A stretch of 64,000 bases of DNA from Acidobacteriota bacterium. Lineage in GTDB: Bacteria > Acidobacteriota > Vicinamibacteria > Fen-336. The notes beneath the pieces are model-generated. The model saw only the letters and a program-made list of their open reading frames with translations. It made no database searches and was not told the origin of the DNA. Location: contig QHVM01000017.1 of assembly GCA_003223555.1 (NCBI GenBank), positions 24,177 to 88,176 on the forward strand. Direction: 5' to 3'. Shown here piece by piece: positions 1-64,000 of this stretch. The position numbers were made by a program, and so were the translations under genes. The stretch's first letter is position 1. The number at the start of each line of letters is the position of its first letter.

Positions 1-2
1 GC

Positions 3-194
3 GGGCTCCCACGCGACACCCGGATCCTCATGTTCTACTCCTTCGAGACCGAGGAGCACTTCCCGCGGTCGGGCATCCTCCACTATCACGTGGCGGAGCA
101 ACGCTTCGTGGGTCCGCGCCACGACCAGGAGCTGACCGCGGCGGCGCTGGACTTCCTGTCGCGCGCCGGACGGCTTCCGCTCGCTCGGGAGTGA
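3..194 (+). CDS. C-terminal fragment of a hypothetical protein (5' end outside window)
   Basis: Open frame GLPRDTRILMFYSFETEEHFPRSGILHYHV...LPLARE ending in TGA at 192-194; the stop lies inside a GCTCGCTCGGGAGTGA repeat. Confidence 0.5.
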   Translation, partial: GLPRDTRILMFYSFETEEHFPRSGILHYHVAEQRFVGPRHDQELTAAALDFLSRAGRLPLARE

Positions 195-210
195 AGCCGT
201 TCATTCGTCC

Positions 211-261
211 GCTCCCCCCCATGTCGCTCGCTCGGGAGTGAATCCCTCGCTCGCTGCTTGC
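211..261 (+). repeat. Diverged/partial copy of the intergenic repeat (second hairpin)
   Basis: GCTCCCCCCCATGTCGCTCGCTCGGGAGTGAATCCCTCGCTCGCTGCTTGC; half copy CGCTCGCTCGGGAGTGAA at 178-195. Confidence 0.65.
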
Positions 262-351
262 TGCCATCTGCCTCGGGACTCGATGGCCCCGGGGCTGTGA
301 TAGCATGGCGGCTTTTGGGCGGCTCCCGGACGGAGTCGCTGGGGAGCCGTC

Positions 352-1674
<1,323 letters not shown>

Positions 1675-1689
1675 GAGGAGCCGCCGGTC

Positions 1690-1911
1690 ATGGAGAAGAG
1701 TGCGCTCGCGGTCGGGGTCAAGCTCAAGGAGATCAGCACCGCGGACATCGCCTACCAGAACTGCACGGTGCTCCACGCCGACGGCATCGGCCTCGTGTTC
1801 GAGGTCCAGCGCACGGTGGCCGAGGGCGGCAACGTGGAGAACGTCGTGAGCCAGGTCCTTGTGCCGTGGGTGAACATCCGGTACGTTCTTCTCATGGAGG
1901 AGCGGACCTGA
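1690..1911 (+). CDS. small conserved hypothetical protein (73 aa)
   Basis: ATG ORF tightly between ino1 and the TPR gene; ends 1 nt before the next ATG. Confidence 0.6.
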   Translation: MEKSALAVGVKLKEISTADIAYQNCTVLHADGIGLVFEVQRTVAEGGNVENVVSQVLVPWVNIRYVLLMEERT

Positions 1912-1912
1912 C

Positions 1913-2461
1913 ATGAGGAAGAACGCTCTCACGATCGCCGTGCTCGCGGGCGCCCTCGCGCTGCCCGCCGCCGCCGTCGCCGCCTGCCGGACCGGCGGCC
2001 CCGACCCGGCGCCCGTTCCCGTCCCGGGCGACAGCCTGCAGTCGGGCATCGCCCTCTTCCAGCAGGGGCAGTACGCGCGCGCCGAGGAGGCCTTGCGCCA
2101 GGCGTCCGGCCCGGAGGCGAGCGCGTACCTGGCGGGCAGCCTGGCCAAGCAGAAGAAGTACGCGGAGGCCGAGGCCCCGGCCAAGGCCGCCCTCGAGGCG
2201 AACCCCACCCACGAGGTGGCGGTGGCCGCCCTGGGGGAATCGCTCGTCGGCCAGCGCAAGTTCGACGAAGCGGTGAGCAGGATGTCGGACGCCCTCAAGC
2301 GCAAGTCCGATCTCGCCTACGCGTACTTCTGGCGCGGCCAGGCGTACTACGGGAAGAAGCGCGCCGACCAGATGGTGTCGGACTTCGAGACCTTCCTGAA
2401 GCTGGCTCCCAAGGCGCCCGAGGCGCCGATCGTCCGCCAGCTCATCTCGAGCCTGGGCTAG
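1913..2461 (+). CDS. secreted/lipoprotein TPR-repeat protein
   Basis: Signal peptide followed by tetratricopeptide-like repeats (GIALFQQGQYARAEEALRQA, AYLAGSLAKQKKYAEAEAPAKAALEANP, AYFWRGQAYYGKKRADQMVSDFETFLKLAP). Confidence 0.75.
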   Translation: MRKNALTIAVLAGALALPAAAVAACRTGGPDPAPVPVPGDSLQSGIALFQQGQYARAEEALRQASGPEASAYLAGSLAKQKKYAEAEAPAKAALEANPTHEVAVAALGESLVGQRKFDEAVSRMSDALKRKSDLAYAYFWRGQAYYGKKRADQMVSDFETFLKLAPKAPEAPIVRQLISSLG

Positions 2462-2540
2462 CCGCATCGACGACGCGCTCTGGGTCGCGCACCTGGGTGC
2501 GCTGGGGGCCTGGCTGGGAGCGGCGCTCATCGCCCAGGCC

Positions 2541-2939
2541 ATGCTCCTCCGCGCGCGTCGGGGGGGCGATCCGGCGCGCGGGCTGGCCGCCCGCCGGGCG
2601 GTCCGGCCGCTGCTCGTCACGGAGCACGCTGGCCTGGCCCTCGCCCTCCTGGCCGGGCTCCTGCTGCTGCACCTGCGCGGCTGGGGACCGGGCCGCGCGC
2701 GGTGGCTCGGGCTGAAGCTGGGCCTGACCGTGTTCCTCGTCGTCCCCTTGGAGGCGATGCACGCCTGGGTCTGTCACGTGTGGATCGCGCGCGGCCTGCG
2801 CCAGACGGCCGCTCCGCCCTTCGCCCGGGACCTGGAGCGCGGGATCGGGATGGACGACATGATCCGCGCCCTCGCCCTTCCCCTGCTGGGCGTGGGCATC
2901 CCGCTCATCGTCTGGCTGTCGGTCAAACAACCCTTCTGA
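2541..2939 (+). CDS. hypothetical integral membrane protein (start uncertain, may lie upstream)
   Basis: Multiple hydrophobic segments; open frame continues upstream (RIDDALWVAHLGALGAWLGAALIAQAM). Confidence 0.55.
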   Translation: MLLRARRGGDPARGLAARRAVRPLLVTEHAGLALALLAGLLLLHLRGWGPGRARWLGLKLGLTVFLVVPLEAMHAWVCHVWIARGLRQTAAPPFARDLERGIGMDDMIRALALPLLGVGIPLIVWLSVKQPF

Positions 2940-2947
2940 GCGTGTTG

Positions 2948-3023
2948 AGCTGGGGGGTGCTAGCGGCGCACCCCCCAGACCCCCCGCTCGCTGCGCCGGA
3001 CTGAATCCGGCTCCGCTCGCAAG
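2948..3023 (+). repeat. Intergenic two-hairpin repeat, copy 1
   Basis: AGCTGGGGGGTGCTAGCGGCGCACCCCCCAGACCCCCCGCTCGCTGCGCCGGACTGAATCCGGCTCCGCTCGCAAGC; stems CTGGGGGGTGC/GCACCCCCCAG and GCCGGA/TCCGGC with CTGAA loop. Confidence 0.85.
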
Positions 3024-3030
3024 CTTTGCG

Positions 3031-3101
3031 GCTGGGGGTGCTAGCGGCGCACCCCCCAGACCCCGCGCGCTCCGGCGAAGTGAATTCGCCTTCGCGCGCA
3101 G
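3031..3101 (+). repeat. Intergenic two-hairpin repeat, copy 2 (tandem with copy 1)
   Basis: GCTGGGGGTGCTAGCGGCGCACCCCCCAGACCCCGCGCGCTCCGGCGAAGTGAATTCGCCTTCGCGCGCAG; second stem GGCGAA/TTCGCC with GTGAA loop. Confidence 0.85.
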
Positions 3102-3112
3102 ATGCGAGCGGG

Positions 3113-3688
3113 TCAGATCCGCCGCGCCCGCCGCTCGCTCTCGAGCAGGATGGCGATGATGGTCTTGGCGTCGCGCAGCTCGCCCGCGCGCAGCATCGCC
3201 CCCGCCTCTTCGAGGCTGAACCACTTCACGTCGAGGATCTCGTCGTCGTCGCGGCGCACGGGTGTCTCGGTCAGGCGGCTGGCGCGGAAGAGGTGCAGCA
3301 CCTCGTCGCAGAATCCCGGCGTGGGATGGAAGACCGCCAGCGGCTCCAGCTCGCCTGCGCGGCGGCCCACCTCCTCCTCGATCTCGCGGCGGATGGCCTC
3401 GTCCGGCGATTCGCCCTTCTCCAGCAGGCCCGCCGGCGCCTCCCACATCGCCCGGCCCACCGGATGCCGGTACTGCCGGACGAGGGCGAGCCGCCCGTCC
3501 TCGTCGACGGGCAGCGCGGCCACGGACCCTCGGTGGCGCACGACCTCGCGCAGCGCCCTGGTCCCGCCCTCCTCCTGGATCTCGTCCAACTCGAGGGAGA
3601 GGATCTTGCCGTCGTAGATGCGCCGGTGGCTGATCACGCGGACGGGCGGCTTGTCCCGGCCGGAAGACTCATCCCGAGCGGAGGCCAT
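3113..3688 (-). CDS. NUDIX hydrolase, ADP-ribose pyrophosphatase-like
   Basis: Nudix box GLLEKGESPDEAIRREIEEEVG; VRQYRHPVGRAMWEAPAG typical of the ADP-ribose pyrophosphatase group. Confidence 0.9.
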   Translation of the reverse strand: MASARDESSGRDKPPVRVISHRRIYDGKILSLELDEIQEEGGTRALREVVRHRGSVAALPVDEDGRLALVRQYRHPVGRAMWEAPAGLLEKGESPDEAIRREIEEEVGRRAGELEPLAVFHPTPGFCDEVLHLFRASRLTETPVRRDDDEILDVKWFSLEEAGAMLRAGELRDAKTIIAILLESERRARRI

Positions 3689-3792
3689 CGCCCTAGATCA
3701 CCCGGAGCACGGCGCGACGCATGAGCACCTCCGTCGCTGACCGCGCCATGATAGCGCAGCTCCCGCGAAGGCCGGGAAGCCGGCCGGGAGGG

Positions 3793-4221
3793 CTACTCCG
3801 GGTCTCCGAAGCCCGACCGCACCTGCACCAGGGTGGTGGCGGCGGCCAGCGCCCGCGCTGCGCGGCGGAGCGTGATCTTCACGCTGTAGCTGCCCGGGCG
3901 GCGGTAGGCGTGCTCGGCGGTGAACCGTCGCTCCAGCCCCATGCCGGCCCGGAAGGGCGGGCAGTCGGCCTCGTGGACGCTCCGGCCGCCGTCGTCCCAG
4001 TCCCACTCCAGGGACGGGCAGTAGAAGTCTTCGGCCTCGTCGCCTCCCCGCAGCTCGGCGGTCACGAGCACCGTCACCGGCATCAGGGCCATCCGCGGCG
4101 AGGCGCGCAGCTCCAGGCGCGGCTTGCGGGCGCGGGCCTGATCGGCGGCTCCGGCGAGGGGCGCGAGCGCGACGGCGCTCATCGCGACGGCGAGGACGAA
4201 GGCTCCGGATCGGGCACGCAT
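3793..4221 (-). CDS. secreted hypothetical protein
   Basis: Signal peptide MRARSGAFVLAVAMSAVALAPLAGAADQ; beta-rich C-terminus with EHAYRRPGSYSVKITLRRA resembling a PKD-like strand; ORF track start moved from 4377. Confidence 0.65.
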   Translation of the reverse strand: MRARSGAFVLAVAMSAVALAPLAGAADQARARKPRLELRASPRMALMPVTVLVTAELRGGDEAEDFYCPSLEWDWDDGGRSVHEADCPPFRAGMGLERRFTAEHAYRRPGSYSVKITLRRAARALAAATTLVQVRSGFGDPE

Positions 4222-4290
4222 GCGTCGCTCCTTGCGAGAGTAGACGCGGTCCACGCCCGCGCCGCCGTGACGAGCATCACGCCATCGCCA

Positions 4291-4382
4291 ACGAGCAGCG
4301 AGCGAGCGATTCACTCGCGAGCGAGCGACTGGGGGGGAGCACGAATGTGCGCGGGGGGGTGCTTTCGTGGGTTGCACCCCCC
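4291..4382 (-). repeat. Diverged copy of the intergenic two-hairpin repeat
   Basis: On the minus strand GGGGGGTGC-AACCCACGAAA-GCACCCCCC, then GCTCCCCCCCAGTCGCTCGCTCGCGAGTGAATCGCTCGCTCGCTGC. Confidence 0.7.
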
Positions 4383-4385
4383 GAA

Positions 4386-5492
4386 TTAACTAATGGTCTT
4401 GCGGAAGGCCCTCGTGCTGCCCCCGACCAGGATCACCGCGAGGATCAGCAGGGCGAGCACGTTGGGCCAGAGGTCCACGAATCCCGCGCCGCGGATGATG
4501 ATCCCGCGCGAGATCGCGATGAAGTGGGTGGCGGGCAGGATCTGGGAGACCAGCCGGATGGGAGCGGGCAGGGACGACAGCGGGAAGATGTAGCCCGACA
4601 GCATGATCGAGGGGAGCAGGAAGCCCTGCGCGCCCTGGATCGCCTCCATCTGGGTGTTGGCCCGCGAGGAGACGAGCAGGCCCAGGGCCAGCAGCGAGAA
4701 GAGGTAGATGAGGGACAGGAACAGCAGGAGGAGGACGCTGCCGTGGATGGGGACGCGGAAGACGACCGTCATCAGGAACAGCACCAGCAGGAGCTGGACG
4801 AAGCCGAGCAGGAGGTAGGGCAGGAGCTTGCCGAGCACCACCGCCACCGGGGAGGCAGGCGTCACCATGAGCTGCTCCAGCGTGCCCCGCTCGCGCTCGC
4901 GCACGATCGAGAAGGCGGCCAGGATCGTGCCCGAGAAGGTGAGGAGGATCGCGACCAGGCCGGGGATGAGCAGGTTGGCGCTGCGGCTGTCGGGGTTGAA
5001 GAGCAGGAGGGGGAAGGGCTGCACGGGCAGCTCCCGCAGGCCGGTGCGGCGGGCCAGCTCGTCGAGCGACTGCTGGAGGGCGAGGCCGTTGGCGGCGGCC
5101 AGGGTCGAGGCGGAGATGCTGGAATCGGAGCCGTCGATGAGGACCATGAAGTCGGCCGTCCGGCTGTCGAGGCGCTTGCGCGCGAAGTCCGGGGGGACCT
5201 CGATCCCCACCGAGGCGCGCCCGGCCACGATGCGCTCGCGCAGGGCTCGGCGGGAGGGCACGAACTCGACCACGTCGAAGTAGCTGGTGTTGACGAAGTC
5301 GCGGACCAGCTCCCGGCTCTGCGCGGTCTGGCTCTGGTCGAACACGACCGTGGGCACGTGCTTGACGTTGGTGTCGATGAGGCCGAACAGCACGAGCTGG
5401 AAGACGGGGATGCCGAGGGCGAAGCGCAGCGTGCCCGTGTCGCGCCGCATCTGGATCGCCTCCTTCCGGAGGACCGCCCAGAACCCCCTCAC
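4386..5492 (-). CDS. ABC-2 type transporter permease
   Basis: VRGFWAVLRKEAIQMRRDTGTLRF... with six hydrophobic segments and an ABC-2 core (IVRERERGTLEQLMVTPASPVAVVLGKLLPYLLLG); GTG start overlaps the ATPase stop. Confidence 0.9.
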   Translation of the reverse strand: MRGFWAVLRKEAIQMRRDTGTLRFALGIPVFQLVLFGLIDTNVKHVPTVVFDQSQTAQSRELVRDFVNTSYFDVVEFVPSRRALRERIVAGRASVGIEVPPDFARKRLDSRTADFMVLIDGSDSSISASTLAAANGLALQQSLDELARRTGLRELPVQPFPLLLFNPDSRSANLLIPGLVAILLTFSGTILAAFSIVRERERGTLEQLMVTPASPVAVVLGKLLPYLLLGFVQLLLVLFLMTVVFRVPIHGSVLLLLFLSLIYLFSLLALGLLVSSRANTQMEAIQGAQGFLLPSIMLSGYIFPLSSLPAPIRLVSQILPATHFIAISRGIIIRGAGFVDLWPNVLALLILAVILVGGSTRAFRKTIS

Positions 5493-6460
5493 GACGCCCG
5501 CGCCTGGCCGTTGCGCGCCGCGGCCTGCAGCCGGGTGAGCCGCACGAACACGTCCTCCAGCGAGGCGTCGATGGGCCGGACGCGCACGGCCGCGCCCGCC
5601 GCGCTCTCCAGGTCGCGGGCGATCTGCTCGTCGCCCACCGCGGCGTGCACGAGCAGGTGGAGCGAGTTGCCGAAGATCGTGACGTCGTCGACGTAGGGCA
5701 GCGAGCGGGCGAAGCCCATCACCGCCGCCACGCCCTGGTCGCAGTCGGCCTCCACCCGCCGCATCCCGGTCGGGGTCACTTCGGGCCGCCGGGTCAGCTC
5801 GCCCGGCTTGCCCTGGACGAGCATCTTCGACATGTACAGGTAGCCGACCGTCCCGCAGCGCTCGGCCTCGTCCATGTAATGGGTGGTGACGACGAGCGTC
5901 ACGTCCTCCGCGGCCAGCTGGAAGAGCAGGTTCCACAGCTCGCGGCGGGCCACCGGGTCGATGCCGGCGGTGGGCTCGTCGAGGAACAGCACCCGCGGCT
6001 GGTGCATGAGGGCGGCGGCCAGCGCCAGACGCTGCTTCCAGCCGCCGGACAGGTGGGCGGCCAGCCGGTCGCGATATGGATCGAGGCCGGTCAGCCCGAT
6101 GGCCCACTCCCGCCGCTCGTCGCGATGACCTCCCTGCAGGCCGTAGACGGAGGCGAAGAAGTCGAGGTTCTCGAGCGCGGTCAGGTCCTCGTAGAGGGAG
6201 AACTTCTGGGGCACGTAGCCGATGCGGCGCCGGATCTCCTCTCCCTGCCGGCGGACGTCGAGGCCGTCGACCGTGGCCTCGCCCTCGGTCGGAGCGAGCA
6301 GCCCGCACAGGATGCGGATGAGGGTCGACTTGCCGGAGCCGTTGGGGCCGAGCAGGCCGTAGATCTCCCCCTTCGGCACGGCCAGCGAGACCTTGTCGAG
6401 GGCGCGGACCTTGCCGAAGTCGCGCGAGACCTGGCGGACCTCGATGCCGTTGTCGCTCAT
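5489..6460 (-). CDS. ABC transporter ATP-binding protein
   Basis: Walker A GLLGPNGSGKSTLIR, signature LSGGWKQRLALAAAL, Walker B VLFLDEPTAGIDP. Confidence 0.95.
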   Translation of the reverse strand: MSDNGIEVRQVSRDFGKVRALDKVSLAVPKGEIYGLLGPNGSGKSTLIRILCGLLAPTEGEATVDGLDVRRQGEEIRRRIGYVPQKFSLYEDLTALENLDFFASVYGLQGGHRDERREWAIGLTGLDPYRDRLAAHLSGGWKQRLALAAALMHQPRVLFLDEPTAGIDPVARRELWNLLFQLAAEDVTLVVTTHYMDEAERCGTVGYLYMSKMLVQGKPGELTRRPEVTPTGMRRVEADCDQGVAAVMGFARSLPYVDDVTIFGNSLHLLVHAAVGDEQIARDLESAAGAAVRVRPIDASLEDVFVRLTRLQAAARNGQARAS

Positions 6461-7386
6461 GGCTGCAGCCTCGCGAGAGCGGCCATCCCGGGCTTCAGCT
6501 CGGGGGCGGGCTCGATCTCGACCTTCACCCCGAAGACCTGGTCGCTCCGCTGGTCGAGGGTCTGGATGTTGCGCGGCGTGTACTGGGCCCGGGGGCTGAT
6601 CTCCACCACCTTGCCGGGGAACGTGCGCCTGGGGAAGCTGTCGACGGTGAGCGAGGCGGCCTGCCCCACCCGCACGAGGCCGAGCTTCGTCTCGGGAACG
6701 TAGACGCGGACCCAGAGCTGGTCCGGCTCGAGCAGCGTCGCCACCGGCGCGTTGGGGCCCACGAGGTCGCCGGGCCGGAGGTCGAACGACTGGACGAGAC
6801 CGGCCGCCGGCGCCTTGACCACGGTCTCCTGCCGCTGCCGCCGCAGGTATTCGAGGTGGCGCTCGGCCTCGGCCACGGTCGCCTGGGCGGCGGCGATCTC
6901 CTGCGGCCGGCTGCCCCGCTCCGCCTCCTTCAGCACCTCCTGCTTGGTCCTGGCCGCGGTGGCCGCGTCGTCGTACTGCTGGCGGGGAACGATCCCCTCC
7001 TTCATCAAGGCTTCCAGGCGCCGCCGCTCCTTCTCGGCGTTCTCGTAGTCGACGCGGGCCCGGGCGACCTCCTCGGAGCGCGGCCCGGCCAGCACGAGCG
7101 CGAGCTGGGCCCGGGCCTGCTCGACCCGCGACTCCTGCTCGCGGACCTGCAGGTCCACCAGGTCGGGCTCGAGGGTGACGATCGGCTGGCCGGCCACGAC
7201 GGCCGAGCCCTCGTCGACGTGGACGGCCGTGACGCGCCCGCCCACCAGCGATCCGACCTGGACGTCGCGGGCCTCGATCGAGCCGGAGAGCACGAGGCCC
7301 TCGTCGCGCTGGCGCAGCTTGAAGGCGGCGAACGTGCCGGCGGCCACCATCAGGAGGACGATGGGCAGGACGATCTTGCGCTTCAT
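6457..7386 (-). CDS. HlyD-family membrane fusion protein
   Basis: N-terminal TM, GSIEARDVQVGSLVGGRVTAVHVDEGSAVVAGQPIVTLE lipoyl half-motif, coiled coil, overlaps ABC ATPase. Confidence 0.92.
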   Translation of the reverse strand: MKRKIVLPIVLLMVAAGTFAAFKLRQRDEGLVLSGSIEARDVQVGSLVGGRVTAVHVDEGSAVVAGQPIVTLEPDLVDLQVREQESRVEQARAQLALVLAGPRSEEVARARVDYENAEKERRRLEALMKEGIVPRQQYDDAATAARTKQEVLKEAERGSRPQEIAAAQATVAEAERHLEYLRRQRQETVVKAPAAGLVQSFDLRPGDLVGPNAPVATLLEPDQLWVRVYVPETKLGLVRVGQAASLTVDSFPRRTFPGKVVEISPRAQYTPRNIQTLDQRSDQVFGVKVEIEPAPELKPGMAALARLQP

Positions 7387-8030
7387 GACGCTCGCTTCTG
7401 CGGCCTCTTCAGGGCGCCGCGGCTCCAGATGTCGAGGACGGTGTCGATGTAGCGGTCGAGGGGGAGCGGGGGCTCCACGAGCTGCAGCACGCGGTGGAAG
7501 AACACGTACGCGTTCAGGGTGCCCATGAAGGCCATGGCCGCGGCCTGCGGGTCGCCGATCCGGACCGTGCCCGCCCGGGCCGCCCGGCGCAGGTAGGACT
7601 CCAGCAGGGCGAAGACGCGCCGGGGCGGGCTGGAGGCCGACCGGATGTCCCGCGGCAGGGGCAGCGCGGGGACGTCCTCGGCGTCCGCCGCGTTCTTCGC
7701 GTACATCCAGCAGGCGATGCTCTCGGACATCTGGGCCTCGATGAAGGGGATCGCCGTCCGGGCCAGCTGCCGCAGGACCGGCCGCGGCTTCCTCACGTCG
7801 GCCTCGGCCAGGAAGGCCATGGGGAAGGGGCGGTCGATCGCGGGCGGCTCCGCCATCGCGGCCGTGAAGAGGGCGGCCTTGCTCGGCTCATGCCTCAGGA
7901 GCGCGGCCGGGCTGACACCGAGCCGGGCCGAGATGGCGGCCAGGGTCGTGCCGTCGTAGCCCCGGCCGGCGAAGGCCTCCCGGGCCGCCCTCAGGACCTG
8001 TCCCCGCGTCACCCGCGCCGGCCGACCCAT
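7383..8030 (-). CDS. TetR/AcrR-family transcriptional regulator
   Basis: N-terminal HTH RGQVLRAAREAFAGRGYDGTTLAAISARLGVSPAALLRHEPSKAALF; overlaps the HlyD gene. Confidence 0.92.
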   Translation of the reverse strand: MGRPARVTRGQVLRAAREAFAGRGYDGTTLAAISARLGVSPAALLRHEPSKAALFTAAMAEPPAIDRPFPMAFLAEADVRKPRPVLRQLARTAIPFIEAQMSESIACWMYAKNAADAEDVPALPLPRDIRSASSPPRRVFALLESYLRRAARAGTVRIGDPQAAAMAFMGTLNAYVFFHRVLQLVEPPLPLDRYIDTVLDIWSRGALKRPQKRAS

Positions 8031-8035
8031 TCCAG

Positions 8036-8053
8036 AATAAATATACAGTTATT
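8036..8053. promoter_or_regulatory. Candidate TetR operator/promoter region
   Basis: AT-rich island in GC-rich context; AATAA-ATATACAG-TTATT inverted repeat 5 nt upstream of the tetR start codon. Confidence 0.4.
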
Positions 8054-8144
8054 AATTAAGCCGGTCAAGCCGTCGGGGGCGGGAACGCAACGAGATGGAC
8101 GGAGCGCCCGGAAGCCGGCGCTATGATGGCGGCGAGACGACGCG

Positions 8145-8660
8145 ATGGAGACTCGGGACGACCTCGAGAGACGGGTGGCCGGGCTGGAAGCCGAGGTCGC
8201 TCGTCTGCGCCGCGGCCCGCGGGGCGTCCGCCGGCGCTCGGAGCTGAGGTTCGCCGGCCTGCCGGTGTACGAGTTCGCCGTCGGGCCCGATCCCGACCGG
8301 GGCGAGATCCGCGGTCACGCCCGGGGCATCTTCGCGTTCGGCGACATCGCCACCGGCTTCTTCGCTTTCGGCGGTCTGGCCCGAGGCTTCGTTGCCGTCG
8401 GCGGCCTCGCCCTCGGCCTCGTCACGTTCGGCGGTCTCTCGATCGGCATCCTCCTTGCCATCGGGGGAGCCGCCGTCGGCGGAGTGGCCCTGGGCGGCGG
8501 CGCGGCGGGGGGGGTGGCCGTGGGCGGGGGAGCGGTCGGGTACTACGCCTGTGGCGGCGGAGCAGCCGGACATGCCGTCGTCACGCCGAGGCACCAAGAC
8601 CAGGACGCGGCGGCGCTGTTCCATCGGTATCACCTCGACCGGGTCTGCCGGGGCCGCTGA
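8145..8660 (+). CDS. hypothetical protein with coiled-coil N-terminus and glycine-rich decapeptide-like repeats
   Basis: GIFAFGDIATGFFAFGGLARGFVAVGGLALGLVTFGGLSIG... regular repeat. Confidence 0.7.
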   Translation: METRDDLERRVAGLEAEVARLRRGPRGVRRRSELRFAGLPVYEFAVGPDPDRGEIRGHARGIFAFGDIATGFFAFGGLARGFVAVGGLALGLVTFGGLSIGILLAIGGAAVGGVALGGGAAGGVAVGGGAVGYYACGGGAAGHAVVTPRHQDQDAAALFHRYHLDRVCRGR

Positions 8661-8865
8661 GCCCGAGCATCCCCCACCAGAGCCTCGTGGCCTGAGTCAC
8701 CGCACTACCCGCGTTGCCCGCTCAGAGGCCGCCAAGGCGTAGCACTCTCGCGTCACTCGCCATCCCCTGCGGGGTCCGGGAACGGATCGAATGGCCCGAA
8801 TCGCGCAAGAAAGATGTCCGGGGCCCGTCGGCTCGAACGTCGAAGAACTGGAGGAGGAGATGGAA

Positions 8866-9252
8866 ATGTCCAAGACCGGTTCCAGGATCCACATCACGCA
8901 GGTAGGGACGATAGGCATTCCCGTCGCCGACCAGGACCGGGCGCTCGCGTTCTACCTCGAGAAGCTTGGATTCGAGAAGCGCATCGACGTGCCTTATGGC
9001 AAGGGCGAACGCTGGGTCGAGGTCGCGCCGCCGGGTGCGGCGACGACGATCGCGCTCGTTCGCTCGCGTGAGGGGGGTCCAACCGGAATCGACACCCAGG
9101 TGCGCCTCACGACCAAGGATGCCGAGGCCGACCATGCGGCCCTGCGGGCCGGGGGCGTCGACGCGGACGCGGAGATCATGCGCTATCCGGTCCCGATGTT
9201 CGTGTTCCGCGACGCGGACGGCAATCGCCTCCGGATCGTCGAGCGAGACTGA
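8866..9252 (+). CDS. VOC (glyoxalase/bleomycin resistance) superfamily protein
   Basis: TIGIPVADQDRALAFYLEKLGFEKRIDVPYGKGERWVEVAPPG...VFRDADGNRLRIVERD; GGAGGAG upstream of ATG. Confidence 0.9.
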   Translation: MSKTGSRIHITQVGTIGIPVADQDRALAFYLEKLGFEKRIDVPYGKGERWVEVAPPGAATTIALVRSREGGPTGIDTQVRLTTKDAEADHAALRAGGVDADAEIMRYPVPMFVFRDADGNRLRIVERD

Positions 9253-9285
9253 GAATGACCGCGCCGCACCGGCCGGGCGAAGGCC

Positions 9286-10257
9286 TCATCCGCTGAGGCA
9301 CTGGACCCGCAGGGCGGTCAGGAGGCGTTGCAGGTCGGGGGGCAGCGGGCTCTCGAAGAGGACCCGCTCGCCGGTGGCCGGATGGGTGAAGGCCAGCCGC
9401 GCGGCGTGGAGCGCCGGACGGTCGAGAGCTTCCAGCGCCGCGCGCGCCTGGGGCCGGCGCGACGCGGGCCGGCGCCGGCCGCCGTAGACGGGATCGCCGG
9501 CCACCGGATGGCCCAGAGCCGCCAGGTGGACGCGGATCTGGTGCGTGCGGCCGGTGGCGATGCGGACCCGAAGCAGCGCGGCGCCATCCAGCGCTTCCAC
9601 GAGCCGATAGGTCGATCGGGCCGCGCGGCCGCGGGGGGCGCGGACGGACATCCGCTTGCGGTGCAGCGGATCGCGGCCGATGGGGACCTCGATCGAGCCT
9701 TCGACCGCGCGAGGTTGCCCGAGCACGACCGCCAGGTACTCCTTCTCGACGCTCCGGCCCGCGAACTGCCGCGAGAGGGCCATGTGTGTCGCGTCGTCCT
9801 TGGCCACCACCAGCAGGCCCGAGGTCCCGCGGTCCAGCCGGTGGACGATTCCCGGCCGGAGGACGCCGCCGACGCCGGACAGGTCTCGCACCCGGTGGAG
9901 CAGCGCGTTCACGAGCGTGCCCGAAGACCGGCCGGCCCCCGGATGCACCACCAGCCCCGCCGGCTTGTCGACGACCAGCAGGTGGGAGTCCTCGTGAACG
10001 ACGGTCAGCGGGATGTCTTCCGGCCGCGGGATCGCCGGCGTGGGCGCGGGCAGGCGGAAGGAAACGGACTGGCCGCGCTTCAGCCTCAGCGAAGGCCGGG
10101 CCGGACGGCCGTCCACCCGGACGTGGCCGGCGGCGATGACCGCCTGGAGCCGGGCGCGGCTCAGCCCGGGCAGCGAGCGCGCCAGCCAGCGGTCGAGGCG
10201 CTCGCCGGCGCCGGCCTCGTCCACGGCGAGGTCCCGCGCGTCGGCCTCGGCGGTCAC
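9286..10257 (-). CDS. rluD: RluA-family pseudouridine synthase (RluD-like)
   Basis: N-terminal S4 domain; HRLDRGTSGLLVVAKDDATH catalytic motif; RTHQIRVHLAALGHPVAGDPVYG. Confidence 0.93.
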   Translation of the reverse strand: MTAEADARDLAVDEAGAGERLDRWLARSLPGLSRARLQAVIAAGHVRVDGRPARPSLRLKRGQSVSFRLPAPTPAIPRPEDIPLTVVHEDSHLLVVDKPAGLVVHPGAGRSSGTLVNALLHRVRDLSGVGGVLRPGIVHRLDRGTSGLLVVAKDDATHMALSRQFAGRSVEKEYLAVVLGQPRAVEGSIEVPIGRDPLHRKRMSVRAPRGRAARSTYRLVEALDGAALLRVRIATGRTHQIRVHLAALGHPVAGDPVYGGRRRPASRRPQARAALEALDRPALHAARLAFTHPATGERVLFESPLPPDLQRLLTALRVQCLSG

Positions 10258-10264
10258 GGCAGGG

Positions 10265-11014
10265 TCAGGAGGTGGCGGCGGCGGCCGGGGGCTGCTCCTT
10301 GCGGAGCACGTAGGGATAGAGGAACAGGACCGCCAGCACCATGAGGATGGCGATGAACTGCGAGGTCGAGAGCCAGCCGCCGAGCACCATCCCGCGGGCG
10401 GCGTCGCCGCGGTAGAACTCGATGACGAAGCGGGCGACGGCGTAGAGGAAGACGTAGGCCAGCGCCACCTGGCCGTCGAAGCGCTTCCGGCCCCAGAGCC
10501 AGCTCAGGAAGATGAAGATGGCCAGGGTGGCCAGCGACTCGTAGAGCTGGGTGGGGTGCAGGGGGGTGTCGAGGGGCGTCCCCACCTGCCGGGTCGCGTA
10601 CACGTCGTGGAAGGTCACCGCCCACGGGACGTCGGCGGGACGGCCGTAGCAGCAGCCGGCCGCGAAGCAGCCCAGCCGTCCGATGGACTGGCCGATCGCC
10701 ACCCCGGGCGCCAGGACGTCGGCCGTGCGCCATCCGTCCAGGTGGTGCCGCCGGGCGAACCACCACGCCACCGGGAAGGCGCCGAGCAGGCCGCCGTAGA
10801 AGACACCGCCGCTCTGCAGCAGGCCGAAGATCTCGCCCGCGTGCTTCGAGTAGTAGGGCCACTCGACGACCAGGAGGAGGAGCTTCGCCCCCACCAGGCC
10901 CCCGATGAGCACGTAGACGGCCATGTCGGTGATGAGCGTGCCGTCGAGCCCGGCCTTCTTCGCCCGCAGGCTGACGACCCACAGCCCGGCCAGGAAGGCG
11001 AGGGCCAGCAGCAC
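10265..11014 (-). CDS. lgt: prolipoprotein diacylglyceryl transferase (start ambiguous; N-terminus appears short)
   Basis: HTYGVLLALAFLAG, GVFYGGLLGAFPVAWWFARRH, APGVAIGQSIGRLGCFAAGCCYGRP, HPTQLYESL. Confidence 0.9.
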   Translation of the reverse strand: MLLALAFLAGLWVVSLRAKKAGLDGTLITDMAVYVLIGGLVGAKLLLLVVEWPYYSKHAGEIFGLLQSGGVFYGGLLGAFPVAWWFARRHHLDGWRTADVLAPGVAIGQSIGRLGCFAAGCCYGRPADVPWAVTFHDVYATRQVGTPLDTPLHPTQLYESLATLAIFIFLSWLWGRKRFDGQVALAYVFLYAVARFVIEFYRGDAARGMVLGGWLSTSQFIAILMVLAVLFLYPYVLRKEQPPAAAATS

Positions 11015-11039
11015 GCCATAGGTGTGGAGCGGGGTACAT

Positions 11040-11639
11040 CTACTCCGACCGTCCGGCGGAGGATGTCGCGACCTGGGGCGGGCCGGCTTCGCCGGAGCTG
11101 CGCTCCAGCGTCGGCGGGCCCGGCTCGACGCGGGGAGCCTGCGGTGTCTCGCCCGCCTGGGGCTGGCGGAGGATGTCGGCGACGAGGAGGACGACGCCGA
11201 CGCTGATCGCCGAGTCGGCGACGTTGAAGGCCGGCCAATGGTGGGCGCCCCAGTACGCGTCGACGAAGTCGATGACGTAGCCGAGGCGGGCGCGGTCGAG
11301 AAGGTTGCCGAGCGCTCCGCCCATGATGAGGGCCAGCGCGGTCTGGGGGAGGCGGTTCCGGGCGGGCAGCCGCCAGGCGTAGGCGGCGATGGCGCCCAGG
11401 GCGGCCAGGCTCACGACCGCGAACAGCAGCGACTGGTACGGAAGGTCGGCCTCGGAGAGGATCCCGAACGCGGCCCCGCGGTTCTGCACGTAAGTCAGGC
11501 GGAGCACGCCGTCGACGAGGAGGCGGCTCTCGTGCAGGCTCATCAGGCGGTCGACGAGCATCTTCGTGACCTGGTCGAGCGCGACCACCAGGGCGGCCAC
11601 GACGACGTAGAAGGCGCGGCGCGGCCCCGCGGGCTTCAC
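11040..11639 (-). CDS. lspA: lipoprotein signal peptidase (signal peptidase II)
   Basis: Motifs NRGAAFGIL, GGALGNLLDRARLGYVIDFVD, FNVADSAISVGVVLL; GTG start overlaps ileS stop. Confidence 0.93.
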   Translation of the reverse strand: MKPAGPRRAFYVVVAALVVALDQVTKMLVDRLMSLHESRLLVDGVLRLTYVQNRGAAFGILSEADLPYQSLLFAVVSLAALGAIAAYAWRLPARNRLPQTALALIMGGALGNLLDRARLGYVIDFVDAYWGAHHWPAFNVADSAISVGVVLLVADILRQPQAGETPQAPRVEPGPPTLERSSGEAGPPQVATSSAGRSE

Positions 11640-14461
11640 CGGACCTCCCGCCCCGCCAGCACCGCGTCGCACCGCTCGCACACGCCGGGATGGGCGAGGC
11701 GGCCGACGTTCTCGGAGTACGTCCAGCAGCGCTCGCACTTGCGCCCGGGCGCCCGCGAGACGCTCACCGCCACGGCGCCCTCGGCTTCGCCCAGCTCGAC
11801 GCGGCTCACGATGAAGAGGTTGGCCAGGTTGCCGGGGAAAGCCGGACCCTTCTCCTCGTAGGCCCGTAGCCGGGCGAGCGTCGATCGAGGGGCGGCGATC
11901 CTCACCTTCGCTTCGAGACTGGAGCCGATCTGCTTGGTCGCGCGGGCCAGCTCGAGCTGCTTCAGGACCTCGTCCCTCACCGGGAAGAGCCTCTCCGACC
12001 AGTCGAGGACCACCCCATGGTCCGCCCCCGGCGCCTTCGCGGGGAAGACCTGCTCGTGGACCGACCCCTCGGATCCGGGGACGAAGGACCAGACCTCGTC
12101 CGCGGTGAAGGGCAGGATCGGCGCGACGAGGCGGGTCAGGTCCGACGCGATCCGGCAAAGAACCGTCTGGGCGGACCGGCGGCGCACGCCGGACGCCGAA
12201 TCGCAGTACAGCCTGTCCTTGAGGACGTCCAGGTAGACCGATGAGATGCCGGCGCAGTAGTCGATGAGCTCGTGGTAGACGATGTGGTACTCGTTGCCTT
12301 GGTAGGCGTCGAGGACGCGGTCCTTGAACATCGTGTGGTTCATCAAGGCGTACTCGTCGATCTCCTCGAGCCGGTCCTCCGGCACCGCGTCCCGGAGGGG
12401 GTCGAAGTCGTAGAGGTTCGAGAGCAGGTAGCGGCACGTGTTGCGCACCTTCCGGTACGCCTCGGCCACCCGCTTGATCATCTCGTCGGAGAAGGGCATG
12501 TCATCGCGATAGTCGACCATGCTCACCCACAGCCGCAGGATCTCGGCCCCGTAGGTGTTGATGAGCTTCTGGGTGTCCACGTCGTTGCCCAGGCTCTTGG
12601 AGATCTTCTTGCCCTCCGCGTCCACCGTGAAGCCGTGGGTGATGACCTGCCGGTACGGAGCCCGGCCGCGAGTGGCCACCGCGATCAGCAGGGAGGAATG
12701 GAACCAGCCCCGATGCTGGTCGCTGCCTTCCAGGTACACGTCCGCCGGCCAGCCCAGGCCGCGCTGCTGGAGGACGGCGGCGTGGGAGGAGCCGGAGTCG
12801 AACCACACGTCGAGGATGTCCCGCTCCTTCTCGAAGTCCTCGCCGTCGCACGACGGGCACCGCGTGCCGGGCGGCAGCAGCTCGGGCGCCTCCCGCTCGT
12901 ACCACGCGTCGGCGCTCTGCTTCTCGAAGACGTCGGCCACGCGCCGCGCGGCCGCGCCGGTGAGGAACGGCGTCCGGCAGCCGCGGCAGTAGAAGGCGGG
13001 GATGGGCACGCCCCACAGCCTCTGGCGCGAGATGCACCAGTCGGGGCGGGTCGCGATCATGTTGCGGATCCGCTCCTGGCCCCAGGCCGGGTACCACTCG
13101 ACCCCGTCCACCGCCTTCAGGGCCTGCTCGCGGAAGCCCTTCTCGTCGAGGGCGATGAACCACTGCTCGGTGGCCCGGAAGATGATCGGGTTCTTGCAGC
13201 GCCAGCAGATCGGATAGGAGTGCCTCTCCTTGCCGGAGGAGAGCAGCGCCCCGCGCTCGTCCAGGTGCCGGACGATCGCCGGGTTGGCGTCGAAGACCTT
13301 CTGCCCGGCGAAGCCCTCCACCTCGGGCAGGAAGCGGCCGGCCTCGTTCACCGGGCAATAGATGTCGAGGCCGTAGCGCACGCCGGTCAGGTAGTCGTCC
13401 CAGCCGTGGCCGGGAGCGGTGTGCACGACGCCGGTGCCGGCGTCGAGGGTGACGTAGTCGCCGAGCACCCCGGGAGAGTCGCGGTCGATCCAGGGGTGGC
13501 GGAAGCGGAGCCCTTCCAGCTCGGCGCCCCTCACGACGGCCAGCGGAGCGCCAAGGCGGGGCCCGTTCCACCTCGCCACCGACGCCTCCTTGAGGCCGGT
13601 CGCGAGCAGGTACACCTCCGGCGATCCCTCGACCGGATAGAAGCCGTACTCCAGCTCGGGATGGAAGGCCAGGGCGAGGTTGGCCGGAAGCGTCCACGGC
13701 GTCGTCGTCCAGATGACCGCCCAGACCTTCGTCCCCTTCAGCGCCGGGTAGCGCTGCGCGAGCCGGTCGTGCTCGGCGGGCGCGAGCGGGAAGCGCACGT
13801 CGATCGACGGGCTGACGTGGTGCTCGTCGTACTCCACCTCCGCCTCGGCGAGGGCGGTGCGGTCGGAGATGCACCAGTGGACGGACTTCTTGGCTTTGTA
13901 CACGAGGCCCTTGTCCACGAACTCGGCCAGCTCGCGCAGGATGGTCGCCTGGTAGGACGGGTTCATCGTCAGGTACGGCTCGTCCCATTCGCCCAGGATC
14001 CCCAGCCGCTCGAACTCGGCGCGCTGGATGGCCACGAACTTCTCGGCATAGGCCCGGCAGGCCCGGCGGAAGGCCACCGGCGTCATGTCCTTCTTCTTCG
14101 TACCCAGCTCCCGGTCCACCTGCAGCTCGATCGGCAACCCGTGGCAGTCCCACCCGGGAACATAGGGCGCGTCGCGGCCGGCCATGGCGTGGCTGCGCAC
14201 GACGACGTCCTTCAGGATCTTGTTGAGCACGGTGCCGAGGTGGATGTGGCCGTTGGCGTAGGGCGGCCCGTCGTGGAGGACGAAGATGGGATCGCCCCGG
14301 TGCGCCGCCCGGACCCGGCCGTAGAGGTCTTCCGCCTTCCACTGCGCGAGCCTCCGCGGCTCCGACTGGGGCAGGTTCGCCTTCATCGGGAAGTCCGTGC
14401 GGGGGAGGTTGAGGGTGGACTTGAGGTCTTCCGCGGTCGTCAAAACAACCCAGCCTAACAT
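11636..14461 (-). CDS. ileS: isoleucyl-tRNA synthetase
   Basis: PYANGHIHLGTVLNKILKD (HIGH-type motif), KKISKSLGND (KMSKS-type), C-terminal zinc motif CERCWTYSENVG...CERCDAVL. Confidence 0.97.
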   Translation of the reverse strand: MLGWVVLTTAEDLKSTLNLPRTDFPMKANLPQSEPRRLAQWKAEDLYGRVRAAHRGDPIFVLHDGPPYANGHIHLGTVLNKILKDVVVRSHAMAGRDAPYVPGWDCHGLPIELQVDRELGTKKKDMTPVAFRRACRAYAEKFVAIQRAEFERLGILGEWDEPYLTMNPSYQATILRELAEFVDKGLVYKAKKSVHWCISDRTALAEAEVEYDEHHVSPSIDVRFPLAPAEHDRLAQRYPALKGTKVWAVIWTTTPWTLPANLALAFHPELEYGFYPVEGSPEVYLLATGLKEASVARWNGPRLGAPLAVVRGAELEGLRFRHPWIDRDSPGVLGDYVTLDAGTGVVHTAPGHGWDDYLTGVRYGLDIYCPVNEAGRFLPEVEGFAGQKVFDANPAIVRHLDERGALLSSGKERHSYPICWRCKNPIIFRATEQWFIALDEKGFREQALKAVDGVEWYPAWGQERIRNMIATRPDWCISRQRLWGVPIPAFYCRGCRTPFLTGAAARRVADVFEKQSADAWYEREAPELLPPGTRCPSCDGEDFEKERDILDVWFDSGSSHAAVLQQRGLGWPADVYLEGSDQHRGWFHSSLLIAVATRGRAPYRQVITHGFTVDAEGKKISKSLGNDVDTQKLINTYGAEILRLWVSMVDYRDDMPFSDEMIKRVAEAYRKVRNTCRYLLSNLYDFDPLRDAVPEDRLEEIDEYALMNHTMFKDRVLDAYQGNEYHIVYHELIDYCAGISSVYLDVLKDRLYCDSASGVRRRSAQTVLCRIASDLTRLVAPILPFTADEVWSFVPGSEGSVHEQVFPAKAPGADHGVVLDWSERLFPVRDEVLKQLELARATKQIGSSLEAKVRIAAPRSTLARLRAYEEKGPAFPGNLANLFIVSRVELGEAEGAVAVSVSRAPGRKCERCWTYSENVGRLAHPGVCERCDAVLAGREVR

Positions 14462-14559
14462 GCTCGCGGAAAACCCGTCAAATCAGCGCGCTAGCGACCT
14501 TTTTTGGACCTGGCGTGGCCGGGCTTCGGCTAGAATCGGCCCAAAAGGAGCCTATCCCG

Positions 14560-14754
14560 ATGAGAAGATCCCGCGTCCTGCCGGCCCTCGTCCTGGCCAC
14601 CTTGACCATGCTCGTCGCTTGCACCAAGGGCGACGAGTGCGACAAGTGCAGCAGCGACAAGGACTGCAAGGAGGGCTTCTTCTGCTCCGAGTTCAACGAC
14701 GGCAGCCACCGCTGCGGCTCCGGCGTCGGCGCGACGACCTGCCGCGTTCGTTAG
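14560..14754 (+). CDS. small cysteine-rich lipoprotein
   Basis: Signal peptide with lipobox TMLVAC; CTKGDECDKCSSDKDCKEGFFCSEFNDGSHRCGSGVGATTC; AAAAGGAG ribosome-binding site upstream. Confidence 0.7.
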   Translation: MRRSRVLPALVLATLTMLVACTKGDECDKCSSDKDCKEGFFCSEFNDGSHRCGSGVGATTCRVR

Positions 14755-14770
14755 GGCGTGTTCCCGATGC

Positions 14771-15625
14771 TCAGCGCTCGGGCTGGGCGGGCGCCATGCG
14801 CACGCCCGCGCCCACGATCGGGACGCGCGGCTGCAGCCCGCCGGTGGGGAGCAGCAGCGCGAGGCCGGCGCCGATCATTCCCACCACGACCGTGTAGATG
14901 GGCCAGAACACCAGCTGCGGCAGCAGGGTGAGGTAGAAGAGCTGTGCGAAGCTGCCGGAGGCGAACTCGTACCAGCGTGCGCTCAGCGGGTTCTTTACGT
15001 AGACCAGGGCGGACACGTCGTAGTGGGAGCCGAGGTGCCAGGCCGTGGCGAGCACGGACAGCAGGGCCACCAGGCCCCGCACCACCAGGCCGTAGACGAG
15101 GAGGGCTCCCGCCACGGCTCCCAGGCCGCGCCCTTCCTTCCTCGCGCTGACGGCGAAGAACGCGCCCACGATCGGGGCGAGCCACGTGACGCCCATGGGC
15201 CGCGTCCAGCTCGCGGGCGCGGCGGCCTTTTCCAGCGCGAACCGCGCCACGGTCACGAGCAGGCTCAGCGCGATCGCGGCGGCCATCCACCGCCTGCCCA
15301 GCCGGCCCGCGGCCCGGTCGCTCACGGCCAGGCCGGCCGTCCCCAGCAGGAGGCACACCCCGGTCATGACGTAATAGCGCAAGCTGGCCGAGGCCGAGGC
15401 CTGCTCGGTGACGTAGGCGGGACCGAGGATCACGACCGCGGTCGTCGAGGCCTCCCGGTGGCCCTCGGCGCGGAGGGCCCAGAGGAGGAACAGCACGCCC
15501 AGGGCGCTCGTCAGCAGGGCCAGCCCGCGCCGCCAGGGCCCCGGCAGGCGTCCCCACCACAACACGGCGGCGGCCGCGGCGGACACGCCGGCCAGCGTGA
15601 CGATCCGGTCCAGCAAGAGTGGCAC
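14771..15625 (-). CDS. hypothetical integral membrane protein
   Basis: About eight hydrophobic segments; start moved to the GTG giving VPLLLDRIVTLAGVSAAA. Confidence 0.65.
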   Translation of the reverse strand: MPLLLDRIVTLAGVSAAAAAVLWWGRLPGPWRRGLALLTSALGVLFLLWALRAEGHREASTTAVVILGPAYVTEQASASASLRYYVMTGVCLLLGTAGLAVSDRAAGRLGRRWMAAAIALSLLVTVARFALEKAAAPASWTRPMGVTWLAPIVGAFFAVSARKEGRGLGAVAGALLVYGLVVRGLVALLSVLATAWHLGSHYDVSALVYVKNPLSARWYEFASGSFAQLFYLTLLPQLVFWPIYTVVVGMIGAGLALLLPTGGLQPRVPIVGAGVRMAPAQPER

Positions 15626-15778
15626 GCGGGGAGTATACACGTCCCTCGACAGACCACGGAAAGCTCCATCGACCCCGCCGAACGCCTTCCTCACGACCGC
15701 CGCCTACGCGATCAAGGGAACGCCTTACCATGAAGAGGTGTCGCGTCGCCTGAAGGGCCGGAGGCCGATGGGCCGACC

Positions 15779-16738
15779 GTGCCGGGTGCGTGCGTGAGCG
15801 GCGAAGCGAGGGCCGCCGCTCTCGAGCCGCGGCTGTCGTGGGTCGGCTGGTGCTGCTCGTACTGCTCGGCCCCGCTGGAGGTCCACGCCCACGGCCTCTT
15901 CTGCCGCGCCGAAGGCCGCTGGTTCGCCACCCTGGACGGCGTCCACCGCCTGCTGCCCGAGGACCGCCGGCGCGAGCTGGCCCCGGCGGTGGAGATGTAC
16001 CAGCGAGTGCGGCGCGACGATGGCTGGCGCGCGCACCCCGGGCTGCCGGAAGTGCCGCGCGGCGATCGGCATGCGGCCGTCTGGCGCCAGCGCTCGGCGC
16101 GCTTCGAGCAGGCCGTCTCTCTCGTGCGCGCGCGACTGGGTCCGGGACCCTGGCGGGTGCTCGACGTCGGCGCGGGTTGCTGCTGGGCCTCCGCCCGGCT
16201 GCTCCGGGCGGGCCACCGCACGGCCGCGGTGGACGTGAGCCTCGACGCGGAGGACGGCCTGCGCGCGGCGCCGCTGCTCGTCCCGTCCGGCTGCGTGCTG
16301 GAGCGGGCCGAGGCGGACATGGAGGCGATCCCGATCGAGCCCGCCGCGTTCGACCTCGTCCTCGCCGCGGCTTCGCTGCACCACGCCCCGCGTCCGGGCC
16401 GGACCCTGATCGAGCTGCGGCGGGTCACCCGCCGCGACGGGTTGCTCCTCGTCCTCGACTCGCCGGTGTACCGCCGCCGGCCGGACGGCGAGGCCATGGT
16501 CGCCGCGCGGATGCGCGCCCAGGCGCGCCGGTACGGGGTGGCGATGGACCGCGAGCGCCAGTCCGGCTACCTGGTGCGGGACGAGCTGCCCGACCTGTTC
16601 CGCTCGACCGGCTGGTCGCTCGAGGTGCACGGCTGGCCCGGTCCGTTCCGTGAATGGGCGCGCGACATGGTCGAGATCCCGCGCCGCGGCCGGCGCACCG
16701 CCCGCTTCCCGATCCTGCTCGCCCGGCGCGATGGCTAG
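15779..16738 (+). CDS. class I SAM-dependent methyltransferase with N-terminal zinc-ribbon-like segment
   Basis: CCSYCSAPLEVHAHGLFCRAEGRWF (Trm112-like), WRVLDVGAGCCWASARLLRAGH motif I, AAFDLVLAAASLHHAPRPG. Confidence 0.8.
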   Translation: MPGACVSGEARAAALEPRLSWVGWCCSYCSAPLEVHAHGLFCRAEGRWFATLDGVHRLLPEDRRRELAPAVEMYQRVRRDDGWRAHPGLPEVPRGDRHAAVWRQRSARFEQAVSLVRARLGPGPWRVLDVGAGCCWASARLLRAGHRTAAVDVSLDAEDGLRAAPLLVPSGCVLERAEADMEAIPIEPAAFDLVLAAASLHHAPRPGRTLIELRRVTRRDGLLLVLDSPVYRRRPDGEAMVAARMRAQARRYGVAMDRERQSGYLVRDELPDLFRSTGWSLEVHGWPGPFREWARDMVEIPRRGRRTARFPILLARRDG

Positions 16739-17507
16739 CGGGCCGGCGGTCGAGGCGTTCGACCGCGAAGCGGAGGACTACGACCGCGACTTCGGCCGCA
16801 ACCCGGCCGGCCTGCTCTTCCGGCACGCGTTCCAGGAGGCGCTGCGGCGGCTCCTCGCCCCGGGCGACCGCGTGCTCGACCTGGGCTGCGGCACCGGCGA
16901 CGACGCGCTCTTCCTGGCCGGCCTCGGCATGGACGTCCTCGGCATCGATCCGTCGCCGGCGATGATCGCCCGCGCCCGGGCCAAGGCCGCCGAGCGCGGA
17001 GCGGCGGCCGCCCGGGCGCGGTTCGAGGTGGAGCGCGCGGAGGACGCCGGCGATCTGGCCGGGCCGTACGACGCCGCCTACTCGAACTTCGGGGCGCTCA
17101 ACTGCGCCGACCTGGAACGCGTCGGTGACGGGCTCGGCCGAGCGCTCCGCCCGGGCGCGCCGGTCATGCTCTGCCTCTTCGGCCGGCGGCCGCTGCCCGC
17201 GATGCTGGAGCGCGGCCTCACCGGCCGCGCCGGTGTGCGCCCGCGCAGCCAGACGCGCGTCGGCGGAATGCCGTTCCCGGTCACGTACCCGACCCGCAGC
17301 CAGGTCAGGCGCCTCCTGGGCCCGGCCTTCGAGTGGCGCAAGGCCTGGGCCCTCGGCGTCATCGTGCCCGGGCCGGGCCACGCGGATTGGGCCTTCCGCC
17401 ACCCGCAGGCCTTCGGCCTCCTGGCGGCGATCGAGGGCCTCGTTCACGCCTGGCCGGTGGTGCGGGACCTCGGCGACCATCTCGTCCTCGAGGGCCGACG
17501 CCGTTGA
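16731..17507 (+). CDS. class I SAM-dependent methyltransferase
   Basis: DRVLDLGCGTGDDALFLAGLGMDVLGIDPSPAMIARARAKA; ATG overlaps preceding gene. Confidence 0.88.
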   Translation: MASGPAVEAFDREAEDYDRDFGRNPAGLLFRHAFQEALRRLLAPGDRVLDLGCGTGDDALFLAGLGMDVLGIDPSPAMIARARAKAAERGAAAARARFEVERAEDAGDLAGPYDAAYSNFGALNCADLERVGDGLGRALRPGAPVMLCLFGRRPLPAMLERGLTGRAGVRPRSQTRVGGMPFPVTYPTRSQVRRLLGPAFEWRKAWALGVIVPGPGHADWAFRHPQAFGLLAAIEGLVHAWPVVRDLGDHLVLEGRRR

Positions 17508-17686
17508 GGTCCACGCCGCGCTTGCCGATAGGCGACCGGGGCCTGTGGGAGCGCGCAGCTCGCCGCGCAGGCGAGCGGCCCGCCGGGGCCGCGAACGTCG
17601 GATGATATAATCCGCGGTCCGGCCGCCGGGGCGGGGACGGCACGGGTAGGGGATTCACTGCCGCGCGGGCGCGGACGAAAGCGGGG

Positions 17687-18226
17687 ATGCAGGACCTCAT
17701 CGACATCCTGAAGGCCATGGCCAGCAAGAAGGAGGAGATCGCCAATCCCCTCGAGCTGTTCCTGGACATGGCCGAGCGGGTGGTCAAGCGCGTCTCGGCC
17801 GAGTTCGGGGCGAAGACCGACGAGGTGGCCATCCTGGTCCTCACTTCGGACCGCAAGCACCTGCGCTTCGCCGCCCCCCGCAAGTTCGCCGACCTCGGCA
17901 CGATCCCCGTCAGCAAGCGAGACTCGATCGCGGTCAACGTGCTGGCCCGCAAGTCGGGCGAGGCGATGAACAACGTGCCCATGGTCAAGCACGTCTCGTT
18001 CTTCGAGAGCGTCAAGATCCGCGACCGCGCGGTGCCCATCCAGAAGATGATCACCGTCCCCATCCTCCTCCAGGGCGAGGCGGTGGGGGTGGCGCAGGTC
18101 AGCCGCAAGGGCGACACGCCCGCCCAGGCGGGACCCGACTTCACCAGCGCGGACGTCAGCAAGGCTCAGGACCTCTTCGCCCGGATCTCGCCCTACCTGG
18201 TCGAGGCCCGTCCCGAGAGGTTCTGA
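17687..18226 (+). CDS. GAF-domain-like protein
   Basis: ATG-initiated 179 aa; pattern of a GAF domain (FLDMAERVVKRVSAEFGAKTDEVAILVL...ITVPILLQGEAVGVAQVSRKG). Confidence 0.7.
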   Translation: MQDLIDILKAMASKKEEIANPLELFLDMAERVVKRVSAEFGAKTDEVAILVLTSDRKHLRFAAPRKFADLGTIPVSKRDSIAVNVLARKSGEAMNNVPMVKHVSFFESVKIRDRAVPIQKMITVPILLQGEAVGVAQVSRKGDTPAQAGPDFTSADVSKAQDLFARISPYLVEARPERF

Positions 18227-18229
18227 AGG

Positions 18230-20179
18230 CTACTCGTCCGCGACGCGCACGTAGCCCGAGTCGTCGACGACGAACGGCCGCAGGCCCATCGCGAGCGGGG
18301 TGGCGACGACCTGGAAGCCGTCCCGTTCCGCCTTCAGATCGAAACGATACCCGTGCCGCTGGAAAGCGTTGGGTGAAGGGATGGGGAGACCGGGGGGCAG
18401 GACCTCCCGGAAGTTGCCGTATCGGCCGTGGGTCTTCTGGAACGCCTCCTCGAAGCTCACGACGTTCAGGAGGACGAAGACCGCCTGGCGCTCGGCCGGG
18501 ACGTTGGTGCGGGGAATGCGTTCGCGCGCCCGGAAGCGGCGGCCGGTGCCGTAGGAGCCCGCGTTGCCGCCCCGCCCGTCGCGGTAGGTGCCGGCGAGAC
18601 GGTCGCCGGCCGCTCGCCCGTCCACGTCGGGCGGCTCGCGGTCGAGCGTCGTGTCCGCGTCGGGAACAGTCGCCGGCAGAGCCGGAACGGTCGTGGCCGT
18701 CGCGCCGGTGCTCGGGCCGGCGGCCGCGCTGCCGGCCGATCCGGCGCCGGCGCCGGCGGCCGCCGTCCGCGTGCGCCGCCCTGCTTCGGGGACGCCCGGT
18801 GTCTCACGGCCCGCGGGCGGCGTCGTGCCGGGGGGCGCGGTCGCCTCTGCGGCCTGGGTGGCGGGCGGAGCGGCCAGCGTGCCCGGCCCGCCGGAGGACG
18901 GCGAAGGGCCGGCCGCCATCGTGGAGGGCGGAACGGCCCTCGTCGTGGCCGGACCCGCGACCTGCCCCGGCCCGGGGGAAGGACGCGGCCGGAGGAGCAG
19001 GAACCCCGCGACTCCCATGCCGACGAGCAGCAGCAGCCCCACCGCCAGCAGGCCGATGACGAGGCCCGTCTTCGAGGAGCGGGCGGCCGGAGCCGGGGCC
19101 GGCCGGCTCACGGTCCGGGCCGCGCTCACCCTCGTCGCGGCCGCGGGGCTCACCCGCGTGGCGGCCGGGTCGGACACGGGCGGCGGCGAAGACGCCCCGC
19201 GCTGCGTCGGCGGCGAGGCCACGGTCGGCGACGAGCCGGGGATGTAGGTCGTCGGGCCGGGCACGTAGCCGGGGCTCGTCGACACCTCGGACTGGCGCAG
19301 CGTCGGTGTCGATCCCGGGCGGGTGAGGGTCAGCAGCTCGTCGGCCAGCTCGCGGCCCGTCTGATAGCGGGCGGTCGGGTCCTTGGCCAGCGCCCGGGCG
19401 ACGATGCGGACCAGCTCTTCGGGCACCTCGGGGTCCAGCTCCCGCAGCGGCGGCGGCTCCTCGGTGATGATCTTGAAGATGAGGCCGGTGATGGAGTCCC
19501 CGCGGAAGGCCTTCTTCCCGGCGACCATCTCGTAGAGGATCGCCCCCACGGAGAAGAGGTCGCTGCGGCCGTCGACGGTCGAGCCGCGCGCCTGCTCGGG
19601 GCTCATGTACGACGGCGTGCCGAGCAGGCTGCCGGTGGCGGTGAGGTGCTCGGCGGAATCGGTGACCTTGGCGATGCCGAAGTCGGTGACCTTCACCCGG
19701 TCGCCGGCCTCGACCATGATGTTGGCCGGCTTGATGTCACGGTGGACGACGTTGTGCTGGTGGGCGAAGTCGAGGGCGTCGGCGACCTGGGCGGCCAGGG
19801 CCGCCGCGCGCTCGACCAGCAGGCGTCCCGCTCCGGCGATCACCCGGTCGAGGCCGACCCCGTCGATGAACTCCATCGCGATGTAGCTCACGCCGTCCGA
19901 GTCGCCGATGTCGTAGATCGTGACGATGCTGGGGTGCTTGAGCTGGGCCGAGACCATCGCCTCGCGCTTGAAGCGGTCCATCAGCTCCTCGAGCCCCGCC
20001 CCTCCGCTGGCGGCGAGTCCCTCGAGGCGGATGGTCTTGATGGCGACCATGCGGCCGAGGATCTTGTCCTTGGCCTTGTACACGGTGCCGAACGCTCCCG
20101 CGCCCAGGCGCTTGACGACCTGGTAGCGCTGCGCGATCTCGGTCGGGTCCGGCGGGCCGGCGTGTTTCTGTTGCGACAT
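18230..20179 (-). CDS. Ser/Thr protein kinase with Ala/Pro/Thr linker, TM helix and pilin-like C-terminal domain
   Basis: LGAGAFGTVYKAKD, VVHRDIKPANIMVE, VTDFGIAKV, TM segment TGLVIGLLAVGLLLLVGMGVAGFLLL; C-terminus YRFDLKAERDGFQVVATPLAMGLRPFVVDDSGYVRV. Confidence 0.92.
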   Translation of the reverse strand: MSQQKHAGPPDPTEIAQRYQVVKRLGAGAFGTVYKAKDKILGRMVAIKTIRLEGLAASGGAGLEELMDRFKREAMVSAQLKHPSIVTIYDIGDSDGVSYIAMEFIDGVGLDRVIAGAGRLLVERAAALAAQVADALDFAHQHNVVHRDIKPANIMVEAGDRVKVTDFGIAKVTDSAEHLTATGSLLGTPSYMSPEQARGSTVDGRSDLFSVGAILYEMVAGKKAFRGDSITGLIFKIITEEPPPLRELDPEVPEELVRIVARALAKDPTARYQTGRELADELLTLTRPGSTPTLRQSEVSTSPGYVPGPTTYIPGSSPTVASPPTQRGASSPPPVSDPAATRVSPAAATRVSAARTVSRPAPAPAARSSKTGLVIGLLAVGLLLLVGMGVAGFLLLRPRPSPGPGQVAGPATTRAVPPSTMAAGPSPSSGGPGTLAAPPATQAAEATAPPGTTPPAGRETPGVPEAGRRTRTAAAGAGAGSAGSAAAGPSTGATATTVPALPATVPDADTTLDREPPDVDGRAAGDRLAGTYRDGRGGNAGSYGTGRRFRARERIPRTNVPAERQAVFVLLNVVSFEEAFQKTHGRYGNFREVLPPGLPIPSPNAFQRHGYRFDLKAERDGFQVVATPLAMGLRPFVVDDSGYVRVADE

Positions 20180-20180
20180 G

Positions 20181-20522
20181 CTAGCCCGGCGGCCAGCTCA
20201 GGCGGCGGCCGCCCACCAGGTGGAGATGGACGTGGTAGACGCTGTACCCGGCGTCCTCGCCCGCGTTGAACACCAGGCGGAAGCCCCGCTCGCCGAGGCC
20301 GGTCTGCTTGGCCAGGTCCCGAGCCCGCCGCACCAGGTTTCCCACGAGCACATCGTCCTTTTCCGTGAGGTCCATGAGGCTCGTGATGTGCCGCCTCGGA
20401 ATGACGAGGATATGGGTGGGACCCTGGGGGTTGATGTCATGGAAGGCGAGCACGGTGTCGTCCTGGTACGCGACCTTGGCGGGGATCCGGCCCCCCGCGA
20501 TCTCGCAGAACAGGCAGGGCAT
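20181..20522 (-). CDS. HIT family protein (Hint-like)
   Basis: CLFCEIAGGRIPAKVAYQDDTVLAFHDINPQGPTHILVIPRRH, catalytic HVHLHLVGG. Confidence 0.94.
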   Translation of the reverse strand: MPCLFCEIAGGRIPAKVAYQDDTVLAFHDINPQGPTHILVIPRRHITSLMDLTEKDDVLVGNLVRRARDLAKQTGLGERGFRLVFNAGEDAGYSVYHVHLHLVGGRRLSWPPG

Positions 20523-20541
20523 GCGCTGGGGAGTTTACACC

Positions 20542-20976
20542 TTACCGTCCGGGCCGTTCCATCTGGCGGTCCAGCTCCGCCAGCAGCTCACGGATGTTGC
20601 GCGCGTTCTGACCGAAGTCCCACGGGAACGTCCTCGAGCGGGAGCGGACGCTCACCTGGGTGTGTCCGCCCTGCCGGCGGAGGCGGACGGTCACGTCGTC
20701 CTTCAAGGGCAGGATCGGCAGGACGTGCTCGGCCTGGAGGTCGGTGCCGCGCGTCCCGCTGATGGCGCCCACCAGCGTCCAGCGGGGAAGCCGGCCGATC
20801 GCGGCCTTGGCGGCCGCCGTCACCTTGTCTTGGCCCGCGGAATAGGCCCGCGGCTGCAGGTCCGGATATTCCGGCGTGTGGCCGGTCTCGACGTCGTTGA
20901 TGCGCGGCCAGGCCAGGCAGGCGGCCACGAGGCCCGCCACCGCCACCCCGCCGAGAGCCGCCGTGGACCTAGTCAC
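20542..20976 (-). CDS. DUF1499-type protein
   Basis: RIGSRSR-like RSRSRTFPWDFGQNARNIRELLAELDRQM C-terminus; GTG start overlaps mutY stop. Confidence 0.65.
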   Translation of the reverse strand: MTRSTAALGGVAVAGLVAACLAWPRINDVETGHTPEYPDLQPRAYSAGQDKVTAAAKAAIGRLPRWTLVGAISGTRGTDLQAEHVLPILPLKDDVTVRLRRQGGHTQVSVRSRSRTFPWDFGQNARNIRELLAELDRQMERPGR

Positions 20977-22045
20977 GAGGCTCCAGCGCCAGGGGAAGCT
21001 GGGGCGAATCGAGACCGCGGAGGACCTTGCGGGTGATGGAGGAGACGGGCAGAGCAGCGATCTCCTCGGGCGTCGCCCAGCGGAAGCGCTCCGGATCCCC
21101 GGGAGGCCGGCGGCGTAGCCGCGAGGCGTAGGCCTCGAGCCGGATGCGGCGGAAGGTGATGGCATGGCGGCCGCGGGCCACCAGCCGGCCCGGGACGAGG
21201 TCCAGGCCGTGACGCTGCTTCAGCTCGCGGACGAGGTCCGGCAGGCCGCGCGCTTCCAGCGAGGTCTGCGGCACCTCCCACATCCGCCCCATGAGCGGCC
21301 CCTCGCCCCGGCGAACGAGCAGCACCCTCCCTCGCTCCTCGACGAGCGCCGCCGCCACCGTCACCGCCTCCGGGGCCCGGCGCGCGCGGCCCTCCGGCAG
21401 CCGGTCCACGATGTCCAGGATGCGGGCCTCGCAATGCGCGCGCAGGGGGCAGGCCGGGCAGGCGGGCCGGCGGGGAAGGCACACCGTGGCCCCCAGCTCC
21501 ATGAGGGCCTGGTTCCAGTCCCCCGGGGCGTCGCGGTCGAGAAGCTCCTCGGCCTTGTTGTAGTACGGCGCGTCGGAGCGCCCCGGCGTGCCGCGCAGCG
21601 CGAACAGGCGCGCCAGCACCCGCCGCACGTTGCCGTCCACCACCGGCAGCGCCACGCCGTGGGCGATCGAGAGCACGGCGCTCGCCGTGTAGAGCCCCAC
21701 CCCGGGCACGGCCAGGGCCGCCTCCAGCGTGCGCGGGAAGCGTCCGCGGTGCCGCTCGAGGACGTGCCGGGCGCCCCGGTGCAGGTTGCGGGCGCGGTGG
21801 TAGTAGCCGAGGCCCGACCAGCGGGCCAGGACCTGCTCCTCGGTCGCCGCGGCCAGCGCCGGCAGGTCGGCGAACGCCTCCAGGAACGCCTCGTAATAGG
21901 GGACCGCGGTCTTCACCGTCGTCTGCTGGAGCATCACCTCCGAGACCCAGATGCGGTACGGGTCGCGCGTGCGCCGCCAGGGAAGGTCGCGCCGGTGGCG
22001 TCGATACCAGTCGAGGAGCGGCCGGCGCAGGCGCGCCGGGCTCAT
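20969..22045 (-). CDS. mutY: A/G-specific adenine glycosylase
   Basis: [43 protein letters not shown]-like region, Hh[20 protein letters not shown]-x6-C-x2-C-x5-C Fe-S motif, C-terminal Nudix-like domain. Confidence 0.95.
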
Positions 22046-23343
22046 GCCTCCACGGCCGGGACGGCGTCGGTGGCCCGCCGCCCGCCACCCTGGTCGATGC
22101 GCTCGATGTCGGCGCCCAGGCCCCGCAGCTTCTCGTCGATGCGGTAGTAGCCGCGGTCCAGGTGGTAGACGCGGTCGACCACGGTCTCGCCGCGGGCGGC
22201 CAGCGCGGCGAGCAGGAGGCAGGCCGAGGCGCGGAGGTCGGTGGCCATCAGCTGCGCTCCCGACAGCGGCGTGTGTCCGCTGACGATGGCGGTCCGGCCG
22301 TCGATCCGGATGTCGGCCCCCATGCGCTGCAGCTCGGCCACGTGCATGTAGCGGTTCTCGAAGATCGTCTCGGTGATGGTGCTCGTGCCTGCGGCCTGGG
22401 TCATGAGGGCCATGTACTGGGCCTGCATGTCGGTGGGGAAGCCGGGATAGGGTACGGTGGTCACGTCCGAGGAGCGCATGGTGCGCGGGGCACGGACGCG
22501 CAGGTTGTCGGGCCCCTCCTCGATGCGGATCCCCGTCTCCCGCAGCTTGTCGATCACGGCCCGCAGGTGCGCGGGGTGGCAGTTCCTCACCTCGATGTCG
22601 CCGCCGGCGATGGCGCAGGCGGCCACGAACGTCCCCGTCTCGATGCGGTCGGGGATCACCCGGTGCTCGGCGCCGTGCAGGCTCGAGACGCCCTCGATGC
22701 GGATCGTCGAGCCGCCCGCGCCCTGGATCCTCGCCCCCATCTTGACGAGCAGGTCGGCGAGGTCAGAGACCTCGGGCTCCTGGGCCGCGTTGCGGATGAT
22801 GGTCTCCCCGTCGGCCAGGCTGGCCGCCATCATGACGTTCTCGGTGCCGGTCACGGTGACGGTGTCGAAAGCGACCTCGGCCCCCCGCAGGCGGTCGGCC
22901 TGTGCCTCCACATAGCCGGACGCCATGCGGATGGAGGCCCCCAGCTTCTCGAGCGCCTGCAGGTGCAGGTTGATCGGCCGGGCCCCGATGGCGCACCCTC
23001 CGGGCAGCGACACCCGGGCCTGGCGGGCCCTCGCCACGAGCGGCCCCAGGACCAGGACGGAGGCGCGCATCGTCTTGACCAGGTCGTAGGTGGCCTCGAC
23101 CGAGGTCAGCTCGGCGGCGGTGATCTCCACGGTGCCGCCGACCCGGAACTGCACGTCGGCGCCGAAATCGCTCAGCACGTGCCCCATGGTGCGGATGTCC
23201 CGCACCTCGGGGACGTTGTGGAGCACGACCGGCTGGCCGGTGAGCAGCGCCGCGCAGACCTCCGGCAGCGAGGCGTTCTTGGCCCCGGAGATGCGGACCG
23301 TCCCTTCGAGCGGCCGCCCCCCCACGATACGGATCTTTTCCAC
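22042..23343 (-). CDS. murA: UDP-N-acetylglucosamine 1-carboxyvinyltransferase
   Basis: [49 protein letters not shown] active-site loop. Confidence 0.96.
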
Positions 23344-23398
23344 TCACTCCAGTCTAGTGCGGAGCGTGACCGAAGAGTAGGGTGGGGAGAAGGCGCCG

Positions 23399-24250
23399 CT
23401 ACGGCCGGCGGGACGCGACGACGCGGGGGATGCCGGCCAGGTCGCGGCGCGTCTCGGTAGGCGGGAGGCCCGCCGCATCCAGCTTCTGCGCGACCTGCTC
23501 CGCCATGCCCGCGCCCACCTCCACGAGCAGATGACCGCCCGGACGCAGCAGGTCGCGGGACTGCCGAGCCAGGCGCTCGTAGATGCCGTACGGAGGGTCG
23601 GGCGCGAGGAGCGCCGGCCGGGGCTCGTGGTCGCGCACCTCGGGGGCCAGCCCGGGCAGGTCGGCCGGATGCACGTAGGGGGGGTTGCTGACGACGAGGT
23701 GGACGGCTCCGCGCAGGTGGGCGACCGGGGCGAGCAGGTCACCTTCGTGCCAGGCCACGCGCCCGTCCAGGCCCAGCCGGCGGGCATTGTCCCGCGCCAC
23801 CTCCAGCGCCGCCGGAGACACGTCGGTCGCGTGAAGGGCGGCGTCGGGACGCTCGGCGGCCAGCGACAGCGCGATGCAGCCGCTGCCGGTGCCGGCGTCG
23901 ACGACGACCGGCGCCGTGAGCCCCCGCATCGCCCGCAGGGCCGCCTCCACCAGCAGCTCGGTCTCGGGGCGGGGGACGAGCACGGCGGGGCTCACCACGA
24001 AGTCGTGGCGCCAGAACGCCTGGGTGCCGGTGAGGTGTTGCAGCGGACGCCGGCTCGCGCGCTGCTCGACGAGGGCGAGGAACCCCTTCTCCTCGGCCGC
24101 GGACAACGTGTCGCCGCGGCGGGCGATGACGGCCGCGCGGTCGCAGCCCAGGGCGTGCCGGAGCAGCGTCTCGGCGTCCAGGGCGGGCTGCGACACGCCG
24201 GCGGCGCGTAGCCGCTGCTCGGCGCGGCGAAGCGCGTCGGCGACGGTCAA
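23399..24250 (-). CDS. prmC: peptide chain release factor N5-glutamine methyltransferase
   Basis: [22 protein letters not shown] and [13 protein letters not shown] (NPPY motif); overlaps prfA. Confidence 0.95.
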
Positions 24251-25275
24251 ACGGGCTGCTTCAGCTTCTCGGCCTGGTTGTGGGCGATGAGGCCGTTGAC
24301 GACCTCGTCGAGCGCGCCGTCCAGGATCTCCTGGAGGCGGTGGATGGTGAGGCCGATGCGGTGGTCCGTCACCCGGCCCTGCTGGAAGTTGTATGTGCGG
24401 ATCTTCTCACTGCGGTCGCCCGATCCGACCTGGCTCCGGCGCTCGCTGGAGATCTGCTTCTGCTGCTCCTCGAGCGCCATCTCGTAGAGCCGCGCCCGCA
24501 GCACCTTCATGGCCTTCTCGCGGTTCTTGATCTGGCTCTTCTCGTCGGGCAGGTGGGTGATGCGGACCGCCGAGTACGTGGTATTGACGCTCTGGCCGCC
24601 GGGCCCGGACGAGCAGAACGTGTCGATGCGGATGTCCTTGGGCTCGATCCTGACGTCCACCTCCTCCGCCTCCGGGAGCACGGCGACCGTGACCGCGGAG
24701 GTATGGATGCGGCCGGACGCCTCGGTGGCGGGGACGCGCTGCACCCGGTGCACTCCGCTCTCGTAACGGAGCTTCGAGTACACCCGCTGGCCCTCGACCA
24801 TCGCGATGACTTCCTTGATGCCGCCCTGGCCGGCCCGGGTCACGGAGACGACGTCGATCTTCCAGCCCTGGAAGATCTCGGCCGCGAAGAGGGCGGCCTC
24901 TTCGCCCCCCGTCCCCGCCCGGATCTCGAGCAGCACGTTCTTCTCGTCATTGGGGTCCTTGGGCAGGAGGAGGCGGGGGACCTCTTCGTCGAGGGCGTCG
25001 CGGCGGGACGCCTGGGCGCGCAGCTCCTCATGGGCCAGCTCCCTCAGCTCGGGGTCCGACTCGGACCGGATCAGCTCCTGGACCTTGGTGATCTCGCTGA
25101 GGGTCGCCTTGTAGGCCCGGTAGCGCTCCACGATGGGAGCCAGCTCCTTGGACTCGCGGGCCAGTCGCTGGTAGGCGGACGGGTCCTGGGTCACGGCCGG
25201 GTCCGACATCTGCGCCTGGACCTCGCCGTAGCGCGCTTCCACGTCCTTGAGCTTCTGGAACGTTATGGAGTCCAT
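24247..25275 (-). CDS. prfA: peptide chain release factor 1
   Basis: [37 protein letters not shown] (GGQ), [26 protein letters not shown]. Confidence 0.96.
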
Positions 25276-25305
25276 GTGGAACCTTGGGGGGAGCGCCGCC
25301 TCCCC

Positions 25306-25336
25306 AAAAAAACGTCAGGGGGGTCTGCGACCCCCC
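25306..25336 (-). terminator. Rho-independent-type terminator downstream of rpmE
   Basis: Minus strand GGGGGGTC-GCA-GACCCCCC-TGACG-TTTTTTT, 19 nt after the rpmE stop. Confidence 0.7.
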
Positions 25337-25354
25337 GACCCCCCCGCGGCAACG

Positions 25355-25579
25355 CTACGCCTGGGCGGCCGGTTCCTTCTTCTTCCCGTACTTGCGCGTG
25401 TAGCGCTCGACGCGCCCGGCCGAGTCGATGAGCTTCTGCTTCCCGGTGAAGAAGGGGTGGCAGTTCGAGCAGATCTCCAGCCGCAGCTCCTGGCCCTTGG
25501 TGGACCGGGTCGTCCAAGTCGCGCCGCAGGCGCAGTGGACGTTGACGACCTTGTACTCGGGATGAATTCCTGGCTTCAT
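25355..25579 (-). CDS. rpmE: 50S ribosomal protein L31
   Basis: [28 protein letters not shown]...[34 protein letters not shown]. Confidence 0.96.
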
Positions 25580-25710
25580 GACGCTCCCGGGGCCCGCCTC
25601 CGGCGTGGCCCTGAACATTGGATTCTAGCATAGAATGCGATCAACACTATCCGGGTCACTCAACCCCCTCTCGCGTGCGCCTGTCCAACGCTTCGAATCA
25701 CGCACCTGAC

Positions 25711-27153
<1,443 letters not shown>

Positions 27154-27156
27154 GCG

Positions 27157-28371
27157 ATGGCCTGGGACGTCTCACGCCGGGTCTTCCTGCGCGGGGCCGG
27201 ACTGGCCGCGGTGGGGGTCGGCTTCCATCCCTCGTCCCTGCTCGTGCGCGCCGCCCAGGCCGCCGAGGCCGGGCGCCGCGTCCTGGTGCAGATCTTCCTC
27301 CGCGGGGGTTGCGACGGGTTGAACCTTTGCATTCCGTTCGGGGACGCCGAGTACTACGGCCTGCGCGGGGCGATCGCCCTCGGCCGGGGCGAGGTCGTGG
27401 ACCTCGACGGCCACTTCGGCCTCCATCCCGCCCTCGCGCCGCTGAAGGTGCTCTACGACGAGGGCCGGCTCGCCCTCCTGCACGCCGTGGGGAGCTACGG
27501 CCTCAGCCGCTCGCACTTCGACGCCCAGGACTTCATGGAGTCGGGCACGCCGGGCGACAAGACCACCTCGACCGGCTGGCTGGAGCGGAGCATCTCCAGG
27601 GTGCCGGGCAACGCGGTGACCGAGGCGGTGGCGTTCTCCGCCCAGCTCCCGCGCTCGTTCCTGGGCCCGGAGCCGGTCCTGGTGGCGCAAACGCTGTCGA
27701 GCTTCGACCTCCGGGCCCGCAACTGGCGGGGGGAGGCGGAGACGCTGCTGCGCGCGATGTACGACGGCCGCCCGGACGTGCTGGGCAAGGTCGGCCAGGA
27801 GACCTTCGCGGCCATGGACGTGCTGCTGCGCACGCCGGAGATCATGGCCCCGCCCGCCGCCGGCGCCGTCTACCCGGGCTCGACGGTCGGGAGCTCGCTG
27901 AGGCAGGCGGCGCAGATCATCAAGGCCGGCCTGGGCACCCGCGCCATCTTCGTCAACGTGCCCGGCTCGTTCGACACCCACGCCAACCAGCTCCCGGCCA
28001 ACGCCCTCGAGTTCACGCGGCTGGCCGACGCGCTGGTGGCCTTTGCGCGCGACCTGGGCGGGATGCTGGACGACGTGGCGGTGATGGTCACGACGGAGTT
28101 CGGCCGGGCCGCCTTCGTCAACGGCTCGGCGGGCACCGATCACGGCTCCGCCCACTGCATGATCCTCATGGGTGCGGGAGTGCGCGGCGGCCGGGTGTAC
28201 GGGTCGTGGCCCGGTCTCTCCCGGAGCCAGCTCTACCAGGAGCGGGACCTGGCGGTGACGACCGACTTCCGCGACGCGTTTGCCGAGGTGGCGCGGGCCC
28301 AGCTCGGCATCGATTCGTCCTCGCTCTTCCCCGGTTACGCTGCCGGCCCCGGCCCGGGGATCGTCGCGTAG
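27157..28371 (+). CDS. DUF1501-family protein with twin-arginine-like N-terminus
   Basis: SRRVFLRGAGLAAVGVG signal; RRVLVQIFLRGGCDGLNLCIPFGDAEYY; TTEFGRAAFVNGSAGTDHGSAHCMILMG. Confidence 0.92.
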   Translation: MAWDVSRRVFLRGAGLAAVGVGFHPSSLLVRAAQAAEAGRRVLVQIFLRGGCDGLNLCIPFGDAEYYGLRGAIALGRGEVVDLDGHFGLHPALAPLKVLYDEGRLALLHAVGSYGLSRSHFDAQDFMESGTPGDKTTSTGWLERSISRVPGNAVTEAVAFSAQLPRSFLGPEPVLVAQTLSSFDLRARNWRGEAETLLRAMYDGRPDVLGKVGQETFAAMDVLLRTPEIMAPPAAGAVYPGSTVGSSLRQAAQIIKAGLGTRAIFVNVPGSFDTHANQLPANALEFTRLADALVAFARDLGGMLDDVAVMVTTEFGRAAFVNGSAGTDHGSAHCMILMGAGVRGGRVYGSWPGLSRSQLYQERDLAVTTDFRDAFAEVARAQLGIDSSSLFPGYAAGPGPGIVA

Positions 28372-28376
28372 CCGGC

Positions 28377-28916
28377 GTGGCGCGACTCGCCCGTCCGGCC
28401 GCCGCTCTGGCGCTGCTCCTGCCGCTCGCCTCTCCCGCCCCGGCCGCCCTGGCGGCTTCCCCGAGGGCCGACCTGTTCGCCGGCTACTCCTACCGCAAGA
28501 GCGGCGACCAGGGACTGAACGGGTGGGACGCCGCGCTCGGCGCGAGCCTCTCGCGATGGATCGGCGCGGAGGCCGACGTGAGCGGGCATTACGGCCGGCA
28601 GTCGGGGACCGACCTCAGCCGGCTGTCCTTCATGGCGGGGCCGCGCTTCGTGTATCGGACCGGCGGTCTGGCGGTCTTCGCCCATTACCTCGCGGGCGGG
28701 GTGCGCTCGCGAGCGAGCATCGGCGTGCTGGGAGTGGACATCGCGGAGACGAGCACCGACTTCGGCATGGCCGCGGGCGGGGGAGCGGACGTGCGCGTCT
28801 CGGAGCGGTGGGCGCTCCGAGCCCAGGGCGACTACGTGGTCGTCCGCGCGCAGGGCGCCACGGAGAAGGATCCCCGCGTAGCGGTCGGCCTCGTGTTCCG
28901 ACTCACACGGAATTAG
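28377..28916 (+). CDS. outer-membrane beta-barrel protein
   Basis: Signal peptide, ADLFAGYSYRKSG..., alternating-hydrophobic strands, terminal VGLVFRLTRN; GTG start inferred. Confidence 0.7.
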   Translation: MARLARPAAALALLLPLASPAPAALAASPRADLFAGYSYRKSGDQGLNGWDAALGASLSRWIGAEADVSGHYGRQSGTDLSRLSFMAGPRFVYRTGGLAVFAHYLAGGVRSRASIGVLGVDIAETSTDFGMAAGGGADVRVSERWALRAQGDYVVVRAQGATEKDPRVAVGLVFRLTRN

Positions 28917-29174
28917 GACTCAGGCACGGGGCTTGCTCTTCGACGCCGGTGCAGAGAGAGGAGCGCCGGAAGTAAAGAGGACGACGCCAGGCCGGCACGA
29001 CGGGACGGGCGAATGTTCCCTCGCGCAGGCCTCGCGGCTGGCCAACCTCCTCACGCGTGGCTCGATGATCGCTGGCCGGCATCTCACCGGCGCCCTCTCT
29101 CCGCCTCTCGACCTTCCGTAATATTCCACCCAACTCGATGCGTGTCTGCGCCGCGACGATCTGGTCTCGGTGAC

Positions 29175-29201
29175 CGGGCGGCTGGCTCGAGCCACCGCCC
29201 G
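29175..29201. terminator. Near-perfect palindrome between convergent genes, possible bidirectional terminator
   Basis: CGGGCGG-C-TGGCTCGAGCCA-CCGCCCG; no T-tract. Confidence 0.3.
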
Positions 29202-29213
29202 ACAAGCATTGGC

Positions 29214-29678
29214 TCACTCGCGACGTACGTGATGTCGTGTCTTGCGATCGTAGACAGTGCCGGCCGCGCCGCCCACGAGGCCGCCGACCAGGGCTCCCTT
29301 GCCCCCACCGACCAAGCTGCCCACGAGCGCTCCGCCCGCCGCCGAGCCACCGATGATGAGCCCGCTCTTCTTCGCCGACCGCGTGTGCCTGACGACGCGG
29401 TGGCGGCTGGTGGTCGTGGTGGTCGTGCGGTAGACGACCCTCTGGGCGGCAGGCGTGGCGATCGTCGTCGTCTGGGAGGTGGCCACGGCCGGAGTGACGA
29501 CGGGCTGGCTGGCGCTGTCGTTGAGGGCGTTGACGGGCGCGGCCGTGGTGGGAGCGGGGATCGCCGCCGATGCCTGCGGCTGGGCCTGGGCGTCGGGGGA
29601 ATGACGGGAGGTCGCGAGCACGATCGCTCCCCCCAGGGCGAGGGCGCCGAGGGCCGCGGCGCCGATCACTGGTCTCAT
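29214..29678 (-). CDS. glycine-zipper protein with signal anchor and Thr-rich segment
   Basis: MRPVIGAAALGALALGGAIVLATS...; SGLIIGGSAAGGALVGSLVGGGKGALVGGLVGGAAGTVYDRKT. Confidence 0.7.
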   Translation of the reverse strand: MRPVIGAAALGALALGGAIVLATSRHSPDAQAQPQASAAIPAPTTAAPVNALNDSASQPVVTPAVATSQTTTIATPAAQRVVYRTTTTTTSRHRVVRHTRSAKKSGLIIGGSAAGGALVGSLVGGGKGALVGGLVGGAAGTVYDRKTRHHVRRE

Positions 29679-29722
29679 GAAACCCTCCAGTCGGTTAATG
29701 AAAGTGGGATATACGATCCCCT

Positions 29723-31546
29723 TCACTCCGGTGCAAGGGATGTGCCAGTTGGATAGGCAGGCCAGGCGATCGAGAGCAGCACGCCCGCCGGCCGCTCATC
29801 TAGCGCGTCCGCCTCGCGTCCGCGGGGCGCGAGCGGCTCCTGCCGCCGGTACACGACGGTGACCGGCGCGCTCTGGGGGCCGCAAACCAGGTCTCTTTCC
29901 AGCGGCTCGCCTTCCGCCCCATAGAGGAGCACGGCCCGGGGCCCCGCGGCCCGAAGCCTCAGCCGTCCGTCCGGGATCTGCACGATGAAGTCGAGCGCGC
30001 CGTCGGCCCGGCACTCCAGCGCCACCAGCGTGCCTTGCGCCTCGGCGGTCAGCGCGGCGGCGAAGCCGAGCCGGCCCAGCAGGTGCCCGGCCAGGAAGCG
30101 CATGTCGTCGTCACGCGCGGCCGTGCGCGCCCGCGCGAGGACGGCCGCGGCACGTCCGAGGTCGTCGACCCGCGTGTAGAGGCCGGCGAGCGTTATGGCG
30201 ACGTCGGTGCGCTGCGGCTCGCGCGCGAAAGCCGGCTCGAGCAGCGCGATCCGCCGCCGGGCCGGCTGGGGACGCAGCCGGGCCAGCAGCTCGGCGGCGT
30301 CGATGAAGTGGGGAGCCCGGCTCACCGCCTTCTCGAGGGCGGCCACGGCGGCGTCGGTGTCGTCGTCGGACAGCACCTGGCCGCGGCGGGCGGCCTCCTT
30401 CACCAGCACGTCCGCGTAGCGATGGAGGGCGAGCGGGCTTTCGGGCTCGCGCTCCAGCTCCGCCTTGAGCTGCGCTCGCGCCTCGTCCCAGCGCGCCTGG
30501 CCGAGCGCCACCTGGGCGAGGCCGTCGCGGGCCGGCACGAAGCCGGGGTCCTCCGCGACCGCGCGGGCGAAGTGCCCTCGGGCCTCGCGCGCCCGGTCCT
30601 GGTGCACCAGCAGGTCGCCCATCGCGTACTCGACCTCGGCCAGGGCCGGCACGGTGGATGCGGGCGGCTCGGCGCTCGCTTCCTCCGCGAGTCCGGGCGG
30701 CCCGAGCGTCGCGACCGGCCGCGCCGGCGCGTCCAGGTAGGCCCGCAGACGGCGAGAGAGCGCGGGCAGCTCCTCGCCGAGGGCGCGGGCGAATGCGGAG
30801 GCGGAGTCCTGGCCCTGGGCGACGGAGGACAGGTAGCGCTCGAGCTGCTCCTTCCCGCCCGGACGGCCCAGCACGACGTAATGGGCCAGCAGCCACGACT
30901 GGGCGTAGAACAGGTCACAGCGGCCCTCGCGCACGTACAGCTCGGAGCTGTAGTCGGCCCTCAGCACCTGGTCGAGAGGCAAGAGGCCGCGCCGGCGCAG
31001 GGCCGCGACGTGGTCCGTGCGGGGCAGGCCAACCAGCGCCGCGGTGCCCTCCGGCCGCCACGCGGCGAACAGCTCGGCCAGCCCTTCCGCCACCCAGGCC
31101 GGCTGGGCCGGCAGCGACTCGTTGAGGGCCAGGTGCGCGTACTCGTGGTACAGCGCGTCGTAGCGGTCCGTCCGGGACGCGCCGAGGTCGAAGGCGATGT
31201 ACCGGCGCGCGGTGCCGCCCTGGAAGAACCCGTCGACCGCGCGAGGCTCGGCCCCGATGCGGGGCACGAAGGACCGGAACGAACCCTCGCTCCGGAAGGC
31301 CAGGACCACGACGGGAGCCTCGGCGTCCGAGCCGCGGCGGGGGAGCAAACCCTGCAGGACGCGCCGGAAGCGCGACAGGGCCGTGGCCGCGGCGACGGCG
31401 TCGGCGGGGACGCCCTCGCACAGCAGGTCGAAGTGGGGGGTGCGGGCCCGCGACCAGCCTGACGCCGGGCCGCCGCTCGCGGCCGCGAGGGCGGGGATGG
31501 CCGCGAGGGCGGAGGCGACGAGACCGGGGAAAGGGAGTCCGCGCAC
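29723..31546 (-). CDS. TPR-containing protein with peptidase MA-like/DUF1570-like region
   Basis: FDLGASRTDRYDALYHEYAHLALNESLPAQPAWVAEGLAELFAAW (HEYAH); multiple TPRs; GTG start after rho. Confidence 0.8.
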   Translation of the reverse strand: MRGLPFPGLVASALAAIPALAAASGGPASGWSRARTPHFDLLCEGVPADAVAAATALSRFRRVLQGLLPRRGSDAEAPVVVLAFRSEGSFRSFVPRIGAEPRAVDGFFQGGTARRYIAFDLGASRTDRYDALYHEYAHLALNESLPAQPAWVAEGLAELFAAWRPEGTAALVGLPRTDHVAALRRRGLLPLDQVLRADYSSELYVREGRCDLFYAQSWLLAHYVVLGRPGGKEQLERYLSSVAQGQDSASAFARALGEELPALSRRLRAYLDAPARPVATLGPPGLAEEASAEPPASTVPALAEVEYAMGDLLVHQDRAREARGHFARAVAEDPGFVPARDGLAQVALGQARWDEARAQLKAELEREPESPLALHRYADVLVKEAARRGQVLSDDDTDAAVAALEKAVSRAPHFIDAAELLARLRPQPARRRIALLEPAFAREPQRTDVAITLAGLYTRVDDLGRAAAVLARARTAARDDDMRFLAGHLLGRLGFAAALTAEAQGTLVALECRADGALDFIVQIPDGRLRLRAAGPRAVLLYGAEGEPLERDLVCGPQSAPVTVVYRRQEPLAPRGREADALDERPAGVLLSIAWPAYPTGTSLAPE

Positions 31547-31569
31547 GGCGGGAAGACGACGCAGCCGCC

Positions 31570-32907
31570 CTAGCCGGCCGAGCTCATCGACTCCAGGAAG
31601 TCCCGGTTCGACTTGGTCTTGGCCAGCCGCTCCAGCATCAGCTCCATCGCCTCCACCGGCGAGAGGGGGTTCAGCACCTTGCGGAGGATCCAGATGCGGT
31701 TCAGCTCGTCCCGCGGCAGCAGCAGCTCTTCCTTGCGGGTGCCGCTGCGGTTGATGTCGATGGCGGGGAAGATCCGCCTGTCGCTCATCTTGCGGTCGAG
31801 GACGATCTCGCTGTTGCCGGTGCCCTTGAACTCCTCGAAGATCACGTCGTCCATGCGCGAGCCCGTCTCCACCAGGGCGGTGGCGATGATCGTCAGCGAC
31901 CCGCCGTCCTCGATGTTGCGGGCGGCGCCGAAGAAGCGCTTCGGCCGCTGCAGCGCGTTCGAGTCCACGCCGCCCGAGAGGACCTTTCCCGACGGGGGGA
32001 CGATCGCGTTGTAGGCGCGGGCGAGCCGCGTGATCGAGTCGAGCAGGATCACCACGTCCCGCTTGTGCTCGACGAGCCGCTTGGCCTTCTCGATGACCAT
32101 CTCCGCCACCTGCACGTGGCGGGTGGCGGGCTCGTCGAAGGTCGAGCTGACGACCTCGCCCCGCACCGAGCGCTGCATGTCGGTGACCTCCTCGGGCCGC
32201 TCGTCGATGAGGAGCACGATGAGGGCGATCTCGGGATGGTTGGTGGCCACCGAGTTGGCGATGTTCTGGAGGATCATCGTCTTCCCCGTGCGGGGGGCGG
32301 CCACGATCAGCGCCCGCTGGCCCTTGCCGAGGGGCGTCATCATGTCCAGGACGCGGGCGGTGAGGTTGTCCTGGGCCGTCTCGAGCCGGATGCGCTCGCT
32401 GGGATAGAGGGGAGTCAGGTTGTCGAAGAGGACCTTGTCCTTGGCCATCTCCGGGGGCTCGAAGTTGATGGCCTCGACCTTGATGAGGGCGAAGTAGCGC
32501 TCGCCCTCCTTGGGCGGCCGGACCTGCCCGGAGACGGTGTCGCCGGTGCGCAGGTCGAACTTGCGGATCTGCGACGGCGACACGTAGATGTCGTCCGGAC
32601 CGGGAAGGTAGTTCGACTCCGGCGCGCGCAGGAAGCCGTAGCCGTCGGGCAGGCACTCGAGCACGCCCTCCGCGAAGAGCAGGCCGCTCTTCTCGGTCTG
32701 GCTCTGCAGGATCTTGAAGATGAGGTCGTGCTTCTTCATGCCCGCGGCGCCGTCCACCCCCAGCTCGCGGGCCATGGCGTTCAAGGCCTGGATGTTCATC
32801 TCCTTCAGCTCGGAGAGGTCCAGGGCCTTGTTCTCCTTCGGGGCGGGGGCCGGGACCATGGCCGGCTCCTGCTGCTCCTGCTGCTCCTGCTGATCGGTCT
32901 CGGGCAT
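31570..32907 (-). CDS. rho: transcription termination factor Rho
   Basis: [49 protein letters not shown]-like region, [23 protein letters not shown]; start adjusted to [15 protein letters not shown]. Confidence 0.97.
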
Positions 32908-33016
32908 GGAATGCACTCCCGGCGGAGACGCCGCGGAAACGGGACCGGCTCCGCCGAAAAGAGGGTCCGACGCGGGGGAGCGGCGCTCCCGCCGCAAGGG
33001 TCTACGGCGTGGTCGT

Positions 33017-35431
33017 CTAGTGCGTCATCCCGCCCTGGACGTCGCCCAGGGCCGGCGGCGGCACAGGTGGCTCCGCCACCTCCGCCGGCGGCACGGGCGG
33101 CGCCAGGGCGACCTTCAACACCTCGTCCATGTGCTCGACCAGCTCCACCGTCACCGCGTCGAGCACGACCTTGGGGATGTCGGCCAGGTCCTTCTCGTTC
33201 TCCCGGGGCAGCACGATGGTGGTGACGCCGATGCGGTGGGCGGCGAGCAGCTTCTCCTTCACGCCCCCGATCGGCAGCACCTTGCCCCGCAGGGTGATCT
33301 CGCCCGTCATCGCCACCTCGCGCCGCACCGGGATCTTGGTGAGGGCGGAGACGAGGGCGGTGGCGATCGTGATGCCGGCCGAGGGCCCGTCCTTCGGGAT
33401 CGCCCCCTCCGGGACGTGGATGTGGATGTCGGTCCGGCGGTTGAAGCCCGGCGCGATCCCGAGCTGCTCCGCGCGCGAGCGCACGTACGAGAGCGCCGCG
33501 TGGGCCGACTCCTGCATCACGTCGCCCAGCTTGCCGGTCAGGCGGAGGGCGCCCTTGCCGGGCATCAGGGTGACCTCGATGGGCAGGATCTCGCCGCCGA
33601 CCTCCGTCCAGGCCAGGCCGGTGGCCATGCCGATCTCGTTGCGCTCCTCCTGCCGGGAGGCGCGATAGCGCGGCACGCCGAGGTAGGAATCGGTGTTGCC
33701 GGCGCTGATCTCGACCTGATAGCCCCGGCCGTCCAGGACCACCTTGCGCGCGACCTTGCGGCAGATGGACGAGATCTCCCGCTCCATGTTCCGCACGCCC
33801 GCCTCGCGGGTGTAGCGGCGGATGATCTCCTGCAGCGACTCCTCGGTGAAGGAGATGTTCTCCGCGCGCAGCCCGTGGGACTTGAGCTGTTTCGGGATCA
33901 AGTGGCGCTTGGCGATCTCGACCTTCTCCCGCTCGGTGTAGCCGGGCAGGCGCAGCACCTCCATGCGGTCCTGGAGGGGCTGGGGGATCGTGTGGAGCAC
34001 GTTGGCGGTGGCGATGAAGAAGACCGACGAGAGGTCGAACTCGACGTCCAGGTAGTGGTCGGTGAAGCTGTGGTTCTGCTCGGGGTCCAGGACCTCGAGG
34101 AGGGCGGCCGAGGGGTCGCCCCGGAAGTCCATGGACATCTTGTCCACCTCGTCGAGGAGGAACACGGGGTTCCGGGTCCCCGCCTTCTTCATCATCTGGA
34201 CGATCTGGCCCGGGAAGGCGCCGATGTAGGTGCGGCGGTGGCCGCGGATCTCCGCCTCGTCACGCACCCCGCCCAGCGACATGCGCACGAACTTGCGGTT
34301 CGTGCAGCGGGCGATGGACTTGGCGAGCGAGGTCTTGCCCACCCCGGGCGGGCCCACGAAGCAGAGGATCGGTCCCTTCGGCTTGTTCACGAGCTGGCGC
34401 ACGGCGAGGAACTCGACGATGCGCTCCTTGACCTTCTCCAGCCCGTAGTGGTCCTCGTTGAGGATGGCCTCCGCGGCCAGCAGGTCCTTGCGCTCGCGGG
34501 TCCGCTTCGACCACGGCACCGCGATCAGCCAGTCCAGGTAGTTCCGGGACACGGTGGCCTCGGCCGACATCGGCGGCATGGACTCCAGCCGCTTCAGCTC
34601 CTGGAGCGCCCGGTCCTCGGCGTCCTTGGGCATCTTGGCCATCTCGATCTTCTTGCGGAGCTCCTCGATCTCGTTCAGGCGGTCGTCCTTCCGCCCCAGC
34701 TCCTTCTGGATGGCCTTCATCTTCTCGTTGAGGTAGTACTCCTTCTGGGCCCGCTCCATCTGCTTCTTGACCCGGCCCTGGATGCGCTTGTCCACCTGGA
34801 GCTTGTCCACCTCGGCCTCGAGGATGGTCAGGATCCGCTGCAGGCGCTCCTGGGGGGCGAAGATCTCCAGCAGGTTCTGCTTCTCCTCCACCGGGACCAC
34901 CAGGTGGGAGGAGATGGTGTCGGCCAGCTTGCCCGGGTCCTCCACCCGCACCGCGGCCAGCATGGCGTCGTAGTGGAGGTTGTTCGACAGCTTCACGTAC
35001 TGCTCGAAGAGCGCGATGACCTTCGACATCACCGCCTCGACGCCGCTGGCCGTCTCCACCTGCTTGGGGATCAGCTTGACCACCACCCGGAAGAAGCCCT
35101 GCTCCTCCTTGAACTCCAGGGCCCGGCCGCGGTCCAGACCCTCCACCAGCACCTTCACGTTGCCGTCGGGGAGCTTGAGGCTCTGGACGATGTTGCAGAG
35201 GGTGCCGAGGGTGTGGATCTCCTCCGGACCGGGGTTGTCGCGCGTGGCGTCGTGCTGGGCGGAGAGGAAGATGCGCTTGCCCTTCACGAGGGCGTACTCG
35301 AGGGCCTTGATGGAGCTGGGGCGCCCGATGACGAACGGGATCATCATGTGCGGGAACACCACCACGTCCCGCAGCGGAACCATCGGCAGGGTCTCAATCA
35401 CGTCCGTTTTGTCTTTCTCTTTGCCGAACAT
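33017..35431 (-). CDS. lon: ATP-dependent protease La
   Basis: [68 protein letters not shown] catalytic Ser. Confidence 0.98.
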
Positions 35432-35437
35432 TCATTG

Positions 35438-35513
35438 AGCTGGGGGGTGCTAGCGGCGCACCCCCCAGACCCCCCGCGCGCTCCGCGGGAATGAATCCCG
35501 CTCCGCGCGCAGC
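35438..35513 (+). repeat. Intergenic two-hairpin repeat, copy 3, directly upstream of lon
   Basis: AGCTGGGGGGTGCTAGCGGCGCACCCCCCAGACCCCCCGCGCGCTCCGCGGGAATGAATCCCGCTCCGCGCGCAGC. Confidence 0.9.
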
Positions 35514-35595
35514 CTGTGACTGTTCCCCATAATCACGCACACCTGAGCCGTCACCAATGCGACACGACCAGGAGCCCTGGAGGGGCGTTCTCGCT

Positions 35596-36837
<1,242 letters not shown>

Positions 36838-36840
36838 GTG

Positions 36841-36916
36841 AGCTGGGGGGTGCTAGCGGCGCACCCCCCAGACCCCCCGCTCGCTCCGCGGAAGTGAATC
36901 CCGCTCCGCTCGCAGC
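36841..36916 (+). repeat. Intergenic two-hairpin repeat, copy 4, directly upstream of clpX
   Basis: AGCTGGGGGGTGCTAGCGGCGCACCCCCCAGACCCCCCGCTCGCTCCGCGGAAGTGAATCCCGCTCCGCTCGCAGC. Confidence 0.9.
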
Positions 36917-36932
36917 TTGGGCCTGAGGCCAT

Positions 36933-37544
36933 TTATCGCTCTCGCCGAGAGATTACCTGATCAACGATACCATACTCCTTGCCCTGGGCCGCGTCCATGA
37001 TGAAGTCGCGGTCGGCGTCGGCGGCGATCTTCTCCACCGGCTGCTTGGTGTGGAAGGCGAGGATGTGGTTGAGGCGGTCCTTGACGCGCAGGATCTCCTT
37101 GGCCTGGATGGCGATGTCCGAGGCCTGACCCTGGGTCCCCCCCCACGGCTGGTGGATGAGGATGCGCGAGTTGGGGAGCGCGAAGCGCTTGCCGGGCGTG
37201 CCCGCGGCGAGCAGCACGGCGCCGAACGATGCCGCCTGGCCCACGCAGATCGTCTGCACGTCGGGGCGGACGAGCTGCATCGTGTCGTAGATGGCCATCC
37301 CGGCGGTGGTCGATCCGCCCGGCGTGTTGATGTAGACGTGGATGTCCTTCTCCGGGTCCTCGGCCTCGAGGAAGAGGAGCTGGGCGATGATCAGGTTGGC
37401 CACCATGTCGTCGATGGCCGTCCCGATGAAGACGATGTTGTCCTTGAGGAGACGGGAGTAGATGTCGTACGCGCGCTCGCCCCGGGCCGTCTGCTCCACC
37501 ACCATCGGGACCAGCGTGCCCGCGTACGGACTGGACGCGCTCAT
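36933..37544 (-). CDS. clpP: ATP-dependent Clp protease proteolytic subunit
   Basis: [62 protein letters not shown]. Confidence 0.97.
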
Positions 37545-38815
37545 TCGGTGTCCAGTCTAGCATTGGCCCTCAGCAAGTCAAGGGTCTTGTCCTCGCGGAT
37601 GCGCGCGCGGAGCGCGACGAGATCGCCTTCCTTCTCCATCTGACGGCGCAGCGTCTCCTTCGGCTTGCGCAGTCGGTCGGCAAGGCGCGCGACCTCCGCG
37701 TCGACGTCGCCTTCGAGGGCCTCGATGCCCTCGCGGCGCGCGATTTCGTCGAGCAGCACGTCGGCCTTGGCCGCCTTGACCGAGTCCTCGCGCTGCGATT
37801 CGCGGTAGCCCTTCCAGTCGACGCCGGCCCGGGTGGGATCGATGCCCTGATAGAGCAGCCCGCGCGCGGCGTTCTCGGTGCGGGCGCTCATGTGGCGGTC
37901 GACGAGCGCCTCGGGGACCTCGAAGGTGGCCCGCTCGACGAGCGCGTCGACGAGCGCGCCGCGGAGCTCGCGCTCGATCTTGCCCTCCTCGGCCGCGAGC
38001 AGCCGCTTGCGCAGCGCCTCGCGCAGCTCGGCCAGCGACGCGTATTCCCCGAGATCTTTGGCGAACTCGTCGTCGGCGGGGGGCACCACCTTCCTCTTGA
38101 TGTCCTTCAGCGTGACCGTGTAGCCGACTGCGCGCTCGGCCTTGGGCGGCGACTGCTGCGCCGGCTCCATCACGACCCGCACCTGCTTCGTCTCGCCGGG
38201 CGACATGCCGGCCAGGCCCTCGTTCAGCTCCGGGTGGTTGTCCTTGGATCCGACCTCCACCAGCACGTTTTCATCGTGACGGGGCTTTCCCTCCGCGGTC
38301 GTGAACCTGACGTCGAGCATGACGAAGTCGCCGGTCTCGGCCGGACGAGGCTCCACCGGGTCGTAGCGGGCCGCCTGTTCGCGCAGGCGCTCGATCTCCG
38401 CCTCCACCTGCGCGTCGGTCACCTCCGCCTTCCGCGCCTTGACGCTGAGGCCGCGGTACTCGGGGACCTCGACGAGGGGAAGCGTCTCGAAGACCGCCCG
38501 GAAGGTCATGGGCTGGCTCTCGTCGATCTTGAGGTCGGTGACCTTCGGGCTGGCCAGCGGGCGCAGGCCCCGTCCCTCCAGCTCCTCGAACACCACCCGG
38601 TTGACGATAGCCTCCGCGGCATCCTCCAGGACCTGGGCGCGGAAGCGCTGGCGGATCACCTCCGGGGGGACCTTCCCGGGACGGAAGCCGGGGATGCGGA
38701 CCTTGCGCGCGTACTCGCGGGCCCGCTTGTCGATCTCCCTCTCCACGACCTCGGGCTCGATCTCGAAGCTGAGCGACTTGCGGACCGACGTCTCCTCGTT
38801 GTACTCGACCTTCAA
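37541..38815 (-). CDS. tig: trigger factor
   Basis: [47 protein letters not shown]-terminal chaperone helices; overlaps clpP. Confidence 0.95.
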
Positions 38816-38872
38816 GCGCGCGCACTCCTTGCCGAAACAAAGAAGGATAGCACGCGGCCCCGCGCGGCCCGG

Positions 38873-39397
38873 CTAGCGGCCGCAGCGGCCGGCGACGCGG
38901 GCCGAGATGTCGAATGTCGAAGGCGGATCTTCTCCGAGGCCCAGGGTGTGGAGCGCCTCGTGGATGAGCGTCAGCTCCGCCCACCGCGGGTCGTGCAGGT
39001 AGGCGCGGGCGAATCGGCCGCACACCGAGACCACGCGGCGGCCCGGGGTGGCGGTGGCCAGCACCTGGTCTTGCTGGCAGCGCCCGCGGTCGAGCCCTTC
39101 GGCGAAGAACACGAGGGCGAGGTAGCCGGCGCCGGTCAGGCCGAGGCGGTCGAGCCGCTCCTGGAGCGGGCGCCCGGAGGCGTCGGCGAAGTCGGCGAAG
39201 ACTCGCGCGCAGGCGGGGCGGGCCAGCCGCCGGGCTGCGCCCCCGAGGGCCATCCTCACCTCGCCGGCCCCGGGCCCGGGGGCGATCATCTGCAAGGCGG
39301 GATCGCCCGCGGCGGGATGAGCCGCCTCGGCTCCGGTCGCGAGCAGGCTGGCCGAGGCGCCGAGCAGGAGGACCGCCGTTGCGTTGCCGAGCTTCAT
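38873..39397 (-). CDS. secreted hypothetical protein with HExxH-type motif
   Basis: Signal peptide MKLGNATAVLLLGASASLLATGAEA; LTLIHEALHTLGLGED. Confidence 0.65.
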   Translation of the reverse strand: MKLGNATAVLLLGASASLLATGAEAAHPAAGDPALQMIAPGPGAGEVRMALGGAARRLARPACARVFADFADASGRPLQERLDRLGLTGAGYLALVFFAEGLDRGRCQQDQVLATATPGRRVVSVCGRFARAYLHDPRWAELTLIHEALHTLGLGEDPPSTFDISARVAGRCGR

Positions 39398-39569
39398 CGT
39401 CCGCCCCCACCTCTTCCGGCCCCCCGGCAGGAACGTCCCCGGGGGCCGTGCGCCACAGACCTACGAAGGCCGGCATGGCGGAATCGTGGGGAATGGTTGA
39501 GATTTTCCTGGCTTGACACTCCGGACTTTTCGGTGGTACGCCTCGGAATCGTTCCTAGGGAGGCCCTCC

Positions 39570-42398
39570 ATGCGAGCTCGAGCGGATGTCGGTCTCATCT
39601 TGTTGTTGGTCTTCGGCCTGGCCGGGGCGGGCCCGGCGGGCGCGCAATCCACCAGCACCGGCATCCGTGGCACCGTATCGGACGATTCCGGCGTCCTCCC
39701 CGGCGCCACGGTCCTGGCGCGCGACACCCAGAGCGGGTTCAAGTACGAAGCGGTCACGGATGCCCATGGCTTTTTCGTTCTCTCGGGCATGCGGCCGGCC
39801 ACCTACGAGGTCGCGGTCTCGATGGACAAGTACAAGCCCCAGGCGAAGACTGTCCAGCTGGTCATCGGCAACGAGGTGACGCTCAACTTCAAGATCACGC
39901 CGGACCTCGTCTATACCGAGCAGGTCGAGGTGGTGGCCGCCACCGGCCGGATCGTGGACCTGAAGACGGCGGAGATCGCGACCAATGTGACGACCGAGCA
40001 GGTGCGTTACCTCCCGCAGAACCAGCGCAACTTCCTGAACTTCGCGAACCTGGCCCCCGGCGTGAAGGTGTCCCAGGACGAGCAGAGGAAGCAGGTCACG
40101 GCGGGCGGCCTCGACGCCACCCAGATCAACGTCTTCATCGACGGCGTCAGCTACAAGAACGACGTCCTCGACGGCGGCGTCGTCGGCCAGGACTCGAGCC
40201 GCGGCTCGCCGTTCCCGCAGAACGCGGTCCAGGAGTTCCAGGTCCTGACCCAGAACTACAAGGCCGAGCACGAGAAGGCGTCGAGCGCCGTCATCACCGC
40301 GCTGACGAAGAGCGGCACCAACAACTGGGCGGGAGACCTGTTCGTCCTGTACCAGAACAAGGGCCTGGTGAGCCTCGACAAGTACTCGAAGGCGCGCAAC
40401 CTGCCCAAGCCGTCCTACGAGCGCTACCAGCCCGGCCTCTCGGTCGGCGGCCCGATCATCAAGGACAAGCTCCTCGTCTTCGGCGCCTACGAGGAGAACC
40501 GCCAGAACCGCGACGCCCAGGTCTTCCTCGGCGGCGTGCCCGCGCCGGCCAGCCTCAACCTGAAGCGCTACGAGGGGACCTTCCCGTCCGAGTTCCGCGA
40601 GAAGCTGCTCTTCGGGAAAGCGACCTACCAGCCGAAGGTCGGCCAGACCGTAGACGTCAGCTACAGCCTGCGGACCGAATCGGACGTGCGCAACTTCGGC
40701 CAGCAGACGAGCTTCGAAGCGGCCGAGAACGTCGAGAACCGGGTCGACTCCGTCCTCGGCCGCTGGCTGGTGCCGGGCCACGACTGGCTCAACGAGTTCA
40801 CGGCCACGTGGCAGCGCTCCCGGTGGAACCCGCAGCCACTCAACCCGACCCTCGTCGGCCTCGATTACCAGGGCGTGATCCGCGCCGGCGGGCGCGACAC
40901 CACCCAGCTCTTCACCCAGACCCGTTTCTCTTTGCGCAACGATTTCAGCCGATCCACGAGCTGGCACGGGAACCATTCCCTGAAGGCCGGGGCGGTGCTG
41001 AGCTTCCTCGACTACAAGGTCAGGAAGGAGTTCAACGGCAACCCGGTCTTCCGATTCCGCTCGATCGAGAACTTCGCGTTCCCGTTCGAGGCCGGTTATG
41101 GCGTGGGGAACCCGGACTTGAGCACGAGCAACCGGGAGATCGGCTTCTTCGTCCAGGACGACTGGACGGCGGCGCCGCGGCTCACCCTCAACCTCGGCCT
41201 GCGCTGGGACTACGAGACGGACATGCTGAACAACGACTACGTGACGCCGCCCGCGGTACGGGCATGGGCGTCGCAGTTGGGCGTCGAGCCGAGCCGCTAC
41301 TTCACCGACGGCCGCGACCGGCCGCCCTTCTACGGCGCGTGGCAGCCGCGGGTCGGGTTCTCGTACGACACCACTGGACGGGGCAAGTACGTCCTCTTCG
41401 GCGGCTACGGCCGATACTACGACCGGATCTTCTACAACGCGGGCCTCGACGAGAAGTTCCGGCTCCAGTATGCCGTCCGGACCTTCCGCTTCTCGACGAA
41501 CGGCGCTCCCGACCCCAACGGCAACCCGACGATCGCCTGGAAGCCCGAGTACCTGAGCAAGGCGGGGCTCGACGCGCTGATCGCGGCCGGCGTTGCGCCG
41601 ACGCCCGAGGTGTTCCTGATCGACAACAAGACGAAGCCGCCGGTCTCGGACCAGTTCAACGCCGGCGTACGGGCGGCCCTGCCCAAGTCCATCTTCCTTA
41701 CTGCCAACTACGCCGGCATCCGCGCCCGCAACGGCTTCACCTTCATATTCGGCAACCGGCAGGCCAACGGGAACTGCTGCCGGCAGATCCCGCCGTTCAG
41801 CAACCTGCTGCTCTCGACCGACACCAAGAAGAACTGGTTCGACGCGCTGTACTTCACCGCCGAGCATCCGTTCGACGGGAAGTGGGGCGCCCAGCTCGCC
41901 TACACGCTCGGCAAGGCCGAGGCCATCGGGGGTGACCTCTTCAGCCTCGACTACCGCACGCCGGCGGACTACCCGCGGCACCCGACACCGAGCGACGAGC
42001 GGAACCGCCTGGTGGCCACGACCATCTGGGGCCTGCCGGCCGACTTCTTCGTGAGCGGCATGCTCACGGTCGGCTCCGGCCTCGGCTACACGATCGCGGA
42101 CTTCTCGCAGGGCGGGGCCTTCGGGCAGTTCCGCATCCTGCTCAACACCGGCCGGCCCGACCACGACCTGGCCTTCCGGAGCCTGGACCTCCGGCTGGAG
42201 AAGGTCTTCAAGTTCGCCAAGACCCAGCGGGTGTCCGCGGCCGCGGAAGCGTTCAACGTCTTCAACTACACAAACGACGCCTGCTACGACGGGTTCATCC
42301 CGACGCTGCCGTCGGTCAACGCGAACTTCGGCAAGCCGAGCTGCGTCGTGGACAACTCCACGCGCCGGCTCCAGTTCGGCCTGCGCTACACGTTCTGA
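39570..42398 (+). CDS. TonB-dependent receptor with N-terminal carboxypeptidase-regulatory-like domain
   Basis: STGIRGTVSDDSGVLPGATVLARDTQSGFKYEAVTDAHGFFVLSGMRPATYEV; plug and beta-barrel; C-terminal RLQFGLRYTF; AGGGAGG ribosome-binding site. Confidence 0.92.
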   Translation: MRARADVGLILLLVFGLAGAGPAGAQSTSTGIRGTVSDDSGVLPGATVLARDTQSGFKYEAVTDAHGFFVLSGMRPATYEVAVSMDKYKPQAKTVQLVIGNEVTLNFKITPDLVYTEQVEVVAATGRIVDLKTAEIATNVTTEQVRYLPQNQRNFLNFANLAPGVKVSQDEQRKQVTAGGLDATQINVFIDGVSYKNDVLDGGVVGQDSSRGSPFPQNAVQEFQVLTQNYKAEHEKASSAVITALTKSGTNNWAGDLFVLYQNKGLVSLDKYSKARNLPKPSYERYQPGLSVGGPIIKDKLLVFGAYEENRQNRDAQVFLGGVPAPASLNLKRYEGTFPSEFREKLLFGKATYQPKVGQTVDVSYSLRTESDVRNFGQQTSFEAAENVENRVDSVLGRWLVPGHDWLNEFTATWQRSRWNPQPLNPTLVGLDYQGVIRAGGRDTTQLFTQTRFSLRNDFSRSTSWHGNHSLKAGAVLSFLDYKVRKEFNGNPVFRFRSIENFAFPFEAGYGVGNPDLSTSNREIGFFVQDDWTAAPRLTLNLGLRWDYETDMLNNDYVTPPAVRAWASQLGVEPSRYFTDGRDRPPFYGAWQPRVGFSYDTTGRGKYVLFGGYGRYYDRIFYNAGLDEKFRLQYAVRTFRFSTNGAPDPNGNPTIAWKPEYLSKAGLDALIAAGVAPTPEVFLIDNKTKPPVSDQFNAGVRAALPKSIFLTANYAGIRARNGFTFIFGNRQANGNCCRQIPPFSNLLLSTDTKKNWFDALYFTAEHPFDGKWGAQLAYTLGKAEAIGGDLFSLDYRTPADYPRHPTPSDERNRLVATTIWGLPADFFVSGMLTVGSGLGYTIADFSQGGAFGQFRILLNTGRPDHDLAFRSLDLRLEKVFKFAKTQRVSAAAEAFNVFNYTNDACYDGFIPTLPSVNANFGKPSCVVDNSTRRLQFGLRYTF

Positions 42399-42472
42399 GC
42401 CTCCCCGGTCGTCGGCTCCCGCGCCGGACCTGGCGCCTCCTGCCGGGCGCGCTCGCGCTCGGCGGGAGCGCC

Positions 42473-44668
42473 GTGCTCGGCGCCGCCCGGCCGGCGCGCG
42501 CACCGGAGATAGAGCGGCGGATCGAGACCCTGCTGGGAGAGATGACCCTCCAGGAGAAGCTCGGCCAGCTCCAGCAGCTCGACGGGCTCGGGGAGGGCTC
42601 GTACCGGACCGAGCACCTGGAGCTGGCCCGCCGAGGCCTGTTCGGCTCCACGCTCAACGTGCGCGGCGCCGCCAACGTGAACCCCCTCCAGCGCGCGGCC
42701 GTCGAAGAGTCGCGCCTCCGGATCCCGCTCCTCTTCGGCTTCGACGTGATCCACGGCTACCGCACCATCTTCCCGATCCCGCTCGGGGAGGCGGCGAGCT
42801 GGGACCCGGCCGCCGTCGAGCGCGCGGCCTCGATCGCCGCCGCCGAGGCGCGGGCGGCCGGCGTGCAGTGGACCTTCGCTCCCATGGTGGACATCGCCCG
42901 GGACGCGCGCTGGGGCCGGATCGCGGAGGGCGCCGGGGAGGATCCGTACCTGGGGAGCGTGATGGCGCGGGCGCGCGTGCGGGGCTTCCAGGGCGACGAT
43001 TACGGCCGGCCCGACCGGGTGATGGCCTGCGCCAAGCATTGGGTGGCCTACGGCGCCGCCGAGGGCGGCCGCGACTACGACACCACCGACGTCTCCGAGC
43101 GCGCGCTGCGGAGCGTCTATTTCCCCCCGTTCCGGGCGGCGGTCGACGCGGGCGTCGGCTCGGTCATGAGCGCCTTCAACGACCTGAACGGCGTCCCGTC
43201 GTCGGGCAACCCCTTCACGCTCACCCAGGTGCTGCGGAAGGAATGGGGCTTCGACGGCCTGGTCGTCAGCGACTACACCGCGGTCACCGAGCTCATCGAT
43301 CACGGGCTCGCGGCCGACGAGGCCGACGCTGCCCGCCAGGCGCTGTCGGCGGGCGTCGACATGGAGATGGTCAGCCGCACGTATGGGAGGCACGGGGCGC
43401 GGCTCGTCCAGGAAGGCAAGCTGAGCCTGGCCGGCGTGGACGAAGCCGTCCGCCGCGTGCTCCGGGTCAAGCTCCGGGCCGGCCTCTTCGATACGCCCTA
43501 CGCCGATCCGGAGCGGGAGCGCGCGACCCTGCTCAAGCCGGAGTTTCGCGCCGCCGCGCGCGAGATCGCCGGGCGCTCGATGGTCCTGCTCAAGAACGAC
43601 CCCTGCGTCCTGCCCCTCTCGCCTTCGGTCGGGCGCCTGGCCGTCATCGGACCGCTCGCCGACGATCGCGAGGACACGATGGGCAACTGGACCGGCGACG
43701 GCCGCCCGGATGACGTGGTGACGGTCCTCGACGGCATCAGGGCGGCGACGCCGTCGTCCCCATTGACCTACGCGAAGGGCGTGACCCTGGACTTGAGCGT
43801 GTTGACGGATCCCGCCGCCCACGCGGCTTCCGACCGGGCCGGCATCGAGCAGGCTGTGCGCGCCGCGCGCGAGGCCGACGCCGTCGTCCTCGTGCTGGGC
43901 GAGACAGGCGCCATGAGCGGCGAGGCTTCCTCGCGCGCCTCGCTCGATCTCCCCGGCCGGCAGCTAGAGCTGGCGCAGGGGGTCATCGGTTCCGGCAAGC
44001 CGACCGCGGTGGTGCTGATGAACGGCCGGCCGCTCACCATCCCCTGGCTCGCGGAGCACGCTCCGGCCGTCGTCGAGGCGTGGTTTCCCGGCACCGAGGC
44101 GGGCAACGCGGTGGCGGACGTGCTGTTCGGCAAGGTGAACCCGGGAGGCAAGCTGCCCGTGACGTTCCCCCGGACCGTAGGCCAGGTGCCCCTCTACTAC
44201 GACCACAAGAACACCGGCCGGCCGCCGGACGAGAAGAACAAGTACACGTCGAAGTACCTCGACGCGGCGTGGACGCCGCTGTTTCCCTTCGGCCATGGCC
44301 TGAGCTACACGGCGTTCGAGCTGTCGGGCCTGCGGCTCAGCGACCGCCGCCTCGCGCGCGACGGCCGCATCACGGTGTCGGTGGACGTCCAGAACGTGGG
44401 ATCCCGCGCGGGCGACGAGGTCGTGCAGCTCTACGTCCGCGATGTCGTGGCCACCGTCACCCGGCCGGTGCGGGAGCTGGCGGGATTCCAGCGGGTCACG
44501 CTGCGGCCCGGTGAGAAACGGACGCTGGAGTTCACCCTCGGGCCCGAGCGCCTCGGCCTCTACGACCGGGAGATGAGATGGGTCGTCGAGCCTGGCCTCT
44601 TCGAGGTCCGGGTGGGAACCAGCTCGGAAGGGGGTCTGGAGGCCTCGTTCGAGGTCGAGGCGGAGTGA
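42473..44668 (+). CDS. glycoside hydrolase family 3 (beta-glucosidase-like); start may be upstream
   Basis: IPLLFGFDVIHGYRTIFPIPLGEAASWDP; GFDGLVVSDYTAVTEL nucleophile motif; fibronectin-III-like C-terminus. Confidence 0.93.
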   Translation: MLGAARPARAPEIERRIETLLGEMTLQEKLGQLQQLDGLGEGSYRTEHLELARRGLFGSTLNVRGAANVNPLQRAAVEESRLRIPLLFGFDVIHGYRTIFPIPLGEAASWDPAAVERAASIAAAEARAAGVQWTFAPMVDIARDARWGRIAEGAGEDPYLGSVMARARVRGFQGDDYGRPDRVMACAKHWVAYGAAEGGRDYDTTDVSERALRSVYFPPFRAAVDAGVGSVMSAFNDLNGVPSSGNPFTLTQVLRKEWGFDGLVVSDYTAVTELIDHGLAADEADAARQALSAGVDMEMVSRTYGRHGARLVQEGKLSLAGVDEAVRRVLRVKLRAGLFDTPYADPERERATLLKPEFRAAAREIAGRSMVLLKNDPCVLPLSPSVGRLAVIGPLADDREDTMGNWTGDGRPDDVVTVLDGIRAATPSSPLTYAKGVTLDLSVLTDPAAHAASDRAGIEQAVRAAREADAVVLVLGETGAMSGEASSRASLDLPGRQLELAQGVIGSGKPTAVVLMNGRPLTIPWLAEHAPAVVEAWFPGTEAGNAVADVLFGKVNPGGKLPVTFPRTVGQVPLYYDHKNTGRPPDEKNKYTSKYLDAAWTPLFPFGHGLSYTAFELSGLRLSDRRLARDGRITVSVDVQNVGSRAGDEVVQLYVRDVVATVTRPVRELAGFQRVTLRPGEKRTLEFTLGPERLGLYDREMRWVVEPGLFEVRVGTSSEGGLEASFEVEAE

Positions 44669-46020
44669 GGCGGATCCCCGGCGCGGCCGTCCTCGCGCTC
44701 GTCGCTCTCTGCGGGTGCGCCCATCCCCGGCCGGCTCCCGCCGCTCCTCCGCCGCCGGCTCCGGCCGCGCGGGCCTCCCTCGCCGCCGACGACGAGGCGC
44801 TCCTCGAGGACCTGTCGCGGCGGTCGTTCCGCTTCTTCTGGGACGAAGCCGACCCGCGGACCGGCCTCGTCCGCGACCGCGGCCGCGCCGACGGCTCGCC
44901 CCACGACGAAGCGCACCGGGACGTGGGCAGCATCGCCGCGACCGGCTTCGGGCTGTCCGGCCTGTGCATCGCGGCCGAGCGCGGGTGGCTTCCCCGCGCG
45001 CGGGCGATGGAGCGGGCGCGAGGCACGCTGCGCTTCCTGGACCGTGGCCTCTACCAGAGCCACGGCTGGTTCCATCACTTCGTCGACGTCCGCACCGGGC
45101 GGCGCGTCTGGAACAGCGAGGTGTCCTCGATCGACACCGCGCTCCTGCTGGGGGGAGTGCTGACCGTGGGCCAGTGCTTCCGCGACGACGACGACGTCCC
45201 GCGCCTCGCCCGAGCCATCTACGAGCGGGTCGACTTCGCGTGGATGCTCGCCGGCGAACCGCTGCTCCTCTCCCACGGATGGAAGCCGGAGTCCGGGTTC
45301 CTGAAGGGACGCTGGGACCACTACTGCGAGCTGATGATCCTCTACCTGCTGGGCATCGGCTCGCCGACGCACCCCCTTTCCGCCGCCTCGTGGCATGCGT
45401 GGGCGCGCCCCGTCATGACATTCGCCGGGTACACCTTCGTGAGCGGGCCCGACCCGCTGTTCGTCCACCAGTACTCCCATGCCTGGGTGGATTTCCGGGA
45501 CTGGACCGAGACGGGGCCCGCCGGCGTCGACTGGTGGCGGAACTCGGCCGACGCCACCCGCGCCCACAAGGCGTTCTGCCTGAGCTTGGCGAAGGAGTTC
45601 CCGGGCTACGGCGACGACGTGTGGGGCATCACGGCCTCCGACAGCCCCCGGGGCTACGTGGCGTGGGGCGGTCCGCCCCGCCACGAGACGATCGACGGGA
45701 CGGTCGTGCCCTGCGCCGCCGCGGGGTCGTTGATGCTCGCGCCCGACGTCACGGTGCCGGCGATGCGCGAGATGCGCCGCCGGTTCGGCGACCGCGTCTA
45801 CGGCATCTACGGCTTCGCCGACGCCTTCAACCCGACGACCGGCTGGGTGGATCCCGACGTCATCGGCATCGACCTCGGGATCACGCTCCTGAGCGCCGAG
45901 AACCTCCGGAGTGGAAGGGTCTGGGAGTGGTTCATGCAGAACGAGGACGTGGTGAGGGCGCTCCGCGCGGCCGGCCTGGCCCGGCGCCGCTCCACCGCCG
46001 CGACGCTCAGGTGGTGGTGA
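44665..46020 (+). CDS. lipoprotein with glucoamylase-type domain (Pfam Glycoamylase; GH144-like)
   Basis: Lipobox ALCGC; LLEDLSRRSFRFFWDEADPRTGLVRDRGRADG; ALLLGGVLTVGQCF; HQYSHAWVDFRDWTETG; GYVAWGGPP; TGWVDPDVIGIDLGITLLSAENLRSG. Confidence 0.85.
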   Translation: MRRIPGAAVLALVALCGCAHPRPAPAAPPPPAPAARASLAADDEALLEDLSRRSFRFFWDEADPRTGLVRDRGRADGSPHDEAHRDVGSIAATGFGLSGLCIAAERGWLPRARAMERARGTLRFLDRGLYQSHGWFHHFVDVRTGRRVWNSEVSSIDTALLLGGVLTVGQCFRDDDDVPRLARAIYERVDFAWMLAGEPLLLSHGWKPESGFLKGRWDHYCELMILYLLGIGSPTHPLSAASWHAWARPVMTFAGYTFVSGPDPLFVHQYSHAWVDFRDWTETGPAGVDWWRNSADATRAHKAFCLSLAKEFPGYGDDVWGITASDSPRGYVAWGGPPRHETIDGTVVPCAAAGSLMLAPDVTVPAMREMRRRFGDRVYGIYGFADAFNPTTGWVDPDVIGIDLGITLLSAENLRSGRVWEWFMQNEDVVRALRAAGLARRRSTAATLRWW

Positions 46021-47416
46021 TCTCCTGGTACTCGTTCTCGGTGTTCACCGCCCAGACGTCGAGCTGCTCGCCGAGGAGGTTGCGCACCGCGAGCAGGGCG
46101 GTCAGCATCGCGTGGTCCTGGTTGTTGTACTTGTGCAGTCCGTTGCGCCCGATCATCTGCAGGTTCCCGAAGCCGTCCAGGTAGGAGCGCAGGGCGGCCA
46201 GGTGCTCCTTGTACTCCCAGTCGTAGACCGGATAGGCCTTGCGCTGGCGGAGGACCGCCGCTCCGGTGACCTCGTCCTCCGCGGCGAAGCCGAGCCGGGC
46301 CACCTCGCGCCGGGCCAGCGCCTCGAGGCTCGCGTCGGGCATCGACCACAGCGCGTCGCCCTCGTTGCAGAAGTACTCCAGGCCGAGGCAGGTCTGGCCG
46401 GGGTCGGGCACCATGGCCGCGCTCCAGTTCTTGTAGTTCTGGATGCGGGCGACGTGCACGTCCGGGGTGTGGACGTAGATCCAGTTGTCGGGGAAGACCG
46501 CCGGCCGCCGGATGACGACCGCCACCGTGATGAAGTCGCGGTACCTCAGCGCCCGGGCGTGATCCCGGACCTCGGCGGGGGCGGGAGGGTCGAGGGCGAG
46601 GATCAGCTCCTGGAGCGCCATGCTGGCGAGGAAGTGCGTGCCCGCGTGCTCGTCCTCCTGGCCGGAGTGGCCGGAGACGACGGCCCGGACCGTGGCCCCC
46701 TCGTGACGGATCCGGATGACGTCGCGCTCGAGGCGGATCTCCTGCCCGCCTTCGCGTAGCCGCTCGGCCATCCGCTCCCACAGCATCCCGGGGCCGCGCC
46801 GCGGATAGTCGAACTCCTCGATGAGGCTGCGGGGCCGTTCCCGGCCCGGCACGAGCGCGTTGCGCATCGCCCCGCCGAGGGTCAGGCCCTTGATCCGCTG
46901 CGCGGCCCAGTCGGATCGGATCTCGGTGCACTTCCGGCCCCACACCTTCTCGGTGTACGTCTTGAAGAACATGAGGAAGAGGCGGCGGCCGAAGCGGTTC
47001 GACATCCAGCTCTCGAGGGTGCCGTCCTCCGGCATGGGGAAGAGCTTCTTGCGCGTGTAGCTGAGAGCCACCCAGCCGCTCTCGAACAGGCCCATGCGCC
47101 AGAGCGCCTCCAGCGGCTTCAGCGGGTAGTGGAAGAAGCGGCCCCGGTACAGGATGCGCGAGAGGCGCCGCACGCGCAGGAAACGCTCGCCCAGCACCTC
47201 CTGCCAGATCTGCCGCACCTCGGGGATCTTGGTGAAGAAGCGGTGGCCCCCGACGTCGAAGAGGAAGCCGTCGTGGCAGACCGTGCGCGCGTGGCCTCCG
47301 ACCTGCGCCTCCTTCTCCAGGACGACGCTCGGGAGGCCGGCCTTCATCAGCGCGTAGGCGGCGGTGAGCCCGGCGGGGCCCCCGCCCACGATCACGACCC
47401 GGCGGTCGTCTGCCAT
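46007..47416 (-). CDS. FAD/NAD(P)-dependent oxidoreductase (protoporphyrinogen oxidase/UDP-galactopyranose mutase-like)
   Basis: RRVVIVGGGPAGLTAAYALMKAGLPSVVLEKEAQVGGHARTVCHDGFLFDVGGHRFFTK. Confidence 0.88.
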   Translation of the reverse strand: MADDRRVVIVGGGPAGLTAAYALMKAGLPSVVLEKEAQVGGHARTVCHDGFLFDVGGHRFFTKIPEVRQIWQEVLGERFLRVRRLSRILYRGRFFHYPLKPLEALWRMGLFESGWVALSYTRKKLFPMPEDGTLESWMSNRFGRRLFLMFFKTYTEKVWGRKCTEIRSDWAAQRIKGLTLGGAMRNALVPGRERPRSLIEEFDYPRRGPGMLWERMAERLREGGQEIRLERDVIRIRHEGATVRAVVSGHSGQEDEHAGTHFLASMALQELILALDPPAPAEVRDHARALRYRDFITVAVVIRRPAVFPDNWIYVHTPDVHVARIQNYKNWSAAMVPDPGQTCLGLEYFCNEGDALWSMPDASLEALARREVARLGFAAEDEVTGAAVLRQRKAYPVYDWEYKEHLAALRSYLDGFGNLQMIGRNGLHKYNNQDHAMLTALLAVRNLLGEQLDVWAVNTENEYQEITTT

Positions 47417-47470
47417 GCCGGGTGGAAAAGGCGGATAATGGCGGGCGGCTCGGGTTCGCAGTCGCTCATG

Positions 47471-47556
47471 GCGGAAGTGGCGGAACGGCAGACGCACACG
47501 GCTTAGGCCCGTGTGCCCGAAAGGGCATGGGGGTTCGAATCCCCCCTTCCGCACCA
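47471..47556 (+). tRNA. tRNA-Leu (anticodon TAG)
   Basis: GCGGAAG acceptor pairs CTTCCGC; anticodon stem CACGG-CTTAGGC-CCGTG; long variable arm TGCCCGAAAGGGCA; GGTTCGAATCC T-arm; CCA encoded. Confidence 0.96.
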
Positions 47557-47588
47557 CATGGTCCGGCCGCGTCCGGTACTCCACGGCG

Positions 47589-48461
47589 GTGACGGTGGCG
47601 CAAGCTTATCGGGATCGGGAAGCGCCGGCAAACGGCCTCGTGGTCGCGATCCAGGGCGAGCGCGGCGCCTTCAGCCACGAGGCTGCCCTGGACCTGCTGG
47701 GCCCGGGGACCGAGGTCCTGCCCCGGCCGAGCTTCGACGCGCTCTTCGACGCCGTCCGCGACCGGGCCGCCGACCGCGCCCTGGTCCCGATCGAGAACTC
47801 GCTCGCGGGGTCCATCCACGAGAACTACGACCGGCTGCGCTCGCGGCCCTTCCACATCGTGGCCGAGACGCAACTGCGCATCCGGCACTGCCTCGTGGCG
47901 CGTCCCGGCGCCACCCTGGACGGCATCCGGCAGGTGGCTTCGCACCCGGTCGCGCTGGCGCAGTGCCGGGAGTTCTTCGCCCGTCACCCCCAGCTGGAGG
48001 CGGTCGCCGCCTACGACACCGCGGGCAGCGTCATGGAGCTCATGCGGGACGGACCGGCCAGCCGGGCCGCCATCGCCTCGCGCCTGGCCGCCGAGACCTA
48101 CGGCGGGCGGATCCTGCTCGAGGAGATCGAGGACGACCCGCAGAACTACACGCGCTTCCTGCTCCTCGCGCGCGAGCCGGCGCCGCCGCCGGGCGCGGCC
48201 GGCAAGACCACGGTCGTCTTCACCCTGCAGAACGTGCCGGGCGCGCTGCACCGTGCCCTGGGCCTCTTCGCCGCCCGCGGCCTCGACCTGGCCAAGATCG
48301 AGTCGCGCCCGCTGCGGGGCCGGCCCTGGGAGTATGTCTTCTACCTGGACGTGCTCGGCGACCCCGCGGCCGAGCTGGCGACGGCGCTCGAAGAGCTGCG
48401 CCAGCTCGCGGGCGAGTTCCGGGTCCTGGGCTCCTATCTGCGCCACGGCGACAGCGTCTGA
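47589..48461 (+). CDS. pheA: prephenate dehydratase with ACT domain
   Basis: VAIQGERGAFSHEAAL, ALVPIENSLAGSIHENYD, ACT segment KTTVVFTLQNVPGALHRALGLFAARGLDLAKIESRPLRGRPWEYVFYLD. Confidence 0.93.
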   Translation: MTVAQAYRDREAPANGLVVAIQGERGAFSHEAALDLLGPGTEVLPRPSFDALFDAVRDRAADRALVPIENSLAGSIHENYDRLRSRPFHIVAETQLRIRHCLVARPGATLDGIRQVASHPVALAQCREFFARHPQLEAVAAYDTAGSVMELMRDGPASRAAIASRLAAETYGGRILLEEIEDDPQNYTRFLLLAREPAPPPGAAGKTTVVFTLQNVPGALHRALGLFAARGLDLAKIESRPLRGRPWEYVFYLDVLGDPAAELATALEELRQLAGEFRVLGSYLRHGDSV

Positions 48462-48477
48462 CATCCAGGGGAAAGGC

Positions 48478-49068
48478 TCACCAGGGCACGATCATCGGAA
48501 CGCGTCGCCGGTATTCCCCGTATTCCGCGCCGAAGCGGTCCTGCAGCTCACGCTCTTCGAGCGGGATGAGAACGCACAACAGCGCCACGAGCCAGAAACC
48601 GACCGCGACGTACGTCGCCAGGTAGTTCGCGATGAGCGCCCCGCCGACCATGAAGAGCGTCACTTCGAGGTAGCGCGGATGCCGGACCCTCCCGTAGATG
48701 CCCTCCTTCAGGAGCCTTGCTGGATACCTTTCCGTCGCCAACTCCGGCAGGCCCACGAGAGTCTCGAGCTTCATGTGCTTCCCGCGTGCGCGCGCAACGA
48801 CGCCGCCCAGGACCAGGATCGGGACGCCCAGGCCGATCAGCGGGTAATCCGTGCCGAGATCCACGGCCATCAGAGGGGCTCGGAAGGAGAACAGGGCCAG
48901 CGCGCAGGCGATCACTTCGACCAACGCGAGGACATAGGCCCACCGGTGTCCGATCCGACGCCAGTAGTCCACGAAGCCGTGGATCGTCGACCAGAACGCA
49001 ACCGCGCCGGGCAGGACGGCCACGATGACGAGGCCCATGTCATACCGGACGAGCTCGATCCAGGTCAC
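48478..49068 (-). CDS. isoprenylcysteine carboxyl methyltransferase/phospholipid methyltransferase-family membrane protein
   Basis: Multiple TMs; LLKEGIYGRVRHPRYLEVTLFMVGGALIANY and EERELQDRFGAEYGEYRRRVP. Confidence 0.85.
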   Translation of the reverse strand: MTWIELVRYDMGLVIVAVLPGAVAFWSTIHGFVDYWRRIGHRWAYVLALVEVIACALALFSFRAPLMAVDLGTDYPLIGLGVPILVLGGVVARARGKHMKLETLVGLPELATERYPARLLKEGIYGRVRHPRYLEVTLFMVGGALIANYLATYVAVGFWLVALLCVLIPLEERELQDRFGAEYGEYRRRVPMIVPW

Positions 49069-49162
49069 GAGCCTCGCTCCCCCGGCCGGCCTTGCAACCC
49101 GGCCGATCGCGCCCAGCCGTGGGCCCCTATTGCCGCGGCGTCGCGCTTTCTGACTGCGGTGC

Positions 49163-50206
49163 TCAGCGGATGTGGAACTTCGACTTCACCACGCGGCCGG
49201 CCTTGCGCCGGCAGCGATACCAGGCCGACACGTCGTTCATCGGGACCCAGCGCCGCTCCTCCTTGCGGTAGTGCCAGTCCTTCTCCACCTGGTAGAACAC
49301 CTGCATCCCGCGGCCCTCGAGGATGTTGGTGATCTCGTTGTCGTGGTGGTTCAGCTCGTCGTAGTCGGTGATGGCCCGCTGCCCCATCTCCGAGTAGAGA
49401 AGGTTCAGCTCCTGGAGGAGCTGGTCGAGCACGGGGTCGAGGTCCTTCACGTCGAGGCCGAGGGCGCGCGCCTCGCGGCTGGTGATCGGGTACTGGTGGG
49501 CCGGATAAGAGGAGTTGAGGCGGCGGGAGATCCGCTCGATCTTCTTCCCGTCCCTCATGTGGTAGCCGAGGATCTCGCGGCACAGCATGAGCGAGAGGCT
49601 GCTCGCGCGGTCGAGGGCGCCGATGACCAGGGGGTGCAGGTACTTGTACAGCTCCTGGTAGGCATTGACCTTGTCCTCGCCTCGCCCCACCGTCTCCTTC
49701 CAGAGCCGGATCACGCGCTCCACCTCGTCGTGGCTCACCGCCACGAGGTTGTTCGTGTGGTCGAGCGGCGACAGGTCGTGCTCGAGCGACGTGTCGACGG
49801 CGGTCAGGAACGAGAGCGGTCCCATGAGGATGGTGTCGGCGCCGAGGGCGAGCATGGTGGCCGCGGAGGCGCAGTTGAGCGGGGCCACCACCGTGAGCCG
49901 CCGCGCGTGCCGGCGCATCAGGTGGACGAGGCGCAGCGAGGCCATCCCGCTGCCGCCGTCGGACTTCACGAACAGCGTGAGCTGCTTCTGCGGCCCGAGC
50001 GCCCGCAGCAGCTCGTGCAGCGCCATCACGTCGTTGTCGCAGACCGAGCCGCTGGTGGAGGTCCAGTAGCTCAGGAACGGGCCCTCCACGCTGCGCTGGA
50101 TGCTCGCGATCACCCGCTGGGTGGCGTCGAAGAGCAGCGGGGGCGTCTTGATCCGGACCCGGTGCCGCGCGGTCGGCAGCTTTCCGCGGGAACGAGGCTT
50201 GGCCAT
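49163..50206 (-). CDS. ClpP/SppA-fold serine protease-like protein (serine dehydrogenase proteinase family)
   Basis: LTLFVKSDGGSGMASLRLVHLMRRHARRLTVVAPLNCASAATMLALGADTILMGPLSFLTAVDTSL. Confidence 0.8.
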   Translation of the reverse strand: MAKPRSRGKLPTARHRVRIKTPPLLFDATQRVIASIQRSVEGPFLSYWTSTSGSVCDNDVMALHELLRALGPQKQLTLFVKSDGGSGMASLRLVHLMRRHARRLTVVAPLNCASAATMLALGADTILMGPLSFLTAVDTSLEHDLSPLDHTNNLVAVSHDEVERVIRLWKETVGRGEDKVNAYQELYKYLHPLVIGALDRASSLSLMLCREILGYHMRDGKKIERISRRLNSSYPAHQYPITSREARALGLDVKDLDPVLDQLLQELNLLYSEMGQRAITDYDELNHHDNEITNILEGRGMQVFYQVEKDWHYRKEERRWVPMNDVSAWYRCRRKAGRVVKSKFHIR

Positions 50207-50216
50207 GGCGGGCACT

Positions 50217-50885
50217 CTATACCAATCGCGCCGGGTCCAGGCAGGCCGGTCCTTCGTTCCTCGCGTTGTTGACCGCCGGCCCGACCGGCCGCGCCTCCAA
50301 CGGCTGGGGAGGATGGGGCCGCAGGAGCGCCGCCAGCGATACAGGGTCGGCGCTCTCCGGCGCGAGCCAGCGGTCGTAGTCGGCGGGGTCCAAGATCACC
50401 GGCATCCGGTCGTGGATCGGGCGCAGCAGCTCGTTGGGCTCGGTCGTGAGGATCAGGCAGGAGGCGGGCGCGCCGTGCTCCTCGGGCTCCCAGAGGCCGG
50501 CCATCGCGAACGGCCGCCCGTCCTTGCGGCGGACGTGGAAGGCCTGGCGCCGTCCCTGGGCGTGCGCCCACTCGTAGAACCCGTCGGCGGGCACGAGGCA
50601 GCGGCGGCGGCGGAAGGCGTCCCGGAAGGACGAGCGCGCGGCCACCGACTCCGACCGCGCGTTGATGAGCGGGCCCCCTCGGCGTCCGCCCTCGACGGGA
50701 GACCGCGTCAGACCCCAGGTGAGCAGGTCGAGCTGGCGCGGCGCGCCATCCCCCAGGCGCCGGACCACCGCCACCGGCTGGGTCGGCGCGATGTTGTATC
50801 GGGCCTCGAGGATGGGCACGTCGTCGAGGCCGAAAGCCTCGGCGATCAGGTCGGGAGGCAGGGTGAGCGTGAAGCGGCCGCACAC
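50217..50885 (-). CDS. SOS response-associated peptidase (YedK/HMCES)
   Basis: MCGRFTLTLPPDLIAEAF with catalytic Cys2; YNIAPTQPVAVVRR; LINARSESVA; CLVPADGFYEWAHAQGRRQAFHVRR. Confidence 0.95.
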   Translation of the reverse strand: MCGRFTLTLPPDLIAEAFGLDDVPILEARYNIAPTQPVAVVRRLGDGAPRQLDLLTWGLTRSPVEGGRRGGPLINARSESVAARSSFRDAFRRRRCLVPADGFYEWAHAQGRRQAFHVRRKDGRPFAMAGLWEPEEHGAPASCLILTTEPNELLRPIHDRMPVILDPADYDRWLAPESADPVSLAALLRPHPPQPLEARPVGPAVNNARNEGPACLDPARLV

Positions 50886-50935
50886 CCTGCCATTCTAGAA
50901 CCGGAATGCGGCGCGCGCCGGACGTGACCCAGCAG

Positions 50936-51655
50936 TCAGGCGCTGGCGCGCTGCTCGGCGGGCCGGGGCACCGGGCCGAGGACGGTGGCCGACTTGGCCG
51001 CGGCCTCCGCCGCCGCCATCCGGGCGCGCCGCGCCAGCCGGGCCGCCGCGCTCTTCGCGGCCAGGGCCTGGGCCGCCCGCCGCTTCCGCCGTGCGACGAG
51101 CGCCTTCTGCAGCTCGTGCTGCAGGTCGTCCGGCGTCCTGACCAGGGACGACCACCAGGACCACGGCCGGTCGGAGGCGGAGGCGTACTCGACCTTGCAG
51201 ACGAACTTCGTCCCGTCCGGCCCTTCGCGCCACACCCCGAAGCGCACCTGCAGGGGCTTCATCTCCTCGTGGCGCAGCTCGGTCCAGACCGCCTTCTCGA
51301 AGGCCTCGGCGAGCACCGGATCGACCGACCAGACCGGGTTCTCGCGGAACTGGATCGCCTCCCACAGCAGCTTGCGGAGGGCACGCTTGAGGAACTGCGG
51401 ATCGCGCTCCGCCTTGTGGAAGAGCTTGCGGTAGCGGTCGCCGTCGGCGCGGTGCACGCTCTCCCAGTCGATGTGCTCGGACTTCAGCCGCGGCGCGCCC
51501 TGCAGCGACACTTCCCACGCTCCCGCCCCCGAGTTGGGGGTGACGGAGACCGTCCATTCCTCCCCGGGCGGCGCGCCCAGCTCGCTCAGCACATCCCTCA
51601 GCACCCGTTCGGTCTCGGCGTCGCCGACCGCGACCCGGCCAATGCTCAATGACAT
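50936..51655 (-). CDS. hypothetical protein with Ala/Arg/Lys-rich C-terminal tail
   Basis: MSLSIGRVAVGDAETERVLRDVLSELGAPPGEEWTVSV...; tail ARRKRRAAQALAAKSAAARLARRARMAAAEAAAKSAT. Confidence 0.65.
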   Translation of the reverse strand: MSLSIGRVAVGDAETERVLRDVLSELGAPPGEEWTVSVTPNSGAGAWEVSLQGAPRLKSEHIDWESVHRADGDRYRKLFHKAERDPQFLKRALRKLLWEAIQFRENPVWSVDPVLAEAFEKAVWTELRHEEMKPLQVRFGVWREGPDGTKFVCKVEYASASDRPWSWWSSLVRTPDDLQHELQKALVARRKRRAAQALAAKSAAARLARRARMAAAEAAAKSATVLGPVPRPAEQRASA

Positions 51656-52000
51656 GGATCGTCCTCCAATGTGCGAGTTCGATGCATTCCGTTCGGGAAC
51701 CCGGGTTCCGTCCGCGCCGGCCACGCGGTCGCGGCGCCGGCAGAGGGTTGTGCGGACCCGGCTGAGCTTCAAGCAACGCGTGTGCCAGCGCGAAGGGACT
51801 CGGGGGGAAGCGGCTAACCCTCCGAATCTGCTGGCGCGAAGGCCCGCCGGACGTGAAGGCTGCCGGGGGACGCGGCCACGGCAAACTCTACAAAGCCCTT
51901 GTAGAACTCTCGGGAAAGGCGTAATGGAGTGGCGTTCCCTGGCGTGGCCGGGGAGGGGTAGACTATCGGCGGCTCAACCCCAAGCCCGAGAGGTCCCGCG

Positions 52001-52399
52001 TTGCCCGAAGCGCCGCTGTCCGGATTCCGCCTCCTGGTGGTCGAAGACGACCAGGACACCCAGGAGGCGCTGCGCGCGGTCTTCGAGATGAAGGGCGCCG
52101 CGGTGACCACCGCGGGCTCCGCGCTCGAAGGGTTCCAGTCCTTCCTGCGCCTTCGCCCCGATGTCATCGTCTGCGACCTCGGCCTTCCCGGGGCCGACGG
52201 CTATGCCCTCATCCGCCAGATCCGCGAGCTGCCCCCGGTGATGGGCGGCAGCACGGCGGCGGTGGCGGTGACCGCGTACTCCGCCGAGATGACCCCCAAG
52301 GTCCTGCATGCCGGGTTCCAGGCCCACCTCCACAAGCCGGTCGATCCCGACGAGATCGTGAAGACGGTGGCCGCGCTGGCCTTGAAGGCGCGCCAGTAG
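52001..52399 (+). CDS. single-domain response regulator (TTG start)
   Basis: LLVVEDDQDTQEALRAVFEMKGAAVTTAGSALEGFQSFLRLRPDVIVCDLGLPGADGYALIRQIRE...HKPVDPDEIV. Confidence 0.9.
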   Translation: MPEAPLSGFRLLVVEDDQDTQEALRAVFEMKGAAVTTAGSALEGFQSFLRLRPDVIVCDLGLPGADGYALIRQIRELPPVMGGSTAAVAVTAYSAEMTPKVLHAGFQAHLHKPVDPDEIVKTVAALALKARQ

Positions 52400-52514
52400 A
52401 CGGCCCGAGCGAGCAGCTTCGTCGAAGCGACGGAGTGTGCTCGGCTCACGGCGGGCAGACGATGGTCGGCGGTCACCCTGAAGATCCACTTTCACGTCCA
52501 GAGGGGGAGAGAGA

Positions 52515-53048
52515 ATGAGGAATCGAGTCGCTTGGGGCGCGGTCGTCGTCGGCGGGCTTCTCCTTCCCGCCCTCGCCCACCCTCAGGCGAGCCCACCGGC
52601 GGACCGCGTGAGCGCCGAGATGCTGATGGCGGAGATACGCCTCCTCCGGCAGGCGATCGAGCGCCAGAGCGCCATGGCCGCCCGGACCAACCTGCTGGTC
52701 GGCCGTTTGACCCTGCAGGACCAGCGCATCGCTCGCTTGCGCGCGACGGCCGACCGCCTCGACGAGGAGCTGTCCGGCGTCGCCTCGGACAGGAACCGGG
52801 CCCGGGCTGCGCTGGCCGAGCTGCAGCGGGCGGTGGAACAGGCCACCGACGACGCGCGCCGCACGCAACTGGAGTCGGAGCTACGGATGGAGCAGGCGCG
52901 AATGAAGGACCGCGACGCTCGCCTGGCCGACCTCCAGACCAGGCAGGGCCAGGCGCGGCAGGCGCTGGACGCCGAAGGCGCGCGCCTCGAAGAGCTGGAG
53001 TCGTCCCTGAGCCAGCTCGAGCGCGGGCTCAGCCCGCCGAGCCGTTGA
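52515..53048 (+). CDS. secreted coiled-coil hypothetical protein
   Basis: Signal peptide then long heptad-rich E/R/A/L helix. Confidence 0.7.
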   Translation: MRNRVAWGAVVVGGLLLPALAHPQASPPADRVSAEMLMAEIRLLRQAIERQSAMAARTNLLVGRLTLQDQRIARLRATADRLDEELSGVASDRNRARAALAELQRAVEQATDDARRTQLESELRMEQARMKDRDARLADLQTRQGQARQALDAEGARLEELESSLSQLERGLSPPSR

Positions 53049-53062
53049 GGCGAGGCGCCTCG

Positions 53063-54388
53063 CTAGTGCCCGATGCGGGGACTCGGCCGGCCGAGCAGAT
53101 ACCCCTGCCCGTAAGTCACCCCCAGCTCGAGCAGGCTCTGCAGCTCGTCCGGATGCTCGATCCCCTCCGCGACGATGCTGGACTCGATCTGACGGCCCAG
53201 CGTGGCCAGGGCGGTGATGATCTCCCGCTTGATCGTCTCCTGGTGGAGGCTGTGGACGATGGAGTTGGCGACCTTGATGTACTCCGGCCGCATCTGGAGG
53301 ATCGACTCCAGCCCGGAGTAGCCCGACCCGGCGTCGTCGATGGCGATCTGCAGGCCGGCCGACCGCAACCGGACGAGCACCTCCCGGAACGTCGCGTAGT
53401 CCCAGATCCCTTCCTTCTCGGAGATCTCCATCACCACCTGCGGGTGGCAGCGCTTGATGTGGGCGAGGTTGCGGTCGTCGAGGAAGACGGAATGGGCGAG
53501 GAACCTCGAGGACGCGTTGACGAAGAGCTTGGCCTCCTTCACCGCGCCGGGCAGGTGGCCGAAGATCGTCTCCAGGCACAGGTTCTCCAGCTCCAGCTCG
53601 AGGCCCGCCTCACGGGCGGCGGCGAAGAGCACGTCCGGGGCCTCCAGCTCGCTGCCGAGCGGGCCGCGGATGAGCGCCTCGTAGCCGAGCACCGATTTCT
53701 TCCGGATGTCCATGACCGGCTGGTAGACGGCCCGCAGCTTCCGGCCCGACAGCAGCGTGCGGAACTCCGAGACCAGCTCCTGCTTCTCCTGGGTCTCCCG
53801 CACGCCCACCTGACGGGCCGCCTCCTGCAGCCCCCGCAGGATGTGCCGGGAAGGACGGACGCGGGGATCGTCGGGGACCCGGATGCAGCTGGCGTGGACG
53901 CTCATCAGGTCCACCGCCGTCCGGCCCAGGCTCTGCCGTAGCCGCTTCACCGCCCCGTCGCGGAGCCGGCGGGCCTCGTCCTCCAGCCGGGCCCCCCGGC
54001 CCCCGTCGCCGCGCGCGGGAAGGTCGAAGAGGAGGTAGAAGCCGTCGGCGCCGTTGAACTGCAGCGAGAACAACCGCCCCTTGAGGGGCGAGGTGTCGAG
54101 GTCGGCGCGAAGGCTGTCGGTCGTCAGCCGCAGCACCCGGTCGTAAAGCTCCCACCCGTAAAGACTCTCCACGCCCGAGAAGCGGCCGAGCTGGAGGTAG
54201 ATGACGCCGAGCGTCCCGATCCGCTCGTTGTGGAAGTCGGCCAGGGGATGCACCTTGAGGCCGGTGATCCGGTCGGTGAGGAGGCTCTCGAACCGGAGGC
54301 GCTCGATGGCGTCGAGGGCGGCCGGCCCGGCCGGGGGAGTGGGCTTGATGCGGCGGTCGCGCTCGCGCGGCGGGGTTCGTCTGGTCAT
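53063..54388 (-). CDS. EAL-domain protein (putative c-di-GMP phosphodiesterase)
   Basis: GYEALIRGP, LFVNASSRF, VVMEISEKE, IAIDDAGSGYSGLESI, EYIKVANSIV, VAEGIEHPDELQSLLELGVTYGQGYLLGRPS. Confidence 0.92.
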   Translation of the reverse strand: MTRRTPPRERDRRIKPTPPAGPAALDAIERLRFESLLTDRITGLKVHPLADFHNERIGTLGVIYLQLGRFSGVESLYGWELYDRVLRLTTDSLRADLDTSPLKGRLFSLQFNGADGFYLLFDLPARGDGGRGARLEDEARRLRDGAVKRLRQSLGRTAVDLMSVHASCIRVPDDPRVRPSRHILRGLQEAARQVGVRETQEKQELVSEFRTLLSGRKLRAVYQPVMDIRKKSVLGYEALIRGPLGSELEAPDVLFAAAREAGLELELENLCLETIFGHLPGAVKEAKLFVNASSRFLAHSVFLDDRNLAHIKRCHPQVVMEISEKEGIWDYATFREVLVRLRSAGLQIAIDDAGSGYSGLESILQMRPEYIKVANSIVHSLHQETIKREIITALATLGRQIESSIVAEGIEHPDELQSLLELGVTYGQGYLLGRPSPRIGH

Positions 54389-54774
54389 TCTCCACCCTGC
54401 GTCTTGGTTTCGCGGGTCAGGGCCCGGACCTTGTCGCGGAGGTCCTCGATCCGGAACGGCTTGCGCAGGTGGCCCGAGCCGCCGACCTGCATGGCCGTGA
54501 TCTGGTCGCGCATCTCGCCGCGGCCGGTGAGGAAGAGGACCGGGACGTCGCGGGTGTGGGACTGGCGGCGCACGATCTCGCAGAACTCCCACCCGTTCAG
54601 TCGCGGCATCCGCACGTCGAGCACGATGAGGTCGGGCGGGGCCTCGAGCACGCTCTTGAGCGCGGCCGGGCCGTCGGTCGCCGTCTCCACCCGGTAGCCG
54701 TCGTCTTCCAGCACCACGCCGACCGCCTCCACCACGTCCGGGTCGTCGTCGACCACCAGGACCCGCGGGCTCAC
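54385..54774 (-). CDS. single-domain response regulator
   Basis: VLVVDDDPDVVEAVGVVLEDDGYRVETATDG...DLIVLDVRMPRLNGWEFC...LTGRGE...KPFRIEDL; overlaps both neighbours. Confidence 0.93.
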   Translation of the reverse strand: MSPRVLVVDDDPDVVEAVGVVLEDDGYRVETATDGPAALKSVLEAPPDLIVLDVRMPRLNGWEFCEIVRRQSHTRDVPVLFLTGRGEMRDQITAMQVGGSGHLRKPFRIEDLRDKVRALTRETKTQGGE

Positions 54775-55808
54775 GAGCGCGCCTCCCGGGCCACGGGCAG
54801 GTGGATCGTGACGTCCGAGCCCCGCCCCGGCTCGCTCGCGAGCGTGATGCGGCCCCCCTGCGGCTCCAGGAGATCCCGCGTGAGGCCGAGCCCGAGGCCG
54901 GAGCCGGCCGCGCCCGAAGCGCGCGCCGCCTGGCCCCGGAACGAGAACTCGAAAGCGCGCTGCTGCTCACCCGCGCTCATGCCCACCCCGGTGTCACTGA
55001 TGACGACGAAAGCCTGGGATCCCGACCGGCCGGCCCGGATCCGCACCTGGCCCCCCGCGGGCGTGTACTTCACGGCGTTGTCGAGGACGTTGCGGAACGC
55101 GCGCTGCACGGCCAGCGAGTCGGCCAGGACCGGCAGCTCCGGGCTCTCGGCGATGAACTCGATCCGCAGGCGCTCGTCGTGGGCGAGGCGGTAGGTGCTG
55201 GCCAGGCTGCCGAGCAGCTTGACGAGGTCGAAGCGCTCCCGCCGACGGCGGCGGAGGCGGACGGCCGCCCGCGACTCGCCGTCCACGTCGAGGAGCGACT
55301 CCATCAGCTCGACCTCCGCCCGGAGGTTCTGCACGTGCTCGGCGACCGGAGGCTCGCCCTTGCGCGCGTGGTCGGCCAGCAGCTCGGCGTAGAGACGGAT
55401 GACGGTCAGCGGCGAGCGAAGGTCGTGGAGGATCTCCTGCAGGCCGTGGCGCGGGCCGGCCGTGGGCTCGGGCTCGGCCTTTTCCCCCCGCGTCCCATCC
55501 AAGGGGGCCGGAGCGTCCACCGGCTCGGCGGGCTCGTCCGCGTGGCCACCGCGGGCGGCCGTCCACAGCTCCATGGCCCCGAGCAGTGCCGCTGGCCACA
55601 GCAGTCGCAGGGCGACGGCCAGCCAGCCCGGAGGGCCGTCGGGCATCCCGGCCGCGGCGGACAGCCCGCCGAGTCCGATCAGCGTCGCCACGGCCAGGAA
55701 GCGAGCGGCGGGGGGGCCGAGGAACCCGTGGGCCAGCGCGACGTCCACCAGCAGGAGCGGGTACAGCTCGCTGCGGAGGCCGCCGGTGAGGCCGAGGGCG
55801 ACGAGCAC
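54771..55808 (-). CDS. sensor histidine kinase (membrane N-terminus probably extends upstream to about 56040)
   Basis: H-box ILHDLRSPLTVIRLYAELLADH, N-box FRNVLDNAVKYTPAGGQVRI, G boxes VISDTGVGMS and GSGLGLGLTRDLL. Confidence 0.92.
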   Translation of the reverse strand: MLVALGLTGGLRSELYPLLLVDVALAHGFLGPPAARFLAVATLIGLGGLSAAAGMPDGPPGWLAVALRLLWPAALLGAMELWTAARGGHADEPAEPVDAPAPLDGTRGEKAEPEPTAGPRHGLQEILHDLRSPLTVIRLYAELLADHARKGEPPVAEHVQNLRAEVELMESLLDVDGESRAAVRLRRRRRERFDLVKLLGSLASTYRLAHDERLRIEFIAESPELPVLADSLAVQRAFRNVLDNAVKYTPAGGQVRIRAGRSGSQAFVVISDTGVGMSAGEQQRAFEFSFRGQAARASGAAGSGLGLGLTRDLLEPQGGRITLASEPGRGSDVTIHLPVAREARS

Positions 55809-56054
55809 GAAGCCGAGCCCGACCGAGAGATCGAGCGCGCCGGCGAAGGCGCCGAGCGCCGAGCCGACCCCGCCGGCCGCGAAGAGGGCGCGCCAGAGCA
55901 GGGCGGCCGCGGCCAGCGCCGCGAGCCGGGGGTTGGAGCCGGGGGTGCCCCCGACGGTGAGGGACAGCAGGATCCCGAAGAGGAGCAGGGCGGTCGATGA
56001 GAGCCCGCGCAGCGCGGGCCCGCCTAGGCTCCTCGCGCTTGCCAGCGGCCCTCC

Positions 56055-57152
56055 TCACTCTTCATAGGCACAGCCGACCCTCTGCCGCCCGCTGCGCAGG
56101 CGCACGACGCTCACCGGCCGCATCGTCACCGGATGGGCCTCGGAGCTGTAGCGCTGGACGACCTCTCCTTGCAGCCGGTCCGGCACGCGGTCGCCGGCGT
56201 GGGTGAAGGAGAGGCCGCCGTAGCCGATGTCCTTCACCTCGGTCGACGACCGGCCCGCGCGGCCACCGGCGAGGTCCAGGGTCAGCCCCTGGACGGCGAA
56301 GCGCGGCCAGCGCCGCTGGCCGGTGGGCTGGTCGGGCTTCGGCTTGGACGCGTAGAGGCGCACGTCGCTCATCTTGAGGATGAAGTTGATCGTCCGGCCG
56401 TCGGCCGGATAGGTGGCGACCCCGTAATTGAGGTCTACCCGCAGTCCGACCCGCAGCGGCAGGCGGATGTGGGAGACGCGATGGCGGATCCGCTCGGCCA
56501 CGGTCAGGGTGTGGACGAGGTCGGTGTTGGGCAGCACGGCCACGAACTCGTCGCCTCCGTAGCGGCAGCCCGCGTCCACGACCCGCAGCGACTCCCGGAT
56601 GCGGCGGGCCGTGCGGACGAGGACGCCGTCGCCGACGGGATGGCCGAGGTGGTCGTTGATGCCCTTGAAGCCCCGCAGGTCCATGAGCAGCACCGACACC
56701 ACGCTGCCGGAGCGCTCGGCCCGGGAGATCTCGCGCTCGAGGTGGTCGAGGAGGAAACGCCGGTTGTAGAGTCCGGTGAGGGGATCGGTGATGGCGTCGC
56801 CGCGCAGCGTCACCAGGTCGCGATCCGAGAGGAGCCGCGGCTCCTGGAGAAGCCCCCGCTTGCTGTGGAACTCGTGGAGCATGGCGGTCTGCAACGAGAC
56901 CGGCCCCGGCAGCGACTTGCGCAACACCTCGTGCAGGGCCTCCACCTCCGCCCAGAGGGGGCCGACCTCGGCTTCCGGCACCGTCAGACCGGTCCATTCC
57001 GCGATGAGGCGGCGGAGGACCTCGCTGCGTGACACTGCCTCGCCGGCGGCGGCGTCGAGGTCGCGGCGGAAGCGCCCGGGAAAGAAGTCCCGGGCCCGCC
57101 CGATGCGGGCCAGACGCGCGATGCGGGCGTCGAGCGCATCTTCGACGACCAT
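56055..57152 (-). CDS. GGDEF diguanylate cyclase with C-terminal PilZ-like domain
   Basis: DPLTGLYNRRFLLDHLEREISRAERSG, CRYGGDEFVAVLPNTD; RRWPRFAVQGLTLDLAGGRAGRSSTEVKDIGYGGLSFTHAG. Confidence 0.92.
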   Translation of the reverse strand: MVVEDALDARIARLARIGRARDFFPGRFRRDLDAAAGEAVSRSEVLRRLIAEWTGLTVPEAEVGPLWAEVEALHEVLRKSLPGPVSLQTAMLHEFHSKRGLLQEPRLLSDRDLVTLRGDAITDPLTGLYNRRFLLDHLEREISRAERSGSVVSVLLMDLRGFKGINDHLGHPVGDGVLVRTARRIRESLRVVDAGCRYGGDEFVAVLPNTDLVHTLTVAERIRHRVSHIRLPLRVGLRVDLNYGVATYPADGRTINFILKMSDVRLYASKPKPDQPTGQRRWPRFAVQGLTLDLAGGRAGRSSTEVKDIGYGGLSFTHAGDRVPDRLQGEVVQRYSSEAHPVTMRPVSVVRLRSGRQRVGCAYEE

Positions 57153-57154
57153 GC

Positions 57155-57652
57155 TCAGGGCCGGCGTCGGCCGCGCTCCCGCGGTGAGACCGGCGCCTCC
57201 AGGTCGAAGAGGTCGAGCCGGGGCTCACGCTCCAACGTCGCCACCGCCGCCGCCACCCCGCGCACCTCCTCCCCGAGCGGGAACACGAGCATCAGCTGCC
57301 CTTCCTGCAACACGTCGACCAGCTCCCGCGAGGAGCGGGCCCACACCACGCGGGAGCCGAGGACGAGCAGGCGCACGTCGGCCATCCCCTCCCGGGAGGG
57401 GTCGAGCCGGCGCAGCGTCTGCACGCACTGCCTGATCTTGGGGAGCCCGAAGCCGGCGGCGCGGAGCTTGGCCGCCACCCGCAGCCGGACGAGGTCCTCG
57501 AACGAGTAGCGCCGGGCCGATCCGTAGCCGCTGGCCCGGACGAGGGACGGCCGCACGAAGCCTTGCCGGTCCCAGTAGTCGAGCTGACGCGGGCTGAGGC
57601 CCGTGAGCCGGGCCGTCTGCGCGGTGGAGAAGGAGCCTTCGAGTCTTCTCAC
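57155..57652 (-). CDS. MerR-family HTH regulator
   Basis: FSTAQTARLTGLSPRQLDYWDRQGFVRPSLVRASGYGSARRYSFEDLVRLRVAAKLRAAGFGLPKIRQ; GTG start. Confidence 0.88.
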   Translation of the reverse strand: MRRLEGSFSTAQTARLTGLSPRQLDYWDRQGFVRPSLVRASGYGSARRYSFEDLVRLRVAAKLRAAGFGLPKIRQCVQTLRRLDPSREGMADVRLLVLGSRVVWARSSRELVDVLQEGQLMLVFPLGEEVRGVAAAVATLEREPRLDLFDLEAPVSPRERGRRRP

Positions 57653-57733
57653 GATGAATTTCAGGCTTGTATTCTTCCCGAGGCTACCACAGGCGGGACG
57701 GGCGGCCAAGCGTTTTCATCGAACGTTTAGCGT

Positions 57734-58729
57734 TCAGTCGTGGGGGCCGGTCCTGGGCGCCCGCGTCGAGTCCAGCCCCCGACCCCCCGCCCGCTGGGTG
57801 ACGGCCTGGTTCTGGGACTCGTAGGCGGCGATGACCACCCGCGCCGCCTCCTCCGGATCGTCGGTGAGGAGCATGAGATCGATGTCGCCCCGCGAGATCT
57901 TCCCCTCGCCCAGCACGCGCGCCTGGAGCCAGCGGATGAGCCCCGCCCAGTAATGCCGGCCGAACAGGATGACCGGGAACTGGTAGATCTTGCCGGTCTG
58001 GATGAGGGTGAGGGCGTCGAACATCTCGTCGAGCGTCCCGAAGCCGCCCGGGAAGATGAGGAACGCCGTGGAGTACTTGATGAACATCGTCTTCCGCACC
58101 ATGAAGTAGCGGAAGTTGATGGCGGTGTCGACGTAGGGGTTGGTCCCCTGCTCGAAGGGCAGCTCGATGTTGCAGCCGATCGAGCGGCCCCCGGCCAGCC
58201 GCGCTCCCTTGTTGGCCGCTTCCATGATCCCGGGACCGGCCCCGGTGATGATCGCGAAGCCGGCCTGGGCGAGCAGGCGCCCGACCCGCTCCGCCTTCCG
58301 GTACTGCGGGTCGTCGGGGCCGATGCGGGCGGAGCCGAAGACGGTCACCGCCTTCTGGACCCAGGCCAGCGTGTCGAAGCCCTCGATGAACTCGCCCATG
58401 ATGCGCATCACCCGCCAGGGATCGGTGCGCGTGAAGTCGGCGGTGGCGGGGCCGGGAAGCTGGAGGAGCTTCTCGTCCTCGGTGACCGGCGCGACGTAGA
58501 CGTCGCGGATGGACTCGTCGACGAGTCGCGTGGCGCCCGCCTCGCGCGCGTCCCGCTGCGAGGGCGGCACCCGGCCGGCGGCGATGTGGCCGACCTCGGT
58601 GCGCTCGCGGAGGCCGGCCATCGCCTTGGACTCCGCGCTGGCCAGGGCGGCCGGGTCCATCTTCCTCCTCGGCGCCCGGCGAGGGGCGGAGACGCCCGTC
58701 CGGCGCGTCCTCTTCACCTTCCGTTCCAT
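57734..58729 (-). CDS. LOG-family protein (TIGR00730-type Rossmann fold)
   Basis: VTVFGSARIGPDDPQYRKAERVGRLLAQAGFAIITGAGPGIMEAANKGA; FLIFPGGFGTLDEMFDALTLIQTGKI. Confidence 0.93.
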   Translation of the reverse strand: MERKVKRTRRTGVSAPRRAPRRKMDPAALASAESKAMAGLRERTEVGHIAAGRVPPSQRDAREAGATRLVDESIRDVYVAPVTEDEKLLQLPGPATADFTRTDPWRVMRIMGEFIEGFDTLAWVQKAVTVFGSARIGPDDPQYRKAERVGRLLAQAGFAIITGAGPGIMEAANKGARLAGGRSIGCNIELPFEQGTNPYVDTAINFRYFMVRKTMFIKYSTAFLIFPGGFGTLDEMFDALTLIQTGKIYQFPVILFGRHYWAGLIRWLQARVLGEGKISRGDIDLMLLTDDPEEAARVVIAAYESQNQAVTQRAGGRGLDSTRAPRTGPHD

Positions 58730-58790
58730 GGCCTCCTTCCTCGTTCAACCCAGATGCGGCGAGCTCCGCTGCGCACGGGGCTTCGTCAAT

Positions 58791-58823
58791 GCGCGCTCGC
58801 GGGAATGGATCCCGCTTCGCGCG
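58791..58823 (+). repeat. Partial copy of the intergenic repeat (second hairpin only)
   Basis: GCGCGCTCGCGGGAATGGATCCCGCTTCGCGCG; stem GCGGGA/TCCCGC with ATGGA loop. Confidence 0.55.
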
Positions 58824-58875
58824 GCCAGGGAGATGCTTCGCTTCGCTCGCCGAACGCCCGTCATGGGACTGCGGC

Positions 58876-60387
58876 TCATTCGCGCGCGAAGTCGATGAAG
58901 CCGCGGGCGGGATCGGCGGCCACCAGTCTCACCCGCACCCGGTCGCCCACGTCGAGGCCGGCCTGCCCCCTCACGACGCGCCCCTCCACCGGCGGGCGCA
59001 GGACGCGCACCCAGGTCCCCTTGGGGCTGGCGCCGGTCACGAGGGCGTCGTATCGCTCCCCCACGTGGCTCACGAGCAGCAGAGCCGCGGCCTGCTTGTG
59101 CACCTGACGCTCGACCCGCCGCGCTTCGTCCTCCCGCTCGGTGCAGCGGCGGGCGATGGCGGAAAGGGCGTCGTCGGGGTAGGCGGGGCCGCCGCCCTTC
59201 AGCGCCGCCTTGAGCAGGCGCTGGGTGACGAGGTCCGCGTAGCGGCGGTTGGGGGCGGTGGAGTGCGTGTAGTCGTCCACCGCCAGCCCGAAGTGGCCCT
59301 CGCTCGGCTGGCCCGCCCGGCCGAGGACGTATTCTCCCGACCCCAGGAGCTTGATGATCGAGAGCGACAGGTCGGGGTAACGGACGGGGTCCCGGACGCG
59401 CTGCCGGTCGAGGAAGCCCGCCAGGGCCGCCGCGCTCGGCTCGGCGGGCAGGCTCTCGCCGAGCTGGCGGGCGAGGTCCACGATGCGCCCCCAGCGGTCC
59501 GGGATGCGCACGACGCGCGCGACCCAAGGCGAGTGGCGCTCGGCGAGGAAGGAGGCCATGGCCACGTTGGCGGCGACCATGAAGTCCTCGATGAGCTGCC
59601 GGGCGCGGTTCTTGACCTTCACCTCCAGCGCCGTGACCGCGTCGCCCTCCAAGACCGGCTTCGACTCGAGCGTCTCCAGGGGCAGCGCGCCGCGGCGGTG
59701 ACGGAGGGCGCGCAGCGCCTGGGCGGCCGCGTCCTGCCGCCGGAGCTGATCCGCCAGCTCGGCCGAGGCGGCGACCTTGGCCGGCGCGGGGGCCTCGCCC
59801 TCCAGCCATCGCCCGATGCTGTCGTAGTCGAGCTGCGCCCGGTTGCGCACCAGGGCGGGGTAGACGTCGTGGCTCCCGGTCGAGCCGTCGGCGGCCACCA
59901 CCACCTCGACTACCATGGCCGGGCGATCGACGTCCTCGCCGAGCGAGGTGAGGCCGGTGCTGAGGACTTCGGGCAGCATCGGGAAGACGGCCGCCGCGGT
60001 GTAGACCGAGGTCGTGTTCCAGCCCGCGTGGGCGTCGACGGCGGAGCCGGCCGGGACGAGCGCGTCCACGTCGGCGATCGCGACCCGGATCCGGGCGCCC
60101 CCTCCGTCGAGCGGCTCGGCGACCTCGATCTGGTCGAGGTCGCGCGACTCCACCTCGTCGATCGACGACCAGCGGAGGTCGCGCAGGTCGCGGCCCCCCG
60201 GCGGGACGGTCGCCGCCGGGCGGCCGATCGTGGCCAGCTCCCCCTGCACTTCGGGGCCGAAGTCGGGCCGGAAGCCGTGGTCGAGCATCGCCTGGCGGGC
60301 GGCGGCCCGCAGGTCGAGGTGGGGTTTCACGCGGAAAGACAGCCTAGCACACTCCTGTGACGGCCCCGGGAGCATCACAGGCCGCAC
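58876..60387 (-). CDS. RNB-domain ribonuclease (RNase II/R-type)
   Basis: RVAIADVDALVPAGSAVDAHAGWNTTSVYTAAAVFPMLPEVLSTGLTSL; KNRARQLIEDFMVAANVAMASFLAER; YTHSTAPNRRYADLVTQRLL; C-terminal S1-like segment. Confidence 0.92.
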   Translation of the reverse strand: MRPVMLPGPSQECARLSFRVKPHLDLRAAARQAMLDHGFRPDFGPEVQGELATIGRPAATVPPGGRDLRDLRWSSIDEVESRDLDQIEVAEPLDGGGARIRVAIADVDALVPAGSAVDAHAGWNTTSVYTAAAVFPMLPEVLSTGLTSLGEDVDRPAMVVEVVVAADGSTGSHDVYPALVRNRAQLDYDSIGRWLEGEAPAPAKVAASAELADQLRRQDAAAQALRALRHRRGALPLETLESKPVLEGDAVTALEVKVKNRARQLIEDFMVAANVAMASFLAERHSPWVARVVRIPDRWGRIVDLARQLGESLPAEPSAAALAGFLDRQRVRDPVRYPDLSLSIIKLLGSGEYVLGRAGQPSEGHFGLAVDDYTHSTAPNRRYADLVTQRLLKAALKGGGPAYPDDALSAIARRCTEREDEARRVERQVHKQAAALLLVSHVGERYDALVTGASPKGTWVRVLRPPVEGRVVRGQAGLDVGDRVRVRLVAADPARGFIDFARE

Positions 60388-60424
60388 GGTCGCGCCCGTC
60401 TCGCGGTGTTTCCATGCTCACCGG

Positions 60425-61869
60425 ATGGCGCGCGGGCTACTCGTCAACGACGTCCACTCGCGGCTCACGCCCACGCGCGTGCGCGAGATCGTTCGGGCCA
60501 CCTCGCTCGAGGCGCTGGCTGGGACGGTGCGCTCGGCTCGCGCGCGGGGCCTGCGCCTGTGCGTGGCGGGGGGCCGCCACGCGATGGGCGGCCAGGCGTT
60601 CGCCGAGAACGCGGTGCTGGTCGACACGCCGGCCTCGACCGCATCGGCCGGCTCGACGCCGGGGCGGGCACGGTGGAAGTGGAGGCGGGGATCGAATGGC
60701 CGGCCCTCATCGGCGGCCTGGCCGCCCGGCAGGTGGGAGCGGAGCGCCCGCTGACGATCGCCCAGAAGCAGACCGGGGCCGACCGGCTGACGATCGGCGG
60801 GGCGGTGGCCGCCAACGCCCACGGCCGGGGACTGGCCATGCGGCCCTTCGTGGCCGACGTCGAGTCGCTCGCGATCGTGGACGCCGAGGGCGAGGTGCGC
60901 ACGGCCAGCCGCCGGCAGGACGCGGAGCTGTTCCGCCTGGCCGTCGGGGGCTACGGCCTCTTCGGCGTGGTGGCCTCGGTGACGCTGCGTCTGGTCCCGC
61001 GGCGGAAGGTCGAGCGCTTGGTGAGCCTCGAGCGGGTGGAAGACCTGATGGGCGCCTTCTCGCGCCGGGTGGGCGAGGGCTGCCTCTACGGGGACTTCCA
61101 GTTCGCGATCGACGAGTCGCTGCCCAACTTCCTTCGCCAGGGGATCCTGGCCTGTTATCGGCCGGTCTCCCCGCGCACGCCGCTGCCGGCCCGGCCGCGG
61201 GAGCTGTCGCGGCAGGACTGGCGCGGGCTGGTGGAGCTGGCCCACACCGACCGCCGGCGCGCGTTCCAGCGCTACGCCGAGCATTACCTCGCCACCGCCG
61301 GCCAGGTGTACTGGTCGGACACGCACCAGCTCGGCGTGTACCTCGACGACTACCACCGCGCCCTCGACCGCCGGCTGCGCGCCCGCGTGCCGGCGAGCGA
61401 GGTCATCACGGAGCTGTTCGTTCCTCGCGCCGCGCTGCCGGACTTCATGGCCGAGGCGGCGGTCGAGCTGCGGCGGCGGGGCGTGGTCGTGATCTACGGC
61501 ACCGTGAGGCTCATCGAGCGCGACGGCGAGACGTTGCTGGAATGGGCGCGCGAGCCCTACGCCTGCATCGTCTTCAACCTGCACACGGAGCACAGCCCGC
61601 AAGGCATCGCCGCCACCTCCGGCGCCATGCGCTCGCTCATCGCGCTCGCGCTCCGCCGCGGCGGCGCCTACTACCTGACCTACCACCGCTGGGCCAGCGC
61701 GGCCCAGGTCGAGGCGGCCTATCCGCAGATGAGGGAGTTCCTGCGCCGCAAGGCCGAGCGCGACCCGGCGGGGCTGTTCCAGAGCGAGTGGTACCGGCAC
61801 CACGTGGGGCTGCTCGGCCCCTCACGCACGCCGCGGGTCGAGGAGCGCCGCGCCCGCCGCTACGCCTGA
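60425..61869 (+). pseudogene. FAD-linked oxidase (FAD_binding_4 type) with apparent 1-nt frameshift near 60625-60640
   Basis: N-terminal half RGLLVNDVHSRLTPTRVREIVRATSLEALAGTVRSARARGLRLCVAGGRHAMGGQAFAENAVLVDT in frame 2 continues as LDRIGRLDAGAGTVEVEAGIEWPALIGGLAARQVGAERPLTIAQKQTGADRLTIGGAVAANAHGRGL in frame 1. Confidence 0.8.
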
Positions 61870-61959
61870 GCGATCAGCGCTTCTCCTGGTGATTCGACGC
61901 GGGCAGCGGTCGACGCCCACTTCAGCCCAATTGAGGATAGAAGTGGTGGAAGACGGACC

Positions 61960-62514
61960 TTATGCCCGAGAAAGGACAACCCAGGCCGCCAGCGTGGCCA
62001 GCTTCTCGTCCTGGCGCCAGGGCGGGCCGAGGGCGCGGCCCATCTCCGCCACCCGGCGCTGGAGCGCGGCCGTCGTGAGGCCGGTGGCCTCGGCGGCGCG
62101 AGCGAGGACGTCGCGCTCGCGCACGCCCGTCACGGGCAGGGAGAACTGCTCGCCGGCGCGGACCAGCACGTCCCGGAACATCTCGCCCTCCGCGGCGTGG
62201 ATGAGCGCGTGAGAGGCCAGGATGGCGTGCAGGTCGGCGGGCAGGGGACGGCCGGAGGAGAGGAGCAGGCCACACCCCGCGACGTCGTGCTGCCGCGCGC
62301 GCAGCTCGTCGAGCGCGCCGCCCAGGGCTTCACGCGCCAACGCCCGCGAGCTGTCGATGCAGCGCCCGACGATCCGCGCGGCCTCCTTCGGCTTCCGGTC
62401 CTCCGCCTCGTGGTAGGGCTGCTTCGAGCCGGGGATGGCGGGGTCGGCCAGCTCGAGCCGCCGTCGCAAGACGACGTGGGGGTCCGGGGAGGCCGACGCC
62501 GCCGCCAGAGCCAC
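61960..62514 (-). CDS. hypothetical protein (N-terminus may extend toward 62590)
   Basis: Open frame continues upstream as RSRVALGLRSHSGWATLVALAAASASPDPHVVLRRRLEL. Confidence 0.6.
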   Translation of the reverse strand: MALAAASASPDPHVVLRRRLELADPAIPGSKQPYHEAEDRKPKEAARIVGRCIDSSRALAREALGGALDELRARQHDVAGCGLLLSSGRPLPADLHAILASHALIHAAEGEMFRDVLVRAGEQFSLPVTGVRERDVLARAAEATGLTTAALQRRVAEMGRALGPPWRQDEKLATLAAWVVLSRA

Positions 62515-62597
62515 CAGCGTCGCCCATCCCGAATGCGAGCGCAGGCCGAGGGCGACCCGCGAGCGCGTCGTTCCCGCCTCGCCCGAGCCGCGCGCCG

Positions 62598-64000
62598 TCA
62601 GAACGTGACCCGCACCCCCAGTTGTACGTTGCGCGGCGGCGCGGCGGTGTTGAGCTGGCCGAAGCCGCCCGCGCTCAGGCTCAGGCTCTGGGAGCTGAAA
62701 CGGAGGTTGGTCTCGTTCAGCACGTTGAAGAGGTCGGCCAGGACCTGGACCTTCACGTCGCCACCCACCGCGAAGCCCTTGCGCAGCGAGAGGTCAACCA
62801 CCTTCAGGCTCGGCCCGCGGAACTGGCCCCGGTTGCTGTTGCCGCGTCGGCTCTCCGGCGCGACGGCGAAGGCGGCCGGGTTCAGCCAGCGGACGACACC
62901 CGGGCTGGCCGGGTCGAAGCGCTGCGACGCCGGCAGGTAGGGGTCGCCGCCCAGGAAGTCGGCCCGGCGCGTCCCGATCGAGGTGTTGCCGGTGACGGTG
63001 AGCGGGGCGCCCGACTGATAGCGTCCGATGCCGCTGATCTCCCAGCCGCCGAGCACCCGGCCGACACCCGTCTGCGCCTTGAAGAAGGGGAGCTGCCAGG
63101 TCCACGTGCCCACCAGGACGCGGGTGCGGTCGTAATCGCTGGGGCCCCAGTTGTAGCTCTTGTTCTGGTAGTCCTCGGGGTTGTCGCCGTTGCCGCTGGC
63201 GTTGTCGTAGACGCGGCTCAAGGTGTAGCTGAGCGAGTAGCGCAGGCGGCCCTGGCGGCGCGAGAGGTAGACCTGCAGCGCGTGGTACGTCGAGTCCGCG
63301 TCCGAGAGCCGCATCTGGATGATGGAATATCCCTTGTACGGACGCAGGAAGTTCGTGTTGGCGCGCTGGGCCGCCGGCAGCGCGGCGTTGGCGGACAGCG
63401 TGTCGAACGACGGCTGGTTGATGTCGGGCTGCCGGAGCAGGTCCTGTCCCTTGCTCCCCACGTAGCTGATCTCGCCGAAGATCCCCCAGGGAAGCTCACG
63501 CTCGAAGCCGAGGCTCCAGTTCCAGGAGCGCGGCACCGTCAGGTGCCGGTCGATGGCGGCGATGGTGCCGAGGGGCGCGGGCGCCGGCACGCTCCCGCCG
63601 CCGGGCGCCGAGAGGTTGCCGTTCTCGTACTGCGCGCTCGCGCTGTAGGGCGGGTTGTTGACCGGGCCGTTGTTGGCGCCGCCGAAGAGGAGGTTGCCCT
63701 CCGGCCGGTCGTAGAAGAGGCCGATCCCGCCCCGGACGGCCGTGTCCGCGTTGCCCGTCGGCGTCCACGCGAAGCTGAAGCGCGGCGCGAAGAGGTGCTG
63801 GCTGTCGTAGAAGCCGCGCGGCGCGCCGGCCGGCACCGCGAGCACCACGGGGGAGTTGCCGTTCGGCACCCGCATCAGCTCGCTCTGCGGCACGCCCTCC
63901 CCCGCACGGATCATCCCGTCGTAGGGATCCCCGGAGTTGGGCACCAGCGTCCCGTTGCGGTTGACGGTCACCGCTCGGGCCGGATCGTAAAGAGCGGGGT
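62598..64000 (-). CDS. TonB-dependent receptor/Oar-like outer membrane protein, C-terminal part (5' end outside window)
   Basis: PALYDPARAVTVNRNGTLVPN...; FSFAWTPTGNADTAVRGGIGLFYDRPEGN; SWNWSLGFERELPWGIFGEISYVGSKGQDLL; C-terminal NVQLGVRVTF. Confidence 0.9.
   Translation of the reverse strand, partial: PALYDPARAVTVNRNGTLVPNSGDPYDGMIRAGEGVPQSELMRVPNGNSPVVLAVPAGAPRGFYDSQHLFAPRFSFAWTPTGNADTAVRGGIGLFYDRPEGNLLFGGANNGPVNNPPYSASAQYENGNLSAPGGGSVPAPAPLGTIAAIDRHLTVPRSWNWSLGFERELPWGIFGEISYVGSKGQDLLRQPDINQPSFDTLSANAALPAAQRANTNFLRPYKGYSIIQMRLSDADSTYHALQVYLSRRQGRLRYSLSYTLSRVYDNASGNGDNPEDYQNKSYNWGPSDYDRTRVLVGTWTWQLPFFKAQTGVGRVLGGWEISGIGRYQSGAPLTVTGNTSIGTRRADFLGGDPYLPASQRFDPASPGVVRWLNPAAFAVAPESRRGNSNRGQFRGPSLKVVDLSLRKGFAVGGDVKVQVLADLFNVLNETNLRFSSQSLSLSAGGFGQLNTAAPPRNVQLGVRVTF

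Follow-up and report, generated by a model that had tools for sequence, protein, structure and literature searches.

A dispersed palindromic repeat upstream of lon and clpX in a Vicinamibacteria genome, probably a mobile REP-like element inserted beside TTGA-like motifs

The clpX-lon region of the window (the whole 64,000-nt stretch analysed) raises the question of why the start codons of two neighbouring genes should each adjoin a copy of the same hairpin repeat. The genes concerned lie on the minus strand, in the order tig (37541-38815, assigned with Pfam), clpP (36933-37544, from its reading frame and position), clpX (35596..36837, Pfam zf-C4_ClpX and AAA_2) and lon (33017..35431, Pfam Lon_C and LON_substr_bdg), in agreement with the first-pass annotation, which had placed the gene upstream of lon in the same operon. 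That annotation had also located a repeat with its hairpin foot 8 nt from the lon ATG, and its coordinates were confirmed: the lon-proximal copy (35432..35513, plus strand, antisense to lon; model R1 match, 104.7 bits) has 8 nt between the last paired base of hairpin 1 and the ATG (35429-35431). The clpX-proximal copy (36838..36915, GTGA plus a 74-nt core) lies, as had been claimed, in the same orientation, on the plus strand and antisense to clpX, and its hairpin ends 5 nt ahead of the clpX ATG; at both genes there is no Shine-Dalgarno (SD) motif between element and ATG. The two copies share a block of exactly 42 nt (TGAGCTGGGGGG...CCCCCCGC), the length originally given, although it begins at 35436 and 36839 rather than where the lon interval opens. 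The window holds further copies that were absent from the first-pass annotation, a tandem pair at 2943..3102 on the plus strand with its left end just past the stop of a plus-strand gene ending at 2939. A second hairpin repeat family, of the GCGAGCGATTCACTCGCGAGCGAGCGAC type and with a GTGAA-like loop, occurs at 215-263 and 4289-4337 of the window, with six matches across 0.86 Mb of stretches from the window's own genome.

The left junction of the lon copy is occupied by TTGA (35435..35438, plus strand), a target-like tetranucleotide that is TTGA or TCGA in 65 of 93 copies, and is followed by a putative core of about 74 nt (35439-35512, plus strand). Within this core, hairpin 1 (35440..35468, plus strand) has an 11-bp stem, CTGGGGGGTGC/GCACCCCCCAG, and a 7-nt loop, and hairpin 2 (35476..35510, plus strand) pairs GCGCGC-TCC-GCGGGA with TCCCGC-TCC-GCGCGC around the loop ATGAA, the inner arms being, as first described, GCGGGA/TCCCGC at lon and GCGGAA/TCCCGC at clpX. 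The fold of the lon copy was better than those of 200/200 dinucleotide shuffles on each strand (z -3.25 and -4.89). In an alignment of 150 copies, 97.1% of the cells are paired and compensatory changes, with both sides altered, occur at 17 of the 21 pairs; covariation scores 0.231 here, versus 0.076 after shuffling and at most 0.044 with slid partners. Because the model itself guided this alignment and the copies are paralogues, these figures lean toward structure. A small, hand-chosen alignment (A1) agrees, with seven covarying pairs, and the hairpins of the element are genuine; hairpin 2 almost invariably has RTGAA as its loop. Inspection of the sequence ruled out an intrinsic terminator, there being no T-run after hairpin 1 on either strand, and a comparison with Rfam families gave no match to the element, a tRNA being the sole match in the window.

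The same element is dispersed through the genome to which the window belongs, designated G000 (5.39 Mb, 151 contigs). A 111-nt query produced 63 BLAST matches there, and a covariance model trained on 18 copies, some of them out of other genera, produced at least 149. We studied 107 clusters in G000, including tandem arrays of two to four copies, 92 of which fall outside called genes. Seven pairs of clusters are at most 2 kb apart, against approximately 4.2 expected, so that two copies in one operon are unremarkable and a pair such as that at lon and clpX is close to chance. The element is also present in G001, from the same genus, and in further genera of the family; a second family of the same order contains weak relatives, and the other members of the class that were tested yielded no element. 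Where matches to a conserved 26-mer carried names, these were of soil MAGs with the labels Acidobacteria and Vicinamibacteria. The viral contigs, phages and plasmids searched contained no match, and an origin from any of these was discarded for this reason. Hairpin 1 occurs with differing right-hand modules, among them a third type and a longer composite to which a GCGGCGGCGAA-GTGAA-TTCGCCGCCGC hairpin is added, and the hairpin-1 copies without hairpin 2 at sampled G000 loci bear other repeat modules; the family is thus a mosaic. CTCTGCG units make up a third intergenic repeat (L057:13433, L065:2485, L085:4410, L099:5069 and L124:3160), which sometimes adjoins the elements and also occurs at G001 sites that are empty of them.

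The first-pass annotation had offered two readings of the paired copies, shared control of lon and clpX or an insertion bias toward the starts of protease genes. Shared control is contradicted by the relatives: G001 has no copy at either gene, and the lon copy is absent from G004, G005, G006, G007, G009, G010, G011, G012 and G013, that is, from all further members of the family with a readable clpX-lon junction. At the clpX position only G010, from another genus, has a copy, which is diverged and covarying and has the same orientation (L150, approximately 2104-2184); it may be ancient and have been lost in the other genomes, or may have inserted in parallel. These empty sites rule out a conserved lon/clpX switch, and paired hairpins ahead of the two genes are not in themselves evidence for shared control. 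Matching both flanks between G000 and G001 gave 43 comparable orthologous sites, with 8 scored as filled and 35 as empty, although on visual inspection at least two of the latter (L053:15078 and L054:8715) contain a diverged relative and the safer count is 33. Elsewhere, the same intergenic region (L096:4504-4584 versus L206) contains elements whose orientation in G000 is opposite to that in G001, which suggests independent insertions.

The empty sites also bear on how the element enters DNA. At clpX, CATTCGA followed by CCCGGCCC in G001 corresponds to CATGTGA, then GCTGGGG...GCAG, then CTTGGGCC in G000, and the downstream flank aligns base for base (CCCGGCCCTGAGG versus CTTGGGCCTGAGG, three differences in 13 positions), so that an insertion of 74 nt without duplication or loss fits; read from this alignment, the empty site would fit an insertion directly after TCGA with no target duplication. 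At lon, about 16 nt besides the element itself distinguish the filled site from the empty one, so that the exact insertion is not readable there. The G001 flank is kept up to the junction in several other cases, TATTGA being followed by TCCC in G001 and by GCTGGGG in G000, TTTTTGA by CGAT and by GCAGGGG, and GTATA by AGG and by GCTGGGG; flanks also agree up to the junction as GTTCTA/GTTTTA and, at clpX, as TCGA/GTGA, an agreement that, at several stop-codon sites, is to be expected in part from selection on the stop codon. Several other empty sites show no target motif in G001, and the mechanism is at its weakest in this target and junction evidence. Among the 93 copies, the four bases ahead of GCTGGGG are TTGA in 52, TCGA in 13 and TCAA in six, with others making up the rest. 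The presence of TTGA in most copies, even far from genes and within tandem arrays, would also be expected if TTGAG belonged to the element itself, as in a conventional MITE moved by a DDE-type transposase through double-strand breaks and leaving a short target duplication, and a 3-nt TTC duplication can indeed be drawn at lon. Nevertheless, we consider this unlikely: copies that have GTATA, GTTTTA or GTGTTT instead of TTGA resemble the native G001 flank, terminal inverted repeats are absent and the hairpins at the two ends are unlike, and clpX shows no consistent duplication.

Gene context was taken from 0.86 Mb of G000 stretches, with genes called by a simple dicodon finder, so that starts are approximate, with G001 confirming those of lon, clpX and several other genes. 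The left end of the element lies much nearer to gene edges than the right end (median distances 8 and 60.5 nt, n=90, Wilcoxon p 2e-4), with 52 of 90 left ends and 19 right ends at 15 nt or less from a gene. Twenty-five of the 70 intergenic insertions are no more than 15 nt past a same-strand stop and 14 are no more than 15 nt ahead of an opposite-strand start, versus 37 and nine, respectively, of all 298 intergenic TTGA sites (Fisher p 4e-4 within the stop class; p 2e-4 for starts at up to 50 nt). Convergent regions are over-used (convergent, same-direction and divergent, 38/47/11 versus 83/467/98, p 3e-10); a bias of orientation among same-direction genes, 27 antisense versus 17 sense, was unconvincing and was set aside. 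Placement is not random relative to start codons and strand, the outcome that the first-pass annotation had set as its refutation, and the insertion bias is supported in a broader form, with stops and not starts as the main site. A bias arising from selection alone, in which insertion is random and the copies at gene edges survive, would account for the rarity of gene-interior insertions and the favoured convergent regions, but it predicts left/right symmetry, against the 52 versus 19 ends observed, and a depletion just upstream of starts where an excess is seen; we hold it to be improbable.

This excess is explained only in part by the motif, since starts at up to 15 nt receive 20% of insertions and a 10-nt motif learnt from copies off gene edges predicts 9.9% (range of the motif-weighted expectation, 5-10%). 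No SD-like motif stands between element and start in 13 of the 16 start cases at up to 17 nt. A small check on G001 loci found seven of 21 copies at 15 nt or less past a stop and one at 15 nt or less ahead of a start, so that the start preference is not independently replicated. Stop placement fits T-TGA targets plus tolerance; placement at starts is driven by the motif in part, with the remainder unexplained. In four genes (L062:4377, L088:4465, L108:4468 and L117:4526) the stop is the element's own TAG, within hairpin 1; their target has no TGA, and the C-termini end in element-coded residues.

The start-adjacent excess, together with the short SD-free spacers at lon and clpX, could be taken to mean that the hairpin was recruited after insertion as a regulatory RNA or DNA element co-controlling both genes, either by blocking ribosomes or through processing to a near-leaderless mRNA. 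Predicted folding is in keeping with such a role, at -71.5 kcal/mol for lon (-100..+40) versus -40.5 in G001, and at -63.5 versus -49.0 kcal/mol for clpX. However, the lon and clpX copies are not conserved even inside the genus, about 100 other clusters adjoin other genes, placements at stop codons exceed those at start codons, and starts without SD are normal here, an SD-like motif being found in only about 40% of called genes, so that insertion may simply be tolerated. We therefore give co-control little credence.

The number of copies, the pairing of the stems, the empty sites, the target motif and the edge bias were all observed. Beyond these, we consider it likely that the lon feature is a single copy of a palindromic repeat, REP- or MITE-like, that is mobile, non-coding and dispersed, targets TTGA and is biased to gene edges. 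The two-hairpin element of about 74 nt would insert immediately 3' of a tetranucleotide resembling TTGA and leave this target in place without duplicating it, and insertions within genes would be purged, leaving intergenic survivors. Since genes commonly end in T-TGA, many copies would lie at stop codons, where a TGA or TAG of the element itself frequently becomes the stop of the gene, and some insertions, such as those at lon and clpX, would settle just upstream of starts, any effect on the expression of these genes being probably a by-product of insertion. Movement may take place as single-stranded DNA through a Y1-type enzyme (IS200/IS605 or RAYT-like) acting in trans or since lost. Against this reading stand the inexact lon junction, the lack of the motif at several G001 empty sites and the failure to find a transposase. 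Neither Y1 transposases (PF01797) nor REP-associated transposases (NF047646) were found in G000, G001, G003, G007, G008 and G010, the controls, E. coli among them, giving matches; Y2/IS91 transposases (PF04986) matched in G007 and were not found in G000, G001, G003, G008 and G010, nor in the control genomes. These genomes are draft MAGs (G000 is 98% complete), and a gene could be lost at contig ends broken by repeats. It is rather unlikely that TTGA-targeting single-strand palindromes spread here without Y1 or RAYT, by an unrecognised or host enzyme, and truly prefer the bases before SD-less starts, rewiring translation.

The mobile repeat thus proposed can be compared with three known systems. 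Miniature elements derived from IS200/IS605 (PATE type) resemble it in having a hairpin near each end and, in the reading proposed here, in inserting 3' of a retained short sequence without duplication. Members of the IS200/IS605 family insert 3' of a short specific sequence, retain the left flank and do not duplicate the target; clpX and several left-target sites are consistent with this pattern, and lon and others are ambiguous. In contrast to such elements, no IS200/IS605 transposase or full-length partner was found and guide sequences were not identified, and an autonomous IS200/IS605 element with matching ends was likewise missing, with no Y1_Tnp in the same six genomes. Single-stranded hairpins that have a tetranucleotide at their foot are the substrate of RAYT and IS200/IS605 enzymes (PMC8266576, PMC6006769). 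The present element would work in a similar manner. REPs of other phyla are high-copy and intergenic, prefer convergent and same-direction junctions, lie near 3' ends and have termini that supply stops (PMC3733652), and what characterises REPs in general is found here, with at least 149 copies, 92 of 107 clusters outside genes and covarying stems.

The element is similar to the GTAG-REPs and REPINs of Escherichia, Pseudomonas and Stenotrophomonas (RAYT/TnpA-REP) in its short GC-rich hairpins, high copy number and intergenic location near gene 3' ends, and also in its tetranucleotide at the hairpin foot, tandem groups and stop-supplying termini (PMC3733652, PMC8266576). It differs from them in its TTGA-like tag, with no GTAG among 93 copies, in its two dissimilar hairpins in fixed order, and in that element-rich genomes are without a detectable RAYT gene. 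CGTC-tagged REPs, defined by an 8-9 bp stem that has the tag at one end, have no dedicated transposase, and the element is like them a REP-like repeat without one (PMC3733652). Its tag, however, is not CGTC, with only a weak C-N-T-C preference upstream; its stem is of 11 bp; and its tandem copies are direct, unlike head-to-head dimers. A large palindromic repeat family from a barely studied soil phylum, for which no Y1/RAYT transposase was found, poses the same question as the CGTC-type REPs, and its pairs of empty and filled sites in two related genomes allow target choice and loss to be measured. We would class the element as a new REP-like family, known in kind but outside the GTAG/RAYT and CGTC classes.
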